Assembly (NCBI RefSeq): GCF_017302275.1
Contig: NZ_JAFLDR010000011.1
Location: forward strand, 62,001 to 126,000
Reading direction: 5' to 3'
Length of the DNA stretch: 64,000 bases
From: Sulfuritalea sp.
GTDB taxonomy: Bacteria; Pseudomonadota; Gammaproteobacteria; Burkholderiales; Rhodocyclaceae
Part shown: positions 1 to 64,000 of the stretch, piece by piece
Position numbering within the stretch: position 1 is the first letter of the stretch
Layout of the letters: the number at the start of each line of letters is the position of its first letter
Translations under genes and position numbers: made by a program
The notes under the pieces: model-generated
Database searches by the model: none
What the model was told of the DNA's origin: nothing
What the model saw: the letters and a program-made list of their open reading frames with translations, nothing else

Positions 1-1101
1 GGCGAAAGAACCGCCGCGTACGCTGCGATGGGTGTGGAAGTATGGTGCGGCGTACTCCGCGTAGGGGTCGGGGCTGAAGCCGGGATAGGGCTCGAAGGGG
101 CTGGCGGTCCATTCCCAGACCTGGGTACCCCAATCGAACCGGGTGGCGTTCAGCGCCGCGAATTCCCATTCAGCCTCGCTCGGCAGGCGCCGCCCGGCCC
201 AGCGGCACCATGCTTCGGCCTCGTGCGCGGTGAGGTGGATGACCGGTTGGGCCAGGGCGAGATCGACCCAGTTGCCGAAGCGGCGCTGCTGCCAGCCGCT
301 TTCGTGCCGGCGCCAGTAGCGCGGCGCGACTTGCCCGCTCGTCCCGAGCCAGGCACGGCCTGTGGCGGACCACCACTGCGGCTCGCGGTAGCCGCCCGCT
401 TCGACGAACGCGAGGAAATCCGAATTGGACGTCGGGCTGCTGGCGATGGCGAAGGATTCGACGCGAACCGGATGTGACCACTTTTCGTTGTCGAAGACGA
501 AGCCGCTTCCGTTTTCGGGGCTGCCCATGCCGAACTCGCCGCCTTCCAGTCCAATGTCGGCCACGGGCGGCAGGTCGCCGAGGCCGTCGACCGACGGCCA
601 CCCCAGCGTCTGGCGCGTGTAGCGGAAAGCTTCGTCATGCATGTCTTCATGGAACAGCGCGAGGCGGTGAAAGTAGAGCGCCGAATCGGTATCGGGAAGG
701 TTTTCCAGTGCCTCCAGGGCGCTGTCGAGCGTGTCGCGCAAATAGATTCTCGTGGCCTGCCAGTCAGGCAGGTCGAGTTGCCAGCGACTACCGTGGGCGA
801 CGCGACGCGAGTCGTACCAGCGGTCGGCATCAGGCAGGCAGGATTCGATCGGTGGCATTTCTCTGCCCCGATAGCGCTGGCACCAGTATTCCGTGAACCA
901 GGCGACGTGACCGAGTTCCCACAGCGGAGGATTGATCGTGTCGAGAAAGGGAACCCGCAGGGGGTGCGAGGCCGCACTGCCTTCGGCGCCGAACGGCCGC
1001 GACCATGCGGCCCATTCGTCAAGCAGGCGGATCGTATAATCGCGGGCATCCCGCAGCGCGGCAGCGAGGATCGCCTTTTCGGCAGTTCTGAGGTCATGCA
1101 T
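1..1101 (-). CDS. senA: Selenoneine synthase SenA (EgtB-like), 3' end outside the window
   Basis: The open frame has 367 codons without a stop and continues past the left edge. Residues about 10-165 look like a DinB/EgtB N-terminal domain. His65 (in WELGHVAWF) and the HX3HXE motif HEDMHDE (His151, His155, Glu157) match the three-histidine iron site of EgtB-type sulfoxide synthases. From about residue 180 an FGE/SUMF1-type domain follows (GGEFGMGS, RRLPSEAEWEFAA, SVRGGSFA). The family joins hercynine to a thiol or, for SenA, to a selenosugar. The call of SenA rather than EgtB rests on the neighbours senB, selD and egtD. Start is ATG at 1101; a GGAGG lies 12 nt upstream. The start codon overlaps that of senB on the other strand. 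Confidence 0.85.
   Translation of the reverse strand, partial: MHDLRTAEKAILAAALRDARDYTIRLLDEWAAWSRPFGAEGSAASHPLRVPFLDTINPPLWELGHVAWFTEYWCQRYRGREMPPIESCLPDADRWYDSRRVAHGSRWQLDLPDWQATRIYLRDTLDSALEALENLPDTDSALYFHRLALFHEDMHDEAFRYTRQTLGWPSVDGLGDLPPVADIGLEGGEFGMGSPENGSGFVFDNEKWSHPVRVESFAIASSPTSNSDFLAFVEAGGYREPQWWSATGRAWLGTSGQVAPRYWRRHESGWQQRRFGNWVDLALAQPVIHLTAHEAEAWCRWAGRRLPSEAEWEFAALNATRFDWGTQVWEWTASPFEPYPGFSPDPYAEYAAPYFHTHRSVRGGSFA
1035..1040 (+). promoter_or_regulatory. Candidate -10 element for senB inside senA
   Basis: A perfect TATAAT lies 60 bp upstream of the senB start, inside senA codons near residue 21. No good -35 box is visible. It is listed because senB has no intergenic space and any promoter must lie inside senA. 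This is inference from position only. Confidence 0.3.
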
Positions 1102-2074
1102 GGCTAAATCCGTCCTCCCTTCAATCAGTATCGTCAGCCCGGCCCTGGCCAAGGCCAACAACGGCAATTGGCACACCGCGAAGCGCTGGGCGCACTGCCT
1201 GGCTCGCAGCGCGCGGGCGCGCATCGAACTGGACTGGAGCGGTGCCGACGACAGCATGATGATTGCCCTCCATGCACGACGTTCCGCAGCGTCGATTGCC
1301 CGTTTCGCCGAAGTTTATCCGCAACGCCCCCTTGTTCTGGTGCTGACGGGAACGGACCTGTACCGCGACATCAGGACGGATCCGCAGGCGCAACGCTCGC
1401 TGAAGCTTGCTACCCGCCTCGTCGTGCTTCAGTCCGAGGGCATCCGCGAACTGGAGGCAAGCCTTGCCGCAAAGGCAACGGTGATTTACCAATCGGCGCG
1501 GCCCCTGATGCCGGGTCGGCGCAGCAAGCGCCATTTCGACCTGGTTCTGGTTGGGCACCAGCGGCCGGAAAAGGACCCGCTCACGGCCATGCGTGCGTTG
1601 CGCCTCGTACCCGATGACGTTCCGGTACGGCTGTTTCATGTCGGCGCCGCACTCGACTCCGAACTGGCTGCCCAGGTCGCAAAGCTCGGTACGGGCGACG
1701 GTCGCTACCACTGGCTTGGTGCCCTGTCCCAGTCGCAGACCCGCCAGCGCATCAAGCGCAGCCACCTCTTGTTGCTGCCGTCGCGCATGGAGGGCGGCGC
1801 CAACGTGTTGATCGAGGCCGTGACCAGCGGCGTGCCGGTGCTTGGCAGCGACATTTCCGGCAACCGGGGCATGCTCGGTACGGACTATCCTGGATGGTTT
1901 CCGGTAGGCGATGCAGCGCGACTGGCAGAGCTGATTGTCAGAGCGGCACGCGACCCGCGCTACTATTCGACCTTGTCCGCTCGCTGCGCCCAACGGGCTC
2001 CCCTATTTTCACCCGCCGGCGAGTGCGCCGCGGTTTGCAGGCTCCTCGACATGACAAGGCAATCGACACCATGA
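1100..2074 (+). CDS. senB: Selenosugar synthase SenB (TIGR04348-type glycosyltransferase)
   Basis: This 324-residue GT4-like protein begins ISIVSPALAKANNGNWHTA, the N-terminal pattern of TIGR04348 putative glycosyltransferases. The C-terminal nucleotide-sugar region has LLLPSRMEGGANVLIEA and GVPVLGSDISGNRG. In the selenoneine pathway SenB uses selenophosphate and a UDP-sugar to make a seleno-sugar, which SenA then uses. Start ATG 1100 has a GAGG at 1090-1093 with a 6-nt spacer, located inside the opposing senA gene. Its stop overlaps the selD start in ATGA (2071-2074), which suggests translational coupling. The assignment rests on sequence pattern plus the four-gene context. Confidence 0.85.
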   Translation: MAKSVLPSISIVSPALAKANNGNWHTAKRWAHCLARSARARIELDWSGADDSMMIALHARRSAASIARFAEVYPQRPLVLVLTGTDLYRDIRTDPQAQRSLKLATRLVVLQSEGIRELEASLAAKATVIYQSARPLMPGRRSKRHFDLVLVGHQRPEKDPLTAMRALRLVPDDVPVRLFHVGAALDSELAAQVAKLGTGDGRYHWLGALSQSQTRQRIKRSHLLLLPSRMEGGANVLIEAVTSGVPVLGSDISGNRGMLGTDYPGWFPVGDAARLAELIVRAARDPRYYSTLSARCAQRAPLFSPAGECAAVCRLLDMTRQSTP

Positions 2075-3135
2075 ATTCCCCACTTCAACCCGCCTCGGCG
2101 CTGCGCCTGACTTCGTTCAGCCATGGTGGCGGATGTGGCTGCAAGGTTGCTCCCGGACTGCTGTCCGAAATCCTGCGCGGTGTTCGTGGTTTTCCCGTGC
2201 CGAAGGAACTCATGGTCGGCATCGAAACGGCAGATGACGCCGCGGTTTATCGCCTCAACGACGAGCAGGCGCTGATCGCCACCACCGACTTCTTCATGCC
2301 CATCGTCGATGACCCCTATGACTTTGGCCGGATTGCCGCCACCAATGCGATCAGCGACGTGTATGCCATGGGCGGCACGCCGATCATGGCGCTGGCCCTG
2401 GTCGGGATGCCGATCGACAAGCTGCCCATCGAGGTGATAGGCAAGATACTTGAAGGCGGCGAAAGCGTTTGCGCCGCCGCCGGCATCCCCATCGCCGGCG
2501 GCCACACCATCGATTCGGTCGAGCCGATCTATGGCCTCGTGGTGATGGGCCTGGTGCATCCGGACAAGGTGAAGACCAATGCTGGAGCAAGAGCCGGCGA
2601 CGTACTGGTTCTGGGCAAACCGCTGGGCGTCGGTGTGATGTCGGCGGCCCTGAAAAAAGGCGCGCTGGGCGCCGACGGCTATGCAGCCATGATTGCCAGC
2701 ACCACCCGGCTCAACACGCCGGGGCGGCGGTTGGCGAATCTTGATGCCGTGCACGCGTTGACCGACATCACGGGCTTTGGCTTGCTCGGGCATTTGCTCG
2801 AGGTTTGTCGTGGGGCAGGCTTGTCGGCGATGCTTGATATGCGGTCGATCCCGATACTGGCGGATGTCGAGCGGCTGGCGACGGCGGGTTACATCACCGG
2901 TGCTTCGGCGCGCAACTGGGCGGCTTATGGTGGAGAGGTCGTTCTCGACCCGGCCATCGGCCAGATGCAGCGTGCCCTATTGACCGATCCCCAGACCAGC
3001 GGCGGCTTGCTGGTGGCCTGCGAGCCGGCAGCCGTCGACGACGTTCTTGCGGTGTTTCGATCCGAGGGCTTCGATTCGGCAGCGGTCGTAGGCCGCTTCG
3101 AATCCGGGTCACCGCAAGTGCGAGTGGCGGCCTGA
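2071..3135 (+). CDS. selD: Selenophosphate synthetase (selenide, water dikinase; SelD/SenC)
   Basis: The 354-residue protein makes selenophosphate from selenide and ATP. The N-terminal catalytic segment SHGGGCGCKVAPG matches the SelD pattern, with Cys rather than selenocysteine and the conserved Lys. DDAAVYRL, TTDFFMPIVDDPYDFGRIAA and the C-terminal DPQTSGGLLVA are also family signatures. ATG 2071 is chosen because it gives a standard SelD N-terminus and overlaps the senB stop; an in-frame extension to 1894 would read through senB. In this context it most likely feeds SenB and can be called senC. It may also serve selenoprotein or tRNA selenation; selA, selB and selU are not in the window. 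Confidence 0.93.
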   Translation: MNSPLQPASALRLTSFSHGGGCGCKVAPGLLSEILRGVRGFPVPKELMVGIETADDAAVYRLNDEQALIATTDFFMPIVDDPYDFGRIAATNAISDVYAMGGTPIMALALVGMPIDKLPIEVIGKILEGGESVCAAAGIPIAGGHTIDSVEPIYGLVVMGLVHPDKVKTNAGARAGDVLVLGKPLGVGVMSAALKKGALGADGYAAMIASTTRLNTPGRRLANLDAVHALTDITGFGLLGHLLEVCRGAGLSAMLDMRSIPILADVERLATAGYITGASARNWAAYGGEVVLDPAIGQMQRALLTDPQTSGGLLVACEPAAVDDVLAVFRSEGFDSAAVVGRFESGSPQVRVAA

Positions 3136-3141
3136 CCGAGT

Positions 3142-4131
3142 TCAGGCAGCCTTGCGAGCGAAAAAAAGAGCGAACCACCGCGGCGGGTCGGTCCAGACTT
3201 GAATGTCGGTGAATCCTGCACCCGTCAGCAGCGTCGCGAAGCCGTCCGGCGAATATTTCCACGAGTTTTCGGTGTGAACCCGCTCACCGTCGGCAAAGCT
3301 CCGCGAGCGTGATCCCTTCGCATCGGGCCAGCGCACAGTGAGAGCACGGCGGGCTTCCAGGTGCATTTCAATGCGGGCCGAGTCGATGTCGTAGAAGGCA
3401 ACGTGCCGCCAGTCGCCGACAGCGAAATTCGCATCGAGTCGCGCATTCACATGGCGCAGGAGGTTGCGGTTAAAGGCTGCGGTGACACCCAGCGGGTCGT
3501 CGTAGGCGGCATCAAGCAGGGCCTTGTCCTTGACCAGGTCGACGCCGATCAGCAAGCCGCCGCTGTGATCCATTCGAGCCGCAAGACCTTGCAGGAAGCG
3601 GCCGGCGTCGGGCGGGCTGAAGTTGCCGATGCTCGAGCCGGGATAAAAGAACATGCGACGCTCCAGCGGCAGGTCGTCTGGCAATTGCAGTTCGTCGGTG
3701 AAGTCGAGTCCAAGGCCGAGCATGTCGATCGCGGGCAACTCGCGTTTGAGGTGTTGCAGCGAGTCGCGCAGAAACTCCACCGAAATGTCGACCGCGACGT
3801 AACGCCGGGGAAGGATGCCGGCGTGAAACAGTTTGCCGGCCTTGGCGCAACTGCCGCAGCCCAGGTCGATCAGCGTGAAATCAGCGCCCAGCGCCTGCCG
3901 TATGGCCGGCAGGTGGTCGCGGAAAATTGCCGCCTCCGTGCGCGTTGGGTAGTACTCGGGCAACTCGGTAATCGCCTCGAACAGGCGAGAGCCAAGCGCG
4001 TCGTAGAAGAATTTCGGGGCAATGTGAGCCTGGGCCTGCAACAGGCCGGTGGCAAGTTCGTCGCGCAAGAGGGCATTCTGGCGCGGTGAATCCCAGTCGA
4101 GGATTTGCAGCAACTTGACGTCGTTCGGCAT
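3142..4131 (-). CDS. egtD: L-histidine N-alpha-methyltransferase EgtD
   Basis: This 329-residue SAM-dependent enzyme trimethylates histidine to hercynine, the shared precursor of ergothioneine and selenoneine. Family motifs are FYDALGSRLFEAITELPEYY, the SAM-binding loop IDLGCGSCAKAGKLF, FFYPGSSIGNF, and GVDLVKD followed by LDAAYDD, where the histidine substrate region lies. Length matches the usual 320-330. The gene runs toward selD with only 6 bp between stop codons, and its start lies 1 bp from the upstream methylase stop on the same strand. It completes the selenoneine pathway here, because SenA needs hercynine. Confidence 0.93.
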   Translation of the reverse strand: MPNDVKLLQILDWDSPRQNALLRDELATGLLQAQAHIAPKFFYDALGSRLFEAITELPEYYPTRTEAAIFRDHLPAIRQALGADFTLIDLGCGSCAKAGKLFHAGILPRRYVAVDISVEFLRDSLQHLKRELPAIDMLGLGLDFTDELQLPDDLPLERRMFFYPGSSIGNFSPPDAGRFLQGLAARMDHSGGLLIGVDLVKDKALLDAAYDDPLGVTAAFNRNLLRHVNARLDANFAVGDWRHVAFYDIDSARIEMHLEARRALTVRWPDAKGSRSRSFADGERVHTENSWKYSPDGFATLLTGAGFTDIQVWTDPPRWFALFFARKAA

Positions 4132-4132
4132 T

Positions 4133-4828
4133 TCAGTCCGCCAGCAGGAGGAAAACGGTGGGTCGCCGATCCAGGTCGGGCGGAGGAACGGCCTTCCAGG
4201 TGGCGATGCGCAAGCTGCGGATGAACTCGCTGTCGAGCGTCAGGTCGGTCGCCACGCACAGCCGGGTTCGTGGTCGGCATGCCGACAACGCTGCATTGAA
4301 CATTACGTTGTTGCGGTAGGGGGTTTCAATGAAAATCTGCGTTTGCTTCCGCCTGGCCGATTCACTTTCCAATTCCGCGATGCGACGGCTGCGTTCCGGT
4401 TCACGCGCCGGCAGGTAGCCGTGGAAGGCGAATCGCTGGCCCTCCAGTCCGGATCCCATCAGCGCGAGCAACAGGGAGGACGGTCCGACCAGCGGCTTTA
4501 CGGAAATCCCTTTTTCGTGGGCACGCCTGACCAACAGCGCCCCTGGGTCGGCGATTGCCGGGCAACCGGCTTCGGACATCAGGCCGAGATCGTGGCCGGC
4601 GCCCAGCGGGGCGAGCAGGCGTTCGATGTCCGCCGCGGTTGGGTTCTCGGGCAATTGCTCGATGGCGATGTCGCGCAAGGGTCCCGGATGGCCCATGCGC
4701 TTGAGTTCGGCGCGCGCGGATTTCGCGTTCTCGGCGACGAAATGCCCGAGTTTGCAGGCGGCCGCCTGCGTGCTTGCGGGAAGGCAGGCTTGCCACGCGG
4801 TGTCACCCAGGGCAACTGGCAGCAGCAT
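4133..4828 (-). CDS. SAM-dependent methyltransferase, RsmI-like tetrapyrrole methylase family
   Basis: The predicted 231-residue protein has the tetrapyrrole-methylase fold of the RsmI group: GLMSEAGCPAIADPGALLV, a GPSSLLLALMGSGL segment, and FIETPYRNN. It is shorter than true RsmI (about 280-290 residues) and starts MLLPVALGDT. That fits a betaproteobacterial RsmI paralogue of unproven substrate. ATG 4828 is preferred because AGGA precedes it by 6 nt; ATG 4843 is an in-frame alternative. It lies between maf and egtD on the minus strand, so egtD may be co-transcribed with this housekeeping pair. Confidence 0.75.
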   Translation of the reverse strand: MLLPVALGDTAWQACLPASTQAAACKLGHFVAENAKSARAELKRMGHPGPLRDIAIEQLPENPTAADIERLLAPLGAGHDLGLMSEAGCPAIADPGALLVRRAHEKGISVKPLVGPSSLLLALMGSGLEGQRFAFHGYLPAREPERSRRIAELESESARRKQTQIFIETPYRNNVMFNAALSACRPRTRLCVATDLTLDSEFIRSLRIATWKAVPPPDLDRRPTVFLLLAD

Positions 4829-4863
4829 GAGCGATCCTGGCATGGGTTCAGGGCGGGGTGCGT

Positions 4864-5445
4864 TCAGGGCAGGGCCAAGCCTTCCGCTCGCAGCATGTCG
4901 CACAGTGCGATCAGCGGTAGCCCGATCAGGGCGTTGGGATCGTCGCCGCGCAAGTAGGTCAGGAGCGAAATGCCCAAGCCCTCGGATTTGGCGCTTCCCG
5001 CGCAATTGAGAGCATCTTCGCGGTCCAGGTAGGACTGGATTTCGGCGTCGCTGAGATCGCGAAAGCCGACATGTGTATCGATGCAGCGCACCTGCGCACG
5101 ACCGGTTCCCGCGTCGAGGAGGCATAGTCCGGTGTGGAACACCACCTCCTTTCCCCGCATCCGGCTCAACTGGGCAATCGCATTCTCGCGTCGGCTCGGC
5201 TTTCCGAAGCGGTCGTCGCCGTGGGCAGCGACCTGGTCAGACCCGATGATCAGGGCGTCCGGGTAGTGTTGCACAACCGCGCGAGCCTTGGCTTCGGAGA
5301 GGCGGGTGGCGGTGGCGGCGGGATGCTCGCCCGGCAAGGGTGACTCGTCCGCATCCGGTGCGACGGTTTCGAAGGGTATCTGCAGGCGTGCCAAAAGGTC
5401 CCTGCGAAAGGGTGAAGTCGAAGCTAGAACAAGCAGGCGCGCCAT
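4864..5445 (-). CDS. Maf/YceF family nucleotide pyrophosphatase
   Basis: The 193-residue protein begins [18 protein letters not shown], the Maf signature, and carries the catalytic-site stretch [18 protein letters not shown] and the C-terminal [15 protein letters not shown] and [14 protein letters not shown]. These features resemble E. coli YceF, a pyrophosphatase acting on 7-methyl-GTP, more than YhdE. Such proteins hydrolyse modified nucleoside triphosphates. The start is divergent from yceD, as in many Proteobacteria. ATG 5445 gives the standard family length, and the longer upstream open frame has no Maf-like sequence. Confidence 0.9.
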
Positions 5446-5454
5446 GTTGCGGAC

Positions 5455-5483
5455 TTGAAATGACAGGGCTGGGCATGATAACA
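5455..5483 (+). promoter_or_regulatory. Candidate promoter for yceD-rpmF
   Basis: TTGAAA at 5455-5460 is followed 16-17 nt later by an A/T-rich GATAACA stretch in the maf-yceD divergent interval. Transcription from here would start near 5490, just before the favoured yceD start at 5514. This is motif matching only. Confidence 0.35.
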
Positions 5484-5513
5484 TCCACTGTTTTGTCGCG
5501 CGAGCGTCGGGCT

Positions 5514-6011
5514 GTGTCGGATTCGATAGCTGGAACCGTTCTGGACTGCCTGGAATTCGCCCGCATTGGTGCTGTACTCGAGCGTCGGGTCGAACTGGGC
5601 GAAATGCCGCGTCTGGCGGATGTTCTCGCAAAAAGCAGCGGATCGCTGGCCGTACGGTTGGAAGGTTGGCGTGACGCTGAAGGCAAGTCGTGGTTGCAGT
5701 TGGCCGTCTCAGGCAAACCGGTGCTGTGTTGCCAGCGCTGCCTTGGTGGCGTGGAGTTTTCGCTCGATATCCACAGTCGCCTGCGCCTGATTGCCCGCGG
5801 GGAGCCGTGGCCGGAAGACGACCTGGAAGATGACAGTGCGGATGCCATGGATGCGGCGGAAGAACTTGCGGTATTGTCGGTGATCGAGGACGAAGTGTTG
5901 CTGGCGCTGCCCATCGCGCCGCGGCATGAGCAGTGCAACTCGCCTTCGGGCGACGCAACCGAACAAGGGCCATCGCCATTTGCCGCGCTGGCCGCCTTGA
6001 AGATGAAGTGA
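5514..6011 (+). CDS. yceD: YceD family protein (DUF177), large-subunit rRNA accumulation protein
   Basis: The 165-residue protein has the DUF177 core: [13 protein letters not shown] with paired cysteines, and [20 protein letters not shown]. It ends [12 protein letters not shown], like E. coli YceD (PFAVLASLKRK). The family is linked to 23S rRNA or ribosome maturation and is almost always immediately upstream of rpmF, as here. GTG 5514 ([11 protein letters not shown]) gives a length close to E. coli YceD (173 residues) and fits the candidate promoter. In-frame ATGs at 5460 and 5475 are alternatives, and the ribosome binding site is weak. Confidence 0.85.
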
Positions 6012-6082
6012 AGCATGGTTTCAGAGCATGCGTCCGCCCGCGTTAATGGGCGTTGCGCAGTAACTAGACAAGGAGTAGCGAA

Positions 6083-6262
6083 ATGGCCGTACAACAGAAC
6101 AAGAAATCTCCCTCCAAGCGTGGCATGCATCGCGCCCATGACTTTCTGACCAATCCTCCGCTGGCTGTCGAACCGACCACCGGAGAAGTGCACCTGCGCC
6201 ACCATATATCGCCGTCCGGCGTCTATCGTGGCAAGAAAGTGGTCAAGGCCAAGGGCGAATAA
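6083..6262 (+). CDS. rpmF: 50S ribosomal protein L32
   Basis: This small 59-residue gene starts [20 protein letters not shown] and ends [20 protein letters not shown], a clear L32. It is the cysteine-free form without a zinc ribbon, as in E. coli. An AGGAG at 6071-6075 sits 7 nt before ATG 6083. It lies 71 bp after yceD, and an intrinsic terminator follows before plsX. This position between yceD and plsX is the classic proteobacterial order. Confidence 0.97.
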
Positions 6263-6277
6263 GTCATTTTGGCGAGA

Positions 6278-6312
6278 ACGGCCGGATGCGCCGAGCGCAT
6301 CCGGCCGTTTTT
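6278..6312 (+). terminator. Intrinsic terminator between rpmF and plsX
   Basis: A perfect 13-bp GC-rich stem (6278-6290 paired with 6296-6308) with a 5-nt loop is followed directly by TTTTT. It lies 15 bp after the rpmF stop and 27 bp before plsX, so some transcripts from yceD-rpmF should end here. Confidence 0.85.
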
Positions 6313-6339
6313 CTGAAATCTCCGGAAGATCACTGAACG

Positions 6340-7401
6340 ATGGCGATCACCCTCGCGGTGGATTGCATGGGCGGCGACCACGGTCCGTCGGTAACCCTGC
6401 CCGCTATCATAGAATTCCTTCGTCATGACTCCGATTGCGCCGCCATCCTGGTGGGACGCGAGGAGTTGCTGCGCGCCCAGGCAGAGAACGTCGCCGTCGA
6501 GTTCGGCAGGCGCCTGTCGATCAGGCATGCCTCGGAAATCGTTGAGATGGACGAAGCAGTGGCCAGCGCGCTGCGCGGGAAGAAAGATTCTTCCATGCGC
6601 GTGGCCGTCGATCTGGTCAAGGAGGGTATCGCCGACGCCGCGGTTTCGGCCGGCAATACTGGCGCCCTGATGGCCGTGTCCCGTTTCGTTCTGAAGACAC
6701 TGCCGGGCATCGATCGTCCGGCGATCTGTTCCATCCTGCCGTCGCAGAAAGGGGCCACCTATGTGCTGGACCTCGGTGCCAATGTCGATTGCAGCCCGGA
6801 GCACCTGCTGCAGTTCGGCATCATGGGGTCTTCGCTGGTTGCCGCGCTGGAACACAAGCAACGCCCGACGGTCGGCTTGCTGAACATCGGCGAGGAAGCG
6901 ATCAAGGGCAATGAGGCCGTCAAGCGCGCGTCAGACCTCCTGCGCGCGACCGACCTGAACTTCGTCGGTAACGTCGAAGGCAACGATATCTTCAAGGGCA
7001 CGGCGGATGTGGTGGTCTGCGACGGATTCGTCGGCAACGTGACACTGAAAGCGTCCGAGGGTTTGGCGCACATGATCGGTGCCGGACTCAAGCAGGAATT
7101 TTCCCGCAACATATTCACCAAGCTCGCCGGTCTCGTTGCCATGCCGGTCCTGAGATCCTTTCGCCTGCGCTTCGACCCGCGACGCTACAACGGTGCCAGC
7201 CTTCTGGGGCTGCGTGGCATCGTGGTCAAGAGCCATGGATCGGCCGATCAGGTGGCGTTCCGCTACGCGCTCGAGAAGGCAGCAGAAGAGGCCCGGCAGC
7301 ACCTGCCGGAAGCGATCGCGGAGCGCATGGCCGCCGTCGCCGATCCGCGCAGCCGGTCTCCGGGTGGGGCCGGCGGGGCCACGCCAGGCCACAGTCAATG
7401 A
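6340..7401 (+). CDS. plsX: Phosphate acyltransferase PlsX
   Basis: The 353-residue protein converts acyl-ACP to acyl-phosphate for phospholipid synthesis. It begins [20 protein letters not shown] and carries [32 protein letters not shown] and [11 protein letters not shown], all PlsX hallmarks. The length is typical. A GGAAG precedes the start. Its stop overlaps the fabH start (ATGA at 7398-7401). Together with fabH, fabD, fabG, acpP and fabF it forms the fatty-acid synthesis cluster. A terminator just upstream may reduce read-through from rpmF. Confidence 0.97.
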
Positions 7402-8381
7402 TGGAGGCCAAGGTGATACATACCCGAATCAGCGGTACCGGAAGCTACCTGCCGGGCGAGCCTGTCGACAATGCATCCCTGATTGCCGAGCACCGGATCG
7501 ACTCCTCCGACGACTGGATCGTGGAACGTACCGGCATCCGCCAGCGCCATCTTGCCGCCACCGGTATCGCCAGCAGCGATCTCGCGCTGGAGGCCAGTCG
7601 GCGCGCACTGGATGCTGCCGGACGGTCGCCGGCCGACGTCGACCTGATCATCGTGGCGACATCAACGCCCGACTTTGTGTTCCCAAGCGCCGCCGCCCTC
7701 CTGCAAGGCAAACTCGGCATCACCAACGGCGCGGCCGCCTTCGACGTGCAGGCGGTGTGCAGTGGTTTCGTCTATGCCCTCAACATCGCCGAAAAATTCA
7801 TTCGCTCCGGCTCGCACAAGTGCGCGCTGGTGGTCGGTGCCGAGGTCTTTTCGCGCATCCTCGACTGGAAGGATCGCGGTACCTGCGTGCTGTTCGGCGA
7901 CGGCGCCGGTGCCGTGGTGCTGGAAGCCGCCGACAGGCCCGGGCTGCTGGCGAGTGCATTCCATGCTGATGGCAGTTATCACGGAATCCTTTCGGTACCG
8001 GGCCAGGTGTGTGGTGGCGGGGTGACCGGCGACCCATTCCTGCGCATGGACGGACAGGCCGTCTTCAAGTTCGCGGTCAAGGTGCTCGCCGACGTCGCGC
8101 ATGAAGTGCTGGCCGCCGCCGGCATGACCACCGACCAGGTCGACTGGCTGATACCGCATCAGGCCAATGTACGCATTCTGCAGGCCACGGCGAAACGACT
8201 CCACCTGCCGCCCGAAAAATGCGTCGTTACCGTCGCGGAACATGGCAATACATCCGCCGCGTCCATTCCGCTTGCGCTCGATACGGCTGTCCGCGACGGC
8301 CGCATTCGGCGTGGCCAGAATCTCCTGCTGGAAGGCGTGGGCGGTGGATTCACCTGGGGCGCTACCCTTCTTGAATATTGA
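7398..8381 (+). CDS. fabH: Beta-ketoacyl-ACP synthase III FabH
   Basis: The 327-residue condensing enzyme starts fatty-acid elongation by joining acetyl-CoA to malonyl-ACP. The catalytic triad is visible: Cys in [13 protein letters not shown], His in [11 protein letters not shown] and Asn in [13 protein letters not shown]. The C-terminus ends [13 protein letters not shown] as in other FabH proteins. Start at 7398 overlaps the plsX stop; a second in-frame ATG follows at 7401. FabD begins 16 bp downstream, so the two are probably co-translated from one mRNA. Confidence 0.97.
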
Positions 8382-8397
8382 ATCCGAGAAGAACGAA

Positions 8398-9333
8398 ATG
8401 AAATTTGCACTCGTATATCCCGGCCAGGGCTCCCAGTCGCTCGGCATGATGGCTGCGTATGGCGATTCTCAGGTGATTCGCGCGGCATTCGACGAGGCAT
8501 CCGCAGCGCTCGGCCGTGACCTGTGGCAACTGGTTTGCGAAGGCCCTGCGGAGCAGTTGAGCCAGACCGTCAATACCCAGCCCTTGATGCTGACTGCCGA
8601 CGTAGCCGTTTACCGGCTGTGGCTTGAAAAAGGCGGTGGCAAGCCCGCGATGGTCGCGGGACACAGCCTCGGCGAGTATTCTGCGCTGGTAGCTGCCGGA
8701 GTACTGACTCTGCGCGATGCGGTTCCGCTGGTCGAACAGCGCGCGAAAGCCATGCAGGCGGCCGTGCCGGCGGGTGAAGGCGCGATGGCGGCGGTGATGG
8801 GCCTCGATGCGGACGCTGTCGTCGCCGCCTGCGCCGAAGCGGCGCAGGGCCAGGTGGTGCAAGCGGTAAATTTCAATGAACCGAAGCAGACGGTGATTGC
8901 GGGCCACAAGGCTGCGGTGGAGCGCGCGGCGGAACTGGTCAAGGCGCGGGGGGCCAAGCGGGCATTGATGCTGCCGGTGTCGGCGCCGTTTCACTGCGCG
9001 CTGATGCAGCCAGCGGCGGATGCGTTGCGGATTCATCTCGCGGGCGTGGCGTTTGCCGCGCCTCAAATTGCCGTGGTAAACAATGTCGATGTCGCGCAAC
9101 TCGCCGATCCAGCCGCGATCCGTGACGCCTTGGTGCGGCAAGCCGCGTCGCCGGTTCGTTGGGTCGAAACCATGCAGGCGATGCATGCGGCCGGCGTAAC
9201 CCATGTATTCGAGTGCGGCCCGGGAAAGGTCTTGTCGGGACTGGTCAAGCGCTGCGTCGATCAACTCGTCGGCGCGGCGATGAACGATCTTGCCAGCATG
9301 GATGCGGCTCTGGCCGCGGTTCGAGGAGCATGA
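8398..9333 (+). CDS. fabD: Malonyl CoA-ACP transacylase FabD
   Basis: The 311-residue enzyme transfers malonyl from CoA to ACP. It starts MKFALVYPGQGSQSLGM and has the nucleophile motif GHSLGEYSALVAAG, the QRAKAMQ arginine region, and the catalytic His in SAPFHCALM. The length equals that of E. coli FabD within a few residues. ATG 8398 is chosen over an in-frame extension to 8167 that overlaps fabH. It lies between fabH and fabG. Confidence 0.97.
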   Translation: MKFALVYPGQGSQSLGMMAAYGDSQVIRAAFDEASAALGRDLWQLVCEGPAEQLSQTVNTQPLMLTADVAVYRLWLEKGGGKPAMVAGHSLGEYSALVAAGVLTLRDAVPLVEQRAKAMQAAVPAGEGAMAAVMGLDADAVVAACAEAAQGQVVQAVNFNEPKQTVIAGHKAAVERAAELVKARGAKRALMLPVSAPFHCALMQPAADALRIHLAGVAFAAPQIAVVNNVDVAQLADPAAIRDALVRQAASPVRWVETMQAMHAAGVTHVFECGPGKVLSGLVKRCVDQLVGAAMNDLASMDAALAAVRGA

Positions 9334-9334
9334 G

Positions 9335-10081
9335 ATGACGGATTTAAAAGGGCAGGTAGCGCTGGTGACCGGAGCATCGCGTGGTCTGGGCCGCGCCATT
9401 GCGCTGGAACTGGGTGCGCAGGGCGCTACCGTGATCGGTACCGCGACGACCGAGGCCGGTGCGGCGGAGATTCAGAAGGCATTGGATGAGGCTGGAATCG
9501 TCGGCTGGGGTGCCGCCGTCAATGTTACCGAGGCAACCGCCTGCGAGACGCTGGTCGGCGCGATTGAAAAGAAGTTCGGTGCTGTTTCCGTACTCGTCAA
9601 CAATGCCGGCATCACCCGCGACAACCTCGCGATGCGGATGAAAGACGACGAATGGGACCTGGTGATCGAGACCAATCTGAAGGCCGTATTCCGCCTTTCC
9701 AAGCTGGTCATGCGCGGCATGATGAAAGCGCGGTTTGGTCGCATCATCAATATCACATCCGTGGTCGGCGAAGCCGGCAATCCCGGTCAGGCCAATTACG
9801 CCGCGGCCAAGGCGGGAGTCGCGGGCATGAGCCGGGCGCTGGCCCAGGAACTGGGTAGCCGCAACGTCACCGTGAACTGCGTCGCGCCAGGATTCATCGA
9901 TACCGACATGACGCGCGGGCTGCCGGATGCCCAGCGCGATGCGCTGCTCGGCAAAATTCCGCTGGGCCGCCTTGGGCAACCGGAAGAGATCGCAGCGACG
10001 GTGGCGTTTCTGGCGTCGCCGCGTGCAGGTTACATCACCGGCAGCACGCTCAATGTCAATGGCGGCATGTACATGGCCTGA
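9335..10081 (+). CDS. fabG: 3-oxoacyl-ACP reductase FabG
   Basis: The 248-residue short-chain dehydrogenase reduces 3-oxoacyl-ACP with NADPH. Motifs are the cofactor loop VTGASRGLGRAIA, NNAGITRDNLAMRM, catalytic Ser in ITSVVGEAGN, YxxxK in NYAAAKAGVAG, and the C-terminal GSTLNVNGGMYM. A GAGGAG precedes ATG 9335 by about 7 nt, and the start lies 1 bp after the fabD stop. The position between fabD and acpP supports FabG over other short-chain dehydrogenases. Confidence 0.97.
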   Translation: MTDLKGQVALVTGASRGLGRAIALELGAQGATVIGTATTEAGAAEIQKALDEAGIVGWGAAVNVTEATACETLVGAIEKKFGAVSVLVNNAGITRDNLAMRMKDDEWDLVIETNLKAVFRLSKLVMRGMMKARFGRIINITSVVGEAGNPGQANYAAAKAGVAGMSRALAQELGSRNVTVNCVAPGFIDTDMTRGLPDAQRDALLGKIPLGRLGQPEEIAATVAFLASPRAGYITGSTLNVNGGMYMA

Positions 10082-10111
10082 CCGTATGTCGAACCCGCAA
10101 GGGCCTCCGGC

Positions 10112-10120
10112 TGTTAAAAT
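10112..10120 (+). promoter_or_regulatory. Candidate extended -10 promoter for acpP
   Basis: TGTTAAAAT at 10112-10120 fits an extended -10 (TGn plus TAAAAT) in the fabG-acpP gap, with no clear -35 box. Start of transcription would be near 10127, leaving a leader of about 40 nt. A separate promoter would fit the high demand for ACP. Confidence 0.4.
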
Positions 10121-10167
10121 AAGCAGGTTTTTTTACCATCCGAACAATCAAGGGAAGGAGTTTCAAG

Positions 10168-10407
10168 ATGGAGAACATCGAACAACGCGTCAAGAAGATC
10201 GTCGCCGAGCAACTGGGCGTCAATGAGGCCGACATCAAGAACGAATCGAACTTCGTCGATGATCTCGGTGCCGACTCGCTCGATACGGTCGAATTGGTGA
10301 TGGCGCTGGAGGAGGAGTTCGAGTGCGAGATTCCGGACGAAGATGCGGAGAAGATCACCACCGTGCAGCAGGCCATTGACTACGTCAACGCCAACATCAA
10401 GAAGTAA
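10168..10407 (+). CDS. acpP: Acyl carrier protein AcpP
   Basis: The 79-residue acidic protein carries growing acyl chains on a phosphopantetheine attached to Ser in the motif [20 protein letters not shown]. AcpS, which adds this group, is encoded at 24220. The sequence [17 protein letters not shown] and the C-terminal [14 protein letters not shown] are typical. AAGGAG precedes the start. It lies between fabG and fabF with its own likely promoter. Confidence 0.98.
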
Positions 10408-10431
10408 TTGACAGTTTTTTCGGAGTCCATC

Positions 10432-11667
10432 GTGTCGCGACGCCGCGTGGTCGTTACCGGTCTTGGCGTGATCTCGCCGGTCGGCAATAGCGTTCCGGAA
10501 GCCTGGGACAACCTTACCGCCGGACGAAGCGGGATTGGACGCATCACCAAGTTCGATCCGACGGCTTTCAAGGCGCAGATCGCCGGCGAAGTGAAGAACT
10601 TCGACGTCACCGCCTACCTGTCGACCAAGGAAGCGCGGCGCATGGACAGCTTCATCCACTTCGGCATGGCGGCCGGCATCCAGGCCCTGCGTGACGCGGG
10701 GCTCGATACGCCGCAGGCCGACGCGGAAAGCATCGGGGTGAACATCGGTTCGGGAATCGGCGGCCTGCCGATGATCGAGACGACGCACCACGACTTCCTT
10801 GCCGGCGGTCCGCGCAAGATTTCGCCGTTCTTCATTCCGGGCACCATCAGCAACATGATCTCGGGCAACCTGTCGATCATGTTCGGCCTCAAGGGACCGA
10901 ATATCGCCATCGTCACGGCATGCACCACCGGCTTGCACGCGATCGGCCTTTCGGCCCGCATGATCGAATACGGCGATGCCGACGTGATGGTCTGCGGTGG
11001 CGCCGAAGCGACGGTTTCGCCGCTGGCCATTGGCGGCTTCGCCTCGGCGCAGGCGCTGTCGACGCGCAACGATGATCCCGCCACGGCATCGCGTCCATGG
11101 GACAAGGACCGCGACGGCTTCGTCATGGGCGAAGGCGCCGGCGTCTTGGTCCTCGAGGAATACCAACACGCCAGGAAGCGTGGCGCAAAGGTTTATGCGG
11201 AACTGGTCGGTTTCGGCATGAGCGGGGATGCGTTCCACATGACGGCACCGGACACCGACGGCCCGCGCCGCAGCATGCTCAATGCACTGAAGAATGCGGG
11301 CGTCAATGCCGACCAGGTCAACTATGTCAATGCGCACGGCACCTCGACGCCGCTGGGCGACAAGAACGAGACCGAAGCCATCAAACTGGCCCTGGGTATC
11401 GACGCGGCGAAGCGGACGGTGGTCAATTCGACCAAGTCGATGACCGGCCACCTGCTGGGCGGCGCCGGTGGCCTTGAGTCGGTATTCACTGTACTTGCCG
11501 TGCACCACCAGGTTTCGCCGCCGACCATCAACATATTCAACCAGGATCCGGAGTGCGATCTGGATTACTGCGCCAACACGGCGCGCTCGATGAAAATCGA
11601 CGTGGCGGTGAAGAACAATTTCGGCTTCGGCGGAACCAACGGCACGCTGGTCTTCCGGCGAGTCTGA
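10432..11667 (+). CDS. fabF: Beta-ketoacyl-ACP synthase II FabF
   Basis: The condensing enzyme elongates acyl-ACP with malonyl-ACP. The catalytic set is Cys in VTACTTGLHAIG, His in NAHGTSTPLGD and His in STKSMTGHLLGGAGG. GTG 10432 is preferred because GGAG lies 6 nt before it and it gives 411 residues (E. coli 413) starting SRRRVVVTGLG. A TTG directly after the acpP stop at 10408 is a possible alternative. It is the last gene of the fab cluster. Confidence 0.97.
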   Translation: MSRRRVVVTGLGVISPVGNSVPEAWDNLTAGRSGIGRITKFDPTAFKAQIAGEVKNFDVTAYLSTKEARRMDSFIHFGMAAGIQALRDAGLDTPQADAESIGVNIGSGIGGLPMIETTHHDFLAGGPRKISPFFIPGTISNMISGNLSIMFGLKGPNIAIVTACTTGLHAIGLSARMIEYGDADVMVCGGAEATVSPLAIGGFASAQALSTRNDDPATASRPWDKDRDGFVMGEGAGVLVLEEYQHARKRGAKVYAELVGFGMSGDAFHMTAPDTDGPRRSMLNALKNAGVNADQVNYVNAHGTSTPLGDKNETEAIKLALGIDAAKRTVVNSTKSMTGHLLGGAGGLESVFTVLAVHHQVSPPTINIFNQDPECDLDYCANTARSMKIDVAVKNNFGFGGTNGTLVFRRV

Positions 11668-11682
11668 TTTCCGGCGCGGGCG

Positions 11683-12105
11683 ATGAAGCCGGTCGCGCCG
11701 CTCACAATTCCGCTCAGGCCATCGCGCCGGTTGTTGCTGGTCCAGGTGATTGCGCATCTCGTCGCCGGCGGCGCCGTGATGGTGAGTACGATTCCTTCCT
11801 GGCTTGCGGCCGCGCTGCTGCTGCTGGTCGGACTGTCCCTGACGCGCCAGCAGCGTTTGTCGCCAGTGACCGCAATTGTTCTGCGTGGTGACGGCAATAT
11901 CGATATAGTCGGCGCTGACGGTACGGCCATCGAGGGCGCCGTCCATCCGCACACGCTGGTGCTGTCTTTTATTGTGGTTCTGTTGTATCGCCAGCAAGGC
12001 CGCCTGCGCTCGCTGGTGCTGCCGGGCGACAGCCTTGCAACCGAGGATTTCCGCCAGCTTCGACTCTGGCTCCGCTGGCAATCAAGCGCGGCGCGCCTTG
12101 CCTGA
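11683..12105 (+). CDS. YgfX-like small membrane protein
   Basis: The 140-residue protein has two adjacent membrane segments (about residues 18-36 and 41-55) followed by a soluble domain with VTAIVLRGDGNIDIVGADG and ending in LRLWLRWQ. This layout resembles the YgfX (CptA-like) family, often found between fabF and nadB/rpoE in Betaproteobacteria. E. coli YgfX is proposed to affect cell division as a partner of SdhE. No SdhE-type gene lies beside it here, so the function is uncertain. It converges with nadB. Confidence 0.6.
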   Translation: MKPVAPLTIPLRPSRRLLLVQVIAHLVAGGAVMVSTIPSWLAAALLLLVGLSLTRQQRLSPVTAIVLRGDGNIDIVGADGTAIEGAVHPHTLVLSFIVVLLYRQQGRLRSLVLPGDSLATEDFRQLRLWLRWQSSAARLA

Positions 12106-12116
12106 CGCGACGGCGG

Positions 12117-13709
12117 TCAGGGCTGGCGCGGGTGTAACACGGTTTCCAGCGCGCGTGGCAGGGTTTCGGGATAGTCGAGGCTGAAATGGAGGCCGCGGCT
12201 TTCATGGCGGCGCAGTGCGCTTTTCACGATCAGGTGCGCGGTCAGCACGAGGTTGCGCAATTCGATCAGGTCGTTGCCGACCCGGTAGTTCGCGTAGTAC
12301 TCGTCGATCTCCTTTTCCAGCAGGCGGATCCGGTTCAACGCCCGTTCCAGGCGCTTGTTGGTACGAACGATGCCGACATAGTCCCACATGAAGCGGCGCA
12401 ACTCGGCCCAGTTGTGCGAAATCACGATCTCCTCGTCGGCATCGCGCACGCGGCTTTCATCCCACTGCGGCAGGTGCGGCAACGGCGTCACCGGCGCGGC
12501 AAGAATGTCCTGCGCCGCCGCGGCGGAAAAAACCACGCATTCGAGCAGGGAGTTCGAAGCCAGGCGGTTGGCGCCATGCAGACCGGTGAAACTTGTCTCG
12601 CCGACGGCATAGAGTCCGCTCAGGTCGGTACGTGCGTTCAAGTCCGTGACGACACCACCGCAAGTGTAATGGGCGGCGGGCACCACCGGTATCGGCTCGC
12701 GCGTGATGTCTATGCCAAGTTGCAGGCAGCGGGCGAGGATGGTCGGAAAATGCTCTTCGAGGAAATCGGCTGACTTGTGAGTCATGTCGAGGAACACGCA
12801 GTCGACGCCGTGGCGCTTCATCTCGTAGTCGATGGCGCGGGCGACGATGTCGCGCGGCGCCAGTTCCGCGCGGCTGTCGTGGTCGGGCATGAAGCGCTTG
12901 CCGTCGGGCAGGCGCAACAGTCCGCCCTCGCCGCGCAGGGCTTCGGAAATCAGGAAGGACTTGGCATGCGGGTGGTACAGGCAGGTAGGATGGAACTGGA
13001 TGAACTCCATGTTCGCCACCCGGCAGCCGGCGCGCCAGGCCATCGCCACCCCGTCCCCCGTCGCGGTGTCGGGGTTGGTGGTGTAGAGGTAGACCTTGCC
13101 GGCACCACCGGTCGCCAGTACCGTCTGGCTGGCGCCGAGCGTCAGCACGCGGTCACGGACGACATCCAGTACGTAAGCCCCCAGGCAACGATTGCGCGGC
13201 AGGCCGAGTTTGGCCGCGGTGATCAGATCGACCGCGATGTGGCGTTCCAGCACCGTAATGTTGGAATGCTCGCGTACCTGCTCGGTGAGGGTCTGCTGTA
13301 CCGCGGTTCCCGTCGCGTCGGCGGCATGGATGATGCGACGCTGGCCATGGCCGCCCTCGCGCGTCAGGTGGAAACCCAGCGCGGAATCGTCCGGCGTGAA
13401 TGGGACGCCACGCCCGATCAGCCACTCGATCGCCTCGCGTCCGTGCTCGACGACGAAACGGGTCGCCATCGGATCGCACAGGCCGGCGCCGGCGGTCGAG
13501 GTGTCGCTCACATGGGCGTCTATGGTGTCGGCCGGATCGAGGACCGCGGCGATGCCGCCCTGTGCCCAGGCCGACGCCGAGTCGGTCAGCATTCTTTTGG
13601 TGACCAGCGCGACTCGCAGGCTGCCGGCCAGGCGCAGGGCCAATGACTGGCCGGCGAGGCCGCTGCCGATGATGAGGACGTCGAAATGCTGGATGGCGGC
13701 GGGATTCAT
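12117..13709 (-). CDS. nadB: L-aspartate oxidase NadB
   Basis: The 530-residue flavoprotein oxidises aspartate to iminoaspartate, the first step of NAD synthesis. It has the FAD-binding start [33 protein letters not shown], the active-site [16 protein letters not shown], and the C-terminal [20 protein letters not shown] and [14 protein letters not shown]. The C-terminal helical domain is intact. Length matches E. coli NadB (540). It is divergent from rpoE, as in E. coli. Confidence 0.97.
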
Positions 13710-13751
13710 GGGGCGGGACTATATCACTGGCGTCATGACCCGGCCGGACGT

Positions 13752-13780
13752 GGAACTAATCGCAAGGGGCTTGGTCACTG
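13752..13780 (+). promoter_or_regulatory. Candidate sigma-E-type promoter upstream of rpoE
   Basis: GGAACTA at 13752-13758 and GTCACT at 13774-13779, 15 nt apart, resemble the sigma-E consensus (GGAACTT, then TCnnA). Its position in the nadB-rpoE divergent gap suggests autoregulation of rpoE. The -10 match is only partial. Confidence 0.35.
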
Positions 13781-13837
13781 TCGGCAACGGTCGCTTTTGC
13801 AGCGGCCGGAGCATTGGGAAATATGGGCGAAGTGGCT

Positions 13838-13846
13838 TGTTATACT
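13838..13846 (+). promoter_or_regulatory. Candidate housekeeping (extended -10) promoter of rpoE
   Basis: TGTTATACT at 13838-13846 is a good extended -10 element (TGn plus TATACT), with no well-placed -35. Transcription would begin near 13853 and give a leader of about 50 nt before rpoE. Confidence 0.45.
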
Positions 13847-13905
13847 CGCTTGCGGCCATTCTGGAGCCGTGTATTTTTGTCTGGCGGGAATTGACGGCAA
13901 GGCCC

Positions 13906-14505
13906 ATGGGTGATCGCGAAGCGGACCGGATACTGGTCGAGCGTGTGCAGGCGGGTGACAAGCAGGCTTTCGGCTTGCTGGTTTCCAAGTACCAGCGCAA
14001 GCTCGCGCGTCTGGTTTCGCGCATGGTGCGTGACTCGGCCGAGGTGGAAGATATTGTTCAGGACAGTTTTATCAGGGCCTATCGGGCGTTGCCGGGTTTT
14101 CGCAACGACAGCGCCTTTTACACCTGGCTGTACCGGATCGGCGTCAATACAGCGAAGAACTGGCTTGTCACCCATGGCCGGCGCGCTTCGGCAACGACGG
14201 GAGTGGATAGTGAGGAGGCCGAAGGGTATGACGATGCCGATCTGCTGCGCGACACCGACACCCCGGAACGGCTGTTGATGACCAAGCAGATCGGACAGAC
14301 GGTCAATTCGGCGATGGAAGCCTTGCCCGAGGATTTGCGCACCGCGATCGTGCTGCGCGAGATCGACGGCCTGTCCTACGAGGAAATCGCCCAGGTGATG
14401 GACTGTCCGATTGGAACGGTAAGGTCGCGGATTTTCCGCGCACGCGACGCGATTTCGGAGAAGTTGAGGCCCTTGCTCGATGCGGCTCCCGACAAGAGAT
14501 GGTGA
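13906..14505 (+). CDS. rpoE: RNA polymerase sigma factor RpoE (AlgU)
   Basis: The 199-residue ECF sigma factor directs the envelope-stress regulon. Region 2 (VSRMVRDSAEVEDIVQDSFIRAYRALPGF, in part) and region 4 (IVLREIDGLSYEEIAQVMD) with GTVRSRIFRARDAI match the RpoE/AlgU family. ATG 13906 gives the standard length; an in-frame extension upstream overlaps nadB and is not credible. RseA, RseB, RseC and MucD follow in order, so the whole regulatory module is present. Confidence 0.96.
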   Translation: MGDREADRILVERVQAGDKQAFGLLVSKYQRKLARLVSRMVRDSAEVEDIVQDSFIRAYRALPGFRNDSAFYTWLYRIGVNTAKNWLVTHGRRASATTGVDSEEAEGYDDADLLRDTDTPERLLMTKQIGQTVNSAMEALPEDLRTAIVLREIDGLSYEEIAQVMDCPIGTVRSRIFRARDAISEKLRPLLDAAPDKRW

Positions 14506-14509
14506 GATC

Positions 14510-15013
14510 ATGAAGACACGAATATCGGCACTGATGGACGGCGAACTCGAAGGCCACGAGATTGCGGATACGCTAAGGGAACTGCGGCGCAGCGAGGATC
14601 TGCGCAGCGAGTGGTGCGATTGTCAGTTGATCGGGGCGGCCTTGCGCGACGAATCGAAGCTCGAACTCGACGTCACGGCACGCGTGATGGCTGCGCTCGA
14701 ACTGGAACCCGCCGTCATCGCGCCGGCGCGTCGTCGTACCGACACCTGGCAACGGCCCTTGCTGGCCCTGGCGGCGTCCGCCGCCGGCGTTGCCCTCGTG
14801 GCCTGGCTGGCATTGGTGCCCGGCGGCGAACTGGCGCCGGCTCGCGAGCCGATCCTGGCCAGCGTGCGGCAGGCGACGGTACCTGTTCAGGCGCAGTCGA
14901 CGCCGCGCCTGCAAGAGTACCTGGTTGCGCATCAGGCTTACGCTCCGGGCGGTGCCATGATCGGCGGCGCGCGCAACATCCGCACCGTCGCCGCCTCGGG
15001 GGATGCCCGTTGA
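14510..15013 (+). CDS. rseA: Anti-sigma factor RseA (MucA-like)
   Basis: The 167-residue inner-membrane protein starts KTRISALMDGELEGHEI, the conserved sigma-binding start of RseA/MucA, and has one membrane helix near residues 82-101 (LLALAASAAGVALVAWLALV). The N-terminus binds RpoE in the cytoplasm and the C-terminus lies in the periplasm, where proteolysis releases the sigma factor under stress. It starts 4 bp after rpoE, and its TGA stop overlaps the rseB ATG. Confidence 0.92.
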   Translation: MKTRISALMDGELEGHEIADTLRELRRSEDLRSEWCDCQLIGAALRDESKLELDVTARVMAALELEPAVIAPARRRTDTWQRPLLALAASAAGVALVAWLALVPGGELAPAREPILASVRQATVPVQAQSTPRLQEYLVAHQAYAPGGAMIGGARNIRTVAASGDAR

Positions 15014-15969
15014 TGGCGGGTGTTCGCACCACCTTGCTGGTCCTGTCGGTATTACTGCCGGTCGCCGTGCCTGCAATTGCCGACGACGGCCTGGCACTGC
15101 TGAACCGCATCGCCCAGGGCTCGCGGGTGCTGACCTACAGCGGCACTTTCGTCTATCGCAGCGGCGGCAAGGTGGATACGTCCCGCATCGTGCGATCGCA
15201 GAGCAACGGTGTCGAGATCGAGAAAATCGAGGCGCTCGACGGCAGCCCGCGCGAGGTCTTCCGCGTCGGCAATGATGTCAAATGCTTTTTTCCGGAAGAG
15301 AAGCTGTTGATCGTCGAAAGTCGTTCGAAACAGCGCGAATTCCCCGCGCTGCTGCCGGCCGGCCTGGGCAGCCTGCCCGAACACTATGCCATCCGCACCG
15401 GCGGCGTGGGTCGCGTCGCCGGCGTCACGAGTCGCGCCGTATTGCTCGAGCCGCGTGACGAGTTGCGCTATGGGCACGAATTCTGGATGGACGTTGCCAG
15501 CGGACTTCTGCTAAAGGCCAGCCTTGTCGGTCCGAACGGCGAGACGCTCGAATCGTTCGCCTTCACCCATGTAAAGATCGGCGGCCCCCTGGAACAAGAT
15601 GCCCTGAAACCCGGCTTCGACAGCGAACGCGTGCGCGTGCAACGGGTGCAAACCATCGAGCTCAAACCCGATGACATCGGCTGGAACTTTCGCAGCCTTC
15701 CCGGATTTCGCAAGGTGGCCGCCATGAAGCGTCAGGCGGCGCCCGACAAGCCCGAAAGCGTGCATGTGATGTTTTCCGACGGTCTGGCTTCGATCTCTGT
15801 GTTCATCGAACCCGGTGGTTCGGCAAGCGATGCGGAGGCGCAGGCAACGGTGGGACCGGTCAATGTATTTCGGCGCCAGGTGGGCGAGTACCGCGTGGTG
15901 GTCATGGGCGAGGTCCCGGCGCTGGCCGTCCGGCGACTTGGCGAGGGCATGGAAAGAAAGCGCAAATGA
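15013..15969 (+). CDS. rseB: Sigma-E regulatory protein RseB (MucB)
   Basis: The 318-residue periplasmic protein has a signal peptide (about residues 1-23, ending VPAIA) and the two-domain RseB layout: LolA-like LLNRIAQGSRVLTYSGTFVY and a C-terminal domain with SVHVMFSDGLASISVFIEP. RseB binds RseA and shields it from cleavage, and senses misplaced lipoproteins or LPS. ATG 15013 overlaps the rseA stop (TGATG), giving coupling. The stop overlaps rseC. Confidence 0.92.
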   Translation: MAGVRTTLLVLSVLLPVAVPAIADDGLALLNRIAQGSRVLTYSGTFVYRSGGKVDTSRIVRSQSNGVEIEKIEALDGSPREVFRVGNDVKCFFPEEKLLIVESRSKQREFPALLPAGLGSLPEHYAIRTGGVGRVAGVTSRAVLLEPRDELRYGHEFWMDVASGLLLKASLVGPNGETLESFAFTHVKIGGPLEQDALKPGFDSERVRVQRVQTIELKPDDIGWNFRSLPGFRKVAAMKRQAAPDKPESVHVMFSDGLASISVFIEPGGSASDAEAQATVGPVNVFRRQVGEYRVVVMGEVPALAVRRLGEGMERKRK

Positions 15970-16412
15970 GCCAGTGCGAGGCGCGGGTGGTGGCGGCTTC
16001 CGGCAGCGAAGTCTGGGTTGAAGTGGCGGGAAGAGCCCCCACCTGCGGCAACTGCAAGACCGCGGATGCCTGCCAGACCGGCTTGCTCGGGCTGACCGCC
16101 GGACCAAGGCGGTATCGGGTGGTGAACCGCGTCGGTGCGCAGGTCGGTGATCAGGTGCAACTGGTCGTCGCCGAAGGCACCCTGTGGCGCGCTTCGCTGT
16201 GGTCCTACGCAGCGCCGCTGCTGCTGGCCATCAGCGGCGCGGTCATCGGCCAATCCATGTCCGGCGATGCGGCGGCCGTGGCGGGAACGGTGGTCGGCCT
16301 GGTTTGCGGCGTGGGCGTGTTGCGCTGGAATGAAGTCCGGGCGCGGGGTGAAGGGAGTCTGTTTACGTTGCAGGTTCGGACCATGGAAAAGCGATTCAAG
16401 GAGCAATCATGA
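15966..16412 (+). CDS. rseC: RseC/MucC family positive regulator of sigma-E activity
   Basis: The 148-residue protein has the RseC layout. The N-terminal cysteine cluster is CGNCKTADACQTG, and two membrane helices follow (about residues 80-94 and 100-119). Related proteins act in reduction of SoxR or modulate sigma-E. The ATG overlaps the rseB stop, and its own stop overlaps mucD (ATGA at 16409-16412). Its exact role here is inferred from position. Confidence 0.88.
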   Translation: MSQCEARVVAASGSEVWVEVAGRAPTCGNCKTADACQTGLLGLTAGPRRYRVVNRVGAQVGDQVQLVVAEGTLWRASLWSYAAPLLLAISGAVIGQSMSGDAAAVAGTVVGLVCGVGVLRWNEVRARGEGSLFTLQVRTMEKRFKEQS

Positions 16413-17839
16413 AGAAATACCTCATCACACTCGTAGTGGCATTCGGCGCCTTGCTGGGCGTTCAGGCCCAGGCCCGCGACCTGCCGGACTTTACCGAACT
16501 GGTCGAGAAACAAGGTGCCACGGTGGTCAATATCAGCACAACCCAGATGATCAAGGGACGTCGTGGCGCTCACCCTTTCCCGTTCGATGGCGACGACGCG
16601 GCACAGGAACTGCTGCGGCGCTTTTTCCCCGGCCAGATTCCGAACCTGCCGGGCATGCCGCAAGAGTTCAAGAACCGCTCGCTGGGTTCCGGCTTCATCG
16701 TCAGCGCCGACGGCCATATCCTGACCAACGCGCACGTGGTCGATGGTGCCGACGAAGTTCTGGTCAAGCTCACCGACAAGCGCGAGTTCAAGGCCAAGGT
16801 GCTCGGCAGCGACAAGCGCACCGACGTGGCCCTGATCAAGATCGACGCCAACAACCTCCCGGTCGCCCGGCTTGGTGATTCGACCAAGCTCAAGGTCGGC
16901 GAGTGGGTGGTGGCGATCGGTTCGCCCTTCGGATTCGAAAACACGGTGACCGCGGGTATCGTCAGTGCCAAGGGACGCTCCCTGGCCCACGAGAATTTCG
17001 TCCCGTTCATCCAGACCGACGTGGCGATCAATCCAGGAAATTCGGGCGGGCCGCTGTTCAACATGAAGGGTGAAGTGATCGGCATCAACTCACAGATTTA
17101 CTCGCGATCCGGTGGCTCCATGGGCCTGTCCTTCGCGATTCCGATCGACCTGGCGATGGACGTGCAGACCCAGCTCAAGGCCAAGGGCAAGGTCAGTCGC
17201 GGCCGCCTTGGCATCGGTATCCAGGAAGTCAGCAAGGAACTGGCCGAATCCTTCAACCTGGGCAAGCCGCAAGGCGCCCTTGTCGCGTCGGTCGAGAAGG
17301 GCTCGGCGGCGGACAAGGCCGGCATCGAAGTCGGCGACATCATCCTCAAGTTCGACGGCAAGGCCGTCGCCGAATCGAGCGACCTGCCGCGCATGGTCGG
17401 TTCGACGCGCCCGGGCAGCAAGGCCACGGTACAGGTCTGGCGCAAGGGCAGTTCGCGCGAACTGGGCGTGACGGTCGGCGAAATTCCCGATGAAGACGGC
17501 AGCTCGCGCACCGCCAGTCGCGGCGGCAAGTCGGTCGAGCCGCCGCCGAACCGGCTTGGCCTGGTGCTGTCGGTACCGACGGCCGAGCAGAAACGCGCCC
17601 TTGGCATCCAGCACGGCCTCATCGTCGACGAGGTGAAGAGCAGCGGCGCCCGCTCTGAATTGCGTGCCGGCGACGTCATCCTCTCGGCAATCGTCAAGGG
17701 CAGCCAGGTCGAGGTCAAGTCGCCGGCGCAGTTCAACGACCTGCTGCAAGGGCTCGAAAAGAGCGGCTCCATGACGCTGCTGGTGCGGCGTGGCGACGCG
17801 CAGACCTTCATCACCATCAAGGGGGCGTCCGATAAGTAA
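16409..17839 (+). CDS. mucD: Periplasmic serine protease MucD (DegP/HtrA family)
   Basis: The 476-residue protein has a signal peptide (residues 1-23, ending VQAQA), a trypsin-like domain with catalytic His in LTNAHVVDG, Asp in KRTDVALIKID and Ser in NPGNSGGPLFN, and two PDZ domains (about residues 265-355 and 380-470). It degrades or refolds damaged envelope proteins. It closes the rpoE-rseABC operon through an ATGA overlap, so it is probably made under sigma-E control. Confidence 0.95.
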   Translation: MKKYLITLVVAFGALLGVQAQARDLPDFTELVEKQGATVVNISTTQMIKGRRGAHPFPFDGDDAAQELLRRFFPGQIPNLPGMPQEFKNRSLGSGFIVSADGHILTNAHVVDGADEVLVKLTDKREFKAKVLGSDKRTDVALIKIDANNLPVARLGDSTKLKVGEWVVAIGSPFGFENTVTAGIVSAKGRSLAHENFVPFIQTDVAINPGNSGGPLFNMKGEVIGINSQIYSRSGGSMGLSFAIPIDLAMDVQTQLKAKGKVSRGRLGIGIQEVSKELAESFNLGKPQGALVASVEKGSAADKAGIEVGDIILKFDGKAVAESSDLPRMVGSTRPGSKATVQVWRKGSSRELGVTVGEIPDEDGSSRTASRGGKSVEPPPNRLGLVLSVPTAEQKRALGIQHGLIVDEVKSSGARSELRAGDVILSAIVKGSQVEVKSPAQFNDLLQGLEKSGSMTLLVRRGDAQTFITIKGASDK

Positions 17840-17849
17840 CGGCCAGCCG

Positions 17850-18113
17850 GTGCGGCCCTCGCCGCGCCTGCGGCTGTTCAGTCGTGACTACTGCCATCTG
17901 TGCCACGACCTGCTCTCCGCGCTGGAAGCCCTGCGCGGGGAGGCGGGAGTAACGCATTTCGAGATCGAGGTCATCGACATAGACACCGATCCGGAGCTCG
18001 AAGCGAAGTACAACGAACTGGTTCCGGTGCTGGTCGATGGCGAGGGACGGGAACTCTGCCATTACTTCCTGGATGCCGCGAAAGTGCGTGAGTATTTGGG
18101 CGCGATCCGCTAA
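17850..18113 (+). CDS. Glutaredoxin-like (DUF836) thiol protein
   Basis: The 87-residue protein has a thioredoxin-fold start LRLFSRDYCHLCHDLL with a CxxC active site (CHLC) and the cis-Pro region NELVPVLVDGEG. This is the glutaredoxin-family/DUF836 type found between mucD and lepA in Betaproteobacteria. GTG 17850 begins shortly before the fold, 10 bp after the mucD stop; an in-frame start inside mucD at 17790 is possible. Its redox substrate is unknown. Confidence 0.8.
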   Translation: MRPSPRLRLFSRDYCHLCHDLLSALEALRGEAGVTHFEIEVIDIDTDPELEAKYNELVPVLVDGEGRELCHYFLDAAKVREYLGAIR

Positions 18114-18182
18114 AATCCCGACCCTTGCTTCCAGGTCTTCAGGGTGCTCAAAGGTTTGAACGAGCGCCTTTTTTATTGCCCC

Positions 18183-19976
18183 ATGGATCACATCCGCAAC
18201 TTTTCCATCATCGCCCATATCGACCACGGCAAATCGACCCTGGCCGATCGCATCATCCATCGCTGCGGCGGCCTGTCCGATCGCGAGATGGAGGCCCAGG
18301 TGCTCGACTCGATGGACATCGAGCGCGAGCGTGGCATCACCATCAAGGCGCAGACCGCGGCGCTCGCCTACCTTGCCCGCGACGGCAAGACCTACAACCT
18401 GAACTTGATCGACACCCCGGGCCACGTCGACTTTTCCTACGAAGTCAGCCGTTCCCTTTCCGCTTGCGAGGGTGCGCTGCTGGTGGTCGATGCCTCGCAG
18501 GGCGTCGAGGCGCAGACCGTGGCCAATTGCTACACCGCGATTGAACTCGGCGTCGAAGTGGTGCCGGTGCTGAACAAGATCGACCTGCCGGCCGCCGACC
18601 CCGACAACGCCCGCACCGAGATCGAGGACGTGATCGGCATCGACGCCACCGATGCCATCCTCTGCTCGGCCAAGACCGGGCTGGGGGTGGACGACGTGCT
18701 GGAAGCCGTGATCGCGCGTATCCCGCCGCCCAAGGGCGATCCGGAGGCGCCGCTGAAGGCGCTGATCATCGACTCCTGGTTCGACAACTATGTCGGCGTC
18801 GTGATGCTGGTGCGCGTGGTGGACGGCACGCTGCGCGCCAAGGACAGGATCCTGCTGATGGCCGAAGGTTCGCAGCATTTGTGCGAACAGGTCGGGGTGT
18901 TTACGCCGAAGTCGGTGACCCGCCCCGAATTGCGCGCCGGCGAGGTCGGCTTCATCATTTCCGGCATCAAGGAACTCGATGCCGCCAAGGTGGGTGACAC
19001 GGTCACCATCGCCGATCGCCGCGCCGCCCAGCCGCTGCCCGGCTTCAAGGAAATCAAGTCGCAGGTCTTCGCCGGGCTCTACCCGGTCGAATCCAACCAG
19101 TACGACAGCCTGCGCGACTCGCTGGAAAAGCTCAAGCTCAACGACGCCTCGCTGCACTACGAGCCCGAAGTCTCGCAGGCGCTGGGCTTCGGCTTCCGCT
19201 GCGGCTTCCTCGGTCTGCTGCACATGGAAATCGTGCAGGAGCGCCTGGAGCGCGAATTCGACCAGGACCTGATCACCACGGCGCCGACCGTGGTGTACGA
19301 AGTGCTGATGCGCGACGGAACTACCGTGCAGGTGGAAAATCCGGCCAAGCTGCCGGACGTACAGAAGATGGAGGAAATCCGCGAGCCCATCATCACCACC
19401 AAGATCTTCGTGCCGCAGGAATACCTCGGCTCGGTGATCACGCTGTGTGAATCGAAGCGCGGCTCGCAGGTGAACATGGCCTACCACGGCCGCCAGGTGC
19501 AGCTGACTTACGACATGCCGATGGCCGAAGTGGTGATGGATTTCTTCGACAAGCTCAAATCCGTTTCGCGCGGCTACGCTTCCCTCGACTACGAATTCAA
19601 GGAGTACCGCGCCGCCGACGTGGTCAAGCTCGACGTGCTGATCAACGGCGACAAGGTCGATGCCCTGTCGCTGATCGTGCATCGCGCCAACGCGCCCTAC
19701 CGCGGTCGCGAGCTGGCGGCCAAGATGCGCGAGCTGATCCCGCGCCAGATGTACGACGTCGCCATCCAGGCGGCGATCGGCTCGACCATCGTCGCCCGCG
19801 AGAACGTCAAGGCCATGCGCAAGGACGTGCTGGCCAAGTGCTACGGCGGCGACATCACGCGCAAGAAGAAGCTGCTGGAAAAACAGAAAGCAGGCAAGAA
19901 GCGCATGAAGCAGGTCGGCAGCGTGGAAATTCCCCAGGAGGCATTCCTGGCGGTATTGCGGGTGGGTGACAAATAA
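18183..19976 (+). CDS. lepA: Elongation factor 4 (LepA)
   Basis: The 597-residue translational GTPase has G1 [14 protein letters not shown]3 [12 protein letters not shown] and G4 [10 protein letters not shown], plus the LepA-specific C-terminal domain ending near [20 protein letters not shown]. Length matches E. coli (599). ATG 18183 is chosen by homology; the in-frame extension to 18144 adds unrelated residues. LepA acts on ribosomes during translation initiation or stalled elongation. It lies 8 bp before lepB, the classic pair. Confidence 0.98.
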
Positions 19977-19984
19977 GGCCAGCC

Positions 19985-20773
19985 ATGAACTTCGCCCTGA
20001 TTCTTTTCGTCTTGGTCCTCTTCACCGGCGTCATCTGGGCCTTCGACCACTTCCATGCCCGCAAGAAGCGGCCGGCCGACGCGCCCGATCCCTGGTGGGT
20101 GGAATACGGCGGCAGTTTCTTTCCGGTCATCCTGGCCGTGTTCCTGCTGCGCTCTTTCCTCGTCGAGCCCTTCAAGATTCCGTCCGGCTCGATGATTCCG
20201 ACCTTGCTGGTCGGCGACTTCATCCTGGTCAACAAATACACCTACGGCGTGCGGCTGCCGGTAATCAACAAGAAGGTCGTCGAGCTCGATTCGCCGCAGC
20301 GCGGCGACGTGGTGGTTTTCCGCTATCCGCCGGATCCCTCCCTCGACTACATCAAGCGCGTGGTGGGCCTGCCCGGCGACAAGATCGAATACCGCAACAA
20401 GAAGCTCCGCATCAACGGCAAGGAAATAACGCAGAAGAAGACCGATGACTACCTCGACCGCGACCGCCTGTTCTATACCCCGCGCTTCATCGAGTCGCTC
20501 GGCAGCGTCGAGCACCAGATCCTGGTGGAAGCCGAGGCGCCTTCGTTCATCCAGCATCCGGGGCGCTTTCCGAATGCGGAAAAATGTAACTACAATAGCG
20601 AAGGCGTGAGTTGCGAGGTCCCGCCGGGGCACTATTTCATGATGGGTGATAATCGCGACAATTCGCAGGACAGCCGTTTCTGGGGCTTCGTTCCAGATGA
20701 AAACCTGGTCGGCAAGGCGTTTTTTGTCTGGTTCAATTTTTCCGATCTGAAACGCATCGGATCGTTTCGCTAG
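19985..20773 (+). CDS. lepB: Signal peptidase I LepB
   Basis: The 262-residue inner-membrane protease removes Sec signal peptides. It has two N-terminal membrane segments (residues 2-19 and about 47-60), the catalytic Ser in IPSGSMIPTLLVGD and Lys in DYIKRVVGLPGD, and the late box GHYFMMGDNRDNSQDSR. It follows lepA by 8 bp, and DUF4845 follows 8 bp later. Confidence 0.97.
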   Translation: MNFALILFVLVLFTGVIWAFDHFHARKKRPADAPDPWWVEYGGSFFPVILAVFLLRSFLVEPFKIPSGSMIPTLLVGDFILVNKYTYGVRLPVINKKVVELDSPQRGDVVVFRYPPDPSLDYIKRVVGLPGDKIEYRNKKLRINGKEITQKKTDDYLDRDRLFYTPRFIESLGSVEHQILVEAEAPSFIQHPGRFPNAEKCNYNSEGVSCEVPPGHYFMMGDNRDNSQDSRFWGFVPDENLVGKAFFVWFNFSDLKRIGSFR

Positions 20774-20781
20774 GGGATGAC

Positions 20782-21138
20782 ATGAAACATCAGCGTGGTC
20801 TCAGTCTGAACGGCATGTTGATCGGCAGCGCGGTCCTCGCCGTGTTCGCGCTCCTGGGGATGAAAGCCGTGCCGCCCTGGATCGAATACGCCAATGTGCT
20901 CAAGGCGATCAGGGCCACCGCTGCCGACGGCAGCCTCAAGGAGGCCTCGGTCGCGCAGGTGCGAACCTCCTACGGCAAACGCGCCGAGATCGACAATGTC
21001 CAGAGCGTCAGGCCGGAAGACCTCGACATCACCAAGGAAGGCGGCGAACTGGTGATTTCGTTTGCCTACACTTCCAAGGTGCCGCTGTTCAAGAACACCA
21101 GCCTCGTTTTCGACTTCGAGGGCAGCAGCGCCAAGTAA
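20782..21138 (+). CDS. DUF4845 membrane-anchored protein
   Basis: The 118-residue protein has one N-terminal membrane helix (about residues 10-29, LNGMLIGSAVLAVFALLGMK) and a small soluble domain ending SLVFDFEGSSAK. Proteins of this type regularly sit between lepB and rnc in Beta- and Gammaproteobacteria. Their function is not known. The stop codon overlaps the rnc start (TAATG). Confidence 0.85.
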   Translation: MKHQRGLSLNGMLIGSAVLAVFALLGMKAVPPWIEYANVLKAIRATAADGSLKEASVAQVRTSYGKRAEIDNVQSVRPEDLDITKEGGELVISFAYTSKVPLFKNTSLVFDFEGSSAK

Positions 21139-21806
21139 TGAAGCCGGAGCGCCTGGAGGCGGCCCTCGGCCATGTTTTTGGCCGGCAGGATCTGCTGCGT
21201 CAGGCGCTCACCCATCGCAGCTTCGGCGTTCCCAACAATGAACGCCTCGAATTCCTCGGCGACTCGGTCCTCAACTGCGTTGTCGCCGCCGCGCTCCATG
21301 GCCGTTTTCCCGCCCTGCGCGAGGGCGAGCTTTCACGCCTGCGCGCCAGCCTGGTGCGCCAGGAAACCCTTGCCGGAATCGCACGGCAGTTGGATCTGGG
21401 CGGATTCCTGCGGCTGGGCGAGGGCGAACTGAAAAGCGGCGGCGCGCAACGGCCGTCCATCCTGGCCGATGCCGTGGAAGCGCTGATCGGCGCGATCTAC
21501 CTCGATGCCGGATTCGACCCGGCGCGGGCCGTCGTCGAGCGCCTTTGCGAACCGGCCATGGCCGCCATCGATCCGGCCGCGCCCGGCAAGGACCCGAAGA
21601 CCGCCTTGCAGGAAATCCTCCAGGGGCGCCACCTGCCGTTGCCGCGCTATTCGCTGCTGGCCACGCGCGGCGAGGCGCACGCGCAGGAATTCGAAATGGA
21701 ATGCGTGGTTCAGGAGCTGGGCATTCGCAGCACGGGGGTCGGCGGCAGCCGGCGCATCGCCGAACAGCAGGCGGCGCAGCGCGCCATCGCCGCGATCAAG
21801 CAATGA
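21138..21806 (+). CDS. rnc: Ribonuclease III
   Basis: The 222-residue endoribonuclease cuts double-stranded RNA in rRNA and mRNA processing. It carries the signature NERLEFLGDSVL with the catalytic acidic residues, DAVEALIGAIYLDAGF, and a C-terminal double-stranded RNA-binding domain (about residues 150-222, ending AEQQAAQRAIAAIKQ). The start overlaps the upstream stop, and the stop overlaps era (ATGA), as in the rnc-era operons of many bacteria. Confidence 0.97.
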   Translation: MKPERLEAALGHVFGRQDLLRQALTHRSFGVPNNERLEFLGDSVLNCVVAAALHGRFPALREGELSRLRASLVRQETLAGIARQLDLGGFLRLGEGELKSGGAQRPSILADAVEALIGAIYLDAGFDPARAVVERLCEPAMAAIDPAAPGKDPKTALQEILQGRHLPLPRYSLLATRGEAHAQEFEMECVVQELGIRSTGVGGSRRIAEQQAAQRAIAAIKQ

Positions 21807-22690
21807 GCCCCGGCTTCCGTACCGGCTACCTTGCCGTGATCGGCCGGCCCAACGTCGGCAAGTCCACGCTGACCAACCGCCTGGTCGGCGCCAAGATCAG
21901 CATCACCTCGAAGAAGGCGCAGACCACGCGGCACCGCATCCACGGCATCCTCACCACCGACGAAGCGCAGTTCATCTTCGTCGATACGCCGGGCTTCCAG
22001 ATGGCGCACAAGAATGCCCTCAATCGCCTGATGAACCGCAGCGTGACCTCGACCTTCGCCGATGTGGACGTGATCCTGCTGGTAGTCGAGGCCGGAAACT
22101 GGGGTAACGGCGAAGCCGAAATCCTGCGCATGCTGCCGGCCGGCACGCCGGTACTGCTGGTCATCAACAAGATCGACCGGCTCGCCGACAAGAAGGAACT
22201 GCTGCCCTTCATCGCCAAGGTCTCGGCCCTGCACGACTTTGCCGAGCTGGTGCCGCTGTCGGCCGAGAAGGGCATCGGTACCGGTGAACTGCTCGCCACC
22301 GTGGCCCGCTACCTCCCGGAAGGACCGCCGGTGTTCGACGCCGACGACATCACCGACCGCTCCGAGCGCTTCATGGCGTCCGAGATACTGCGCGAGAAAC
22401 TGTTCCGCAACCTTGGCGAGGAACTGCCCTACGGCATCGCCGTCGAGATCGAGAAGTTCGAGCAGGAAGGCGATCTGCGCCGCATCCACGCCGCCGTCAT
22501 CGTCGATCGTGCCGGCCACCGCGCCATCGTCATCGGCAAGGGCGGCGAACGCCTCAAGCGTATCTCATCGGATGCGCGCAAGGAGATGGAAACGCTCTTC
22601 GGCGGCAAGGTCTGGCTCGAAACCTGGGTCAAGGTCAAGGGCGGCTGGGCCGACGACGAACGGGCGCTCAAGTCTCTCGGATACGACTGA
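21803..22690 (+). CDS. era: GTPase Era
   Basis: The 295-residue protein binds 16S rRNA and aids small-subunit assembly. It has G1 GRPNVGKST, G2 region KAQTTRHRIHGI, G3 DTPGFQ, G4 NKIDRL, and a C-terminal KH domain with VIGKGGERLKRIS. ATG 21803 is chosen by homology and overlaps the rnc stop. RecO starts 6 bp downstream, preserving the rnc-era-recO order. Confidence 0.97.
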   Translation: MSPGFRTGYLAVIGRPNVGKSTLTNRLVGAKISITSKKAQTTRHRIHGILTTDEAQFIFVDTPGFQMAHKNALNRLMNRSVTSTFADVDVILLVVEAGNWGNGEAEILRMLPAGTPVLLVINKIDRLADKKELLPFIAKVSALHDFAELVPLSAEKGIGTGELLATVARYLPEGPPVFDADDITDRSERFMASEILREKLFRNLGEELPYGIAVEIEKFEQEGDLRRIHAAVIVDRAGHRAIVIGKGGERLKRISSDARKEMETLFGGKVWLETWVKVKGGWADDERALKSLGYD

Positions 22691-22696
22691 GGCGTC

Positions 22697-23431
22697 GTGA
22701 GCAAGCGCGTCGACGGGCAGGCGGCCTACGTCCTGCACCTGCATCCCTATAGCGAGACCAGCCTGGTGGTCGATGTCTTCAGCCGCGACCACGGCCGCGT
22801 TCCCCTGCTGGCGCGCGGCGCGCGGCGCCCGCGCTCGGCCATGCGCGGCATGCTGATGTCCTTCCAGCCGCTGGAGCTCGGCTGGTTCGGCGGCGGCGAG
22901 GTAAAGACCCTGGCAAAGGCCGAATGGCTGGGCGGCATGCCGCTCCTGGGCGGGCGCTGCCTGCTGCTGGGCTACTACCTCAACGAACTGCTGCTCAAGA
23001 TGCTGCCGCGCGAGGACGCCCACGCCAATCTGTTCGATGCCTATGCCGCCGCGCTGCAAGCGCTGGCCGCCGGCAGCGACGATGCGCCGGAACTGCGCCG
23101 CTTCGAAAAGACGCTGCTGCGCGAACTCGGCTACGGCCTGACGCTGGAGACCGACGTCGAGACCGGCCAGCCGGTGGTTGCAGACCGGCAATACGCCTTC
23201 CTCATCGAGCGCGGGCCGGTGGCCACAAGAGTCGGCGCTGGCGATACGGCGTCCGGCGCCGAAAACCCGGCGTTGTCGGGCAAGACCTTGCTCGACATGG
23301 TCGCCGACGACTATTCCGACCCGCGCACGCGCCTCGAAAGCCGGCGCCTGATGCGCCAGCTGATCTCGCACCACCTCGGCGGCAAGAGCCTGCAGTCGCG
23401 CCGCGTGTTCATCGAACTGCAGGAGCTATAA
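22697..23431 (+). CDS. recO: DNA repair protein RecO
   Basis: The 244-residue protein helps load RecA at gapped DNA with RecR. The N-terminal OB-fold (AYVLHLHPYSETSLVVDVF, GRVPLLARGARRPRS) and the helical C-terminus (RLMRQLISHHLGGKSLQSRR) match RecO. Start is GTG 22697. It is the fourth gene in the lepA-nagZ block and ends 25 bp before pdxJ. Confidence 0.94.
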   Translation: MSKRVDGQAAYVLHLHPYSETSLVVDVFSRDHGRVPLLARGARRPRSAMRGMLMSFQPLELGWFGGGEVKTLAKAEWLGGMPLLGGRCLLLGYYLNELLLKMLPREDAHANLFDAYAAALQALAAGSDDAPELRRFEKTLLRELGYGLTLETDVETGQPVVADRQYAFLIERGPVATRVGAGDTASGAENPALSGKTLLDMVADDYSDPRTRLESRRLMRQLISHHLGGKSLQSRRVFIELQEL

Positions 23432-23456
23432 ACTGCGGCAGGGAGGCAACAACAAA

Positions 23457-24206
23457 ATGATCGAACTCGGTGTAAACATCGACCATGTCGCCACGGTGCG
23501 CGAAGCGCGCAAGGGCCACGAACCGGACCCGGTCTGGGCGGCCGTCGAAGCCCACCTCGGCGGCGCCGACGGTATCACCGTGCACCTGCGCGAGGATCGC
23601 CGCCACATCCAGGACCACGACGTGCGCCGCCTGCGCGAGCTGACCCACATCAAGCTCAACCTCGAAATGGCCGCCACCGACGAGATGGTCGCCATCGCCT
23701 GCGCACTCAAGCCCGAAATGGCGATGCTGGTGCCCGAAGGCCGCCACGAAATCACCACCGAGGGTGGCCTCGACGTCGCCGGCCAGGAGGCGCGCCTCGC
23801 CGACGTGGTGGCGCGCCTGCGCGACGCCGGCATCGTCACCAGCACCTTCATCGACGCCGAACTGCCGCAGGTCGAAGCCGCGGCCCGCATCGGCGTGCGC
23901 GTCTGCGAGATACATACAGGCCCCTATGCCCACGCCTTCTTCAACCAGGGCCGCGACAACGAAAGCCCGGCGGTACTGACCGAACTGGAAAAGATCCGCC
24001 AGGCCGGCGCTGCGATCCGCGCCGCCGGCATGCGCTTCAACGCCGGCCACGCGCTGAACTACTTCAACGTGCAGCCCGTCGCCGCGCTGCCCGGCATCCG
24101 CGAACTGCACATCGGCCACGCCATCGTCAGCCGCGCCATCTTCGTCGGCATGCGCGAAGCCGTCGCCGAGATGAAGCGCCTGATGCGCGAGGCCCAATGC
24201 GGATGA
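23457..24206 (+). CDS. pdxJ: Pyridoxine 5'-phosphate synthase PdxJ
   Basis: The 249-residue TIM-barrel enzyme makes pyridoxine phosphate from 1-deoxyxylulose-5-phosphate and 3-amino-1-hydroxyacetone phosphate. It starts ELGVNIDHVATVREAR and contains GITVHLREDRRHI, LNLEMAATDEM, CEIHTGPYA and FNAGHALNYFN, which include phosphate and active-site residues. The order recO-pdxJ-acpS is the same as in E. coli. Confidence 0.97.
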   Translation: MIELGVNIDHVATVREARKGHEPDPVWAAVEAHLGGADGITVHLREDRRHIQDHDVRRLRELTHIKLNLEMAATDEMVAIACALKPEMAMLVPEGRHEITTEGGLDVAGQEARLADVVARLRDAGIVTSTFIDAELPQVEAAARIGVRVCEIHTGPYAHAFFNQGRDNESPAVLTELEKIRQAGAAIRAAGMRFNAGHALNYFNVQPVAALPGIRELHIGHAIVSRAIFVGMREAVAEMKRLMREAQCG

Positions 24207-24219
24207 CGGCGCCCCGCAC

Positions 24220-24597
24220 ATGATTTTTGGAATCGGCACCGACATCGTCGCCGTGAAGCGCATGGCCGACTACTTCCAGCGCCACGGCGAGCGTGGCCTG
24301 GAAAAGATGCTTGCTCCGGCGGAGCGCGAGGCCTGCCGCGCCAGCAACGATCCGGGCCGCTTCCTCGCCAAACGCTTCGCCGCCAAGGAGGCGCTGGGCA
24401 AGGCCTGCGGCACCGGCGTGCGCGATCCCGTGCTGCTGCCCGACATCGCCGTCGAGCACGACGCGCTCGGCAAGCCTTTCTTCAGCTACTCGCCCAGGCT
24501 GGCCGCCCACCTCGCCGAACGCGGCCTCACCGCCCACCTTTCCATCAGCGACGAGCAGGACTACGCCGTCGCCTTCGTCATCCTGGAGAAGCCATGA
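24220..24597 (+). CDS. acpS: Holo-ACP synthase AcpS
   Basis: The 125-residue enzyme attaches phosphopantetheine from CoA to AcpP (encoded at 10168). It has the magnesium-binding start FGIGTDIVAVKRM and the second motif FLAKRFAAKEALGKA, both AcpS signatures. The length is typical. Its stop overlaps the nagZ start (ATGA at 24594-24597). Confidence 0.96.
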   Translation: MIFGIGTDIVAVKRMADYFQRHGERGLEKMLAPAEREACRASNDPGRFLAKRFAAKEALGKACGTGVRDPVLLPDIAVEHDALGKPFFSYSPRLAAHLAERGLTAHLSISDEQDYAVAFVILEKP

Positions 24598-25598
24598 AAT
24601 CACTGCCCCTCGGCCCGCTGATGATCGACGTCGCCGGCCTCGAACTGACCGACGCCGAGCGCGAACGCCTTGCGCACCCGCTGGTCGGCGGCGTCATCCT
24701 GTTCAAGCACAACTACCGCGACACGCAGCAGCTCACTGCCCTGTGCGCCGCCATCCATGGCGTGCGCAGCCCGGCGCTGCCGATCGCCATCGACCACGAA
24801 GGCGGCCGCGTGCAGCGCTGCCGCGAAGGCTTCACCCACGTCCCGCCGATGCGCCGCCTCGGCGAACTGTGGGACACCGATCCCGCCGCCGCCCGGCGCG
24901 CAGCCGCCGACCTCGGCTACCTGCTGGCCGCCGAGCTGCGCGCCTGCGGCGTCGACTATTCCTTCACCCCGGTGCTCGACCTCGACTGGGGCCCCAGCGG
25001 CGTCATCGGCGACCGCGCCTTCCACAAGAACCCGGAAGCCGTCGCGGAACTTGCCGGAGCGTTGATCGATGGCCTGCGCGCCGCCGGCATGGGCTGTTGC
25101 GGCAAGCACTTCCCCGGCCACGGCTGGGTCGCCGCCGATTCCCACCTCGCCATCCCGGTCGACGAGCGCAGCCTGGCCGAGATGGAACCCGACCTCACGC
25201 CCTATCGCCGCCTCAGGCTCGACGGCGTGATGCCGGCCCACGTCATCTATCCCAAGGTCGATCCGCGTCCCGCCGGCTTCTCGCCGGTCTGGCTGGAGAA
25301 GCTGCGCAAGGAATTCAAATTTGACGGCGTCATCTTCAGCGACGACCTTTCGATGGAAGGCGCCGCCTTCGCCGGCAACATGGTGCAACGCGCCGAAGCC
25401 GCCTGGGCCGCCGGCTGCGACATGCTGCTGATCTGCAACGCGCCGGATGCCGTGGCCGACGTGCTGGCCAACTGGAAGCCGGTGCCCGATCCGGTTCGGG
25501 CGGCAAGGATCGCGCGCATCGCCCCAGGTTCGGCGTGGCGCCAGGACGCCACGCGCTACGCGGCGGGCAGGGCGGCGGTGGAAAGCCTTACGGCCTGA
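24594..25598 (+). CDS. nagZ: Beta-N-acetylhexosaminidase NagZ
   Basis: The 334-residue cytoplasmic glycoside hydrolase (GH3) removes GlcNAc from muropeptides during cell-wall recycling. It has IDHEGGRVQR, the catalytic-loop region KHFPGHGWVAADSHLAIP, and the nucleophile Asp in VIFSDDLSMEGA. The length and motifs match single-domain NagZ. It is coupled to acpS by a 4-nt overlap and ends the block; a degenerate region follows. Confidence 0.96.
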   Translation: MKSLPLGPLMIDVAGLELTDAERERLAHPLVGGVILFKHNYRDTQQLTALCAAIHGVRSPALPIAIDHEGGRVQRCREGFTHVPPMRRLGELWDTDPAAARRAAADLGYLLAAELRACGVDYSFTPVLDLDWGPSGVIGDRAFHKNPEAVAELAGALIDGLRAAGMGCCGKHFPGHGWVAADSHLAIPVDERSLAEMEPDLTPYRRLRLDGVMPAHVIYPKVDPRPAGFSPVWLEKLRKEFKFDGVIFSDDLSMEGAAFAGNMVQRAEAAWAAGCDMLLICNAPDAVADVLANWKPVPDPVRAARIARIAPGSAWRQDATRYAAGRAAVESLTA

Positions 25599-25653
25599 CA
25601 CCGTTTCGGCGCCGGCTTTTCCGTCGGGGTGGTAACCATGTCATCGAGGCACC

Positions 25654-26060
25654 ATGAACGCACCCGGACTGCCGTTTCCCGAGAGCCTGAAGAGCTACTG
25701 CCGCGAACACCATGTTCGGCGGTTGTCGCTCTTCGGGTCCCATGCGAAAGGCACGGCGAATGCGGAAAGCGATATCGATGCGCTTCGTTGCGGGTCGATT
25801 GTCGGCCATGCTGGCGACAGACAGGTACAACGCTGTTCGCCGCGATCCGCTGCATCGAGATCATTGGCGAAGCCGCGGCACGCGTGTCCGCCGCGACTCG
25901 CGACAGTGCGCCGGATGTTCCCTGGAACGCCATCCTCGGCATGCGCAATCGCCTGGTGCCTGCCTATTTCGATGTCGATGCCGACTTTGTCTGGAAAACC
26001 ATCAGCGTGGAACTGCCGGACTCAAGGGGCGATTTCAGGCGCTGGTGTGAAAGGTGTTGC
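25654..26060 (+). pseudogene. Broken MNT/HEPN (MntA/HepT) toxin-antitoxin remnant
   Basis: The first part (25654-25785) encodes an MNT nucleotidyltransferase start with LSLFGSHAKGTANAESDID, containing the GS and DxD catalytic pattern, then breaks off. After a frame change the sequence from about 25830 reads AAIRCIEIIGEAAARVS and PWNAILGMRNRLVPAYFDVD, the second half of a HepT HEPN toxin. The usual RNxxxH motif reads RNRLVP, so the catalytic His is Pro. The C-terminal half of the MNT gene and the N-terminal half of the HepT gene are missing. It looks like a deletion fusion with a frameshift, and no active product is expected. Confidence 0.75.
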
Positions 26061-26064
26061 GTAG

Positions 26065-26086
26065 AAAGTCGGCGCTGGTGGGACGG
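26065..26086 (+). repeat. Left copy of a 22-bp inverted repeat
   Basis: This 22-bp sequence, starting AAAGTCGGCGCTGG, matches the reverse complement of 26448-26469 at 21 of 22 positions. The two copies lie about 360 bp apart and enclose the hydrolase remnant. Confidence 0.6.
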
Positions 26087-26149
26087 TAGTCGTCAGCCAG
26101 ATCACACTGGCTCGCGGCCTGCCGAGGGTAAGTTTCAACGCGCAGCCAT

Positions 26150-26280
26150 TCAGATCTCGCCGAGGAACTTTGCGATTTCGGCGTTGATGAGGTCCGGATG
26201 GGTGATCGGCGCCATGTGGCCAAGGCCGGGAAACTCCACCAAGCGGGCATGCGGCAGCACCGGGAGCAGGGCACGCGCCT
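26150..26280 (-). pseudogene. C-terminal remnant of an alpha/beta hydrolase
   Basis: Reading on the minus strand, about 42 codons encode ARALLPVLPHARLVEFPGLG, then HMAPITHPDLINAEIAKFL and a TGA stop. GLGHMAPITHP resembles the catalytic-His loop near the C-terminus of alpha/beta hydrolases. A stop (TAG) immediately precedes the segment, and no matching nucleophile elbow or N-terminal domain is present. Only the tail of a once longer gene survives. Confidence 0.6.
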
Positions 26281-26447
26281 AAAACTGAAAGCCGCTACCG
26301 GCGCAAGTTCACTCGATTCAGGGCATCCAAAGACCTTCATCTACCGCCAGCTTCGCGTCCAGAATACGCCATTGGCAATTTTCGGTCCAGCCCGATGGCA
26401 TCGACGGTCGCTCGAGCCGCCGGACGCATTCAGCGAGCCGAATCCCG

Positions 26448-26469
26448 CCGTCCCGCCAGCGCCGACTTT
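26448..26469 (-). repeat. Right copy of the 22-bp inverted repeat
   Basis: Inverted partner of 26065-26086 with one mismatch. It lies about 13 bp past the 3' end of the EamA transporter gene. A 21-bp exact match to part of it also occurs inside the histidine kinase gene at 51572-51592. Confidence 0.6.
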
Positions 26470-26482
26470 TTGCAGCCGCGTT

Positions 26483-27409
26483 TCAGGCCTGGATGCTCCT
26501 CGCCTTCGCGCTCTGGTGCCGGTTGTTGGCGATCAGGGCGACCAGCACGATCACGGCGCCGGCGAGTTCGACGGCATCGGGGCGGCGGCCCTGGGCGATG
26601 GCGATCAGGTAGGTGATGACGGGGGTGAAGTTGGCGAAGAGGCCCGCCGAAAGCGGGCCGAGCTTGGCCACGCCCATGTTCCAGAACAGGATGCCGAAGA
26701 CGCTGACGCAGAACACGGTGTAGGCCAGTTCGGGCCAGACGGCAACGAGTTGGGCGGTGCTGGGCGGCGTGCTGTGGCCAAGTGCGGTGGCGACGATGAG
26801 GAAGGCGGCGATGGCGATGGTGCCCAGCGAGCAGGACAGCGCGGTGTAGCGCACCGGCGACCAGCAGGGGAAAGCTTGGCCGCCCAGCGTGTAGGCGGTC
26901 CAGAACAGCGAGGCGAGGAACACGAGGCCGTTGCCCAGCGCGTCGCCGCCGACCAGGCGCGCGAATTCTCCCGAGGTGACCACCAGCAGTTCGCCGACCA
27001 GGGCCAGCGCGATGGCGGCGAGCGTGAAGTTGTCGGGCTGGCGGTGGGTGCTCCACCATTGCCAGAGCGCGACCTGGATCGGGCCGAGGGCGAGGATCAT
27101 GGCGCTGATCTCGGGGCGCGTGAGGCGCAGGCCTTCGAAGAGGCTGATGCCGAAGCCGGCGAAGCCGCAACTGCCGAAGAGGGCGATCTTCCACAGCTTG
27201 CCTTCGGTGCTGATCTTGTGCGCGCCTTCGCGGCGCCAGAGCAGGACGAGGAAGACCAGCGCGGCGGTGACGAAGCGCATCGCCGTCAGCCAGTAGGGGT
27301 CGACCGCCACCAGCGCGGCCTTGGCCACCGGCAGGAAGCCGCCCCAGATGGCGATCACCAGCAGCATGTAGAGCGTGCCGCGGCGGTGGTCGCGCTGTGC
27401 CGGTGTCAT
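26483..27409 (-). CDS. EamA/DMT family membrane transporter
   Basis: The 308-residue protein has about ten membrane helices arranged as two EamA repeats. The first begins MLLVIAIWGGFLPVAKAAL, and the second includes GLVFLASLFWTAYTLGGQAF and VSVFGILFWNMGVAKLGPLSAGLF. DMT carriers export metabolites or amino acids; the substrate cannot be told. It ends next to the degenerate region and lies 7 bp downstream of the spermidine-synthase-like gene on the same strand, so the two may be co-transcribed. Confidence 0.85.
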   Translation of the reverse strand: MTPAQRDHRRGTLYMLLVIAIWGGFLPVAKAALVAVDPYWLTAMRFVTAALVFLVLLWRREGAHKISTEGKLWKIALFGSCGFAGFGISLFEGLRLTRPEISAMILALGPIQVALWQWWSTHRQPDNFTLAAIALALVGELLVVTSGEFARLVGGDALGNGLVFLASLFWTAYTLGGQAFPCWSPVRYTALSCSLGTIAIAAFLIVATALGHSTPPSTAQLVAVWPELAYTVFCVSVFGILFWNMGVAKLGPLSAGLFANFTPVITYLIAIAQGRRPDAVELAGAVIVLVALIANNRHQSAKARSIQA

Positions 27410-27416
27410 GGCGCGC

Positions 27417-28163
27417 TCACAGCGCGAACAGGCCGCCGGCGAGGTGGTGCGATTGCGCCAGGCGCGTCAGCGTGGGCATCAGGTTGAGGCCGGTGTCGCG
27501 CTTGAGTTGCGTCGCGGCGCCTTTCAGTTCGGCCAGCGTGGCGCAAGGCGCCGGCGGGTTGGCGGCGAGCGCGATGGCATTGCCGCTGTCGCAGGAGCTG
27601 AAGGCCATGGCGTGGCCGTCGAAGGCGCCTTCGAGGCGCTTCACGCTCTGGCGGAAATCCTTGCGCCGCGACAGCAGGTTCACCGCGAGCACGCCGTCCT
27701 CGGCCAGCCGTGCGCGGCAATCGAGGTAGAAGGGCAGGGTGTCGAGGCGCCCGGTGCGGGCGTCGGCATCGAAGCCATCGACCAGGATCAGGTCGAATTT
27801 CTGCTTGGTCTCGACCACGAAGTCGGCTCCGTCGGCGTGGCGGATGTCGATGCGGGCGGGGTCGTCGGGCAGTTTGAAGAACTGCCGCGCGGCGGCGGTG
27901 ACGCGGGGTTCGATCTCGACCACGGTGATGCGCGCGTGGCGGCGGTAGCGCCAGAGGAACTTGGTCACCGAGGCGGCGCCCAGCCCGATCTGCAGCACGC
28001 GGCGCGGCCAGTCGGGCTCGTGCAGCAGCAGCGGCGTCATCAGCTCGCGCGTGTAGTCCAGCTCCAGCGCATAGGGCCGCGCGATGCGCATCGCGCCCTG
28101 GATCCAGCTCGAACCGAAGTGCAGGTAGCGGACGCCGGCCTCTTCGGAGATGTCGATGTTCAA
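27417..28163 (-). CDS. Spermidine synthase-like protein
   Basis: The 248-residue protein has the spermidine-synthase Rossmann fold: VRYLHFGSSWIQGAMRI, LDYTRELMTPLLL, the nucleotide-binding VLQIGLGAASVTKFLW, VVEIEPRVTAAARQFF and FDLILVDGFDADAR. The catalytic Asp region is recognisable, but the protein is shorter than SpeE (about 280-300 residues) and the second half is divergent. It may be an aminopropyltransferase or a related methyltransferase-like protein. EamA follows 7 bp downstream, which could suggest polyamine export, though this is only inference. Confidence 0.75.
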   Translation of the reverse strand: MNIDISEEAGVRYLHFGSSWIQGAMRIARPYALELDYTRELMTPLLLHEPDWPRRVLQIGLGAASVTKFLWRYRRHARITVVEIEPRVTAAARQFFKLPDDPARIDIRHADGADFVVETKQKFDLILVDGFDADARTGRLDTLPFYLDCRARLAEDGVLAVNLLSRRKDFRQSVKRLEGAFDGHAMAFSSCDSGNAIALAANPPAPCATLAELKGAATQLKRDTGLNLMPTLTRLAQSHHLAGGLFAL

Positions 28164-28230
28164 TTGGGATTCCGTTGAATGAGGCAGTCACATCGGCGAA
28201 AGCTGGTGTCCGTGTGCCTGAAGGCACTGG

Positions 28231-28250
28231 ATTCCGGCTTTCGCCGGAAT
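28231..28250 (+). repeat. Palindromic ATTCCGGC repeat, copy 1
   Basis: A perfect 8-bp stem with a TTTC loop (ATTCCGGC, GCCGGAAT), followed by GACGA. A second copy is at 49892-49911. It is a dispersed intergenic REP-type unit. Confidence 0.7.
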
Positions 28251-28273
28251 GACGAACTGGGTCTGGTTTGGCA

Positions 28274-28390
28274 CCAGGGAAACGCTGAACAAGCAACTAC
28301 CGTTCGGGCTGAGCTTGTCGAAGCCATTGAGTCGACGGGCTTGCGATTCGACAAGCTCAACGCGAACGGACTCAATCAGTGTTTCCCTGG
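28274..28390. repeat. 117-bp nested palindromic element before hslO
   Basis: The ends CCAGGGAAACGCTGA (28274-28288) and TCAGTGTTTCCCTGG (28376-28390) are inverted copies with one mismatch. Inside lies a second inverted pair of about 23 bp (28300-28322 and 28347-28369) built on TGAGCTTGTCGAA. The inner unit recurs at 43546-43593. The element abuts the hslO stop codon and may act as a terminator or be a small non-autonomous mobile unit. Confidence 0.6.
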
Positions 28391-28391
28391 C

Positions 28392-29252
28392 TTAGTGCAG
28401 GATGCGGCCGTCGGGCGGGAACAGCTCGTCGAGGATCTCGGCGCCGAAGCGGTATTCGTGGCCGCAGATTTCGTCTTCGATGGCGATCACTTCGGCATCG
28501 GCGAGCATGGATTCGATTTCCTCGCGGCCGAGCGAGAGCAGCATGTTGCGCACCTTTTCCTCGTCGCGCGGGCAATGCCAGGCGGCCTGCCGCGGCTGGT
28601 ACAGGCGCACGTTCTCGGCGTTGAACAGGCGCGTCAGCAGGGTTTCCGGCGGCAACAGCAGTTCGTCGGCGCGCACCGTCGCGGCCAGTTGCTCGATGCG
28701 GTCCCAGCCGTCGGGATCGAGGATGTCGGCGTTGGGCAGCTTCTGCAGGAAGAGGCCGCAGGCGCTTTCGGCGCCGGCCGTGAGCCACAGGCGCGCCGGC
28801 TGTTGCTCGGATTTTTCCAGGAAATGCTCAAAGGCCTGCGCCAAGGTCGCTCCGGTCAGGGGCACCACGCTCTGGTAGGGCGTTTGCGCCGCCTTCGGCT
28901 GCAGCGTCAGCACCAGGCGGCCGTCGCCGAGCAGGTCGGCGGCGCTGGCGACATGTGCGTCGGCGCCGGCGTCGAGTTCGCTTTTCGCCATGCCGCGCAG
29001 TTGCAGTTTCTCGTTGCAGTCCATCACCAGCATCGACACCGGGCCGTGGCCCTGCAACTGGAAGGAGAGGCGCCCCGGCGTCTTCAGGTTGCTGCCGATC
29101 AGCGCGGTGACGGCGGCCAGTTCGCCCAGCAGGTCGCGCACCGGCGCGGCGTAGTTGCGGCGCGCCGTCATCGCCGACCAGGAGGGCCCGAGTTGCACCA
29201 GCGCGCCGCGGATGTCGAGGTCTTCCAGCAGGAAGCGGTGCACCGCTTCCAT
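28392..29252 (-). CDS. hslO: Hsp33 family chaperone with altered zinc site
   Basis: The 286-residue protein matches the redox-regulated chaperone Hsp33: RFLLEDLDIRGALVQL, SFQLQGHGPVSMLVMDC and the C-terminal NMLLSLGREEIESML. Classical Hsp33 binds zinc through CxC and CxxC. Here only Cys227 (AAWHCPRD) and Cys263 (EDEICGHEY) remain; the partner cysteines are Trp225 and Asp260. The redox switch is therefore probably changed or lost. ATG 29252 is chosen because it gives the usual N-terminus; a TTG lies just before it, 7 nt after GGAG. Confidence 0.85.
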   Translation of the reverse strand: MEAVHRFLLEDLDIRGALVQLGPSWSAMTARRNYAAPVRDLLGELAAVTALIGSNLKTPGRLSFQLQGHGPVSMLVMDCNEKLQLRGMAKSELDAGADAHVASAADLLGDGRLVLTLQPKAAQTPYQSVVPLTGATLAQAFEHFLEKSEQQPARLWLTAGAESACGLFLQKLPNADILDPDGWDRIEQLAATVRADELLLPPETLLTRLFNAENVRLYQPRQAAWHCPRDEEKVRNMLLSLGREEIESMLADAEVIAIEDEICGHEYRFGAEILDELFPPDGRILH

Positions 29253-29285
29253 CAAGGTGAAACTCCAGAACGAGTCGCTGGTGAT

Positions 29286-29330
29286 ATCGAGCGCAGCGAG
29301 CTGACCAATCGCCCCGCCCTGGGGCGGGGA
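29286..29330 (-). repeat. Leader repeat upstream of hslO
   Basis: On the plus strand ATCGAGCGCAGCGAGC (29286-29301) is followed by a GC-rich hairpin (29312-29330). The same module occurs upstream of the ArsC-family gene (29817) and pyk (41434), in the same orientation relative to the gene. Confidence 0.55.
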
Positions 29331-29417
29331 TGGGGGTGTGGGGCGACCAATTCGCCTTTGCGTTGCGTCATGCCCAGGTGCGCTTCGTACTCGATCATGA
29401 GCGTTAGCGGGGGCGGC

Positions 29418-29765
29418 CTAACGAACAAAGGAATCGAACGTCGTGGGGTCGAAGCCGACCAGGATCTGCCCGGTATCGTTCTCGACCACCGGGCGGCGGA
29501 TCACGCTGGAGTGTTCCATCATCAGCGCCACGGCCTGGCTTTGCGTGGTGACGGCCTGCTGTTCCGGCGTCAGCTTGCGCCAGGTCGGGCCCTTGCCGTT
29601 GATCAGGGTCTTCCAGCCCAGCGTGCGGCACCACTGCACCAGGCGCTCGCGCGGTACGCCGAGCTTCTTGTAGTCGTGGAATTCGTAGCTGATGCCATTC
29701 GAATCGCACCAGGCGAAGGCCTTCTTCATGGTGTCGCAGTTCTTGATGCCGTAGATCTTTACCAT
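29418..29765 (-). CDS. ArsC/Spx family reductase-like protein (YffB-like)
   Basis: The 115-residue protein has a thioredoxin-like fold with MVKIYGIKNCDTMKKAFAW, a YffB-like start with a single N-terminal Cys rather than the CxxC of Spx. It also has EFHDYKKLGVP, TLINGKGPTWRKL and the late SSVIRRPVVEN. The family resembles arsenate reductase but E. coli YffB is thought to act on glutathione-linked thiols. ATG 29765 gives the standard start. hslO lies downstream on the same strand, and both concern thiol chemistry, which may be coincidence. Confidence 0.85.
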   Translation of the reverse strand: MVKIYGIKNCDTMKKAFAWCDSNGISYEFHDYKKLGVPRERLVQWCRTLGWKTLINGKGPTWRKLTPEQQAVTTQSQAVALMMEHSSVIRRPVVENDTGQILVGFDPTTFDSFVR

Positions 29766-29816
29766 GGTCGGTGGGGAGTGTGTCAGCATGAAGCGATCGG
29801 AAGCGTCGTCGAAGAA

Positions 29817-29890
29817 ATCGAGCGCAGCGAGCCGATCGGGAATCCCCCGCGAGGGGGGCGAAGGGGGGCGGGCCGATTCTGCTCGCCCAC
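29817..29890 (-). repeat. Leader repeat upstream of the ArsC-family gene
   Basis: ATCGAGCGCAGCGAGC at 29817-29832 is followed by GATCGGGAATCCCCCGCGAG, then a G-rich run and GGGCCGATTCTGCTCG. The order and spacing resemble the copy before pyk. It lies about 50-125 bp upstream of the ArsC-family start. Confidence 0.55.
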
Positions 29891-29998
29891 GGCAAAAAGA
29901 AGATGCGAAAGTATCATGATCCGGGGATGGTTATCGAAGCTGGGGGCGTTGGGTTCGGCGCCGAGCGAATCATAACAAACGGGGGATAATCGGCCGCC

Positions 29999-31081
29999 AT
30001 GAACACCCCCTTGCGCAGCGAGGCGCAGCAGCGCGCCGACGAGATCGCGATGTTCCAGGCGGAACTGGCCCGGCTGGAGGCCGAGGGAGTGTTGCGGCTC
30101 GACCCGGCGCAGCAGGAGGCGGTGAGTAGCCACCACGCCGCGCTGCTGGCCGGCTTCGCGGGTGCCTTCGACATCGACCGCAGCGTGCAGGCCAGGCAGT
30201 TGTCGCTGGGCATGCGCGTGGCGTCCTTCCTCGGCGCGCTGGCGCTGGCGGCCAGCGTGTTCTTCCTCTTCTACCAGTTCTGGGGCCATTTCGCGGAAAC
30301 CGCCCAGGTCGCGATCCTGCTCGGCGCGGCGCTGGCCAGCCTGGGCCTGACCATGGCGATCCAGCGCCGCGACGCCTCGGGCTATTTCACCAAGCTGGCG
30401 GCCATGGTGGCCTTCGCCTGTTTCGTGCTGAACCTGGTGATGCTGGGCCAGATCTTCAACATCACGCCCACCGACCGCGCGTTGATCCCCTGGGCGGCGC
30501 TGGCCTTCCTCCTGGCCTATGCCTGCGACCTGCGCCTGCTGCTGGCGGTGGGCATCTGCTGCGTGATCGCCTTCGTCGCGGCGCGCGTCGGCGAGTGGGG
30601 CGGCATCTATTGGCTGCACGCGGGCGAACGGCCGGAGAACTTCTTTCCCGTCGCACTGCTCTTGTTCGCCTTCCCGCAACTGCTCGACCACAGCCGCATG
30701 ACGGGCTTTGCGCCGATCTACCGCATCTTCGGCCTGCTTTGCCTGCTGGTGCCGATGCTGGTGCTCGGCCATTGGGGCTGGGGCAGCTATCTCGCCGGCT
30801 ACGAAGGATTTTCGACGCGGACCATCGCCGGCGGCTACGAAGTCGCCGGCTTCGCCGCCAGCGCGCTGGCGATCTGGCTTGGCGCCCGGCGCCGGTGGCC
30901 GGATACGGTGAATACCGGCATCACATTTTTCGTCATCTTTCTGTACACCAAGTTCTTCGACTGGTGGTGGACGACCATGCCGAAATGGCTGTTCTTCCTG
31001 GTGCTGGGGCTGGCCGCGATCCTGATCCTGCTGGTGCTCAAGCGCCTGCGCCGGGCCGGCGCGGCGGGGACGGCGGCATGA
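29999..31081 (+). CDS. DUF2157 multi-spanning membrane protein
   Basis: The 360-residue protein has a soluble N-terminal stretch of about 70 residues, then about ten membrane helices (for example MRVASFLGALALAASVFFLF, WAALAFLLAYACDLRLLLAV, and the last LFFLVLGLAAILILLVL). The layout fits DUF2157-containing proteins, whose function is unknown. The stop overlaps the next gene start (ATGA at 31078-31081), so the two are likely translated together. Confidence 0.75.
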   Translation: MNTPLRSEAQQRADEIAMFQAELARLEAEGVLRLDPAQQEAVSSHHAALLAGFAGAFDIDRSVQARQLSLGMRVASFLGALALAASVFFLFYQFWGHFAETAQVAILLGAALASLGLTMAIQRRDASGYFTKLAAMVAFACFVLNLVMLGQIFNITPTDRALIPWAALAFLLAYACDLRLLLAVGICCVIAFVAARVGEWGGIYWLHAGERPENFFPVALLLFAFPQLLDHSRMTGFAPIYRIFGLLCLLVPMLVLGHWGWGSYLAGYEGFSTRTIAGGYEVAGFAASALAIWLGARRRWPDTVNTGITFFVIFLYTKFFDWWWTTMPKWLFFLVLGLAAILILLVLKRLRRAGAAGTAA

Positions 31082-31941
31082 AGCTGACGCCGATGAAGAA
31101 CCTGGCGGCGGGTGCGGCGCTGATCGTGCTGGCCAATGTTGTGGCGCTTACGGGCGTGTATTTGAATCGCAGCGGCGAGCCGGATTCGCGCGTGGTCCTC
31201 TCGCAGCGCGAACTGGGCATGCCCTGGGGTTGGCAGGCTGACCGCGACAACAGCGGGATGGTGCTGGGGCTCAACTGGCGGGTGCACGATGGCGACGCGG
31301 TCGAGTATTCCTTTGGCGGTTACGGCTACCACGGCGGCACGCCGGACTGGCTGGACGAAGCGCGCATGCAGGCGCTTGGCTTCGACGTGGGCGGCTTGCA
31401 CGACGATACGACGGCCCGCCGCCGCTTCGAGCGCCAGTTGCCGCGGGAAGTCCTGCTGGTGCTGGAACTGGCGGGGCCGGCCTGGCAGCAGGCGCTGGAG
31501 CGGGCGCGGGCGAACGCCGCGCGCCACGAAGCGGCGCGGCTGGCCAACGCCGACAGCAAGGAATTCGCCGAAAAGGCCAAGCGCGCCAGGGAGCAACTGC
31601 AGCGCGAAGAAGCGGCCAACAGCCGCCTGTTCGCCATCGACGTCGGGCCGGACCGCGCCGGCTTGCGCGCGAAATATCCGGATCGCCGCCGTTACCTGAT
31701 CCTCAAGGCCACGCTGCGCCCACGCCTGGAGACGCGCGAGCGGAAGACGCGCGTCACCGGCTATGTCAGCGAACTGGCCGCGTCGCGGATCAACGTGCCG
31801 CACGCCTTGCGCCCGGTGCTCGAGCCCGTCCTGCGCAAGCCCTGGCGCAACGAGCTCGATCCGGGCAAGTCTTTCGAGGTCTCGCTGGCTGTCGGCCAGC
31901 GCCTGGAACCCTGGATCGAGGCGATTTCAGCGGCGCGCTGA
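31078..31941 (+). CDS. DUF4824-like protein, partner of the DUF2157 gene
   Basis: The 287-residue protein has one N-terminal membrane helix (about residues 8-28) and a soluble domain with LSQRELGMPWGWQADRDNSG and WLDEARMQALGFDV. A charged helical stretch follows (about residues 138-182), then KYPDRRRYLILKATLRP. It resembles the DUF4824 family, which often accompanies DUF2157 proteins. ATG 31078 is chosen because of the overlap with the preceding stop and the helix that follows. Function is not known. Confidence 0.7.
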   Translation: MKLTPMKNLAAGAALIVLANVVALTGVYLNRSGEPDSRVVLSQRELGMPWGWQADRDNSGMVLGLNWRVHDGDAVEYSFGGYGYHGGTPDWLDEARMQALGFDVGGLHDDTTARRRFERQLPREVLLVLELAGPAWQQALERARANAARHEAARLANADSKEFAEKAKRAREQLQREEAANSRLFAIDVGPDRAGLRAKYPDRRRYLILKATLRPRLETRERKTRVTGYVSELAASRINVPHALRPVLEPVLRKPWRNELDPGKSFEVSLAVGQRLEPWIEAISAAR

Positions 31942-32002
31942 ACACGTGCTACCCCTTTCGGGGAAGGGCGCCGTGGGGTCAAACGCGGCATAATCGTCTG
32001 CC

Positions 32003-33169
32003 ATGAACACATCTTTCCTGCTGCGCCGCCTCCTGCCGGCGCTTGTCGTGGTCGCCCTGGTCGCCGGCGGCTATTTCTGGAACACCCGCAGCAAGCCGGT
32101 CGCCGTGGTGCTGAAGACGGTCGAGCGCGGCAAGGTCGAATCGACCGTGGTAAACACCCGTGCCGGAACCGTCGAGGCCTGCCAGCGTACCAAGCTGTCG
32201 ACCATCATGGGCGGTCGAATCGAATACCTCGGCGTCAAGGAAGGCGACAAGGTGAAGAAGGGCCAGTTGCTGCTCAAGCTGTGGAACGACGACCAGAAGG
32301 CGCAGCAGGTCCTGGCCGAGGCGCAGCGGGCGATGGCGGCGCAGCGGGTCAAGGAGGTCTGCACCACGGCCGCCAGTTCGCGGCGCGAGGCCGAGCGCCA
32401 GGCCTCGCTGAAGAACAAGGGCTTCGTTTCCGATGCACGCGAGGATACCGCGCGCAGTGAAGCCGATACCCGCGCCGCGGCCTGCGAGACGGCCAAGGCC
32501 GACGTCGCCCAGGCAGCGGCACGGGTCGGTGTGACCCGGGTGGAGCAGGGCCGCATGGTGCTCTATGCGCCCTTCGACGGCACCGTGGCGAAGATCGTCG
32601 GCGAACTCGGCGAGTATTCGACGCCCTCGCCGCCGGGCGTGCCGACACCGCCCGCGATCGACCTGATCGACGAATCCTGCCTTTACGTCAAGGCGCCGAT
32701 GGACGAAGTGGACGCGCCGCGGATCGTCGCCGGCCTGCCGGTGCGCGTCAGCCTCGACGCGCTGCCCAAGCAGGCGCTCAACGGCAAGGTGCGGCGCGTC
32801 GCGCCCTATGTGCTGGCGGTGGAAAAGCAGGCGCGCACGGTCGACGTCGAAGTCGATTTCGAGCGGCCGGCGGGGATCAACCTGCTGGTCGGTTACAGCG
32901 CCGACGTCGAGATCGTGCTCAGCAGCCGCGCCGATGTGTTGCGGGTGCCGACCGCGACGCTGATCGAGGGCGGCAAGGTGATGGTGCTCAATGCCGCCAG
33001 CGGCCGGCTAGAGGAGCGCAAGGTGAAGACCGGCACGGCCAACTGGGAATTCACCGAGATCGTTGAAGGCCTGGCCGAAGGCGAGCGCATCGTCATGTCG
33101 CTGGAACGCGAAGGCGTGAAAGTCGGCGCCCGCGCTACGGCGGCTGACGCCGCCGTAGCGCAAAAATGA
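32003..33169 (+). CDS. Periplasmic adaptor of a MacAB-type efflux system
   Basis: The 388-residue protein has an N-terminal membrane anchor (residues 10-26), a lipoyl/barrel-sandwich domain (MGGRIEYLGVKEGDKVKKGQ), a helical hairpin (about residues 100-175), LYAPFDGTVAKIVGELGEYS, and a beta-barrel with VRVSLDALPKQALNGKVRRV. These are features of HlyD/MacA-like adaptors. The ATPase and two FtsX-type permeases follow, after an unusual 150-bp hairpin-rich gap. Outer-membrane partner is not in the window. Substrate is unknown. Confidence 0.85.
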   Translation: MNTSFLLRRLLPALVVVALVAGGYFWNTRSKPVAVVLKTVERGKVESTVVNTRAGTVEACQRTKLSTIMGGRIEYLGVKEGDKVKKGQLLLKLWNDDQKAQQVLAEAQRAMAAQRVKEVCTTAASSRREAERQASLKNKGFVSDAREDTARSEADTRAAACETAKADVAQAAARVGVTRVEQGRMVLYAPFDGTVAKIVGELGEYSTPSPPGVPTPPAIDLIDESCLYVKAPMDEVDAPRIVAGLPVRVSLDALPKQALNGKVRRVAPYVLAVEKQARTVDVEVDFERPAGINLLVGYSADVEIVLSSRADVLRVPTATLIEGGKVMVLNAASGRLEERKVKTGTANWEFTEIVEGLAEGERIVMSLEREGVKVGARATAADAAVAQK

Positions 33170-33189
33170 GGGCAATCCCCCCGTTCCAC

Positions 33190-33274
33190 GGACTGCTTTG
33201 CACAGCAGTCCGGCTGCGGTGGCGCAAAGCAGTGCTTTGCGAAACCCCAGCTTCGCCCCTTGCCGGGCAAGGGG
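33190..33274 (+). repeat. Three successive hairpins inside the efflux operon
   Basis: Three perfect 8-bp stems lie in tandem: 33190-33211 (GGACTGCT arms, 6-nt loop), 33223-33241 (CGCAAAGC arms, 3-nt loop) and 33256-33274 (CCCCTTGC arms, 3-nt loop). They fill the gap between adaptor and ATPase genes. They may stabilise the adaptor mRNA or lower downstream transcription, or be a REP cluster. Confidence 0.7.
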
Positions 33275-33320
33275 GTGACTATGTTTCCGCCGCTGCGCGG
33301 CGTCCGGCAGGAATGAACGC

Positions 33321-34019
33321 ATGGCGCTGATCGAGCTTGCCGGCATCGAACGCGTGTTCCACCTGGGCGACAGCGCGGTCCATGCGCTGACCCGGCTCGA
33401 CGTCGGCATCGAGGCCGGCGAGTACGTCGCGATCATGGGCCCGTCGGGCTCCGGCAAATCCACGTTGCTCAACCTGCTGGGCCTGCTCGACCGGCCCGAT
33501 GCGGGCACCTATCGGCTCGAAGGCCGCGACGTCACCACGCTGTCGGCGGACGAACAGGCCGCCGTGCGCAGCCGGCGCATCGGCTTCGTGTTCCAGAGCT
33601 TCCACCTGGTGCCGCGCCTCACCGCCGCCGAGAACATCGCCCTGCCCATGATGCTGGCGGGCATGGCGGCGGCGGAGCGGGCGCGGCGGGTTGCCACCGC
33701 GCTCAAGGACTTCGGCCTCGAACAGCGCGCCGACCACCGGCCCGACCAGCTTTCCGGCGGCCAGCGGCAGCGCGTCGCGATCGCCCGCGCCACCGTCATG
33801 CAGCCCGCCGTGCTGCTGGCGGACGAGCCGACCGGCAACCTCGACCGCGCCACCGGCGACGACGTGATCAACCTGCTCGAAGCGCTCAATGCACACGGGA
33901 TGACGCTGATCGTCGTCACCCACGACCAGAAGATCGGCAGCCGCGCCCGACGGCAATTGATGATGGAAGACGGTGAGCTGAAGTTCGACAGCGCGCGGCC
34001 GGCGGCCGTCGCCGGCTGA
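33321..34019 (+). CDS. ABC transporter ATP-binding protein (MacB/LolD type)
   Basis: The 232-residue ATPase has Walker A GPSGSGKST, signature LSGGQRQRVAIARA, Walker B AVLLADEPTGNLD and the switch His in IVVTHDQK. Its close relatives are the ATPases of MacB- and LolD-type transporters. Two permease genes follow at 8 and 5 bp, and an adaptor gene precedes it, which fits a tripartite efflux pump. Confidence 0.95.
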   Translation: MALIELAGIERVFHLGDSAVHALTRLDVGIEAGEYVAIMGPSGSGKSTLLNLLGLLDRPDAGTYRLEGRDVTTLSADEQAAVRSRRIGFVFQSFHLVPRLTAAENIALPMMLAGMAAAERARRVATALKDFGLEQRADHRPDQLSGGQRQRVAIARATVMQPAVLLADEPTGNLDRATGDDVINLLEALNAHGMTLIVVTHDQKIGSRARRQLMMEDGELKFDSARPAAVAG

Positions 34020-34027
34020 GGACCGGC

Positions 34028-35236
34028 ATGCGTAGCTCCGACGTCCTGCGCTTCGCCCGCGACGCGGCGGCTGGCTACCCGCTGCGCACCTCGCTGTCGG
34101 TGCTGGCGATGGCGATCGGCGTCGCCGCCGTCGTGGTGCTGACGGCGTTGGGCGACGGCGCCCGGCGCTACGTGGTCGACCAGTTCTCGGCGCTGGGCAG
34201 CAACCTGGTCATCGTCCTGCCGGGGCGCTCGGCCACCGGTGGCTTCAGCCCGGCCAATGCCCTGACCACCACGCCGCGCGACCTCACCGTCGATGATGCA
34301 TTTGCGCTCACGCGACTGCCCTCGGTGCGGCGCGCGGCGCCCCTGGCGGCCGGCAATTCGGAGATCAGTGCCAACGGCCGCTTGCGTGAGGTCGTGGTGG
34401 CCGGCACCGCATCGACCTACCTCGACATCCGCAGCTTCCGCATGGCGCAGGGCAGCTTCCTGCCCGAGGGCGACTGGAGCCGCGGCGCGCCGGTGGCGGT
34501 GATCGGCTCCAAGATCAAGGAAGAAATCTTCGGCGGCAGCCCGGCGGTGGGCGAACTGGTCCGCCTCGGCGACCGTCGCCTGCGCATCGTCGGCGTGCTC
34601 AGGCCGGTGGGGCAGGGCTTGGGCATGAACACCGACGAAGTGGTGTTCGTGCCGGCCGCGGTGGCGCAGAGCCTGTTCAATACCAATACCCTGTTCCGCA
34701 TCCTGATCGAGGCCAGGAGCCGCGGCGAGATAGAGGCGGTGAAGCGCGAAGTGACCGCCGTGCTGAAAGCCCGCCATGGCGGCGAGGAAGACATCACGGT
34801 GATCACCCAGGATGCCGTGCTCGCCACCTTCGACCGGCTGCTGCGCGCGCTGACCGCGGCGGTGGCAGGTATCGCCGCTATCAGCCTGGCGGTGGCCGGC
34901 ATCCTGGTGATGAACGTGATGCTGGTCGCGGTGACCCAGCGCACCGGCGAGATAGGCCTGCTCAAGGCGCTCGGGGCGCGCGGCGCGACGATCCGCAACG
35001 CGTTCATGGCCGAAGCGGCGATGTTGTCGCTGGTCGGTGCCTTTACCGGCTATGGCCTCGGCCTCTTCGGCGCCTTCGTGCTGCGCCGTTTGTACCCGGT
35101 GTTCCCGGCTTATCCGCCGGACTGGGCGGTGATCGCCGCGCTGGGCACCGCGCTGACTACCGGCCTGCTGTTCGGCATCATGCCGGCGCGGCGCGCGGCG
35201 CGCCTCGATCCCGTGCAGGCCCTGATGAAGCACTAG
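34028..35236 (+). CDS. ABC transporter permease 1 (MacB-like)
   Basis: The 402-residue protein has an N-terminal membrane helix (about residues 20-40), a large periplasmic MacB_PCD-type domain (about residues 45-245), and an FtsX domain with three C-terminal helices. It includes RTGEIGLLKALGARGATI and ends PARRAARLDPVQALMKH, the usual ending of this family. It lies between the ATPase and a second, similar permease, so the pump probably uses two different permeases. Confidence 0.93.
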   Translation: MRSSDVLRFARDAAAGYPLRTSLSVLAMAIGVAAVVVLTALGDGARRYVVDQFSALGSNLVIVLPGRSATGGFSPANALTTTPRDLTVDDAFALTRLPSVRRAAPLAAGNSEISANGRLREVVVAGTASTYLDIRSFRMAQGSFLPEGDWSRGAPVAVIGSKIKEEIFGGSPAVGELVRLGDRRLRIVGVLRPVGQGLGMNTDEVVFVPAAVAQSLFNTNTLFRILIEARSRGEIEAVKREVTAVLKARHGGEEDITVITQDAVLATFDRLLRALTAAVAGIAAISLAVAGILVMNVMLVAVTQRTGEIGLLKALGARGATIRNAFMAEAAMLSLVGAFTGYGLGLFGAFVLRRLYPVFPAYPPDWAVIAALGTALTTGLLFGIMPARRAARLDPVQALMKH

Positions 35237-35241
35237 GCGCG

Positions 35242-36441
35242 ATGGTATTCACCGATTTCCTCGCGCTCGCCATCCGCGCCATCAGCGCGCAGCGCCTGCG
35301 CAGCTTCCTGACCCTGCTCGGCATCGCGGTGGGCATCGCCGCGGTGATCCTGCTGACCTCGATCGGTGAGGGCATCCACCGCTACGTGCTGGCCGAGTTC
35401 ACCCAATTCGGCACCAACGTCATCGGCATCCATCCGGGGCGCACCAAGACCGGCGGCGCGACCACCGGCCTGCCGAGCAGCGCACGGCCGCTGTCGCTGG
35501 AGGACGCCGAGGCGATGAAGCGTCTGCCCAACGTGATCGCCGTGACGCCCTCGGTGAATGGCAACGCGGAGGTGGCGGGCAACGGCCGCACGCGGCGGGT
35601 GATGGTGCTCGGCGTCGGTCCGGAAATGCCGAAGGTATTCAAGGGCAAGGTCCGCATCGGCAGCTTCCTGCCCGAGGACGATAGCGGCGCCGCGCGCGCC
35701 CAGGTGGTGCTCGGCCCAAAGCTGAAGAACGAACTGTTCGGCGCCGAGAACGCCCTGGGCGCACGGGTGCGCATCGGTGGCCTGCAGTTCCGCGTAATCG
35801 GCGTCATGGAGCCCAAGGGCCAGTTCCTCGGCATCGACCTCGACGACACGGCCTTCGTGCCGGCGGCGCGCGCGCTGGAAATGTTCAACCGTGCCGGACT
35901 CAACGAGATCAACGTCGCCGTGGCCGAAGGCGTGGCCGCGGCAAGCGTGGTGGCCAACATCAAGGAAGCGATCCGGGCGCGCCACGGCCGTGACGACGTC
36001 ACCATCATCAGCCAGGAGGAAATGCTATCGACGCTGTCGGGCATCCTCGACGTGCTGACCATGGCGGTTGGCGCACTGGGCAGCATTTCGCTGCTGGTCG
36101 GTGGCGTCGGCATCGTCACCATCATGACCATCGCGGTGACCGAGCGCACCAACGAGATCGGCCTCATGGTCGCGCTCGGCGCGCGGCGCCAGACCATCCT
36201 CGGCCTCTTCCTTGGCGAAGCCGTGGCGCTGGCCGCGATCGGCGGCCTGTTCGGCCTCCTGCTCGGCGTCGGCCTGGCGCAACTGATCGGCCTGTTCCTG
36301 CCGGCGTTGCCGGTGCACACGCCGCTGTCCTTCGTCGTGCTGGCCGAATTGGTCGCCGCCGCCATCGGGCTCGCCGCCGGCGTGCTGCCGGCGCGGCGCG
36401 CGGCGCTGCTCGATCCGGTGGAGGCGTTGCGCACCGAGTAG
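35242..36441 (+). CDS. ABC transporter permease 2 (MacB-like)
   Basis: The 399-residue protein repeats the MacB layout of its neighbour: N-terminal helix, periplasmic core, and FtsX domain with TERTNEIGLMVALGARRQTI and the ending PARRAALLDPVEALRTE. It starts 5 bp after permease 1, and the two are similar but not identical. A 49-bp dispersed repeat begins right after its stop codon. Confidence 0.93.
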   Translation: MVFTDFLALAIRAISAQRLRSFLTLLGIAVGIAAVILLTSIGEGIHRYVLAEFTQFGTNVIGIHPGRTKTGGATTGLPSSARPLSLEDAEAMKRLPNVIAVTPSVNGNAEVAGNGRTRRVMVLGVGPEMPKVFKGKVRIGSFLPEDDSGAARAQVVLGPKLKNELFGAENALGARVRIGGLQFRVIGVMEPKGQFLGIDLDDTAFVPAARALEMFNRAGLNEINVAVAEGVAAASVVANIKEAIRARHGRDDVTIISQEEMLSTLSGILDVLTMAVGALGSISLLVGGVGIVTIMTIAVTERTNEIGLMVALGARRQTILGLFLGEAVALAAIGGLFGLLLGVGLAQLIGLFLPALPVHTPLSFVVLAELVAAAIGLAAGVLPARRAALLDPVEALRTE

Positions 36442-36490
36442 TGAAAAGTCGGCGCCCCACAGGGACTTCCTCCGGTCGCTGGCGGCACGG
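36442..36490 (+). repeat. 49-bp dispersed repeat, copy 1
   Basis: The sequence starting TGAAAAGTCGGCGCCCCAC begins directly after the permease stop and matches 47869-47916 in reverse orientation with about four mismatches and one indel. Both copies sit between convergent genes. Confidence 0.75.
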
Positions 36491-36627
36491 TGATGCGGAC
36501 AGGAATGGACCATCTGGCTTGCCAGGGCAGAATCAAAACGGTACCGGGGACCGTGTATTTCAGTGCGTTGCCTTGATCCGGGGGCCGGCATTGTCGGGCA
36601 GGCTCCGGGTTGTCGCCGCCATCGACC

Positions 36628-37260
36628 TCAGGGCTTCCTGAACTCCGGCAGACCGACCAATGTACCCTGCATCTTCATCATGGCGTCTATGACAGCGCGT
36701 TTTCCGGACAGCGAGAAGTCGGATTTGAATTCATCGAACTCCGCACGTCCCGCACCTGTGACCGACGGTTTGACAACGATCTTGCCGGAGGGATCGGCAA
36801 TGTTGCAGGTAAGGTTGACGACGAACAAAGTCGGTGGCCATGTAAATGGACTGGGCGATGATGAGTCGGTCGATATTTCAGGTGATATGACGTAGCTGAT
36901 GGAGTTCTTTTGAATCGCCTCCGCGTCGGTTGGTGACTTGAGCAGGGTCACTGACTTGAAGGCGTTTCCGAGCATCTTGTAGAACGCGGCCTCCATGTCC
37001 TTGTAGGGTGCGTAGGTGACGGTATCGCCGCCGCCACCCGGAGTGATAACCATGCGGTCCTTGTCGGTCGCAGACATGTAATAGCCAACATTCAGCTCAA
37101 TCTGGCGATCATCGATTTTCCGCTCGATTTTGGCAAGGTCGGGTCCGATCGCCAGGGGGTGTGCGCATCCGGCGATCAGGGCGGCCGTCGCCAGGACAGC
37201 GAGGATCGGAAAGCGACGGTGGTGGCCTGAAAAAAACGGGGTCGGAAATCGGGTGTTCAT
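36628..37260 (-). CDS. Putative lipoprotein (unknown function)
   Basis: The 210-residue protein has a signal sequence and a lipobox LIAGC (about residues 28-32), so it should be lipid-anchored after cleavage. The mature part has IERKIDDRQIELNVGYYMSA and a late VNLTCNIADPSGKIVVKPSV. No known domain was recognised. The start overlaps the stop of the next upstream lipoprotein gene (37257-37260), so the two are coupled on the minus strand. Confidence 0.75.
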   Translation of the reverse strand: MNTRFPTPFFSGHHRRFPILAVLATAALIAGCAHPLAIGPDLAKIERKIDDRQIELNVGYYMSATDKDRMVITPGGGGDTVTYAPYKDMEAAFYKMLGNAFKSVTLLKSPTDAEAIQKNSISYVISPEISTDSSSPSPFTWPPTLFVVNLTCNIADPSGKIVVKPSVTGAGRAEFDEFKSDFSLSGKRAVIDAMMKMQGTLVGLPEFRKP

Positions 37261-37808
37261 TTGAGTGCCTTAAGGAAGTCTGTATCGGCATAGAGGGCGG
37301 CCAGCAACCTCTGGACCAGGCGCGGGTACTCCTGTTGGCCGCGCGGAATCGCAATCGCGCCGGCGAACGAGGATTCCCATTCCGAACGCGCGGACTTGAT
37401 GCGGTCATAGAGGACCGCCTGGTCCTTTCTGACCATGAATCGAGCCGAAATGTCGCCGCTTGCAAGGCTGATTCCGGAGACGTCAATGTCGTTCTTGAGC
37501 AGCGTTCCGGTGATTTCGATCCCGGCATCGGGGTTCAGCTTGCCGGCGAGAATCAGTTCCTGCTTGATTGCTTCGGCAAGGTATAGGGAGTAGGAGTTGC
37601 CATAGGGAGATTGGAGCGTCGAACCACGCAACGAGATTCCGGTGACGTTGGAGCCCTCGGGCTTGGCATCGAATCGTCCAACCTTGGCACCAGCAATTCC
37701 TGAGTCTTTGAGCAGTTGAACGCTTTCGATCGAAGGCGAGTAGTTCGGCGCCATCATCGAGCAACCGCTCATGATTGCTCCAACGAAAATCAGACTTGCA
37801 ACCTTCAT
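37257..37808 (-). CDS. Putative lipoprotein (unknown function)
   Basis: The 183-residue protein starts MKVASLIFVGAIMSGCSMMA with a lipobox MSGC, so it is likely a lipoprotein. The mature part includes GISLRGSTLQSPYGNSYSLY, EITGTLLKNDIDVSG and RFMVRKDQAVLYDRIKSA. ATG 37808 has GGAG 6 nt upstream. It is coupled to the downstream lipoprotein gene by a 4-nt overlap, which suggests the two proteins work together, perhaps in the outer membrane. Confidence 0.75.
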   Translation of the reverse strand: MKVASLIFVGAIMSGCSMMAPNYSPSIESVQLLKDSGIAGAKVGRFDAKPEGSNVTGISLRGSTLQSPYGNSYSLYLAEAIKQELILAGKLNPDAGIEITGTLLKNDIDVSGISLASGDISARFMVRKDQAVLYDRIKSARSEWESSFAGAIAIPRGQQEYPRLVQRLLAALYADTDFLKALK

Positions 37809-37875
37809 ATCCATCTCCAATCGATGCCGGCGGAGGGCGCGACGGGCCCGTCAGGCAAAGTCATGGGTGAGGTGT

Positions 37876-38349
37876 TCAATTGCTTTTTGGAACCGCCGGA
37901 GTTTCCGCCATGGCGGTGGAAGATGCGCCTTCATCCTTCTTGTCGACAACGGATGAGGCTCCCATCCTGACCGGCAGGTCGTTCGGGTAATCGTAGCCGG
38001 TGCCCTTGTTGTGGTCGATGAGGGCGCCAATTCCGCCGCCGAAGATTATGTTTCCGAACATACCGCCCGCGGCCCTGGAGATTGCCCGCAAGAATCCGTC
38101 GGCCAGGCCTTCCTTCTTGCATTCAACGGTCAGGTCCTCGGCCGAGCGTCGTACTGAGACGAAACCGGGCGCCACCATTTCCCATCTGCCCTTGTCGTTT
38201 GCCAGCGAGCATTTGGCCTTTTCAACCGGATTGCCATCGGCGCCCTTGGTGCTCAGCGATACCAGTTGCATCTCGTTCGAGGTGATCGTGGCGCATCCCG
38301 AGAACAGGACGGATGCCGCGACAATGGCTGCAATTCGACATCGATTCAT
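37876..38349 (-). CDS. Putative lipoprotein with glycine-rich segment
   Basis: The 157-residue protein starts MNRCRIAAIVAASVLFSGC with a lipobox FSGC and ATITSNEMQLVSLSTKG next. The centre reads APGFVSVRRSAEDLTVECKK, and a glycine-rich hydrophobic stretch follows (GGMFGNIIFGGGIGALID). ATG 38349 is preferred over a longer frame from 38472, because it gives a clean signal peptide. It is the first of three lipoprotein genes on the minus strand, 67 bp from the next one. Function is unknown. Confidence 0.72.
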   Translation of the reverse strand: MNRCRIAAIVAASVLFSGCATITSNEMQLVSLSTKGADGNPVEKAKCSLANDKGRWEMVAPGFVSVRRSAEDLTVECKKEGLADGFLRAISRAAGGMFGNIIFGGGIGALIDHNKGTGYDYPNDLPVRMGASSVVDKKDEGASSTAMAETPAVPKSN

Positions 38350-38737
38350 TGTTACCCCGCTGGTCGATGGTGAAAGCTTCATTTGCTGATGAATCGATTG
38401 GTGGATGATGGCTTCAACTTCACGGCGCTCTCCAGAAAATATGCCGTCTGGCCAGAGTGGTGCGGAATCCAACCAGTGGCTACATCCGCGAATTCGAAGC
38501 CGAATTATCCCGACGCGGAATTAGACCGGATTCCTCGAATAATGACAAGAGAAAGTTTCATGCGAGCTTGTTGAAGAAAGCGTTTCGGACACTGATGGCT
38601 ATGGAGCCACACTGGCCCGGGAATCGTGCGTCGGGGTGTCCGTCGGGGACGGGCGATTCAATCTGCAAGAAATGGTCGGCTAAACTAGGGCGGTGCTGAA
38701 GTGGCTGGCGCGAACACCCTGACGCAATTTTTCTCTC
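38350..38737. other. Divergent intergenic region without a supported gene
   Basis: The 388-bp gap separates the minus-strand lipoproteins from the plus-strand flavin oxidoreductase. Short open frames here lack good ribosome sites and domains. Promoters for both directions probably lie here, but no clear -10/-35 pair was identified. Confidence 0.5.
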
Positions 38738-39733
38738 ATGAACGCACTCACGGATACCCGCTTGTCCATGCTCGACCTTGTCGCCGTGCGCGAGGGCGGC
38801 ACGGTGGCCGGCGCGCTGGCGATATCGCTGCGCACCGCGCGCCATGTCGAGCAACTCGGCTTTACCCGTTACTGGCTGGCCGAACACCACAACATGCCCG
38901 GCATCGCGAGTTCCGCCACCGCCGTGCTGGTCGGCCACGTCGCCGGCGGCACGAGCCGCATCCGCGTCGGTTCGGGCGGCGTGATGCTGCCCAACCATGC
39001 GCCGCTGGTGGTGGCCGAGGCCTTCGGCACGCTGGCCGAACTGTATCCGGGACGCATCGACCTCGGGCTGGGCCGTGCGCCCGGCACCGACCGGCTCACC
39101 ATGCGTGCGCTGCGCCGTGACAGGGTGGAGACCGAGGAGGACTTCCCGCGCGAGGTCGCCGAGCTGCAGCGACTGCTCGACGATCCGCGGCCGGATCAGC
39201 AGGTGATCGCGATGCCGGGCGCGGGTACGCGGGTGCCGATCTGGCTGCTCGGATCCAGCCTGTTTTCCGCCCGTTTGGCGGCCGAGCGCGGCCTGCCCTA
39301 TGCCTTCGCCTCGCACTTCGCGCCGCGCCTGCTGCACCAGGCGCTCGACCTTTATCGCAGCCACTTTCGGCCATCGGCGGTGCTGGCGCGGCCCTACGTG
39401 ATGATCGGCGTGCCGCTGGTCGCCGCGCCGACGGACGACGAGGCGCAGTTCCTCGCTTCCAGCGTGTTCCAGCGCGTGCTCGGCATCCTCCATGGCGACC
39501 GGCGCTGCCTGCCGCCGCCGGTGGAAGGCTTCATGGCCGGCCTGCATCCGCAGGAGCGCGCCGGCATCGCGGATTTTCTCGGCGCCGCGGTGATCGGCGG
39601 GCCGGATACGGTCAGGGCCGGATTGGAGGCGCTGTGCCGCGCGACCCAGGCCGACGAAATGATCGTGGTGTGCGACATCTTCGATCCAGACTTGCGCCTG
39701 CGCTCGCTGGAGATCGCCGCCGCCTGCGCCTAG
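38738..39733 (+). CDS. LLM class flavin-dependent oxidoreductase
   Basis: The 331-residue luciferase-like monooxygenase has [18 protein letters not shown], the core [20 protein letters not shown] and [20 protein letters not shown], then [15 protein letters not shown]. These match the YhbW-type family. Such enzymes use reduced flavin and oxygen on unknown substrates. It is a single gene convergent with pyk, and no flavin reductase is adjacent. Confidence 0.9.
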
Positions 39734-39917
39734 GAGTCTGTGCGGCAGAAACATCTCCGGCCGATCCCCGGATATTCCGAGAGTCCTTCGCTCCTTGCGG
39801 CTCCTGGAACAATCGCGTGCAGAGCGTTCCCTGAGGTCCGGTATGCGCGTGTGATGCCGCACTTTTTCCGTCGCGCAGATTGCTGGCCCTGTGAACCCGG
39901 GCGGCGACCTGCGCGAA

Positions 39918-41366
39918 TCAGACGCGCTGGATTTTCAGCATCGGCGCATTGAGTGCCGCATCGTCGTTGAATCCCGATACCAGCAGCACGCTGTGCCCGG
40001 TGCGGGTCAGCTTGCAACGCTGCGCGATGGTGGCGCACAGGGAAGCGTAGTCGGTGAAGTCCTCGGCGGCGGCGGCCATCGGCACGATGCCCCAGTAGAG
40101 CGCCAGGTGCCGGCACACGGCGGCGTCGGTCGATACCGCCACCAGCGGCGCCGTCGGCCGGTGCGCGGAGATCACCCGCGCCGTGGTGCCGCCCTCGGTG
40201 GGAATGATGATGCCCTGCAGCTTGAGGTCGCGCGCCATGGTTGCGGCGGCATGGGCAACGCCGTCGCGCACGTCCATGCTGTCGCGTGGCACCGCTTCGC
40301 CCTGCAGGAAGCTGCCCTGCTGCCACTGGTAGCCTTCGACCTCGCGCAGCACCCGATCCATGATCTCGACCGCGCGCAGCGGAAACTTGCCGCTGGCCGT
40401 TTCCGCCGACAGCATCACCGCATCGGCGCCCGACATCGCCGCATTGGCGACGTCGCCGACTTCGGCGCGGGTGGGGCGGGCGTGGTCGATCATCGACTCC
40501 AGCATCTGCGTCGCCACGATCACGGCGCGGTTGTGCTGGCGCGCGATGCGGATCAGTTCGCGCTGCACCAGGGGTACCTGTTCGGCGGGTAGTTCGATGC
40601 CGAGGTCGCCGCGCGCCACCATGATCGCGTCCGAAGCCACGACGATGGCATCGATGTTCTCGATCGCCTCCGGCGTTTCAATCTTGGCGATGATGGGCGT
40701 CGATGCGCCGGCGCGCGCGATCAGGCGCCTCAGGCCGGCGACGTCCTTCGCGGTGCGGACAAAGGAGAGCGCGAGGTAATCGACGCCGAGTTCGATGGCA
40801 AAGCGTGCGTCGGCAATGTCCTTGGGCGGCAGCGAGGGCGCGGACACCTTCGAATCGGGCAGGTTGATGCCCTTGTGGTCCTTGAGCAGGCCGCCGAACA
40901 CCACTTCGCAGCGCACCTGGTCGCCGGTAATGGTGAGCACCTTCAGTTCCAGGTTGCCGTCGTCGAGCAGGATGCGGTGGCCGGGCCGCACGTCTTTTGC
41001 GATGGCCTTGTACTGCGAGGGGATCAGGCCCGGCCCGCCGCGGTTCACGCGCGGGTCGATCAGCACCTCCTCGCCGGGCGTGAGCCGCAGCGGCCCGTCG
41101 GGAAATGTGCCGCAACGGATCTTCGGGCCGCACAGGTCGGCCAGGATGGCGACATGGCGGTCGAGCTTGCGCGCCGCGGCACGCACCCGCTGGCAGGCCT
41201 CGCGATGCCCGTCGTGGGTGCCGTGCGACATGTTGAGCCGCACCACGTCGACCCCGGCGCGCAGCAACTGGTCGATGGCATTGGGCCTGCTGCTGGCGGG
41301 GCCTAGCGTCGCCACGATCTTGGTCCGCCGCCAGCGCAGCGCCACCCGCTTGTCAAGCATGCTCAT
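39918..41366 (-). CDS. pyk: Pyruvate kinase
   Basis: The 482-residue enzyme converts phosphoenolpyruvate and ADP to pyruvate and ATP. Motifs: RTKIVATLGPASS, VDVVRLNMSHGTHDGH, the catalytic-Lys segment IIAKIETPEAIENI, MVARGDLGIELPAEQVP, and VATQMLESMIDHARPTRAEV. ATG 41366 (SMLDKRV) has GGAGG about 5 nt upstream. A repeat module lies 70-220 bp upstream of the start. It converges with the flavin oxidoreductase. Confidence 0.97.
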   Translation of the reverse strand: MSMLDKRVALRWRRTKIVATLGPASSRPNAIDQLLRAGVDVVRLNMSHGTHDGHREACQRVRAAARKLDRHVAILADLCGPKIRCGTFPDGPLRLTPGEEVLIDPRVNRGGPGLIPSQYKAIAKDVRPGHRILLDDGNLELKVLTITGDQVRCEVVFGGLLKDHKGINLPDSKVSAPSLPPKDIADARFAIELGVDYLALSFVRTAKDVAGLRRLIARAGASTPIIAKIETPEAIENIDAIVVASDAIMVARGDLGIELPAEQVPLVQRELIRIARQHNRAVIVATQMLESMIDHARPTRAEVGDVANAAMSGADAVMLSAETASGKFPLRAVEIMDRVLREVEGYQWQQGSFLQGEAVPRDSMDVRDGVAHAAATMARDLKLQGIIIPTEGGTTARVISAHRPTAPLVAVSTDAAVCRHLALYWGIVPMAAAAEDFTDYASLCATIAQRCKLTRTGHSVLLVSGFNDDAALNAPMLKIQRV

Positions 41367-41433
41367 TGCCGCCTCCTTCGATGGATCGGAAATCGTTGGG
41401 GATTGACGTGAAGCAACCGGACCTAAAGCCAAC

Positions 41434-41582
41434 ATCGAGCGAAGCGAGCTGATCAGTATCCCCCCCGCGAGGGGCGAGGCGGGAATTCGCGACGCATGCG
41501 TCGCGCCGCCGCAGCCGACTGGCTGTACAAAGCCAGCGGTGGGCCGCGGAGCGGAAGGGGGCGGGCCGAAATTGCTCGACCA
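41434..41582 (-). repeat. Leader repeat upstream of pyk with internal palindromes
   Basis: ATCGAGCGAAGCGAGCTGAT at 41434-41453 is followed by CCCCCCGCGAGGGG, a perfect 16-bp palindrome GCGACGCATGCGTCGC at 41489-41504, a CTGGCT/AGCCAG hairpin, and GGGCGGGCCGAAATTGCTCG. It resembles the modules at 29286 and 29817, with an insertion in the middle. Confidence 0.6.
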
Positions 41583-41648
41583 TCGCCGGGCAGAACTGCC
41601 GAAGGTTCATGATCTGCCGGCGGCCGTCGAAGGCATGGGCGTCGCTAG

Positions 41649-41831
41649 CTAGCGGCGCGGACTCATGTGGTGCGTCGCCGCGCGGCGGGTGAATTCCTTG
41701 CGGATCAGGTTGTCCACCTCGCGTATCCATTCGTGCAGCTTGATCACGGCGGGGGGCGACCAGAGGCCAAGGTCGCCGATCTCGGCATTGAGCCTGTCGA
41801 TCGCGGCATCCATCTCTTCGACGCTCTTCAT
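41649..41831 (-). CDS. Small hypothetical protein (60 residues)
   Basis: The short frame starts MKSVEEMDAAIDRLNAEIGD and continues WSPPAVIKLHEWIREVDNL. The start ATG 41831 has an AGGA about 6 nt upstream. The sequence is mostly helical and charged, with no membrane segment. Codon use is like the neighbours. No family was recognised. It lies upstream of the pyk repeat on the same strand and divergent from the M48 peptidase. Confidence 0.5.
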   Translation of the reverse strand: MKSVEEMDAAIDRLNAEIGDLGLWSPPAVIKLHEWIREVDNLIRKEFTRRAATHHMSPRR

Positions 41832-41967
41832 GGGGTATCCTTTCGAACGGAAAATCCAGCCGGCCAGGAAAACGTGTCCGGCAAGTGTAGTCCATGACGC
41901 CGGAGATTCAAGTCGTTCGCGACACCTGCGCGGATGCCGCCGCCGGCCCTCGATGCCGCCCCGACCC

Positions 41968-43524
41968 ATGACCAACATGCCTTTCATCGCCGCTGCCCGC
42001 CGCCATACCCTGCTGACGCTCTGCGTGCTGGCACTGGGCGCCTGCGCCACCAATCCGGTGACCAGGAAATCCGAGTTGAGCTTCGTTTCCGAGGCACAGG
42101 AAATCAGCATCGGCACCCAGCAATACCTGCAGAACCAGCAGTCGGCGGGCGGCAAGTACCTGCTCGATCCGGCGCTGGCGGCCTACGCCGGCGAGGTCGG
42201 ACTGAAACTGGTGAAGGTCAGCGACCGGTCCAAGCTGCCATTCGAGTTCGTCGTCATCAACGATTCGGTGCCGAATGCCTGGGCGCTGCCGGGCGGCAAG
42301 CTGGCGATCAATCGCGGCCTGCTGACCGAACTGAGGAGCGAGGCGGAACTGGCGGCGGTGCTGGCGCACGAGATCGTCCATGCCGCGGCGCGGCATGGCG
42401 CGCGCTCGGTGGAGCAGGGTACGCTGCTGGCGGCGGGCGCGGCCATCATCGGCGCGCTCACCGCCGACAAGCGCGGCGCCGACCTGATCGAGTTCGCTAC
42501 CCAGGGCGGCGCGACGCTGCTCAGCCTGCGCTACAGCCGCGACCATGAGCTGGAGGCCGACCATTACGGCATCGACTACATGGTGCGTGCCGGCTACGAC
42601 CCGAAGGCGGCGGTGGAACTGCAGGAGACTTTTGTCCGGCTGTCGGGCAGCAAGTCGCAGGACTGGCTGGGTGGCCTGTTCGCCACCCACCCGCCGTCGC
42701 AGGAACGCGTCGACGCCAATCGCGCCAAGGCCGCCAGTCAACCGGCCAAGCTGTTTCGCGGCGAGGAAATTTATCGGCAGAAGATCGCCGGGCTGCTCAA
42801 GTCGAAGCCCGCTTACGCGGCCCATGACGAGGGGCGCAAGCTGCTGGAAAAGCAACCGGCGCAGGCCCTGGCCAAGGCCGACGAGGCGCTCAAACTGGAG
42901 CCGCGCGAAGGCCTGTTCCACGCCTTGCGCGGCGATGCGCTGAAGCGCCTGGGCCGCGTCGCCGAGGCGGAAAAGGAATACGACGAGGCGATCAGGCGCA
43001 ACGGCGACTACTTCGCGCATTACCTCAACCGCGGCCTTGCCCGCCAGCAGCAAGGCAACCGGCCCGGCGCGCAGGCAGACCTGGAACAGGCCAACCGGCT
43101 CTTGCCCACCGCCGCCGCGCACTACGTGCTGGGCTACCTGGCGCAGGGGGCGAACAACCCGGGCAAGGCCATCGACCACTACCGGCTCGCCGCCGGTTCC
43201 GATTCCGAAGTTGGCCGCCGCGCCGGTTCCGCCCTGGTCCGCCTCGACTTGCCGCGCAATCCGGCGGCTTACGTACTGGTCGAACCGGTGGCGGACAAGG
43301 CCGGCAACCTCGCGTTGCGCATCACCAACCGAAGCCCGACGGCATTGCGCAACTTGCGCGTGGCGGCCGTGGCGCCCGGATTCGCGCGCGAATACGCGCC
43401 TTCCGGGGTATTGAAGTCCGGCCAGTCGGTTGCCGTGCCGATGAACCTGCGTGCTGCGGAACTCGGCAACGCCGCCAACAGCCTGCGCGGGCAGCTGCGC
43501 GGCGCGGAAGTGGCAGAATATTGA
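41968..43524 (+). CDS. M48 family metallopeptidase with TPR repeats (lipoprotein)
   Basis: The 518-residue protein has a signal sequence with lipobox LGAC (near residue 24), an M48 peptidase domain with the zinc motif HEIVH in LAHEIVHAAARHG, and the third ligand in RDHELEADHYGIDYM. TPR-like repeats follow (about residues 270-400: AKADEALKLEPREGLFHALR and EAEKEYDEAIRRNGDYFAHY). It resembles BepA-type outer-membrane quality-control proteases. ATG 41968 is chosen because it gives the signal peptide. It may assist outer-membrane protein assembly. Confidence 0.9.
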   Translation: MTNMPFIAAARRHTLLTLCVLALGACATNPVTRKSELSFVSEAQEISIGTQQYLQNQQSAGGKYLLDPALAAYAGEVGLKLVKVSDRSKLPFEFVVINDSVPNAWALPGGKLAINRGLLTELRSEAELAAVLAHEIVHAAARHGARSVEQGTLLAAGAAIIGALTADKRGADLIEFATQGGATLLSLRYSRDHELEADHYGIDYMVRAGYDPKAAVELQETFVRLSGSKSQDWLGGLFATHPPSQERVDANRAKAASQPAKLFRGEEIYRQKIAGLLKSKPAYAAHDEGRKLLEKQPAQALAKADEALKLEPREGLFHALRGDALKRLGRVAEAEKEYDEAIRRNGDYFAHYLNRGLARQQQGNRPGAQADLEQANRLLPTAAAHYVLGYLAQGANNPGKAIDHYRLAAGSDSEVGRRAGSALVRLDLPRNPAAYVLVEPVADKAGNLALRITNRSPTALRNLRVAAVAPGFAREYAPSGVLKSGQSVAVPMNLRAAELGNAANSLRGQLRGAEVAEY

Positions 43525-43545
43525 GTCGGCTGCAATCTGCTTGAA

Positions 43546-43593
43546 CGTTCGCCCTGAGCTTGTCGAAGGGCTTCGACAAGCTCAGCCCGAACG
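43546..43593. repeat. Palindromic repeat between convergent genes
   Basis: A 22-bp arm (43546-43567) and its inverted partner (43572-43593) differ at two positions, with a 4-nt loop GGGC. The core TGAGCTTGTCGAA is shared with the element at 28300-28369. Lying between the M48 gene and moeA ends, the hairpin could stop transcription from both sides. Confidence 0.75.
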
Positions 43594-43638
43594 GTGGTTT
43601 CAAGTTTGCTGGTGCTGACCGAATTGCCGCCATGGGCG

Positions 43639-44922
43639 CTAGACGATCGCGGCCATCGGCTGCACGGTGACCGTGTCGCCGGCGCCGACTTTTCCGCGTT
43701 CGTGTTCGAGCACGATGAAGCAGTCGGCATCGGCCATCGAGCGCAGCACGCCAGAGCCCTGGGCGCCCGTCGGGCGCACGCACCATTCGTCGTTTTCGCG
43801 GAACAGGATGCCGCGCTGGTACTCGGTGCGTCCCGGGCTTTTCTTCATCGCTTCGGTGCAGCGCGCCTGGAAATGCGGCACGGTCGGCAGCGGGTCGAGG
43901 CCGGCCAGCTTGAGGATGGCCGGGCGCACGAACTGGTAGAAGGTGACCATCACCGCCACCGGGTTGCCGGGCAGGCCGAACAGCCAGGCGCCGGGGCGAT
44001 CCGCGCCATCCGGTTGGATGCGGCCGAAAGCCATCGGCCGGCCGGGCTTCATGGCGATCTTCCAGAATGCCACTTCACCGAGTTGCGCCATCAGTTGCTT
44101 GATGAAGTCGGCTTCGCCGACCGAGACGCCGCCACTGGTGATGATGGCATCGGCGCAGGACGCGGCGTCGCGGAAGGCGGCTTCGAGCGCGGCCGGATCG
44201 TCCTTGACCACACCCATGTCGATCACCTCGCAGCCCAGGCGCGTGAGCATGCCCCACAAGGTGTAGCGGTTGCTGTCATACACCGAACCCTCGGCCAGCG
44301 GCTGGCCGATGCTGCACAATTCGTCGCCGGTGGAGAACAGCGCCACGCGAACGCGGCGGTGCACGCTGAGCTCGGCCACGCCGAGCGAGGCGACGATGCC
44401 GACCTCGGCCGGGCGCAGCCTGCGCCCGGCGGGGATCGCCGGCTTGCCGGCCTGCAGGTCTTCGCCGGCGCGGCGCGTGTTCTGGCCGGCCTGCTGGCCT
44501 GCCGGGATGGTGACAGCATCGCCCTCGACGCGGGCGACTTCCTGGATCGCCACGGTATCGACGCCCTCCGGCAGCACGGCGCCGGTCATGATCCGCACCG
44601 TCTCGCCAGCGCCGACTTTCCCTTCGAAGGCCCTTCCGGCGAACGCGGTGCCGATGTTCTTCAGCCGCGTTTCGCCGCCGGCGGCAAGATCGGCGCTGCG
44701 TAGCGCCCAGCCGTCCATCGCCGAGTTGTCGTGGCTGGGTACGTTGATCGGCGAGATCACGTCCGCCGCCAGCACCCGGTCCAGCGCCTGGCGCAGGAAG
44801 ACACGCTCGACGCCGGTGACCGGCAGCAGCAGGCCGAGGATCAGTTCGCGCGCGCGATCGGCGTGCAGCGAGTTCGGGTCGTAGTTATCGGCGCAGGACA
44901 GGGCTTGGAGGATCGAGGTCAT
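43639..44922 (-). CDS. moeA: Molybdopterin molybdenumtransferase MoeA
   Basis: The 427-residue enzyme inserts molybdate into molybdopterin-AMP. It has the N-terminal SHDNSAMDGWALRS, GAVLPEGVDTVAIQE, the central STGDELCS, SGGVSVGEADF and MKPGRPMAFG, followed by LFGLPGNPVAVMVTF, all MoeA signatures. It lies 30 bp downstream of moaA on the same strand, so the two cofactor genes are probably one operon. Molybdoenzymes themselves are not in the window. Confidence 0.96.
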   Translation of the reverse strand: MTSILQALSCADNYDPNSLHADRARELILGLLLPVTGVERVFLRQALDRVLAADVISPINVPSHDNSAMDGWALRSADLAAGGETRLKNIGTAFAGRAFEGKVGAGETVRIMTGAVLPEGVDTVAIQEVARVEGDAVTIPAGQQAGQNTRRAGEDLQAGKPAIPAGRRLRPAEVGIVASLGVAELSVHRRVRVALFSTGDELCSIGQPLAEGSVYDSNRYTLWGMLTRLGCEVIDMGVVKDDPAALEAAFRDAASCADAIITSGGVSVGEADFIKQLMAQLGEVAFWKIAMKPGRPMAFGRIQPDGADRPGAWLFGLPGNPVAVMVTFYQFVRPAILKLAGLDPLPTVPHFQARCTEAMKKSPGRTEYQRGILFRENDEWCVRPTGAQGSGVLRSMADADCFIVLEHERGKVGAGDTVTVQPMAAIV

Positions 44923-44952
44923 GGTCGCGAATCGCAGGACGGTCGCGGCGGC

Positions 44953-46041
44953 TTAGCCGCCGATGTAGGACATTTCGATTTTTTTCGCCGCCGGCAGGGC
45001 GGTGGCGGCGGTGCGGACCTCGGAATAGCGGTCGTCGCGGCCGCGCCAGATGGCGGCGATCTCGCGCCGGAGGGCTTCGTCGCCGCCGCCCTTGCGCAAC
45101 AGCGCGCGCAGGTCGTGGCCGCTCTGGGCAAACAGGCAGGTGTAGAGCTGGCCTTCGGTCGACAGGCGGATGCGGGTGCAGGTGGCACAGAACGCCTGGG
45201 TCACCGAGGAGATGACGCCGATCTCGCCGCCGCCGTCGGCATAACGCCAGCGCTCGGCGACTTCGCCGGGGTAGTTGGGGTCAATCGCGTCGAGCGGGAA
45301 TTCCTCGTTGATGCGGGCGACGACGCCGGCCGAGGGTAGCACCTCGTCCATGCACCAGCCGTTGGAGCTGCCGACATCCATGTATTCGATGAAACGCAGG
45401 ATGTGGCCGCTGTGGCGAAAATGCCGCGCCAGCGGCAGTATCTGGTCGTCGTTGCTGCCACGCTTGACCACACAATTCACCTTGATCGGCGCCAGGCCCG
45501 CGGCGGATGCGGCGGCGATGCCGTCGAGCACGTCGCCCACCGCGTAATCGACGTCGTTCATGCGCTTGAACGTGGCGTCGTCGATGCCGTCGAGGCTGAC
45601 GGTAACGCGGTGCAGGCCGGCATTCTTCAGCGCCTGCGCCTTCTTCGCCAGCAGCGAGCCATTGGTGGTCAGGGTGATCTCGACCGGGAGTTTCGCCAGC
45701 CGCTCGATCAGGTTTTCGATGTATTTGCGCAACAGCGGTTCTCCGCCGGTGAGGCGGATCTTTTCGACGCCGAGGTCGACGAAGATGCGCGCGACGCGCT
45801 CGATCTCCTCGAAGGAAAGCAGTTGCTTGCGCGACAGGTAGGCGTAGTCGTCGCCGAAGACCTCTTTCGGCATGCAATACACGCAGCGGAAGTTGCAGCG
45901 GTCGGTAACCGAAATGCGCAGGTCGCGCACGCGCCGGCGGCGCAGGTCGACCAGGTCGCCATCGGGCGCTGCGGCGAGGTCGCGTCCCGGCGGCAGCGTG
46001 GCCCGGGTGGCGCGGATGATGGGAATGATTCGATCGGTCAT
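44953..46041 (-). CDS. moaA: GTP 3',8-cyclase MoaA
   Basis: The 362-residue radical-SAM enzyme converts GTP to 3',8-cyclo-GTP, the first step of molybdopterin synthesis. It has the first cluster motif CNFRCVYC, the second cluster motif [18 protein letters not shown] with three cysteines, and the GGxP-like [14 protein letters not shown] 46041 is chosen by N-terminal comparison. It heads the moaA-moeA pair. The C-terminal GG tail (SYIGG) is the conserved ending. Confidence 0.97.
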
Positions 46042-46117
46042 GGCAGCACGGACTATAAGCCGGCCTGCGTTGCCGGACAACACCCGCGCCAGGCGGGTCT
46101 TTGCTTCCGCAGCGAAA

Positions 46118-47359
46118 TCAGGCGAGCAGGGCGGCGAGGTCGCAGGCCGGGTCGGCCGCCTGCTGCGGCGTCGGCGAGATGCCCTTGTCCATCAGCTTGC
46201 GGCCGGTGAGGTGGTCGGGCGACTGGTTGATCGAGTCGATCGCGATCAACTCCCCGGCCCGGTAGTAGTAGCAGGAGAACTTGTGCGTCGCCGGGTCGCC
46301 GCGCGTTACCACCTGGTCGAAGCCTGCGTTGAGGCCGGCCATCTGCAGCTTGATGTCGTACTGGTCGGACCAGAACCAGGGCGTGGCGGTGAAGGGACGT
46401 TCGCGGCCAAGCAGCGCCACGGCAGCCGACTTGGCCTGCTCCAGCGCGTTCTGCACCGATTCGAGGCGGCGCAGGCGGCCGTCGGGCAGGCGTCGCGCGG
46501 TGCAATCGCCGGCAGCGACGATGGCCGGGTCGGAGGTCCGGCTGCAGGCATCGACCACGATGCCGTTGGCGACTTCCAGGCCGGAAGCCTGCGCCAACTC
46601 GGCGTTCGGGATCACGCCGATGCCTACCAGCAGCAGGTCGGCGGCGAACTCGCGGCCGTCGCCGGTCCTTAGGGCCGCGATGCGACCATCCTTGCCGACG
46701 AGTTCCTCGACCATGGCGTCCAGCACCAGGTCGACGCCGTGGCGGGTATGCAGGTCCAAATAGAAGGACGAGATGGCCGGCGGCACCACGCGCGCCATCA
46801 GGCGCTCGGCGGCCTCCAGCACGGTGACCTGCTTGTCATTTTTGCGCGCGACGGCGGCGACTTCGAGGCCGATGAAGCCGCCGCCGATGATGACGACGTT
46901 GTGCGCGGTCTCCAGCGCCGCCTTGATCGCTTTCGAGTCGTCCAGCGAACGGAGGCCGAAGATACCGGCCAGGCCGGCGCCGGGCAGCGGCAGGGGACGC
47001 AGGCGGGCGCCGGTGCACAGCGCCAGCCCCTCATAGGGCAGCCAGGAGCCATCGGCGAGTTCAACCCGCTTCGCGGCGCGATCGATCGCCGTGGCGCCGG
47101 CGCCGACTCTTAGATCGATCTCTTTTTTGACCAACACCTCAGCCGGGCGCATGTTGAGCTGCGCCTCTGGCGTGTCGCCGAGCAAGAAGCCCTTGGACAG
47201 CGGCGGCCGCTGGTAGGGCGCGTGCGGCTCGGCGCCGAGCAGCGTGATCGACCCGGCGTAGCCCTCCACGCGCAGCGTCTCGGCCACCGTCAATCCGGCG
47301 AGGCCGGCGCCGACAATCAACATCCCGCGCGAGGCAGGCGAGCCATCCACAACTGACAT
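46118..47359 (-). CDS. FAD-dependent ferredoxin reductase-like oxidoreductase
   Basis: The 413-residue flavoprotein has two dinucleotide-binding folds: [17 protein letters not shown] (FAD) and [19 protein letters not shown] (NAD(P)H), with [13 protein letters not shown] and AAGDCTARR. The C-terminal reductase domain includes [17 protein letters not shown]. This is the rubredoxin/ferredoxin reductase type that feeds dioxygenases or P450s. No ferredoxin or oxygenase gene is adjacent, so its partner is unknown. It lies upstream of moaA on the same strand, 76 bp away. Confidence 0.9.
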
Positions 47360-47497
47360 GGGTTCTTCTCCAAAAGGCGATCCGGGACTAGCTGCGATGC
47401 TACCGCGACCGCGGACTTGGCGAACTGCCTATGCTGGTATTCTCCGCGGATGTCTGAACCGCTTGCTGCCGGCGGTCACTTCCGACCGGAGTTGAAC

Positions 47498-47857
47498 ATG
47501 AGCCATCAAAAGTCCCGTGAAGTCGTGTTGCCGATCAGGATGACGCCGGAACTGCAGGCGGCGCTCGACGGCATGTGCGAGACCTGGCGCCGCGATCCCG
47601 CGGCGGTCCCGCGCGGACTGAACTGTTCGCAGTCCAAGGAAGGCGCGTTCGTGCTGACCGCGGCCGAATCGGTCTTCGTCACGCTGCCCGGCGCCTGCGT
47701 GGTGAAAGGACTCGGCGCGATCGAACTGGTCGGCACCGAGCCGCTGTTCGAACCCGGTGCCGGCTCGAAAACCCTGGTGCTGCGCGACACGGAGGAGGGC
47801 TGGCGCTTTTCCGTCAAGTTCGTACCGCCCATCGTGCGCGAACGCAATACGAAGTAA
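47498..47857 (+). CDS. Hypothetical protein (119 residues)
   Basis: The protein starts MSHQKSREVVLPIRMTPELQ; GGAG lies 7 nt before ATG 47498. It has no signal peptide or membrane helix. The first half is predicted helical (ALDGMCETWRRDPAAV), and the second half looks beta-rich (VFVTLPGACVVKGLGAIELV, WRFSVKFVPPIV). No family was recognised. It is convergent with the YbjQ-type gene, with a dispersed repeat between them. Confidence 0.55.
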   Translation: MSHQKSREVVLPIRMTPELQAALDGMCETWRRDPAAVPRGLNCSQSKEGAFVLTAAESVFVTLPGACVVKGLGAIELVGTEPLFEPGAGSKTLVLRDTEEGWRFSVKFVPPIVRERNTK

Positions 47858-47868
47858 GCCGGAAATCG

Positions 47869-47916
47869 CCGTGTCGCCGGCGACCGAAGGAAGTCCCCGT
47901 GGGGCGCCGATTTTCA
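47869..47916 (-). repeat. 48-bp dispersed repeat, copy 2
   Basis: Reverse-orientation partner of 36442-36490, about 90 percent identical. It begins 11 bp after the stop of the upstream gene and lies between convergent genes. Confidence 0.75.
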
Positions 47917-47971
47917 ATGGCTGCCGGAAATCATTTTGCCCCGGCGCCCCTTGGCTGATTGTTGGCTGAGG

Positions 47972-48289
47972 CTATCCCTGAACAACGACAGCCGTGCCGC
48001 TGGCCGAGACCATGAGCATTCCGTTCTTCTCGCCAAGCACTTCGTAGTCGAGATCAATGCCTACCACGGCATTCGCCCCTAGTTCCCTGGCTTGTTCCGC
48101 CAATTCGTCCAAGGCAATCTGCCGGGCCTTGCGAAGCTCATTCTCATACGTGCCCGACCGGCCACCGACAATGTCACGGACGCTGGCAAACAAGTCTTTG
48201 ACAATGTTGGCACCAAGAACAGCCTCGCCAGCCACGACGCCACAGTACTTGGCGATCTTCTTACCTTCGAATGAGGGTGTGGTGGTCAT
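47972..48289 (-). CDS. UPF0145/YbjQ family protein
   Basis: The 105-residue protein has [39 protein letters not shown] and [20 protein letters not shown], the conserved UPF0145 (YbjQ) pattern of a small oligomeric beta-sheet protein. The family has been called a heavy-metal-binding domain by structure, without a proven role. ATG 48289 has AAGGA 6 nt upstream; ATG 48295 is too close to it. No metal-resistance genes are adjacent. Confidence 0.88.
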
Positions 48290-48496
48290 TTCCATTCCTT
48301 GAAGTCTCCGTCGATTACATTTGAGATTGAGGGCAAGGCGACAAGGATACGCCTGCCATGCTGTGAATGCGGACGATGCAGCCAGGCTTCCCGGCGTGTT
48401 GTGTCTTATTCTTTGATTAGTCCGTTCGGCCTATTGAGCTATTTTTCCGGGGGGACTAAGTTCGGACTGGCTAATTTGGTCAATGGAGGTTCCACT

Positions 48497-49165
48497 ATGA
48501 ATTTCAATACTACTGCCGTCGGCGTCCTGGTTTGCGGCCTTCTTGCGAGCAACGCCTTCGCCCAAACGCTGCCCGTTGTCCAGACCGGCAATATCTCCGT
48601 CGATAACGGTACCGACACTCAATTCCTGACGGTCAATTGGTGGCCCAATGGGCAAAAAAACATCGGCTTGCTCCAGTTCGATTTGAGCGCCTATGCTTCG
48701 TTCTCCGGCACCGCGACCTTGAACCTTTTTCATCAGTGGAATGACGGTAATGCCTTGGGGCAAAACGCAGTTTTCAATCTGTACCAGAACACCTCCGCTT
48801 GGGATTCCTCGATCGATGACTGGACCGAGAGGCCGAGCTACGAGCCGACGCCGGCCGCCACACTGACGATCAGCGATTCAAATACCTACCTTTGGCGGTC
48901 GGTCGATGTGACTGCTGCGGTCAGTTCCTGGACCAGTGGTGCCATGACCAACTACGGCTTTACGCTCGAGCGGGTCGATCAGGGCAACCCATTCATTTAC
49001 TTCGTTGCAGATGCCGAGCATCCAGATACCGGGGAGAGCCTCCGTCCTACGCTCACTCTCGTCACCGCGCCCATCCCGGAACCCGAAACCTACGCGCTGA
49101 TGCTGGCCGGCTTGGGATTGCTCGGCCTCGCTCAACGTCGAAGGAAGCAGAAAGCAGTTGCCTGA
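48497..49165 (+). CDS. PEP-CTERM exported protein with DNRLRE-like domain
   Basis: The 222-residue protein has a signal peptide (about residues 1-23, ending NAFA), a beta-rich domain resembling DNRLRE (LLQFDLSAYASFSGTATLNL, WDSSIDDWTERPSY, SVDVTAAVSSW), and a C-terminal PEP-CTERM signal: PEPETYALMLAGLGLLGLA then RRRKQ. An exosortase elsewhere in the genome would cleave this tail for surface or exopolysaccharide-linked sorting. GGAGG lies 7 nt before ATG 48497. A terminator follows. Confidence 0.9.
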   Translation: MNFNTTAVGVLVCGLLASNAFAQTLPVVQTGNISVDNGTDTQFLTVNWWPNGQKNIGLLQFDLSAYASFSGTATLNLFHQWNDGNALGQNAVFNLYQNTSAWDSSIDDWTERPSYEPTPAATLTISDSNTYLWRSVDVTAAVSSWTSGAMTNYGFTLERVDQGNPFIYFVADAEHPDTGESLRPTLTLVTAPIPEPETYALMLAGLGLLGLAQRRRKQKAVA

Positions 49166-49189
49166 TACACGATAGCGATGCAAACAAGG

Positions 49190-49212
49190 ACGGGGGCTGC
49201 GGCTCCCGTTTT
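49190..49212 (+). terminator. Intrinsic terminator after the PEP-CTERM gene
   Basis: An 8-bp stem ACGGGGGC/GCTCCCGT (one G-U pair) with loop TGCG is followed by TTTT. It begins 25 bp after the stop codon. Confidence 0.65.
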
Positions 49213-49303
49213 GCATTCCTGGATGTCTGTTTTGGAGAAATCCAATGGCCTGTTCAGGCGTCGCCCGCCAGCTAGGCCGGATCGTCGCGCATCAGCAGCC
49301 ACA

Positions 49304-49618
49304 TCAGCGGATCTGCTGCCGCGAGCGGGCGGGCTGGGTCAGGTAGTCGAGCGGCAGCACGTGGGTCTGCTTGACCTTCTGCAGGGCGATGTTGGTGGTG
49401 TTGCGGGCGACACCGGGCAGGTGCAGCACGCGTTTCATCATCAGTTCGGAAAACGCCGGCAAGTCCTGGGCGACGACGCGCAGCAAGTAGTCGGCGTCGC
49501 CGCTGACCGAGAAACAGTCCATGACTTCCGGCAGCCCGGCGACGGCGGCCTCGAAGGCGTCGGAATGGGTCTTGCCGTGGCGTTCGAGTATGACGTGGGC
49601 GAAGGCGGTAACGCCGAG
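49304..49618 (-). pseudogene. Truncated second copy of the Lrp/AsnC regulator
   Basis: About 104 codons encode the effector-binding half of an Lrp protein (GVTAFAHVILERHGKTHSDA onward to LTQPARSRQQIR), nearly identical in DNA to the intact gene at 52299-52826. The helix-turn-helix half is absent, and no start codon fits. The copy also carries 32 bp from the downstream membrane-protein gene (49276-49307 equals 52100-52131) joined across a 189-bp deletion. It is a partial duplication, not a working regulator. Confidence 0.85.
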
Positions 49619-50179
49619 ACCTCGGCGCACGCCCGCCTCGGACTCGCGCGTATCCGGGGCGGATAGCGCCCGGCGGCGATGCGATACGGGTGACACTCGG
49701 GACCATGCCGACAAAGCTGGGTGAAAGCGGGAGAGCTTTGTCGGTGATTTGGCAGCAAAGGCAGCAGTTTTGACTTGACCGATCCTCTCGGGCGAGGAAT
49801 ACTGGGCTTCACCTATTGGAGGTACTTGGGGAAACGCTGTATAACCCGAAACGCGCTCGAAGGCCGGTATCCGTTGTCTTGATTCCGGTGAATTCCGGCT
49901 TCCGCCGGAATGACGATAGGGCGCTTGATCAGTGATTTCCTGGATTTCTTGTATTGTGACCATCGACAACGCCGGGCATTGACGGTACCGGGCCGTGGAG
50001 GCATTCGAATTCGACGCCTGGCTGCAGCACATTTCGGCGAGCGCCGTCATGGCCGATGGCATGCTGCGCAACACCGGTCACGGGCGTTCCGCCTGTTTAT
50101 CCGATTGCATGACAAGGCCCATCGATATCCGCGCCTTTCTGACCGTCATTGATTTGATTCCGAAGCCATCCGCCGCCTC
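49619..50179. other. Intergenic stretch before the hybrid kinase gene
   Basis: This 561-bp region holds one palindromic repeat (49892-49911) and no supported gene. A 62-codon frame (49995-50183) overlaps the kinase start by ATGA but has no good ribosome site or recognisable domain. Confidence 0.5.
49892..49911 (+). repeat. Palindromic ATTCCGGC repeat, copy 2
   Basis: ATTCCGGC and GCCGGAAT arms with a TTCC loop, followed by GACGA as in the copy at 28231-28250. Confidence 0.7.
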
Positions 50180-52021
<1,842 letters not shown>

Positions 52022-52077
52022 GCGGCGCCCTGCCGGATAAACGACCGGATTCCCGTACATATGCGTCCGTCGCCGCT

Positions 52078-52302
52078 TCAGCTGTCGCGCGCGGGCCTTG
52101 CCGGATCGTCGCGCATCAGCAGCCACATCAGGTACACGCCGAGCAGGGCGTTGCCGATGGCAAAGGCCGCGACCATCAGCGCCGCGACGGGCGCCAGATC
52201 AAATCTGCGGGCAATCCAGGCCAGTACGGTCGACAGCAGGTTGAGCACGATCATCAGCCAGAAGGCCGGATTGCGCGGCTGCCAGAGCCGGGTGAGTTTC
52301 AT
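52078..52302 (-). CDS. Small two-helix membrane protein coupled to the Lrp gene
   Basis: The 74-residue protein starts MKLTRLWQPRNPAFWLMIVL and has two membrane helices (about residues 14-28 and 37-63), with a basic loop between them and the ending MWLLMRDDPARPARDS. The start overlaps the Lrp stop in ATGA (52299-52302), so translation is probably coupled. No family was recognised. Part of its 3' end was copied with the truncated Lrp at 49276. Confidence 0.65.
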   Translation of the reverse strand: MKLTRLWQPRNPAFWLMIVLNLLSTVLAWIARRFDLAPVAALMVAAFAIGNALLGVYLMWLLMRDDPARPARDS

Positions 52303-52826
52303 GTGCCGCCGCCCGAGTAGCGGATGTTCTGCCGCGAGCGGGCAGGCTGGGTCAGGTGGTCGAGCGGCAGCACATGGGTCTGCTTGACCCTTTGCAGGGC
52401 GATGTTGGTCGTGATCCGGGCGACACCGGGCAGGCGCAGCACGCGTTTCATCATCAGTTCGGAAAACGCCGGCAAGTCTTGGGCGACGACGCGCAGCAAG
52501 TAGTCGGCGTCGCCGCTGACCGAGAAACAGTCCATGACTTCCGGCAGCCCGGCGACGGCGGCCTCGAAGGCGTCGGAATGGGTCTTGCCGTGGCGTTCGA
52601 GTATGACGTGGGCGAAGGCCGTAACGCCGAGTCCGATCGCCGCCGCGTCGAGCAGGGCGGCATGGCCGGCGATGATGCCGGCGTCGGTCAGGCGCTGCAG
52701 GCGGCGGCTTATCTGCGAGGCCGACAGATGCACGGTGGCGCCCAGCACGGCGTTGGTGGCATTGCCGTGGTGCTGCACGGCCGCGAGCAGGGCGAGGTCG
52801 TAGCGGTCGATGGTGATTGTCGGCAT
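52299..52826 (-). CDS. Lrp/AsnC family transcriptional regulator
   Basis: The 175-residue protein has an N-terminal winged helix-turn-helix (DRYDLALLAAVQHHGNATNA, SQISRRLQRLTDAGIIAGHA) and the RAM effector domain (VTAFAHVILERHGKTHSDAF, FSVSGDADYLLRVVAQDLPA). It is divergent from the phenylpyruvate/indolepyruvate decarboxylase gene 120 bp away. Lrp-type regulators often sense amino acids, so control of that gene by phenylalanine, tryptophan or their keto acids is a reasonable inference. ATG 52826 gives a normal start. Confidence 0.93.
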   Translation of the reverse strand: MPTITIDRYDLALLAAVQHHGNATNAVLGATVHLSASQISRRLQRLTDAGIIAGHAALLDAAAIGLGVTAFAHVILERHGKTHSDAFEAAVAGLPEVMDCFSVSGDADYLLRVVAQDLPAFSELMMKRVLRLPGVARITTNIALQRVKQTHVLPLDHLTQPARSRQNIRYSGGGT

Positions 52827-52946
52827 GATTTCGATAGAGGGCGCACAGAACGTGCATGTTACAGCCGAATGACCGGTTAACATGAACGCATTGTGGGTAA
52901 GATCTGCAGGAAAATGTACTTCATGCTTTCTGCCGGTCACCCCACC

Positions 52947-54569
52947 ATGAATCTCGTCGAATCCCTGCTTCACGCCCTCAAGGACCATGGCGCCCGCCAG
53001 ATCTTCGGCATCCCCGGCGATTTCGCCTTGCCCTATTTCCGGATCATCGAGCAATCGAAAATCCTGCCCCTTTACACGCTGTCGCACGAACCAGGAGTGG
53101 GCTTTGCCGCCGACGCCTCTGCGCGCGCCCACCTCGGACTCGGCGTCGCGGCCGTAACCTATGGCGCCGGTGCGCTGAACATGGTTAATTCCGTTGCCGC
53201 CGCCTACGCGGAAAAGTCGCCACTGGTGGTCCTGTCCGGCGGGCCGGGCAAGGGCGAGGCGCGCTCTGGCCTGCTGCTGCACCACCAGGCCAAGACGCTG
53301 GATTCGCAGTTCCAGATGTTCCGCGAGATCACCTGCGACCAGGTCAAACTGGATGACGTGGCGCGCGCCCCAGCCGACATCGCGCGGGTGTTGGCGAACT
53401 GCCTGCGCAATTCCGAGCCGGTGTACATCGAGATCCCGCGCGACATGGTTAGCCTGCCCTGCGCGCCGGTGTTGTGTGAGCCTGCGCGGCCGATCGATCA
53501 CGACGCACTCGGCGCCTGTGTCGAAGAAATCCTGGCACGCCTGGCACAGGCGAAATCGCCGGTGCTGATGGCCGGGGTCGAGGTGCGGCGCTACGACCTC
53601 GAGGCAAAGGTAGCGTTGCTGGCGCGCCGCCTCGGCTTGCCGGTGGTCACCAGTTTCATGGGCCGCGGATTGCTCGCCGAGCACGATGCGCCGCTGTTGG
53701 GCACCTACATGGGTGTCGCCGGCCTGCCGGAAGTGACGCAACGGGTGGAAGGCTCCGACGGCCTGTTCCTGCTCGGCGAGATCGTCTGCGACACCAATTT
53801 CGCCGTTTCGGAAACCAAGATCGACTTGCGCAAGACCATACAGGCGCTGGATGGCCGCGTCACGCTTGGCTACCACGTCTATCCCGACCTGCCGCTGGCG
53901 GCGCTGGTCGATGCCCTGCTGGAGCGCGTCGGTCCGGGCGAGAAGGCCTTCGCGGTCAAGCCTGCGGCCTATCCCCGTGGCATGGTGGCCGACAACGCAA
54001 GCATTACACCGACCGACATCGCGACGGCGGTGAATGACCTGATGGCCGCGCACGGAAAGATGCCGATCGCCTCCGACATGGGGGATTGCCTGTTCACCGC
54101 GATGGAAATCGAGCACACCGCGCTGGTGGCGCCGGGCTACTACGCCACCATGGGCTACGGCGTTCCGGCCGGGCTCGGGCTGCAGGCGGCGACCGGGCAG
54201 CGGCCGCTGATCCTGGTCGGCGACGGCGCCTTCCAGATGACCGGCTGGGAACTCGGCAATTGCCGGCGCTATGGCTGGGACCCGATCGTGCTGCTGTTCA
54301 ACAACGCCAGTTGGGAAATGCTGCGCACCTTCCAGCCCGAGTCCTCGTTCAACGATCTGGGCCACTGGGGTTATGCCGAAATGGCGGCCGGCATGGGCGG
54401 CGACGGCGTCCGCGTGAACACCCGCGCCGAACTCAAGGCGGCACTCGACACTGCCATGGCGACGCGCGGCCGCTTCCAGTTGATCGAAGTGACGATCCCG
54501 CGCGGTGTGCTGTCCGCCACCTTGCAGCGCTTCGTCGCCGGGGTGAAGCGCTTGAGCGCGGCGAAATAA
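52947..54569 (+). CDS. Phenylpyruvate/indolepyruvate decarboxylase (ThDP-dependent)
   Basis: The 540-residue enzyme resembles Azospirillum IpdC throughout: ALKDHGARQIFGIPGDFALP, LYTLSHEPGVGFAADASARA, GLLLHHQAKTLDSQFQMF, MGDCLFTAMEIEH and the ThDP motif GDGAFQMTGWELG with LLFNNASWEMLRTFQPES. It decarboxylates phenylpyruvate (phenylalanine breakdown) or indolepyruvate (auxin synthesis); sequence alone does not separate them. In-frame ATGs at 52914 and 52923 are alternative starts, the first close to an AGGA. The Lrp gene is divergent. Confidence 0.88.
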   Translation: MNLVESLLHALKDHGARQIFGIPGDFALPYFRIIEQSKILPLYTLSHEPGVGFAADASARAHLGLGVAAVTYGAGALNMVNSVAAAYAEKSPLVVLSGGPGKGEARSGLLLHHQAKTLDSQFQMFREITCDQVKLDDVARAPADIARVLANCLRNSEPVYIEIPRDMVSLPCAPVLCEPARPIDHDALGACVEEILARLAQAKSPVLMAGVEVRRYDLEAKVALLARRLGLPVVTSFMGRGLLAEHDAPLLGTYMGVAGLPEVTQRVEGSDGLFLLGEIVCDTNFAVSETKIDLRKTIQALDGRVTLGYHVYPDLPLAALVDALLERVGPGEKAFAVKPAAYPRGMVADNASITPTDIATAVNDLMAAHGKMPIASDMGDCLFTAMEIEHTALVAPGYYATMGYGVPAGLGLQAATGQRPLILVGDGAFQMTGWELGNCRRYGWDPIVLLFNNASWEMLRTFQPESSFNDLGHWGYAEMAAGMGGDGVRVNTRAELKAALDTAMATRGRFQLIEVTIPRGVLSATLQRFVAGVKRLSAAK

Positions 54570-54583
54570 GTTAGCCTAGGCGG

Positions 54584-55432
54584 GTGAAATTCGTCGCCCG
54601 CAAGCTCTACTACCTGTTGTTCGCCTGTCTCGTTGGCGTGGCCGCCGCCGCGGCAAGTGCCCAGACACCGGAACTCGAAGCGCCGCGCGCGCTCGCGGCG
54701 CTGGAACAGGGCCTCGCCGCCGAGATGGGAGTCGGCATCCGGCGCAATGCGCCGCTGGCGATCCGGCTCTACTGCGATGCCGCGATCACCGGCAGCGCCG
54801 AGGGTTTCTTCCGCATCGGGCGCATCCTGGCCCGCGGTCCGGCCCACCTGCGCAATCCGGCGCTGGCTAACGCCTACCTCGCGCAGGCCGTGCAGTTGGG
54901 CCACCATGGCGCGATCGATTACTTCGATGAATCCGTTCCGTTCGCGCCCCTCGACGGCGATTGCAGCAAACTGGAAGTCGCCCCAATCACCGAGCCTTTC
55001 GACCTCGACGGCTATCTGGCCGGCCTTTCGCCGACGCGGCGCCGGGTCGCCGACCTGATTCGCCGCCACGCCGCACGCAGCGGCGTCGACGTGAGAATCG
55101 CGCTGGCGGTGGCGATGGCGGAATCGAACCTGGATACGCTGGCGGTATCGCCGAAAAACGCCCAGGGCGTCATGCAACTCATTCCGGGAACGCAGGAGCG
55201 CTTCGGCGTTGTTGATGCCTTCGATCCCGAATCGAACATCCGTGGTGGGCTGGCCTATTTGCGCTGGCTCAAGTCGCGTTTCGACGGCGACTGGCCGTTG
55301 GTCGTGGCCGCTTACAACGCCGGCGAAGGGAGCGTGGATCGTTATCAGGGCATCCCGCCATTCCGCGAGACGCAGGCCTATGTGCGGCGCGTGCTGTTTT
55401 TCGCGGGGCAGGCCTCGCGGCCAGGGATCTGA
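54584..55432 (+). CDS. Lytic transglycosylase (SLT domain)
   Basis: The 282-residue protein has a signal peptide (about residues 1-27, ending SAQ), an N-terminal Sel1-like or helical repeat stretch (residues 40-110), and a C-terminal SLT domain. Catalytic Glu lies in VAMAESNLDTLAVSPKNAQG, followed by VMQLIPGTQERF, GGLAYLRWLKSRF and VAAYNAGEG. It cuts peptidoglycan glycan strands in the periplasm. Start GTG 54584 lies 14 bp after the decarboxylase stop, but functional linkage is unlikely. Confidence 0.92.
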   Translation: MKFVARKLYYLLFACLVGVAAAAASAQTPELEAPRALAALEQGLAAEMGVGIRRNAPLAIRLYCDAAITGSAEGFFRIGRILARGPAHLRNPALANAYLAQAVQLGHHGAIDYFDESVPFAPLDGDCSKLEVAPITEPFDLDGYLAGLSPTRRRVADLIRRHAARSGVDVRIALAVAMAESNLDTLAVSPKNAQGVMQLIPGTQERFGVVDAFDPESNIRGGLAYLRWLKSRFDGDWPLVVAAYNAGEGSVDRYQGIPPFRETQAYVRRVLFFAGQASRPGI

Positions 55433-55496
55433 CGGGGGCGACTTCTGTCGATGCGGCGCCGGGTGCCGACCCCGACTCGCGCCATTGAAATACTGC

Positions 55497-57071
<1,575 letters not shown>

Positions 57072-57102
57072 GGCGGCGGGAAATTCGTTGCGAAGGGGCG
57101 CG

Positions 57103-57108
57103 ATTATA
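57103..57108 (-). promoter_or_regulatory. Candidate -10 of the prfC promoter
   Basis: A perfect TATAAT on the minus strand, 32-37 bp upstream of the prfC GTG. The -35 region has no good TTGACA match. A start near 57096 would give a leader of about 25 nt. Confidence 0.4.
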
Positions 57109-57238
57109 CGGTGCCACGCGCGATGCGTCGCCGTGGCGGGTGAAAGGCGCGGGCTCGCGGTGCCGGGACGGCGGCGAGGTCCATGTCATTGGCGTGACCG
57201 TGTAAAATCATCGGCGCGCAAACCAGCGCAGGACGCCA

Positions 57239-60200
57239 ATGACCTCCAGAGACTTTTCCATCCCAGACGCCGCCGGATCAATGCGATCCCGCGCCGATCT
57301 CTGGCCGGCATGGCTTGCACTGATCTGCGCCCTGGCATTGACGCTGCTGGCATGGAGCCATACCCGGGATGACGTCGAGCGCCAACAGCGGCGTGATTTC
57401 GATGCCGAGGTCCAGCGGGTCCATTCCGAGTTTGAAAACCATGTGCTCGGCCAGGCGCGTACCCTCCAGGTAGCGGCAGCCCTGTTCGCGACCGGACGCA
57501 ACGTCACACGCGAGGAATGGCGCAATTTCGTTGGGGGGCTCGGGCTGGAAAAAGACTTCCCCGCGATCCGGGATCTGGGTTTTGCGCGGGCCGTCGGCGG
57601 ACGCAAGGCGGAGCAGCAGGGCGAGGACAGGGTGCTGTATGTCCTGGCAGCACCGGATGGCGGTTTCAACCGCGAACTGCTCGGTCGCGACCTGCGGCTG
57701 GACGCGCGGTGGAACGATTCCCTGCGACGCGCGCGCGATACCCGCGCGCCGTCGATTTCCGGCAGGATTGCACTGACTGCCGATGCCGGTGGCGCGCCGG
57801 ATGCGGCTTTTGCCATGATGCTCCCGGTAGTGCCGACCTCTGGCGCCGAGCTGCAGGGTTATGTCCTTGGCACGCTGCACGTGCCGACCCTGATGGCAGA
57901 CTTCCTCAAGCGAGTTCCGCGCTCGGTTGCGCTGACCATTCGCGATGGAGATGGTTCCGGCCCGGAGCACATCCTTTACGCCGATCCCGCGATGGGGCGT
58001 CTGGCGCCGACGTTCGTGCACCAGGAAACGATGCAGATCGGAGGTCGTCAATGGGCCGTGAGCTATGCCAGCCAACCGGCGCCGACGACCTTCATGAGCC
58101 GCTCGACGCAAGTGCTGGCCGGTGGACTGCTGACCAGCATGTTGCTGTTCACCATTGCCTGGTCGTTCGCCACCAACAGGGATCGGGCCCGGCGCCTGGC
58201 CGGAGAAATGACGCGATCACTGCGCGAGAGCGAAGCGCGGTTCCGCGTCCTGGTCGAGCAGGCGCCGGATGCTATCGTCGTGTATGACGTCGACCGCGAT
58301 CGTCTGGTGGACGCCAACGCCCAGGCGGAAAGGCTCTTCGGCTGCGAGCGTGGGGAACTGCTGGAGGGGCCGATGGAGCGTTTTTATCCCCCCGGGCTGT
58401 TCGAGGGAAAGTCGGCCGTCGAACTCGTCCGCGAGATGGTGGAACGGGCGCTCGGCGGAGGCCAGATCGTCTTCGATCGGACCATCCGCAGCCTGCAGGG
58501 CAAGCTGGTGCGTTGCGAAATGCGCGTGGTCAGGTTGCCTGCCGTCGACCGGAAGCTGATTCGCGCGAGCTTCATCGACATATCCGAACGCAAGCGCGCC
58601 GAGGCGGACCTGCGCGTCGCCGCGATCACCTTCGAATCGCAGGACGGCGTGATGATCACCGACGCCGACATGAACATCCTGCGTGTTAACCGCGCCTTCT
58701 GCGAGGTAACCGGCTATCGCCCGGAGGAAGTGGTCGGCAGATCGCCGAGGCTGCTCAAGTCGCGCCATCACGATCGCGGCTTCTATGAAGCCATGTGGAG
58801 CAGCATTCGCGACACCGGAACCTGGTGCGGCGAGATATGGAATCGGCGCAAGAACGGCGACATCTATCCGGGGTGGCTCGGAGTGACCGCCGTCAAGGGG
58901 CGACGCGGCAGCGTCACGCATTATGTCGGCACCTTTTCCGACATCACGCAGCGCAAGGCGGCGGAGGACGAGATCCGGCAACTGGCCTTCTATGACGCGC
59001 TGACCGGGCTGCCCAACCGGCGCCTGATGCTGGAACGCCTCAAGCAGGCGCTGGCCACCAGCGCGCGCCATGGCCGGCACGGCGCCCTGATGCTGTTCGA
59101 CCTTGATGACTTCAAGACCCTGAATGACAGCCTGGGCCACGATGTCGGCGACCAGTTCCTGGTCGAGGTCGCCGCGCGCCTGGCCTCCAGCATCCGCGAA
59201 GTCGATACCGTCGCGCGCCTCGGCGGCGACGAGTTCGTGATCATCCTCGAAGACCTCGATGCCGAGGCGCTTGCGGCGATGCAGGCGGAAAGCGTGGCGG
59301 TCAAGATCCAGGCGGCGCTCAACGAACCCTACCTGCTCGACCTCAGCCTGGCCGGCGGCGCACTCGACAGCCGCAGCTACCAATGCACCTCGAGCATCGG
59401 CATCACGCTGTTCCGCGACCAGTCCCAATCCGTTGATGAGTTGATGAAGCGCGCCGATACGGCGATGTACCAGGCCAAGGCGGCCGGTCGCAACGCGCTG
59501 CGCTTCTTTGATCCGGAAATGCAGGCGGCGGTGTCGGCCCGCGCCGAGCTGGATGCCGACTTGCGGCGGGCGGTGGCCGAAGGCCAGTTCGTGCTGCATT
59601 ACCAGCGTCAGGTCGATGTGACGGGGCGTGTCACCGGCGCCGAGGCGCTGCTGCGCTGGATGCATCCTGGACGCGGCATGGTCCATCCCGCCGATTTCAT
59701 TCGCCAGGCCGAGGAAAGCCGACTGATAGTGCCCCTGGGCCGCTGGGTGCTGGAGGCCGCCTGTCGTCAACTGGTGGTTTGGGCGGAAGGCGATGACTGT
59801 GCGCATCTCAGCCTGGCCGTCAACGTCAGCGGCCGCCAGTTCCACCAGCCGGATTTCGTCGAGCAGGTGCTCGATGTGCTGCGGGACACCGGTGCCAATC
59901 CGCGGCGGCTCAAACTGGAGGTGACAGAAAGCGTGCTGTTGCAGGAAATCGAGGAAGTGGTGGCGAAGATGACGGTGCTGAAGGCCGAGGGCCTGAGTTT
60001 CGCGCTGGACGACTTCGGTACCGGCTATTCCTCGCTGCTCTACCTGAAGCGACTGCCGCTGGACCAGTTGAAGATCGACCGCTCGTTCGTTCGCGATGTG
60101 CTGCGCGACAGCAATGACGCCGTGATCGCCAGCACCATCATTGCGCTGGGGCAGAGCCTCGGCCTCGCTGTCATCGCCGAGGGCGTGGAAACCGAGGCGC

Positions 60201-60295
60201 AACGGCAGTTCCTCGCCAGCAAGGGCTGTCACGCCTACCAGGGCAACCTGTTCGGCCGGCCGGACGTGGTGGCAAACCTTTTCACCGGCATGTAA
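57239..60295 (+). CDS. CHASE-PAS-PAS-GGDEF-EAL cyclic-di-GMP enzyme
   Basis: The 1018-residue membrane protein has helix 1 (about residues 24-40), a periplasmic CHASE domain (60-275), helix 2 (about 295-312), two PAS domains (about 335-455 and 460-575), a GGDEF domain (583-750, motif VARLGGDEFVII) and an EAL domain (770-1015, AEALLRW, LALDDFGTG in the form FALDDFGTGYSSL, YQGNLFGRP). Both catalytic motifs are intact, so it could both make and break cyclic di-GMP. It would respond to a periplasmic ligand through CHASE. It is divergent from prfC. Confidence 0.95.
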   Translation: MTSRDFSIPDAAGSMRSRADLWPAWLALICALALTLLAWSHTRDDVERQQRRDFDAEVQRVHSEFENHVLGQARTLQVAAALFATGRNVTREEWRNFVGGLGLEKDFPAIRDLGFARAVGGRKAEQQGEDRVLYVLAAPDGGFNRELLGRDLRLDARWNDSLRRARDTRAPSISGRIALTADAGGAPDAAFAMMLPVVPTSGAELQGYVLGTLHVPTLMADFLKRVPRSVALTIRDGDGSGPEHILYADPAMGRLAPTFVHQETMQIGGRQWAVSYASQPAPTTFMSRSTQVLAGGLLTSMLLFTIAWSFATNRDRARRLAGEMTRSLRESEARFRVLVEQAPDAIVVYDVDRDRLVDANAQAERLFGCERGELLEGPMERFYPPGLFEGKSAVELVREMVERALGGGQIVFDRTIRSLQGKLVRCEMRVVRLPAVDRKLIRASFIDISERKRAEADLRVAAITFESQDGVMITDADMNILRVNRAFCEVTGYRPEEVVGRSPRLLKSRHHDRGFYEAMWSSIRDTGTWCGEIWNRRKNGDIYPGWLGVTAVKGRRGSVTHYVGTFSDITQRKAAEDEIRQLAFYDALTGLPNRRLMLERLKQALATSARHGRHGALMLFDLDDFKTLNDSLGHDVGDQFLVEVAARLASSIREVDTVARLGGDEFVIILEDLDAEALAAMQAESVAVKIQAALNEPYLLDLSLAGGALDSRSYQCTSSIGITLFRDQSQSVDELMKRADTAMYQAKAAGRNALRFFDPEMQAAVSARAELDADLRRAVAEGQFVLHYQRQVDVTGRVTGAEALLRWMHPGRGMVHPADFIRQAEESRLIVPLGRWVLEAACRQLVVWAEGDDCAHLSLAVNVSGRQFHQPDFVEQVLDVLRDTGANPRRLKLEVTESVLLQEIEEVVAKMTVLKAEGLSFALDDFGTGYSSLLYLKRLPLDQLKIDRSFVRDVLRDSNDAVIASTIIALGQSLGLAVIAEGVETEAQRQFLASKGCHAYQGNLFGRPDVVANLFTGM

Positions 60296-60465
60296 GCGGA
60301 CGAGATCATCGTCCCCCGCCGCGCGGGGAGCTTCGGATCCTGCGGTTCGGCCGGCTTCGATGCCGCCTGATCGGATGGCCTTGCGAACCCCGGCGTTTGA
60401 AAGTGAATGCAATAGAATGGGCTGTATTGCAGGCTGCTGATCCGGATACGACGGGACGAATTGAA

Positions 60466-62115
60466 ATGGTGACGAAATTCGGCAGGTTTGGCGAACTTGG
60501 AGCCGGCTTGGCCACGTGTACTGCGCTGGTTTTGTCGGCCGCTTCGCCTGCGTGGGCTGAAGCCAGGGACTGGATCTATGCCGTTCGGCCAGGCGATACG
60601 CTGATCGGCCTGACCCAAGCGCTGCTCAAGCCGCCGGCCACCTGGCAGAAATTGCAGCAGATAAATGCCGTGCCGGATCCGATGCACCTTGTTCCCGGCA
60701 AGCCGCTGCGGATCCCCGTTGCCTGGCTCCGTCGCGAGGCCGCGGTGGCCGAAATCGTCCATGTGCACGGTGCCGTCCATGTACGGCGCGAGGGTTCCGA
60801 GGCGGCGGCTGCAAGGTCCGGCTTGAGCGTGCGTGCGGGCGATCTGATCACCACCGGTCCTCAATCCACGCTGACACTGCGCTTTATCGATGGCTCGCGC
60901 CTGCTCGTATCGCCCGAGAGCGCCATGACCATCGAAAGCCTCATGGTGGTGGGCAAGGCCCGCATGGCGGAGACGCAGATACGGATCGACGGTGGCGGCG
61001 TCGAGTCTCGCGTGTCGCCACAGAAGGGCGTCGGGTCGAAATACGAGATCATGACGCCGACTCTCAACCTGGGAGTGCGCGGTACCGATTTCCAGGTGCG
61101 GTTCGATCCGCGCGACAAGGTTTCCCGCGCAGAAGTGCACGCGGGACGGGTCGCTGCACAGGGAGCCAGGGCTTCGGTGCGACTCGATGCCGGTTTCGGC
61201 ACTCTGGCGGCGGCGGATGGCGACCCGCAGCCGCCGCGCCGCTTGGCGGGGGCACCGGAGTTGCGCGGTATTGCCGGCAAGCTGGAACACGTGCCATTGC
61301 GCTTCTCGTGGGAACCCGTAGCCGATGCGAAAGCGTACCGGGCCCAGGTGTATGCGGATCGCACATTCGATCGACTGCTGCTCGATGGCACCTTTGTTCA
61401 GCCTGCGGCGCGCTGGAGCGACCTGCCGGACGGACGCTACGTGCTGCGAGTGCGGTCCGTAGACACGCTCGGCCTTGAGGGCGCCGCGACCACGGTGGAT
61501 TTCGTCCTCAAGGCGCGGCCGGAGGCGCCTTTCACGATCCAACCGGGCGAGGGGGCAAAAGTCCATGGCGATGGTGCAACGTTCAAGTGGGCGGCTTCCA
61601 GCGCCGCCCGGAGTTATCGTTTGCAGGTTTCCGAGAGGCCGGATTTCAAGGAATTGCGGCTCGATCAAAAGGATCTCACCGGCACCGAGTTCACTCTCGC
61701 GCTGTCGCCCGGGGGCTACCACTGGCGGATCGCCACCGTCGCCCACGGAAATGATCAGGGACCGTTCAGCGACGCGCTGAGCTTCGTCCAACGCAGGATT
61801 CCGGAAAGTCCGGCTCTTGAGGCACCCCGGGTCGATGACAAGGAAATCGCCTTCCGCTGGAAAGCCCGCGATCCGGGCCAGCGTTTCGAGTACCAGTTCG
61901 CTTCCGACGCGGAGTTCAGGAATCTGCTGGTGGAGCGGCAGACGGCTGAACCGATGGCCGTCCTGCCGACGCCCGAGCCCGGCGTCTACCATCTGCGCGT
62001 CAAGGCCATCGATGCCGACGGATTTGCCGGACCGTTCGGTGCCGCGCAGAGCATCGAGATCGAAGGTTCGCTGTGGCGATTCGCGCCCTTGCTGTTGCTC
62101 TTGTTCGCGCTTTGA
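60466..62115 (+). CDS. LysM-FecR domain exported protein
   Basis: The 549-residue protein has a signal peptide (about residues 1-31, ending PAWA), a LysM-like domain (36-90: [20 protein letters not shown]), and a FecR domain (100-215: [48 protein letters not shown]). About three fibronectin-like repeats follow, with [19 protein letters not shown] and [16 protein letters not shown]. The end [14 protein letters not shown] is hydrophobic. ATG 60466 gives the signal peptide. A CHASE2 kinase follows 49 bp downstream; FecR-type and CHASE2 proteins are often paired. Confidence 0.88.
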
Positions 62116-62164
62116 CAGCACGTCTTCGCGTGATCGGCCGTCCGGCACCTTTGCCAGGTCTCGC

Positions 62165-64000
62165 ATGAAGGCGCAGGGGACAAAGGACGGCGACACCCCC
62201 CCCAGCGAGCGTCCGGTCCGACCTGAAAGTCCTCAGGCTTGGGTTGTTTCGGTGATCGGCTCGGTCCCGTCGTGGATTTGGCTGCCGGGATTGGCTTGGG
62301 CGATCTCGGCACTGTTTGCGCTCAGTCCGATTTATGGTCGGATGACGGATGCGATGGACGATCTGCACCAGAGATTGTTCGCGCGCAGCCAGTCGTTCGA
62401 TGCGGCGCTGGTGATCGACATCGACGATGCGTCCTTGCCGAAGCTCCAGCCTCTCATCGGCTCGTGGCCGTTCAAGCGCGACATTTATGCCGCGGTCACG
62501 GAATATTTGAGGGAAGCGGGCGCCGCGGCGGTCGTCTTCGACATCGTTTTCGCCGATCCGCGCGAGGGCGACGAGGAACTCCGCGCAAGCGTCGAGCGCG
62601 GCTCCGTCGCGCTGGCCGGAAGCGGCCGGATCGGTAGTTCCGTCATCAGCCCGGAGGCGATGGCAAGGCTGGGCGACATGGCCTGGCCTGGCGACCCGGC
62701 ATTGCCTTCGACCTCATGGGCAGGGCTCACGTTGCCGACTGACCGGCTGCTGGTTTCGGGAGTTCAACTCGGGCTGATTTCGGTGGCGACTGACCCGGAT
62801 GGTGTGCTGCGTAGGATACCGTTGCTACATCAGGTCGCGGGATACCGGTTGCCGTCCCTGCCCCTGGCGGCGCATTTTGCCCGGCGCGGAACTCTTTCCC
62901 CGCAAGTCGAAGCCATGCACGGCCGCCTGCGCATCGGGCAGTTCGACATACCGGTGGACGAATCGGGGCGCGCCGTACTGCTTTTTCCGAGCAATGCGCG
63001 TGCGGTGCCGATACTGGGCTTCGATCAGGTGGTCGCGGCGGCCCTCGGGCTTGGTGAGGGCGAGGGTCTGCGACAGATGATCGCGGGGCGTACGGTGTTC
63101 ATCGGAAGCACTGCCTTCTTTTCCGACCGCGCCTTCACGCCACTGGGCCAGATGAGCGGTTCGACGGTGATCGCCGTAGCGTTCGAGGCGCTCGCCAGTG
63201 GGCGGTTGCTGAAGCCGAGGGTCTGGCTCTGGGACGCGCTGCTGCTGGCGCTCGCGCTGCTGCCGGCCTTTGTCGGTGGCTGGCGGCGCAAGTCTCGGCC
63301 GGGCGATCACGGCATGTCGAGCCTGATCGCGCTGATCCTGGTGATTGCCTTGGATATCGGCTTGTTCGTGCTGGGCAAGCAGCAGGTCTGCCTGCTTGTG
63401 CCGCTGGTCGCTTTGCTGGCCGGGGTGACGATCATTGCCGCTCGCCAGCAGCGTGCGGTAATGATCGAGAATCGCAGGCTGGAATACCAGCGAGCGGTTG
63501 CCGAAGAGGCCAACCGGGCCAAGAGCGAATTTCTCGCCAACATGAGCCATGAAATACGCACGCCCATGAATGCCGTGCTGGGAATGGCACAGTTGCTGGC
63601 GGAAACCCGCCTCGACGAACGCCAAAGGCAGTATGTCGACGTGTTCAATAGTGCCGGCCACAGCCTGCTTGGCCTGATCAACGACCTGCTCGACATGTCG
63701 AAGATCGATGCCGGAAAATTCGAACTGTCGCCCGTCAAGTTCTCGCTGCAAGACATGCTTGCCGAACAAATGCGCTTGCTCGAGGGGCGAATCGGCGAAA
63801 AGGCGCTGGCGCTCAAGCTCGAGGTGCAGCCCGAGGTCCCTGTCGGAGTCGAGGGTGATCGCAAGCGCCTGGCGCAGGTTCTGTTGAATCTGGTGGGCAA
63901 TGCGATCAAGTTCACCGTGAAGGGCGGTGTGGACGTCCGTGTCGAGCGCCTGCGTGGCGAAGAACACCTGTTGCATTTCACCGTCGCGGACACCGGCATT
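62165..64000 (+). CDS. CHASE2-domain sensor histidine kinase, 3' end outside the window
   Basis: The frame has 612 codons without a stop and continues past the right edge. It has one N-terminal helix (about residues 37-58), a CHASE2 domain (60-325: [51 protein letters not shown]), and three membrane helices (about 350-425). A HisKA domain follows with His462 in [14 protein letters not shown], then the start of a HATPase domain ([18 protein letters not shown]). It likely continues to a HATPase end and perhaps a receiver. ATG 62165 has an AGG about 6 nt upstream. It pairs with the LysM-FecR gene. Confidence 0.92.

Follow-up and report, generated by a model that had tools for sequence, protein, structure and literature searches.

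Relation to described systems

The selenoneine pathway and its senABC genes in Variovorax paradoxus DSM 30034 were published in 2022 (Kayrouz et al., Nature), as recounted in the accessible text of PMC9814287 and PMC10702425. There, according to the accessible portions of PMC10702425, PMC9814287, PMC10891094 and PMC10903977, SenC yields selenophosphate, SenB forms a selenosugar and SenA carries out an iron-dependent coupling to hercynine, with subsequent selenoxide elimination. Two other systems bear comparison: the EgtB-EgtD ergothioneine pathway, which shares EgtD and the EgtB fold, and OvsA (ovoselenol; PDB code 8ux5), likewise an EgtB-like enzyme and named a selenoxide synthase.

The window, by which is meant the whole 64,000-nucleotide stretch analysed, opens with four genes that together span around 4.2 kb (Table 1). 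They comprise the same three gene families as V. paradoxus senABC, whose SenA and SenB are the best PDB matches of the window's proteins, together with an adjacent EgtD. The initial annotation had placed senA, senB, selD/senC and egtD together at 1-4131, and all four pass NCBI curated cut-offs on the strands that it implied; the genes for hercynine (EgtD) and selenophosphate (SelD) supply are, as it stated, neighbours. Its interpretation of a selenoneine-type cluster is supported by the sequence tests below, and we consider it very probable that the locus serves selenoneine biosynthesis and includes its own source of hercynine.

The pathway itself is already known and the window is a clear further example of it. 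The new points are small: senA and senB overlap at their start codons, and SenB residue 157, which is Val in the two crystallised enzymes, is Glu in nearly all relatives examined. What the locus adds is a selenoneine cluster that is well supported, brings its own precursor supply and belongs to a Sulfuritalea-type bacterium; its compact four-gene span is handy for selenoneine production in E. coli. Joint mention of selenoneine with either Sulfuritalea or Rhodocyclaceae was not found in the literature searched. Similarly, no description of an EgtD-linked sen cluster was found in the accessible text of PMC10702425, PMC9814287, PMC10891094, PMC10903977, PMC13188914 and PMC11929427.

Sequence comparison establishes the identity, conservation and linkage of the genes; by analogy, we infer that the reactions in this strain are the same as those of the V. 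paradoxus enzymes. EgtD would trimethylate histidine with SAM to give hercynine, while SelD (SenC) would convert selenide and ATP to selenophosphate. SenB would then place the selenium of selenophosphate onto a UDP-sugar, with removal of phosphate, to yield a 1-selenosugar, which SenA, using iron and O2, would join to the hercynine imidazole as a selenoxide. Elimination of the sugar and reduction would lead to selenoneine.

Table 1. Positions and supporting evidence for the features of the sen cluster in the window
Feature	Position	Strand	Evidence
senA, selenoneine synthase (non-haem iron, EgtB-like), 398 aa	1..1101	-	NF041186, PDB match, tree, His ligands and Met154
senB, selenosugar synthase (GT-B Se-glycosyltransferase), 324 aa	1100..2074	+	TIGR04348, PDB match, active-site residues
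selD/senC, selenide water dikinase, 354 aa, catalytic Cys type (SHGGGCGCK)	2071..3135	+	PRK00943, TIGR00476, SelD tree
egtD, L-histidine N-alpha-methyltransferase (hercynine-making), 329 aa	3142..4131	-	TIGR03438, PDB match
Overlapping start codons	1090..1118	senA ATG 1101-1099 (-), senB ATG 1100-1102 (+)	sequence inspection
ATGA, selD start / senB stop overlap	2071..2074	+	sequence

Gene layout and conservation

The 3' end of senA lies past the left edge of the window, its last 96 nt, stop codon included, being found at G000:C3:61905-62000 with the frame intact. On sequence inspection, each of the two divergent genes has a Shine-Dalgarno-like element inside the other: GAGG for senB at 1090-1093, within senA, and GGAGG for senA at 1118-1114 (-), within senB and 12 nt from the senA start. 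A scan of 800-1500 revealed no sigma-70-like promoter between senA and senB. The ATGA at the junction of senB and selD makes translational coupling of these two genes likely, while selD and egtD are convergent, with stops 6 nt apart.

The same four genes, in the same order and on the same strands, are present in five Sulfuritalea-type loci (L119, L121, L122, L123 and L124). At these loci the senA and senB starts overlap by as many as 8 bases or lie up to 4 bases apart. Protein identity to the window is 71-88% for L119, L121, L123 and L124. Measured against four Sulfuritalea-type loci, senA, senB, selD and egtD have dN of 0.08-0.24 and dS of 0.83-1.53; because the resulting dN/dS is 0.09-0.19, all four genes are under purifying selection.

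SenA

SenA scores 512 bits against NF041186, above the curated cut-off of 420, and is thereby assigned as a SenA equivalog. Its best PDB match is V. paradoxus SenA (8ryz/8k5i, 356 bits), with which it shares 51% identity (193/381 positions), followed by OvsA (205 bits) and EgtB (4x8b, 160 bits). In an alignment of 126 rows plus references, from which four short fragments (<250 aa) were excluded, three iron-binding histidines are conserved in all rows and correspond to H65, H151 and H155 in the window. The position of EgtB Gln137, which served as a marker, is occupied by Met in the window (Met154) and in 104/104 sen-type rows, by Gln in 18/18 rows of a second, EgtB-like set and by Ile in 3/3 OvoA rows. 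A three-histidine site and Tyr377 are described in the accessible text of PMC10903977.

The relationships were assessed in a 76-row tree. Besides the window it comprises 51 of the 104 sen-type sequences (one, L109, is without an adjacent SenB), all 18 low-scoring EgtB-like sequences, three OvoA and three references. The tree is of a quick type, without bootstrap, and 29 of its 73 inner branches have values below 80. Window SenA falls within a 37-row branch (SH-aLRT 97) in which V. paradoxus SenA is joined by 36 rows of the sen type, and which the remaining 16 sen-type rows and OvsA join in a wider 54-row branch (96). All 18 EgtB-like rows lie on a single separate branch (100), and OvoA on another; the OvsA and EgtB references form long branches from locally aligned stretches only. 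The initial annotation had raised the question of whether SenA might group with true EgtB enzymes, and in this tree it lies apart from EgtB-type sequences. Nor does it group with OvsA, which is placed outside the 37-row branch and inside the 54-row one, as a long branch and the only reference of its kind.

A related selenium product, for instance an ovoselenol-like compound or an uncleaved selenosugar-hercynine compound, might be envisaged in place of selenoneine, given that OvsA comes second to SenA itself among the PDB matches and lies within the wider SenA branch, and that SenB residues 157 and 235 are unlike those of the characterised enzyme (see below). We regard this as most improbable: OvsA stays out of the branch that unites the window with V. 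paradoxus SenA, and the neighbouring EgtD supplies hercynine, the substrate of SenA. Window SenA is 39% identical to OvsA (135/344 aligned positions). Since SenA and SenB are each 51% identical to the V. paradoxus enzymes, their donor or acceptor preference could be shifted relative to these.

EgtD and the search for ergothioneine partners

EgtD scores 363 bits against TIGR03438 (cut-off 290.9), as befits a histidine-specific methyltransferase, and its best PDB match is the EgtD structure 4pim (200 bits). Alignment to 4pim indicates retention of a Glu and a Met at positions that presumably confer histidine selectivity. It is the only EgtD in the genome (E 1e-30). Searches of the genome for the partners of an ergothioneine pathway found nothing above the curated cut-offs. 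For EgtB (TIGR03440, cut-off 360 bits) the best match is SenA itself, at 226 bits, the next reaching 62 bits; the best values for EgtC and EgtE are 44 bits (cut-off 218.65) and 80.7 bits (cut-off 400), respectively. The statement in the initial annotation that no EgtE- or EgtC-type gene is seen therefore extends to the whole genome at these cut-offs.

These results bear on the idea that the locus is an ergothioneine cluster, in which the EgtB-like enzyme would put sulfur on hercynine and SelD would be an unrelated neighbour. SenA is indeed an EgtB homologue (235 bits to TIGR03440) and EgtD adjoins the cluster that bears it. Against this stand the EgtB score below the cut-off, the position of SenA in the tree and its Met154, the lack of EgtC and EgtE above their cut-offs, and the placement of SenB between SenA and SelD, an order repeated in relatives. 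In contrast to the EgtB-EgtD pathway, the genome carries the SenA marker residue, SenB and SelD. An ergothioneine cluster is consequently scarcely conceivable, the EgtB-type reading being rejected on the cut-offs, the tree and the marker residue. With a single EgtD and none of EgtB, EgtC or EgtE above cut-off, no product of hercynine other than selenoneine can be predicted for the strain.

Of 63 genomes with SenB, 49 have a SenA/EgtB-like gene, and 48 of these also encode EgtD; none of the other 14 does, in a count that ignores relatedness. A SenA/EgtB-like gene was counted where it exceeded around 190 bits to NF041186, OvoA-level matches being excluded. Of the 48 EgtDs, that of G030, at the end of a contig, falls under the cut-off, and that of G167 has an in-frame stop. 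Because of this distribution, EgtD is seen, at the level of gene content, to track hercynine-using enzymes. Inspection of the genome lists yielded no clear relation between the presence of EgtD in the cluster and that of EgtB elsewhere.

SenB

The initial annotation had asked whether SenB might belong with unrelated glycosyltransferases. It is instead a TIGR04348/SenB equivalog, with 412 bits against a cut-off of 300, and its best PDB match is the crystallised V. paradoxus enzyme (VpSenB, 8jjq/8fbx; 280 bits), to which it is 51% identical. It retains N20, T23, H58, R61, T83, T85, Q131, R155, K158, E231 and E239 (VpSenB numbering), catalytic residues whose roles are described from mutations in the accessible text of PMC10891094. 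Among the residues for which that text describes mutations, window SenB differs at two donor-contact positions only, 157 and 235, having Glu157 where VpSenB has Val157 and Asn235 where it has His235.

Glu157 proves to be widespread. Among the matches listed, it is present in 136/136 SenB rows, the window included; these come from 143 loci, less seven dropped because the match was short or contained a stop, and include some near-identical rows. When 399 genomes of the order were searched with V. paradoxus SenB and the best 30 matches taken, a set that partly overlaps the first, 28 of 29 readable rows have Glu and one has Val, the thirtieth being gapped. The RsSenB structure 8k5u carries Val at this position on alignment. 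On these alignments, the Val157 of both crystallised SenB enzymes is rare among the relatives examined. The Val157 substitutions given in the accessible text of PMC10891094 are to A, F, I, M, R and K, with E not among them. The same text terms the EGGAHV motif of SenB highly conserved; the corresponding motif in the window is EGGANV, and at position 235, among the matches listed, Asn occupies 101/131 rows and His 21/131.

SelD and other uses of selenium

The cluster SelD scores 534 bits against PRK00943 (cut-off 299) and 432 bits against TIGR00476 (cut-off 125); these scores and the ATGA overlap with senB give the SelD/SenC adjacency of a senABC cluster. Elsewhere in the genome a tRNA-Sec gene is grouped with SelA and SelB (TIGR00475, 437 bits; cut-off 242), and SelU is present too, which rules out selenoneine as the genome's sole use of selenium. 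At E 1e-30 the genome has two SelDs, the second being part of a 758-aa fusion protein in which an N-terminal oxidoreductase domain (TIGR03169, 512 bits) precedes a SelD domain (TIGR00476, 289 bits, above the cut-off) that keeps GGCGAK. Against TIGR04369, 'fusion_not_SelD', this protein scores 479 bits, below that model's cut-off of 700. According to the accessible text of PMC4561486, NADH-dehydrogenase-like/SelD fusions are the commonest SelD fusions; their distribution among bacteria is scattered, and they are predicted to have remained functional. Because the cluster SelD is the only stand-alone SelD found in the genome, it probably feeds the selenocysteine and selenouridine pathways too, jointly with the oxidoreductase/SelD fusion, and is then not exclusive to selenoneine.

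In a SelD tree that used 51 of 86 rows, window SelD falls in a 30-row branch (97) composed entirely of sen-linked sequences. The SelDs from five members of the family are placed elsewhere, and a further 11 sen-linked rows also fall outside the branch. SelD and SelU matches are no more than 160 nt apart in four of the five family members and are on separate contigs in the window's genome. We infer from these sequences a putative direction of change, in which the sen cluster brought in a SelD of its own and the SelD linked to selU was lost. The presence of SelA, SelB, tRNA-Sec and SelU might also suggest that SelD serves mainly selenocysteine and selenouridine and lies in the cluster by chance; the ATGA coupling to senB and the exclusively sen-linked branch, separate from family SelDs that mostly sit beside selU, make this very unlikely.

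A more specific picture may be drawn, tentatively and with considerable doubt, in which the window's SenB represents the main, uncharacterised type (Glu157, mostly with Asn235) and would have a UDP-sugar preference unlike that of the crystallised Val157 enzymes, in which the cluster SelD would supply selenoneine, selenocysteine and selenouridine, and in which EgtD would serve selenoneine alone.

Distribution and synteny

Of 200 genomes sampled from the order, 57 encode a SenB that exceeds the cut-off, and a match to V. paradoxus SenB at 1e-40 is found in three of the 12 other family members listed, nine being without. Gene neighbourhoods were compared across 143 loci, namely the window, 62 relatives from the order and 80 named loci; the latter are the best matches listed, so that the set leans towards the window. 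Among the matches listed, SenA (>150 bits) and SenB are both present in 106 of the 143 loci. They lie next to each other and diverge in 99 of the 106, start codons having been located in 96 of these and not in three. The other seven are not divergent neighbours by the rule used, two of them having broken or cut SenA frames. The order senA(-) senB(+) selD(+) egtD(-) recurs in at least nine loci (L038, L052, L119, L121-L124, L151 and L169). EgtD is missing at three of eight Sulfuritalea-type loci among the matches listed (L118, L120 and L132). The nearest loci listed are from metagenome-assembled genomes named Sulfuritalea, Rhodocyclaceae or Rhodocyclales, with one Burkholderiaceae; on this basis the host, a betaproteobacterium and probably a relative of Sulfuritalea, is termed Sulfuritalea-type.

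The neighbours of 14 SenA-less SenB loci were also compared, and among these matches a new metabolite cluster around such SenBs is unsupported. Pfam assignments for 10 neighbours from three of the loci are of ordinary genes: SDR/FabI-like, Opp-type ABC transporter, thymidylate synthase, DHFR, SpoU methylase, HDOD and pentapeptide.

As a separate observation, sen genes are also carried on plasmids, in Hydrogenophaga and Methylorubrum.

The senA-senB start region

In the window and the other Sulfuritalea-type loci senA and senB are arranged head to head. With starts picked by a simple nearest-start rule, the two start codons overlap by 2-8 bases in seven of the nine Sulfuritalea-type loci, the window included (the others being L118, L119, L121, L123, L124 and L132), while in L122 and L120 the starts lie 4 and 13 bases apart, respectively. 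For comparison, the median senA-senB gap over 96 divergent pairs, with starts chosen by the same rule, is 82 bases. As a consequence of the overlap in the window, the Shine-Dalgarno-like site of each gene falls within the other, that of senA inside senB and that of senB inside senA. A scan of positions 800-1500 found no sigma-70-like site around these starts.

Key residues of SenB and EgtB-like proteins

Residue 157 of SenB (VpSenB numbering) is Glu in all 136 aligned rows and in 28 of the 29 best matches to the Variovorax paradoxus protein. In contrast to nearly all rows compared, both crystallised enzymes, VpSenB and RsSenB (8k5u), have Val at this position. A divergent SenB group (L094-L098, family code f18) scores 173-229 bits, below the cut-off of 300, and three of its five members carry Asn in place of His58.

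In the alignment, the Tyr corresponding to EgtB Tyr377 is missing from each of the 18 lower-scoring EgtB-like proteins, being replaced by Val, Leu or Ile. Most of these proteins are encoded near an EgtD.

Features located in the window and in the loci compared
Feature	Location	Strand	Source
senA/senB start codon overlap, head to head	window 1099-1102	senA (-), senB (+)	sequence
SenB residue 157 codon	window 1568-1570	(+)	SenB alignment
EgtB-like proteins without Tyr377 equivalent	L078, L083, L113-L117, L130, L135, L144, L155, L170, L176, L184, L187, L190, L192, L195
SenB loci without SenA/EgtB-like gene and EgtD	L055, L037, L040, L043, L044, L048, L053, L057, L063, L087, L094, L096-L098
Oxidoreductase-SelD fusion, 758 aa	L099:3308-5581	(-)	window's genome

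Variation in gene content

Both EgtD and a SenA/EgtB-like gene (above about 190 bits) are absent from 14 of 63 SenB-bearing genomes. One such locus, L055 (G187), comes from the window's own family. Pfam searches with 10 neighbour genes from three SenB loci lacking SenA returned ordinary genes only.

Two of the three plasmid matches were covered. On a Methylorubrum populi plasmid (L229) senB accompanies a divergent senA, and on a Hydrogenophaga plasmid (L228) a divergent EgtB-family gene; neither locus has an annotated SelD in the flanks covered, which reach about 6 kb on the upstream side and 4.5-6 kb on the downstream side. One of the two loci lies amid arsenic, chromate and metal genes, and one adjoins an IS6-type transposase.

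The window's genome encodes, beside the cluster SelD, a second SelD as an oxidoreductase fusion, which keeps the Cys of the GGCGAK motif.
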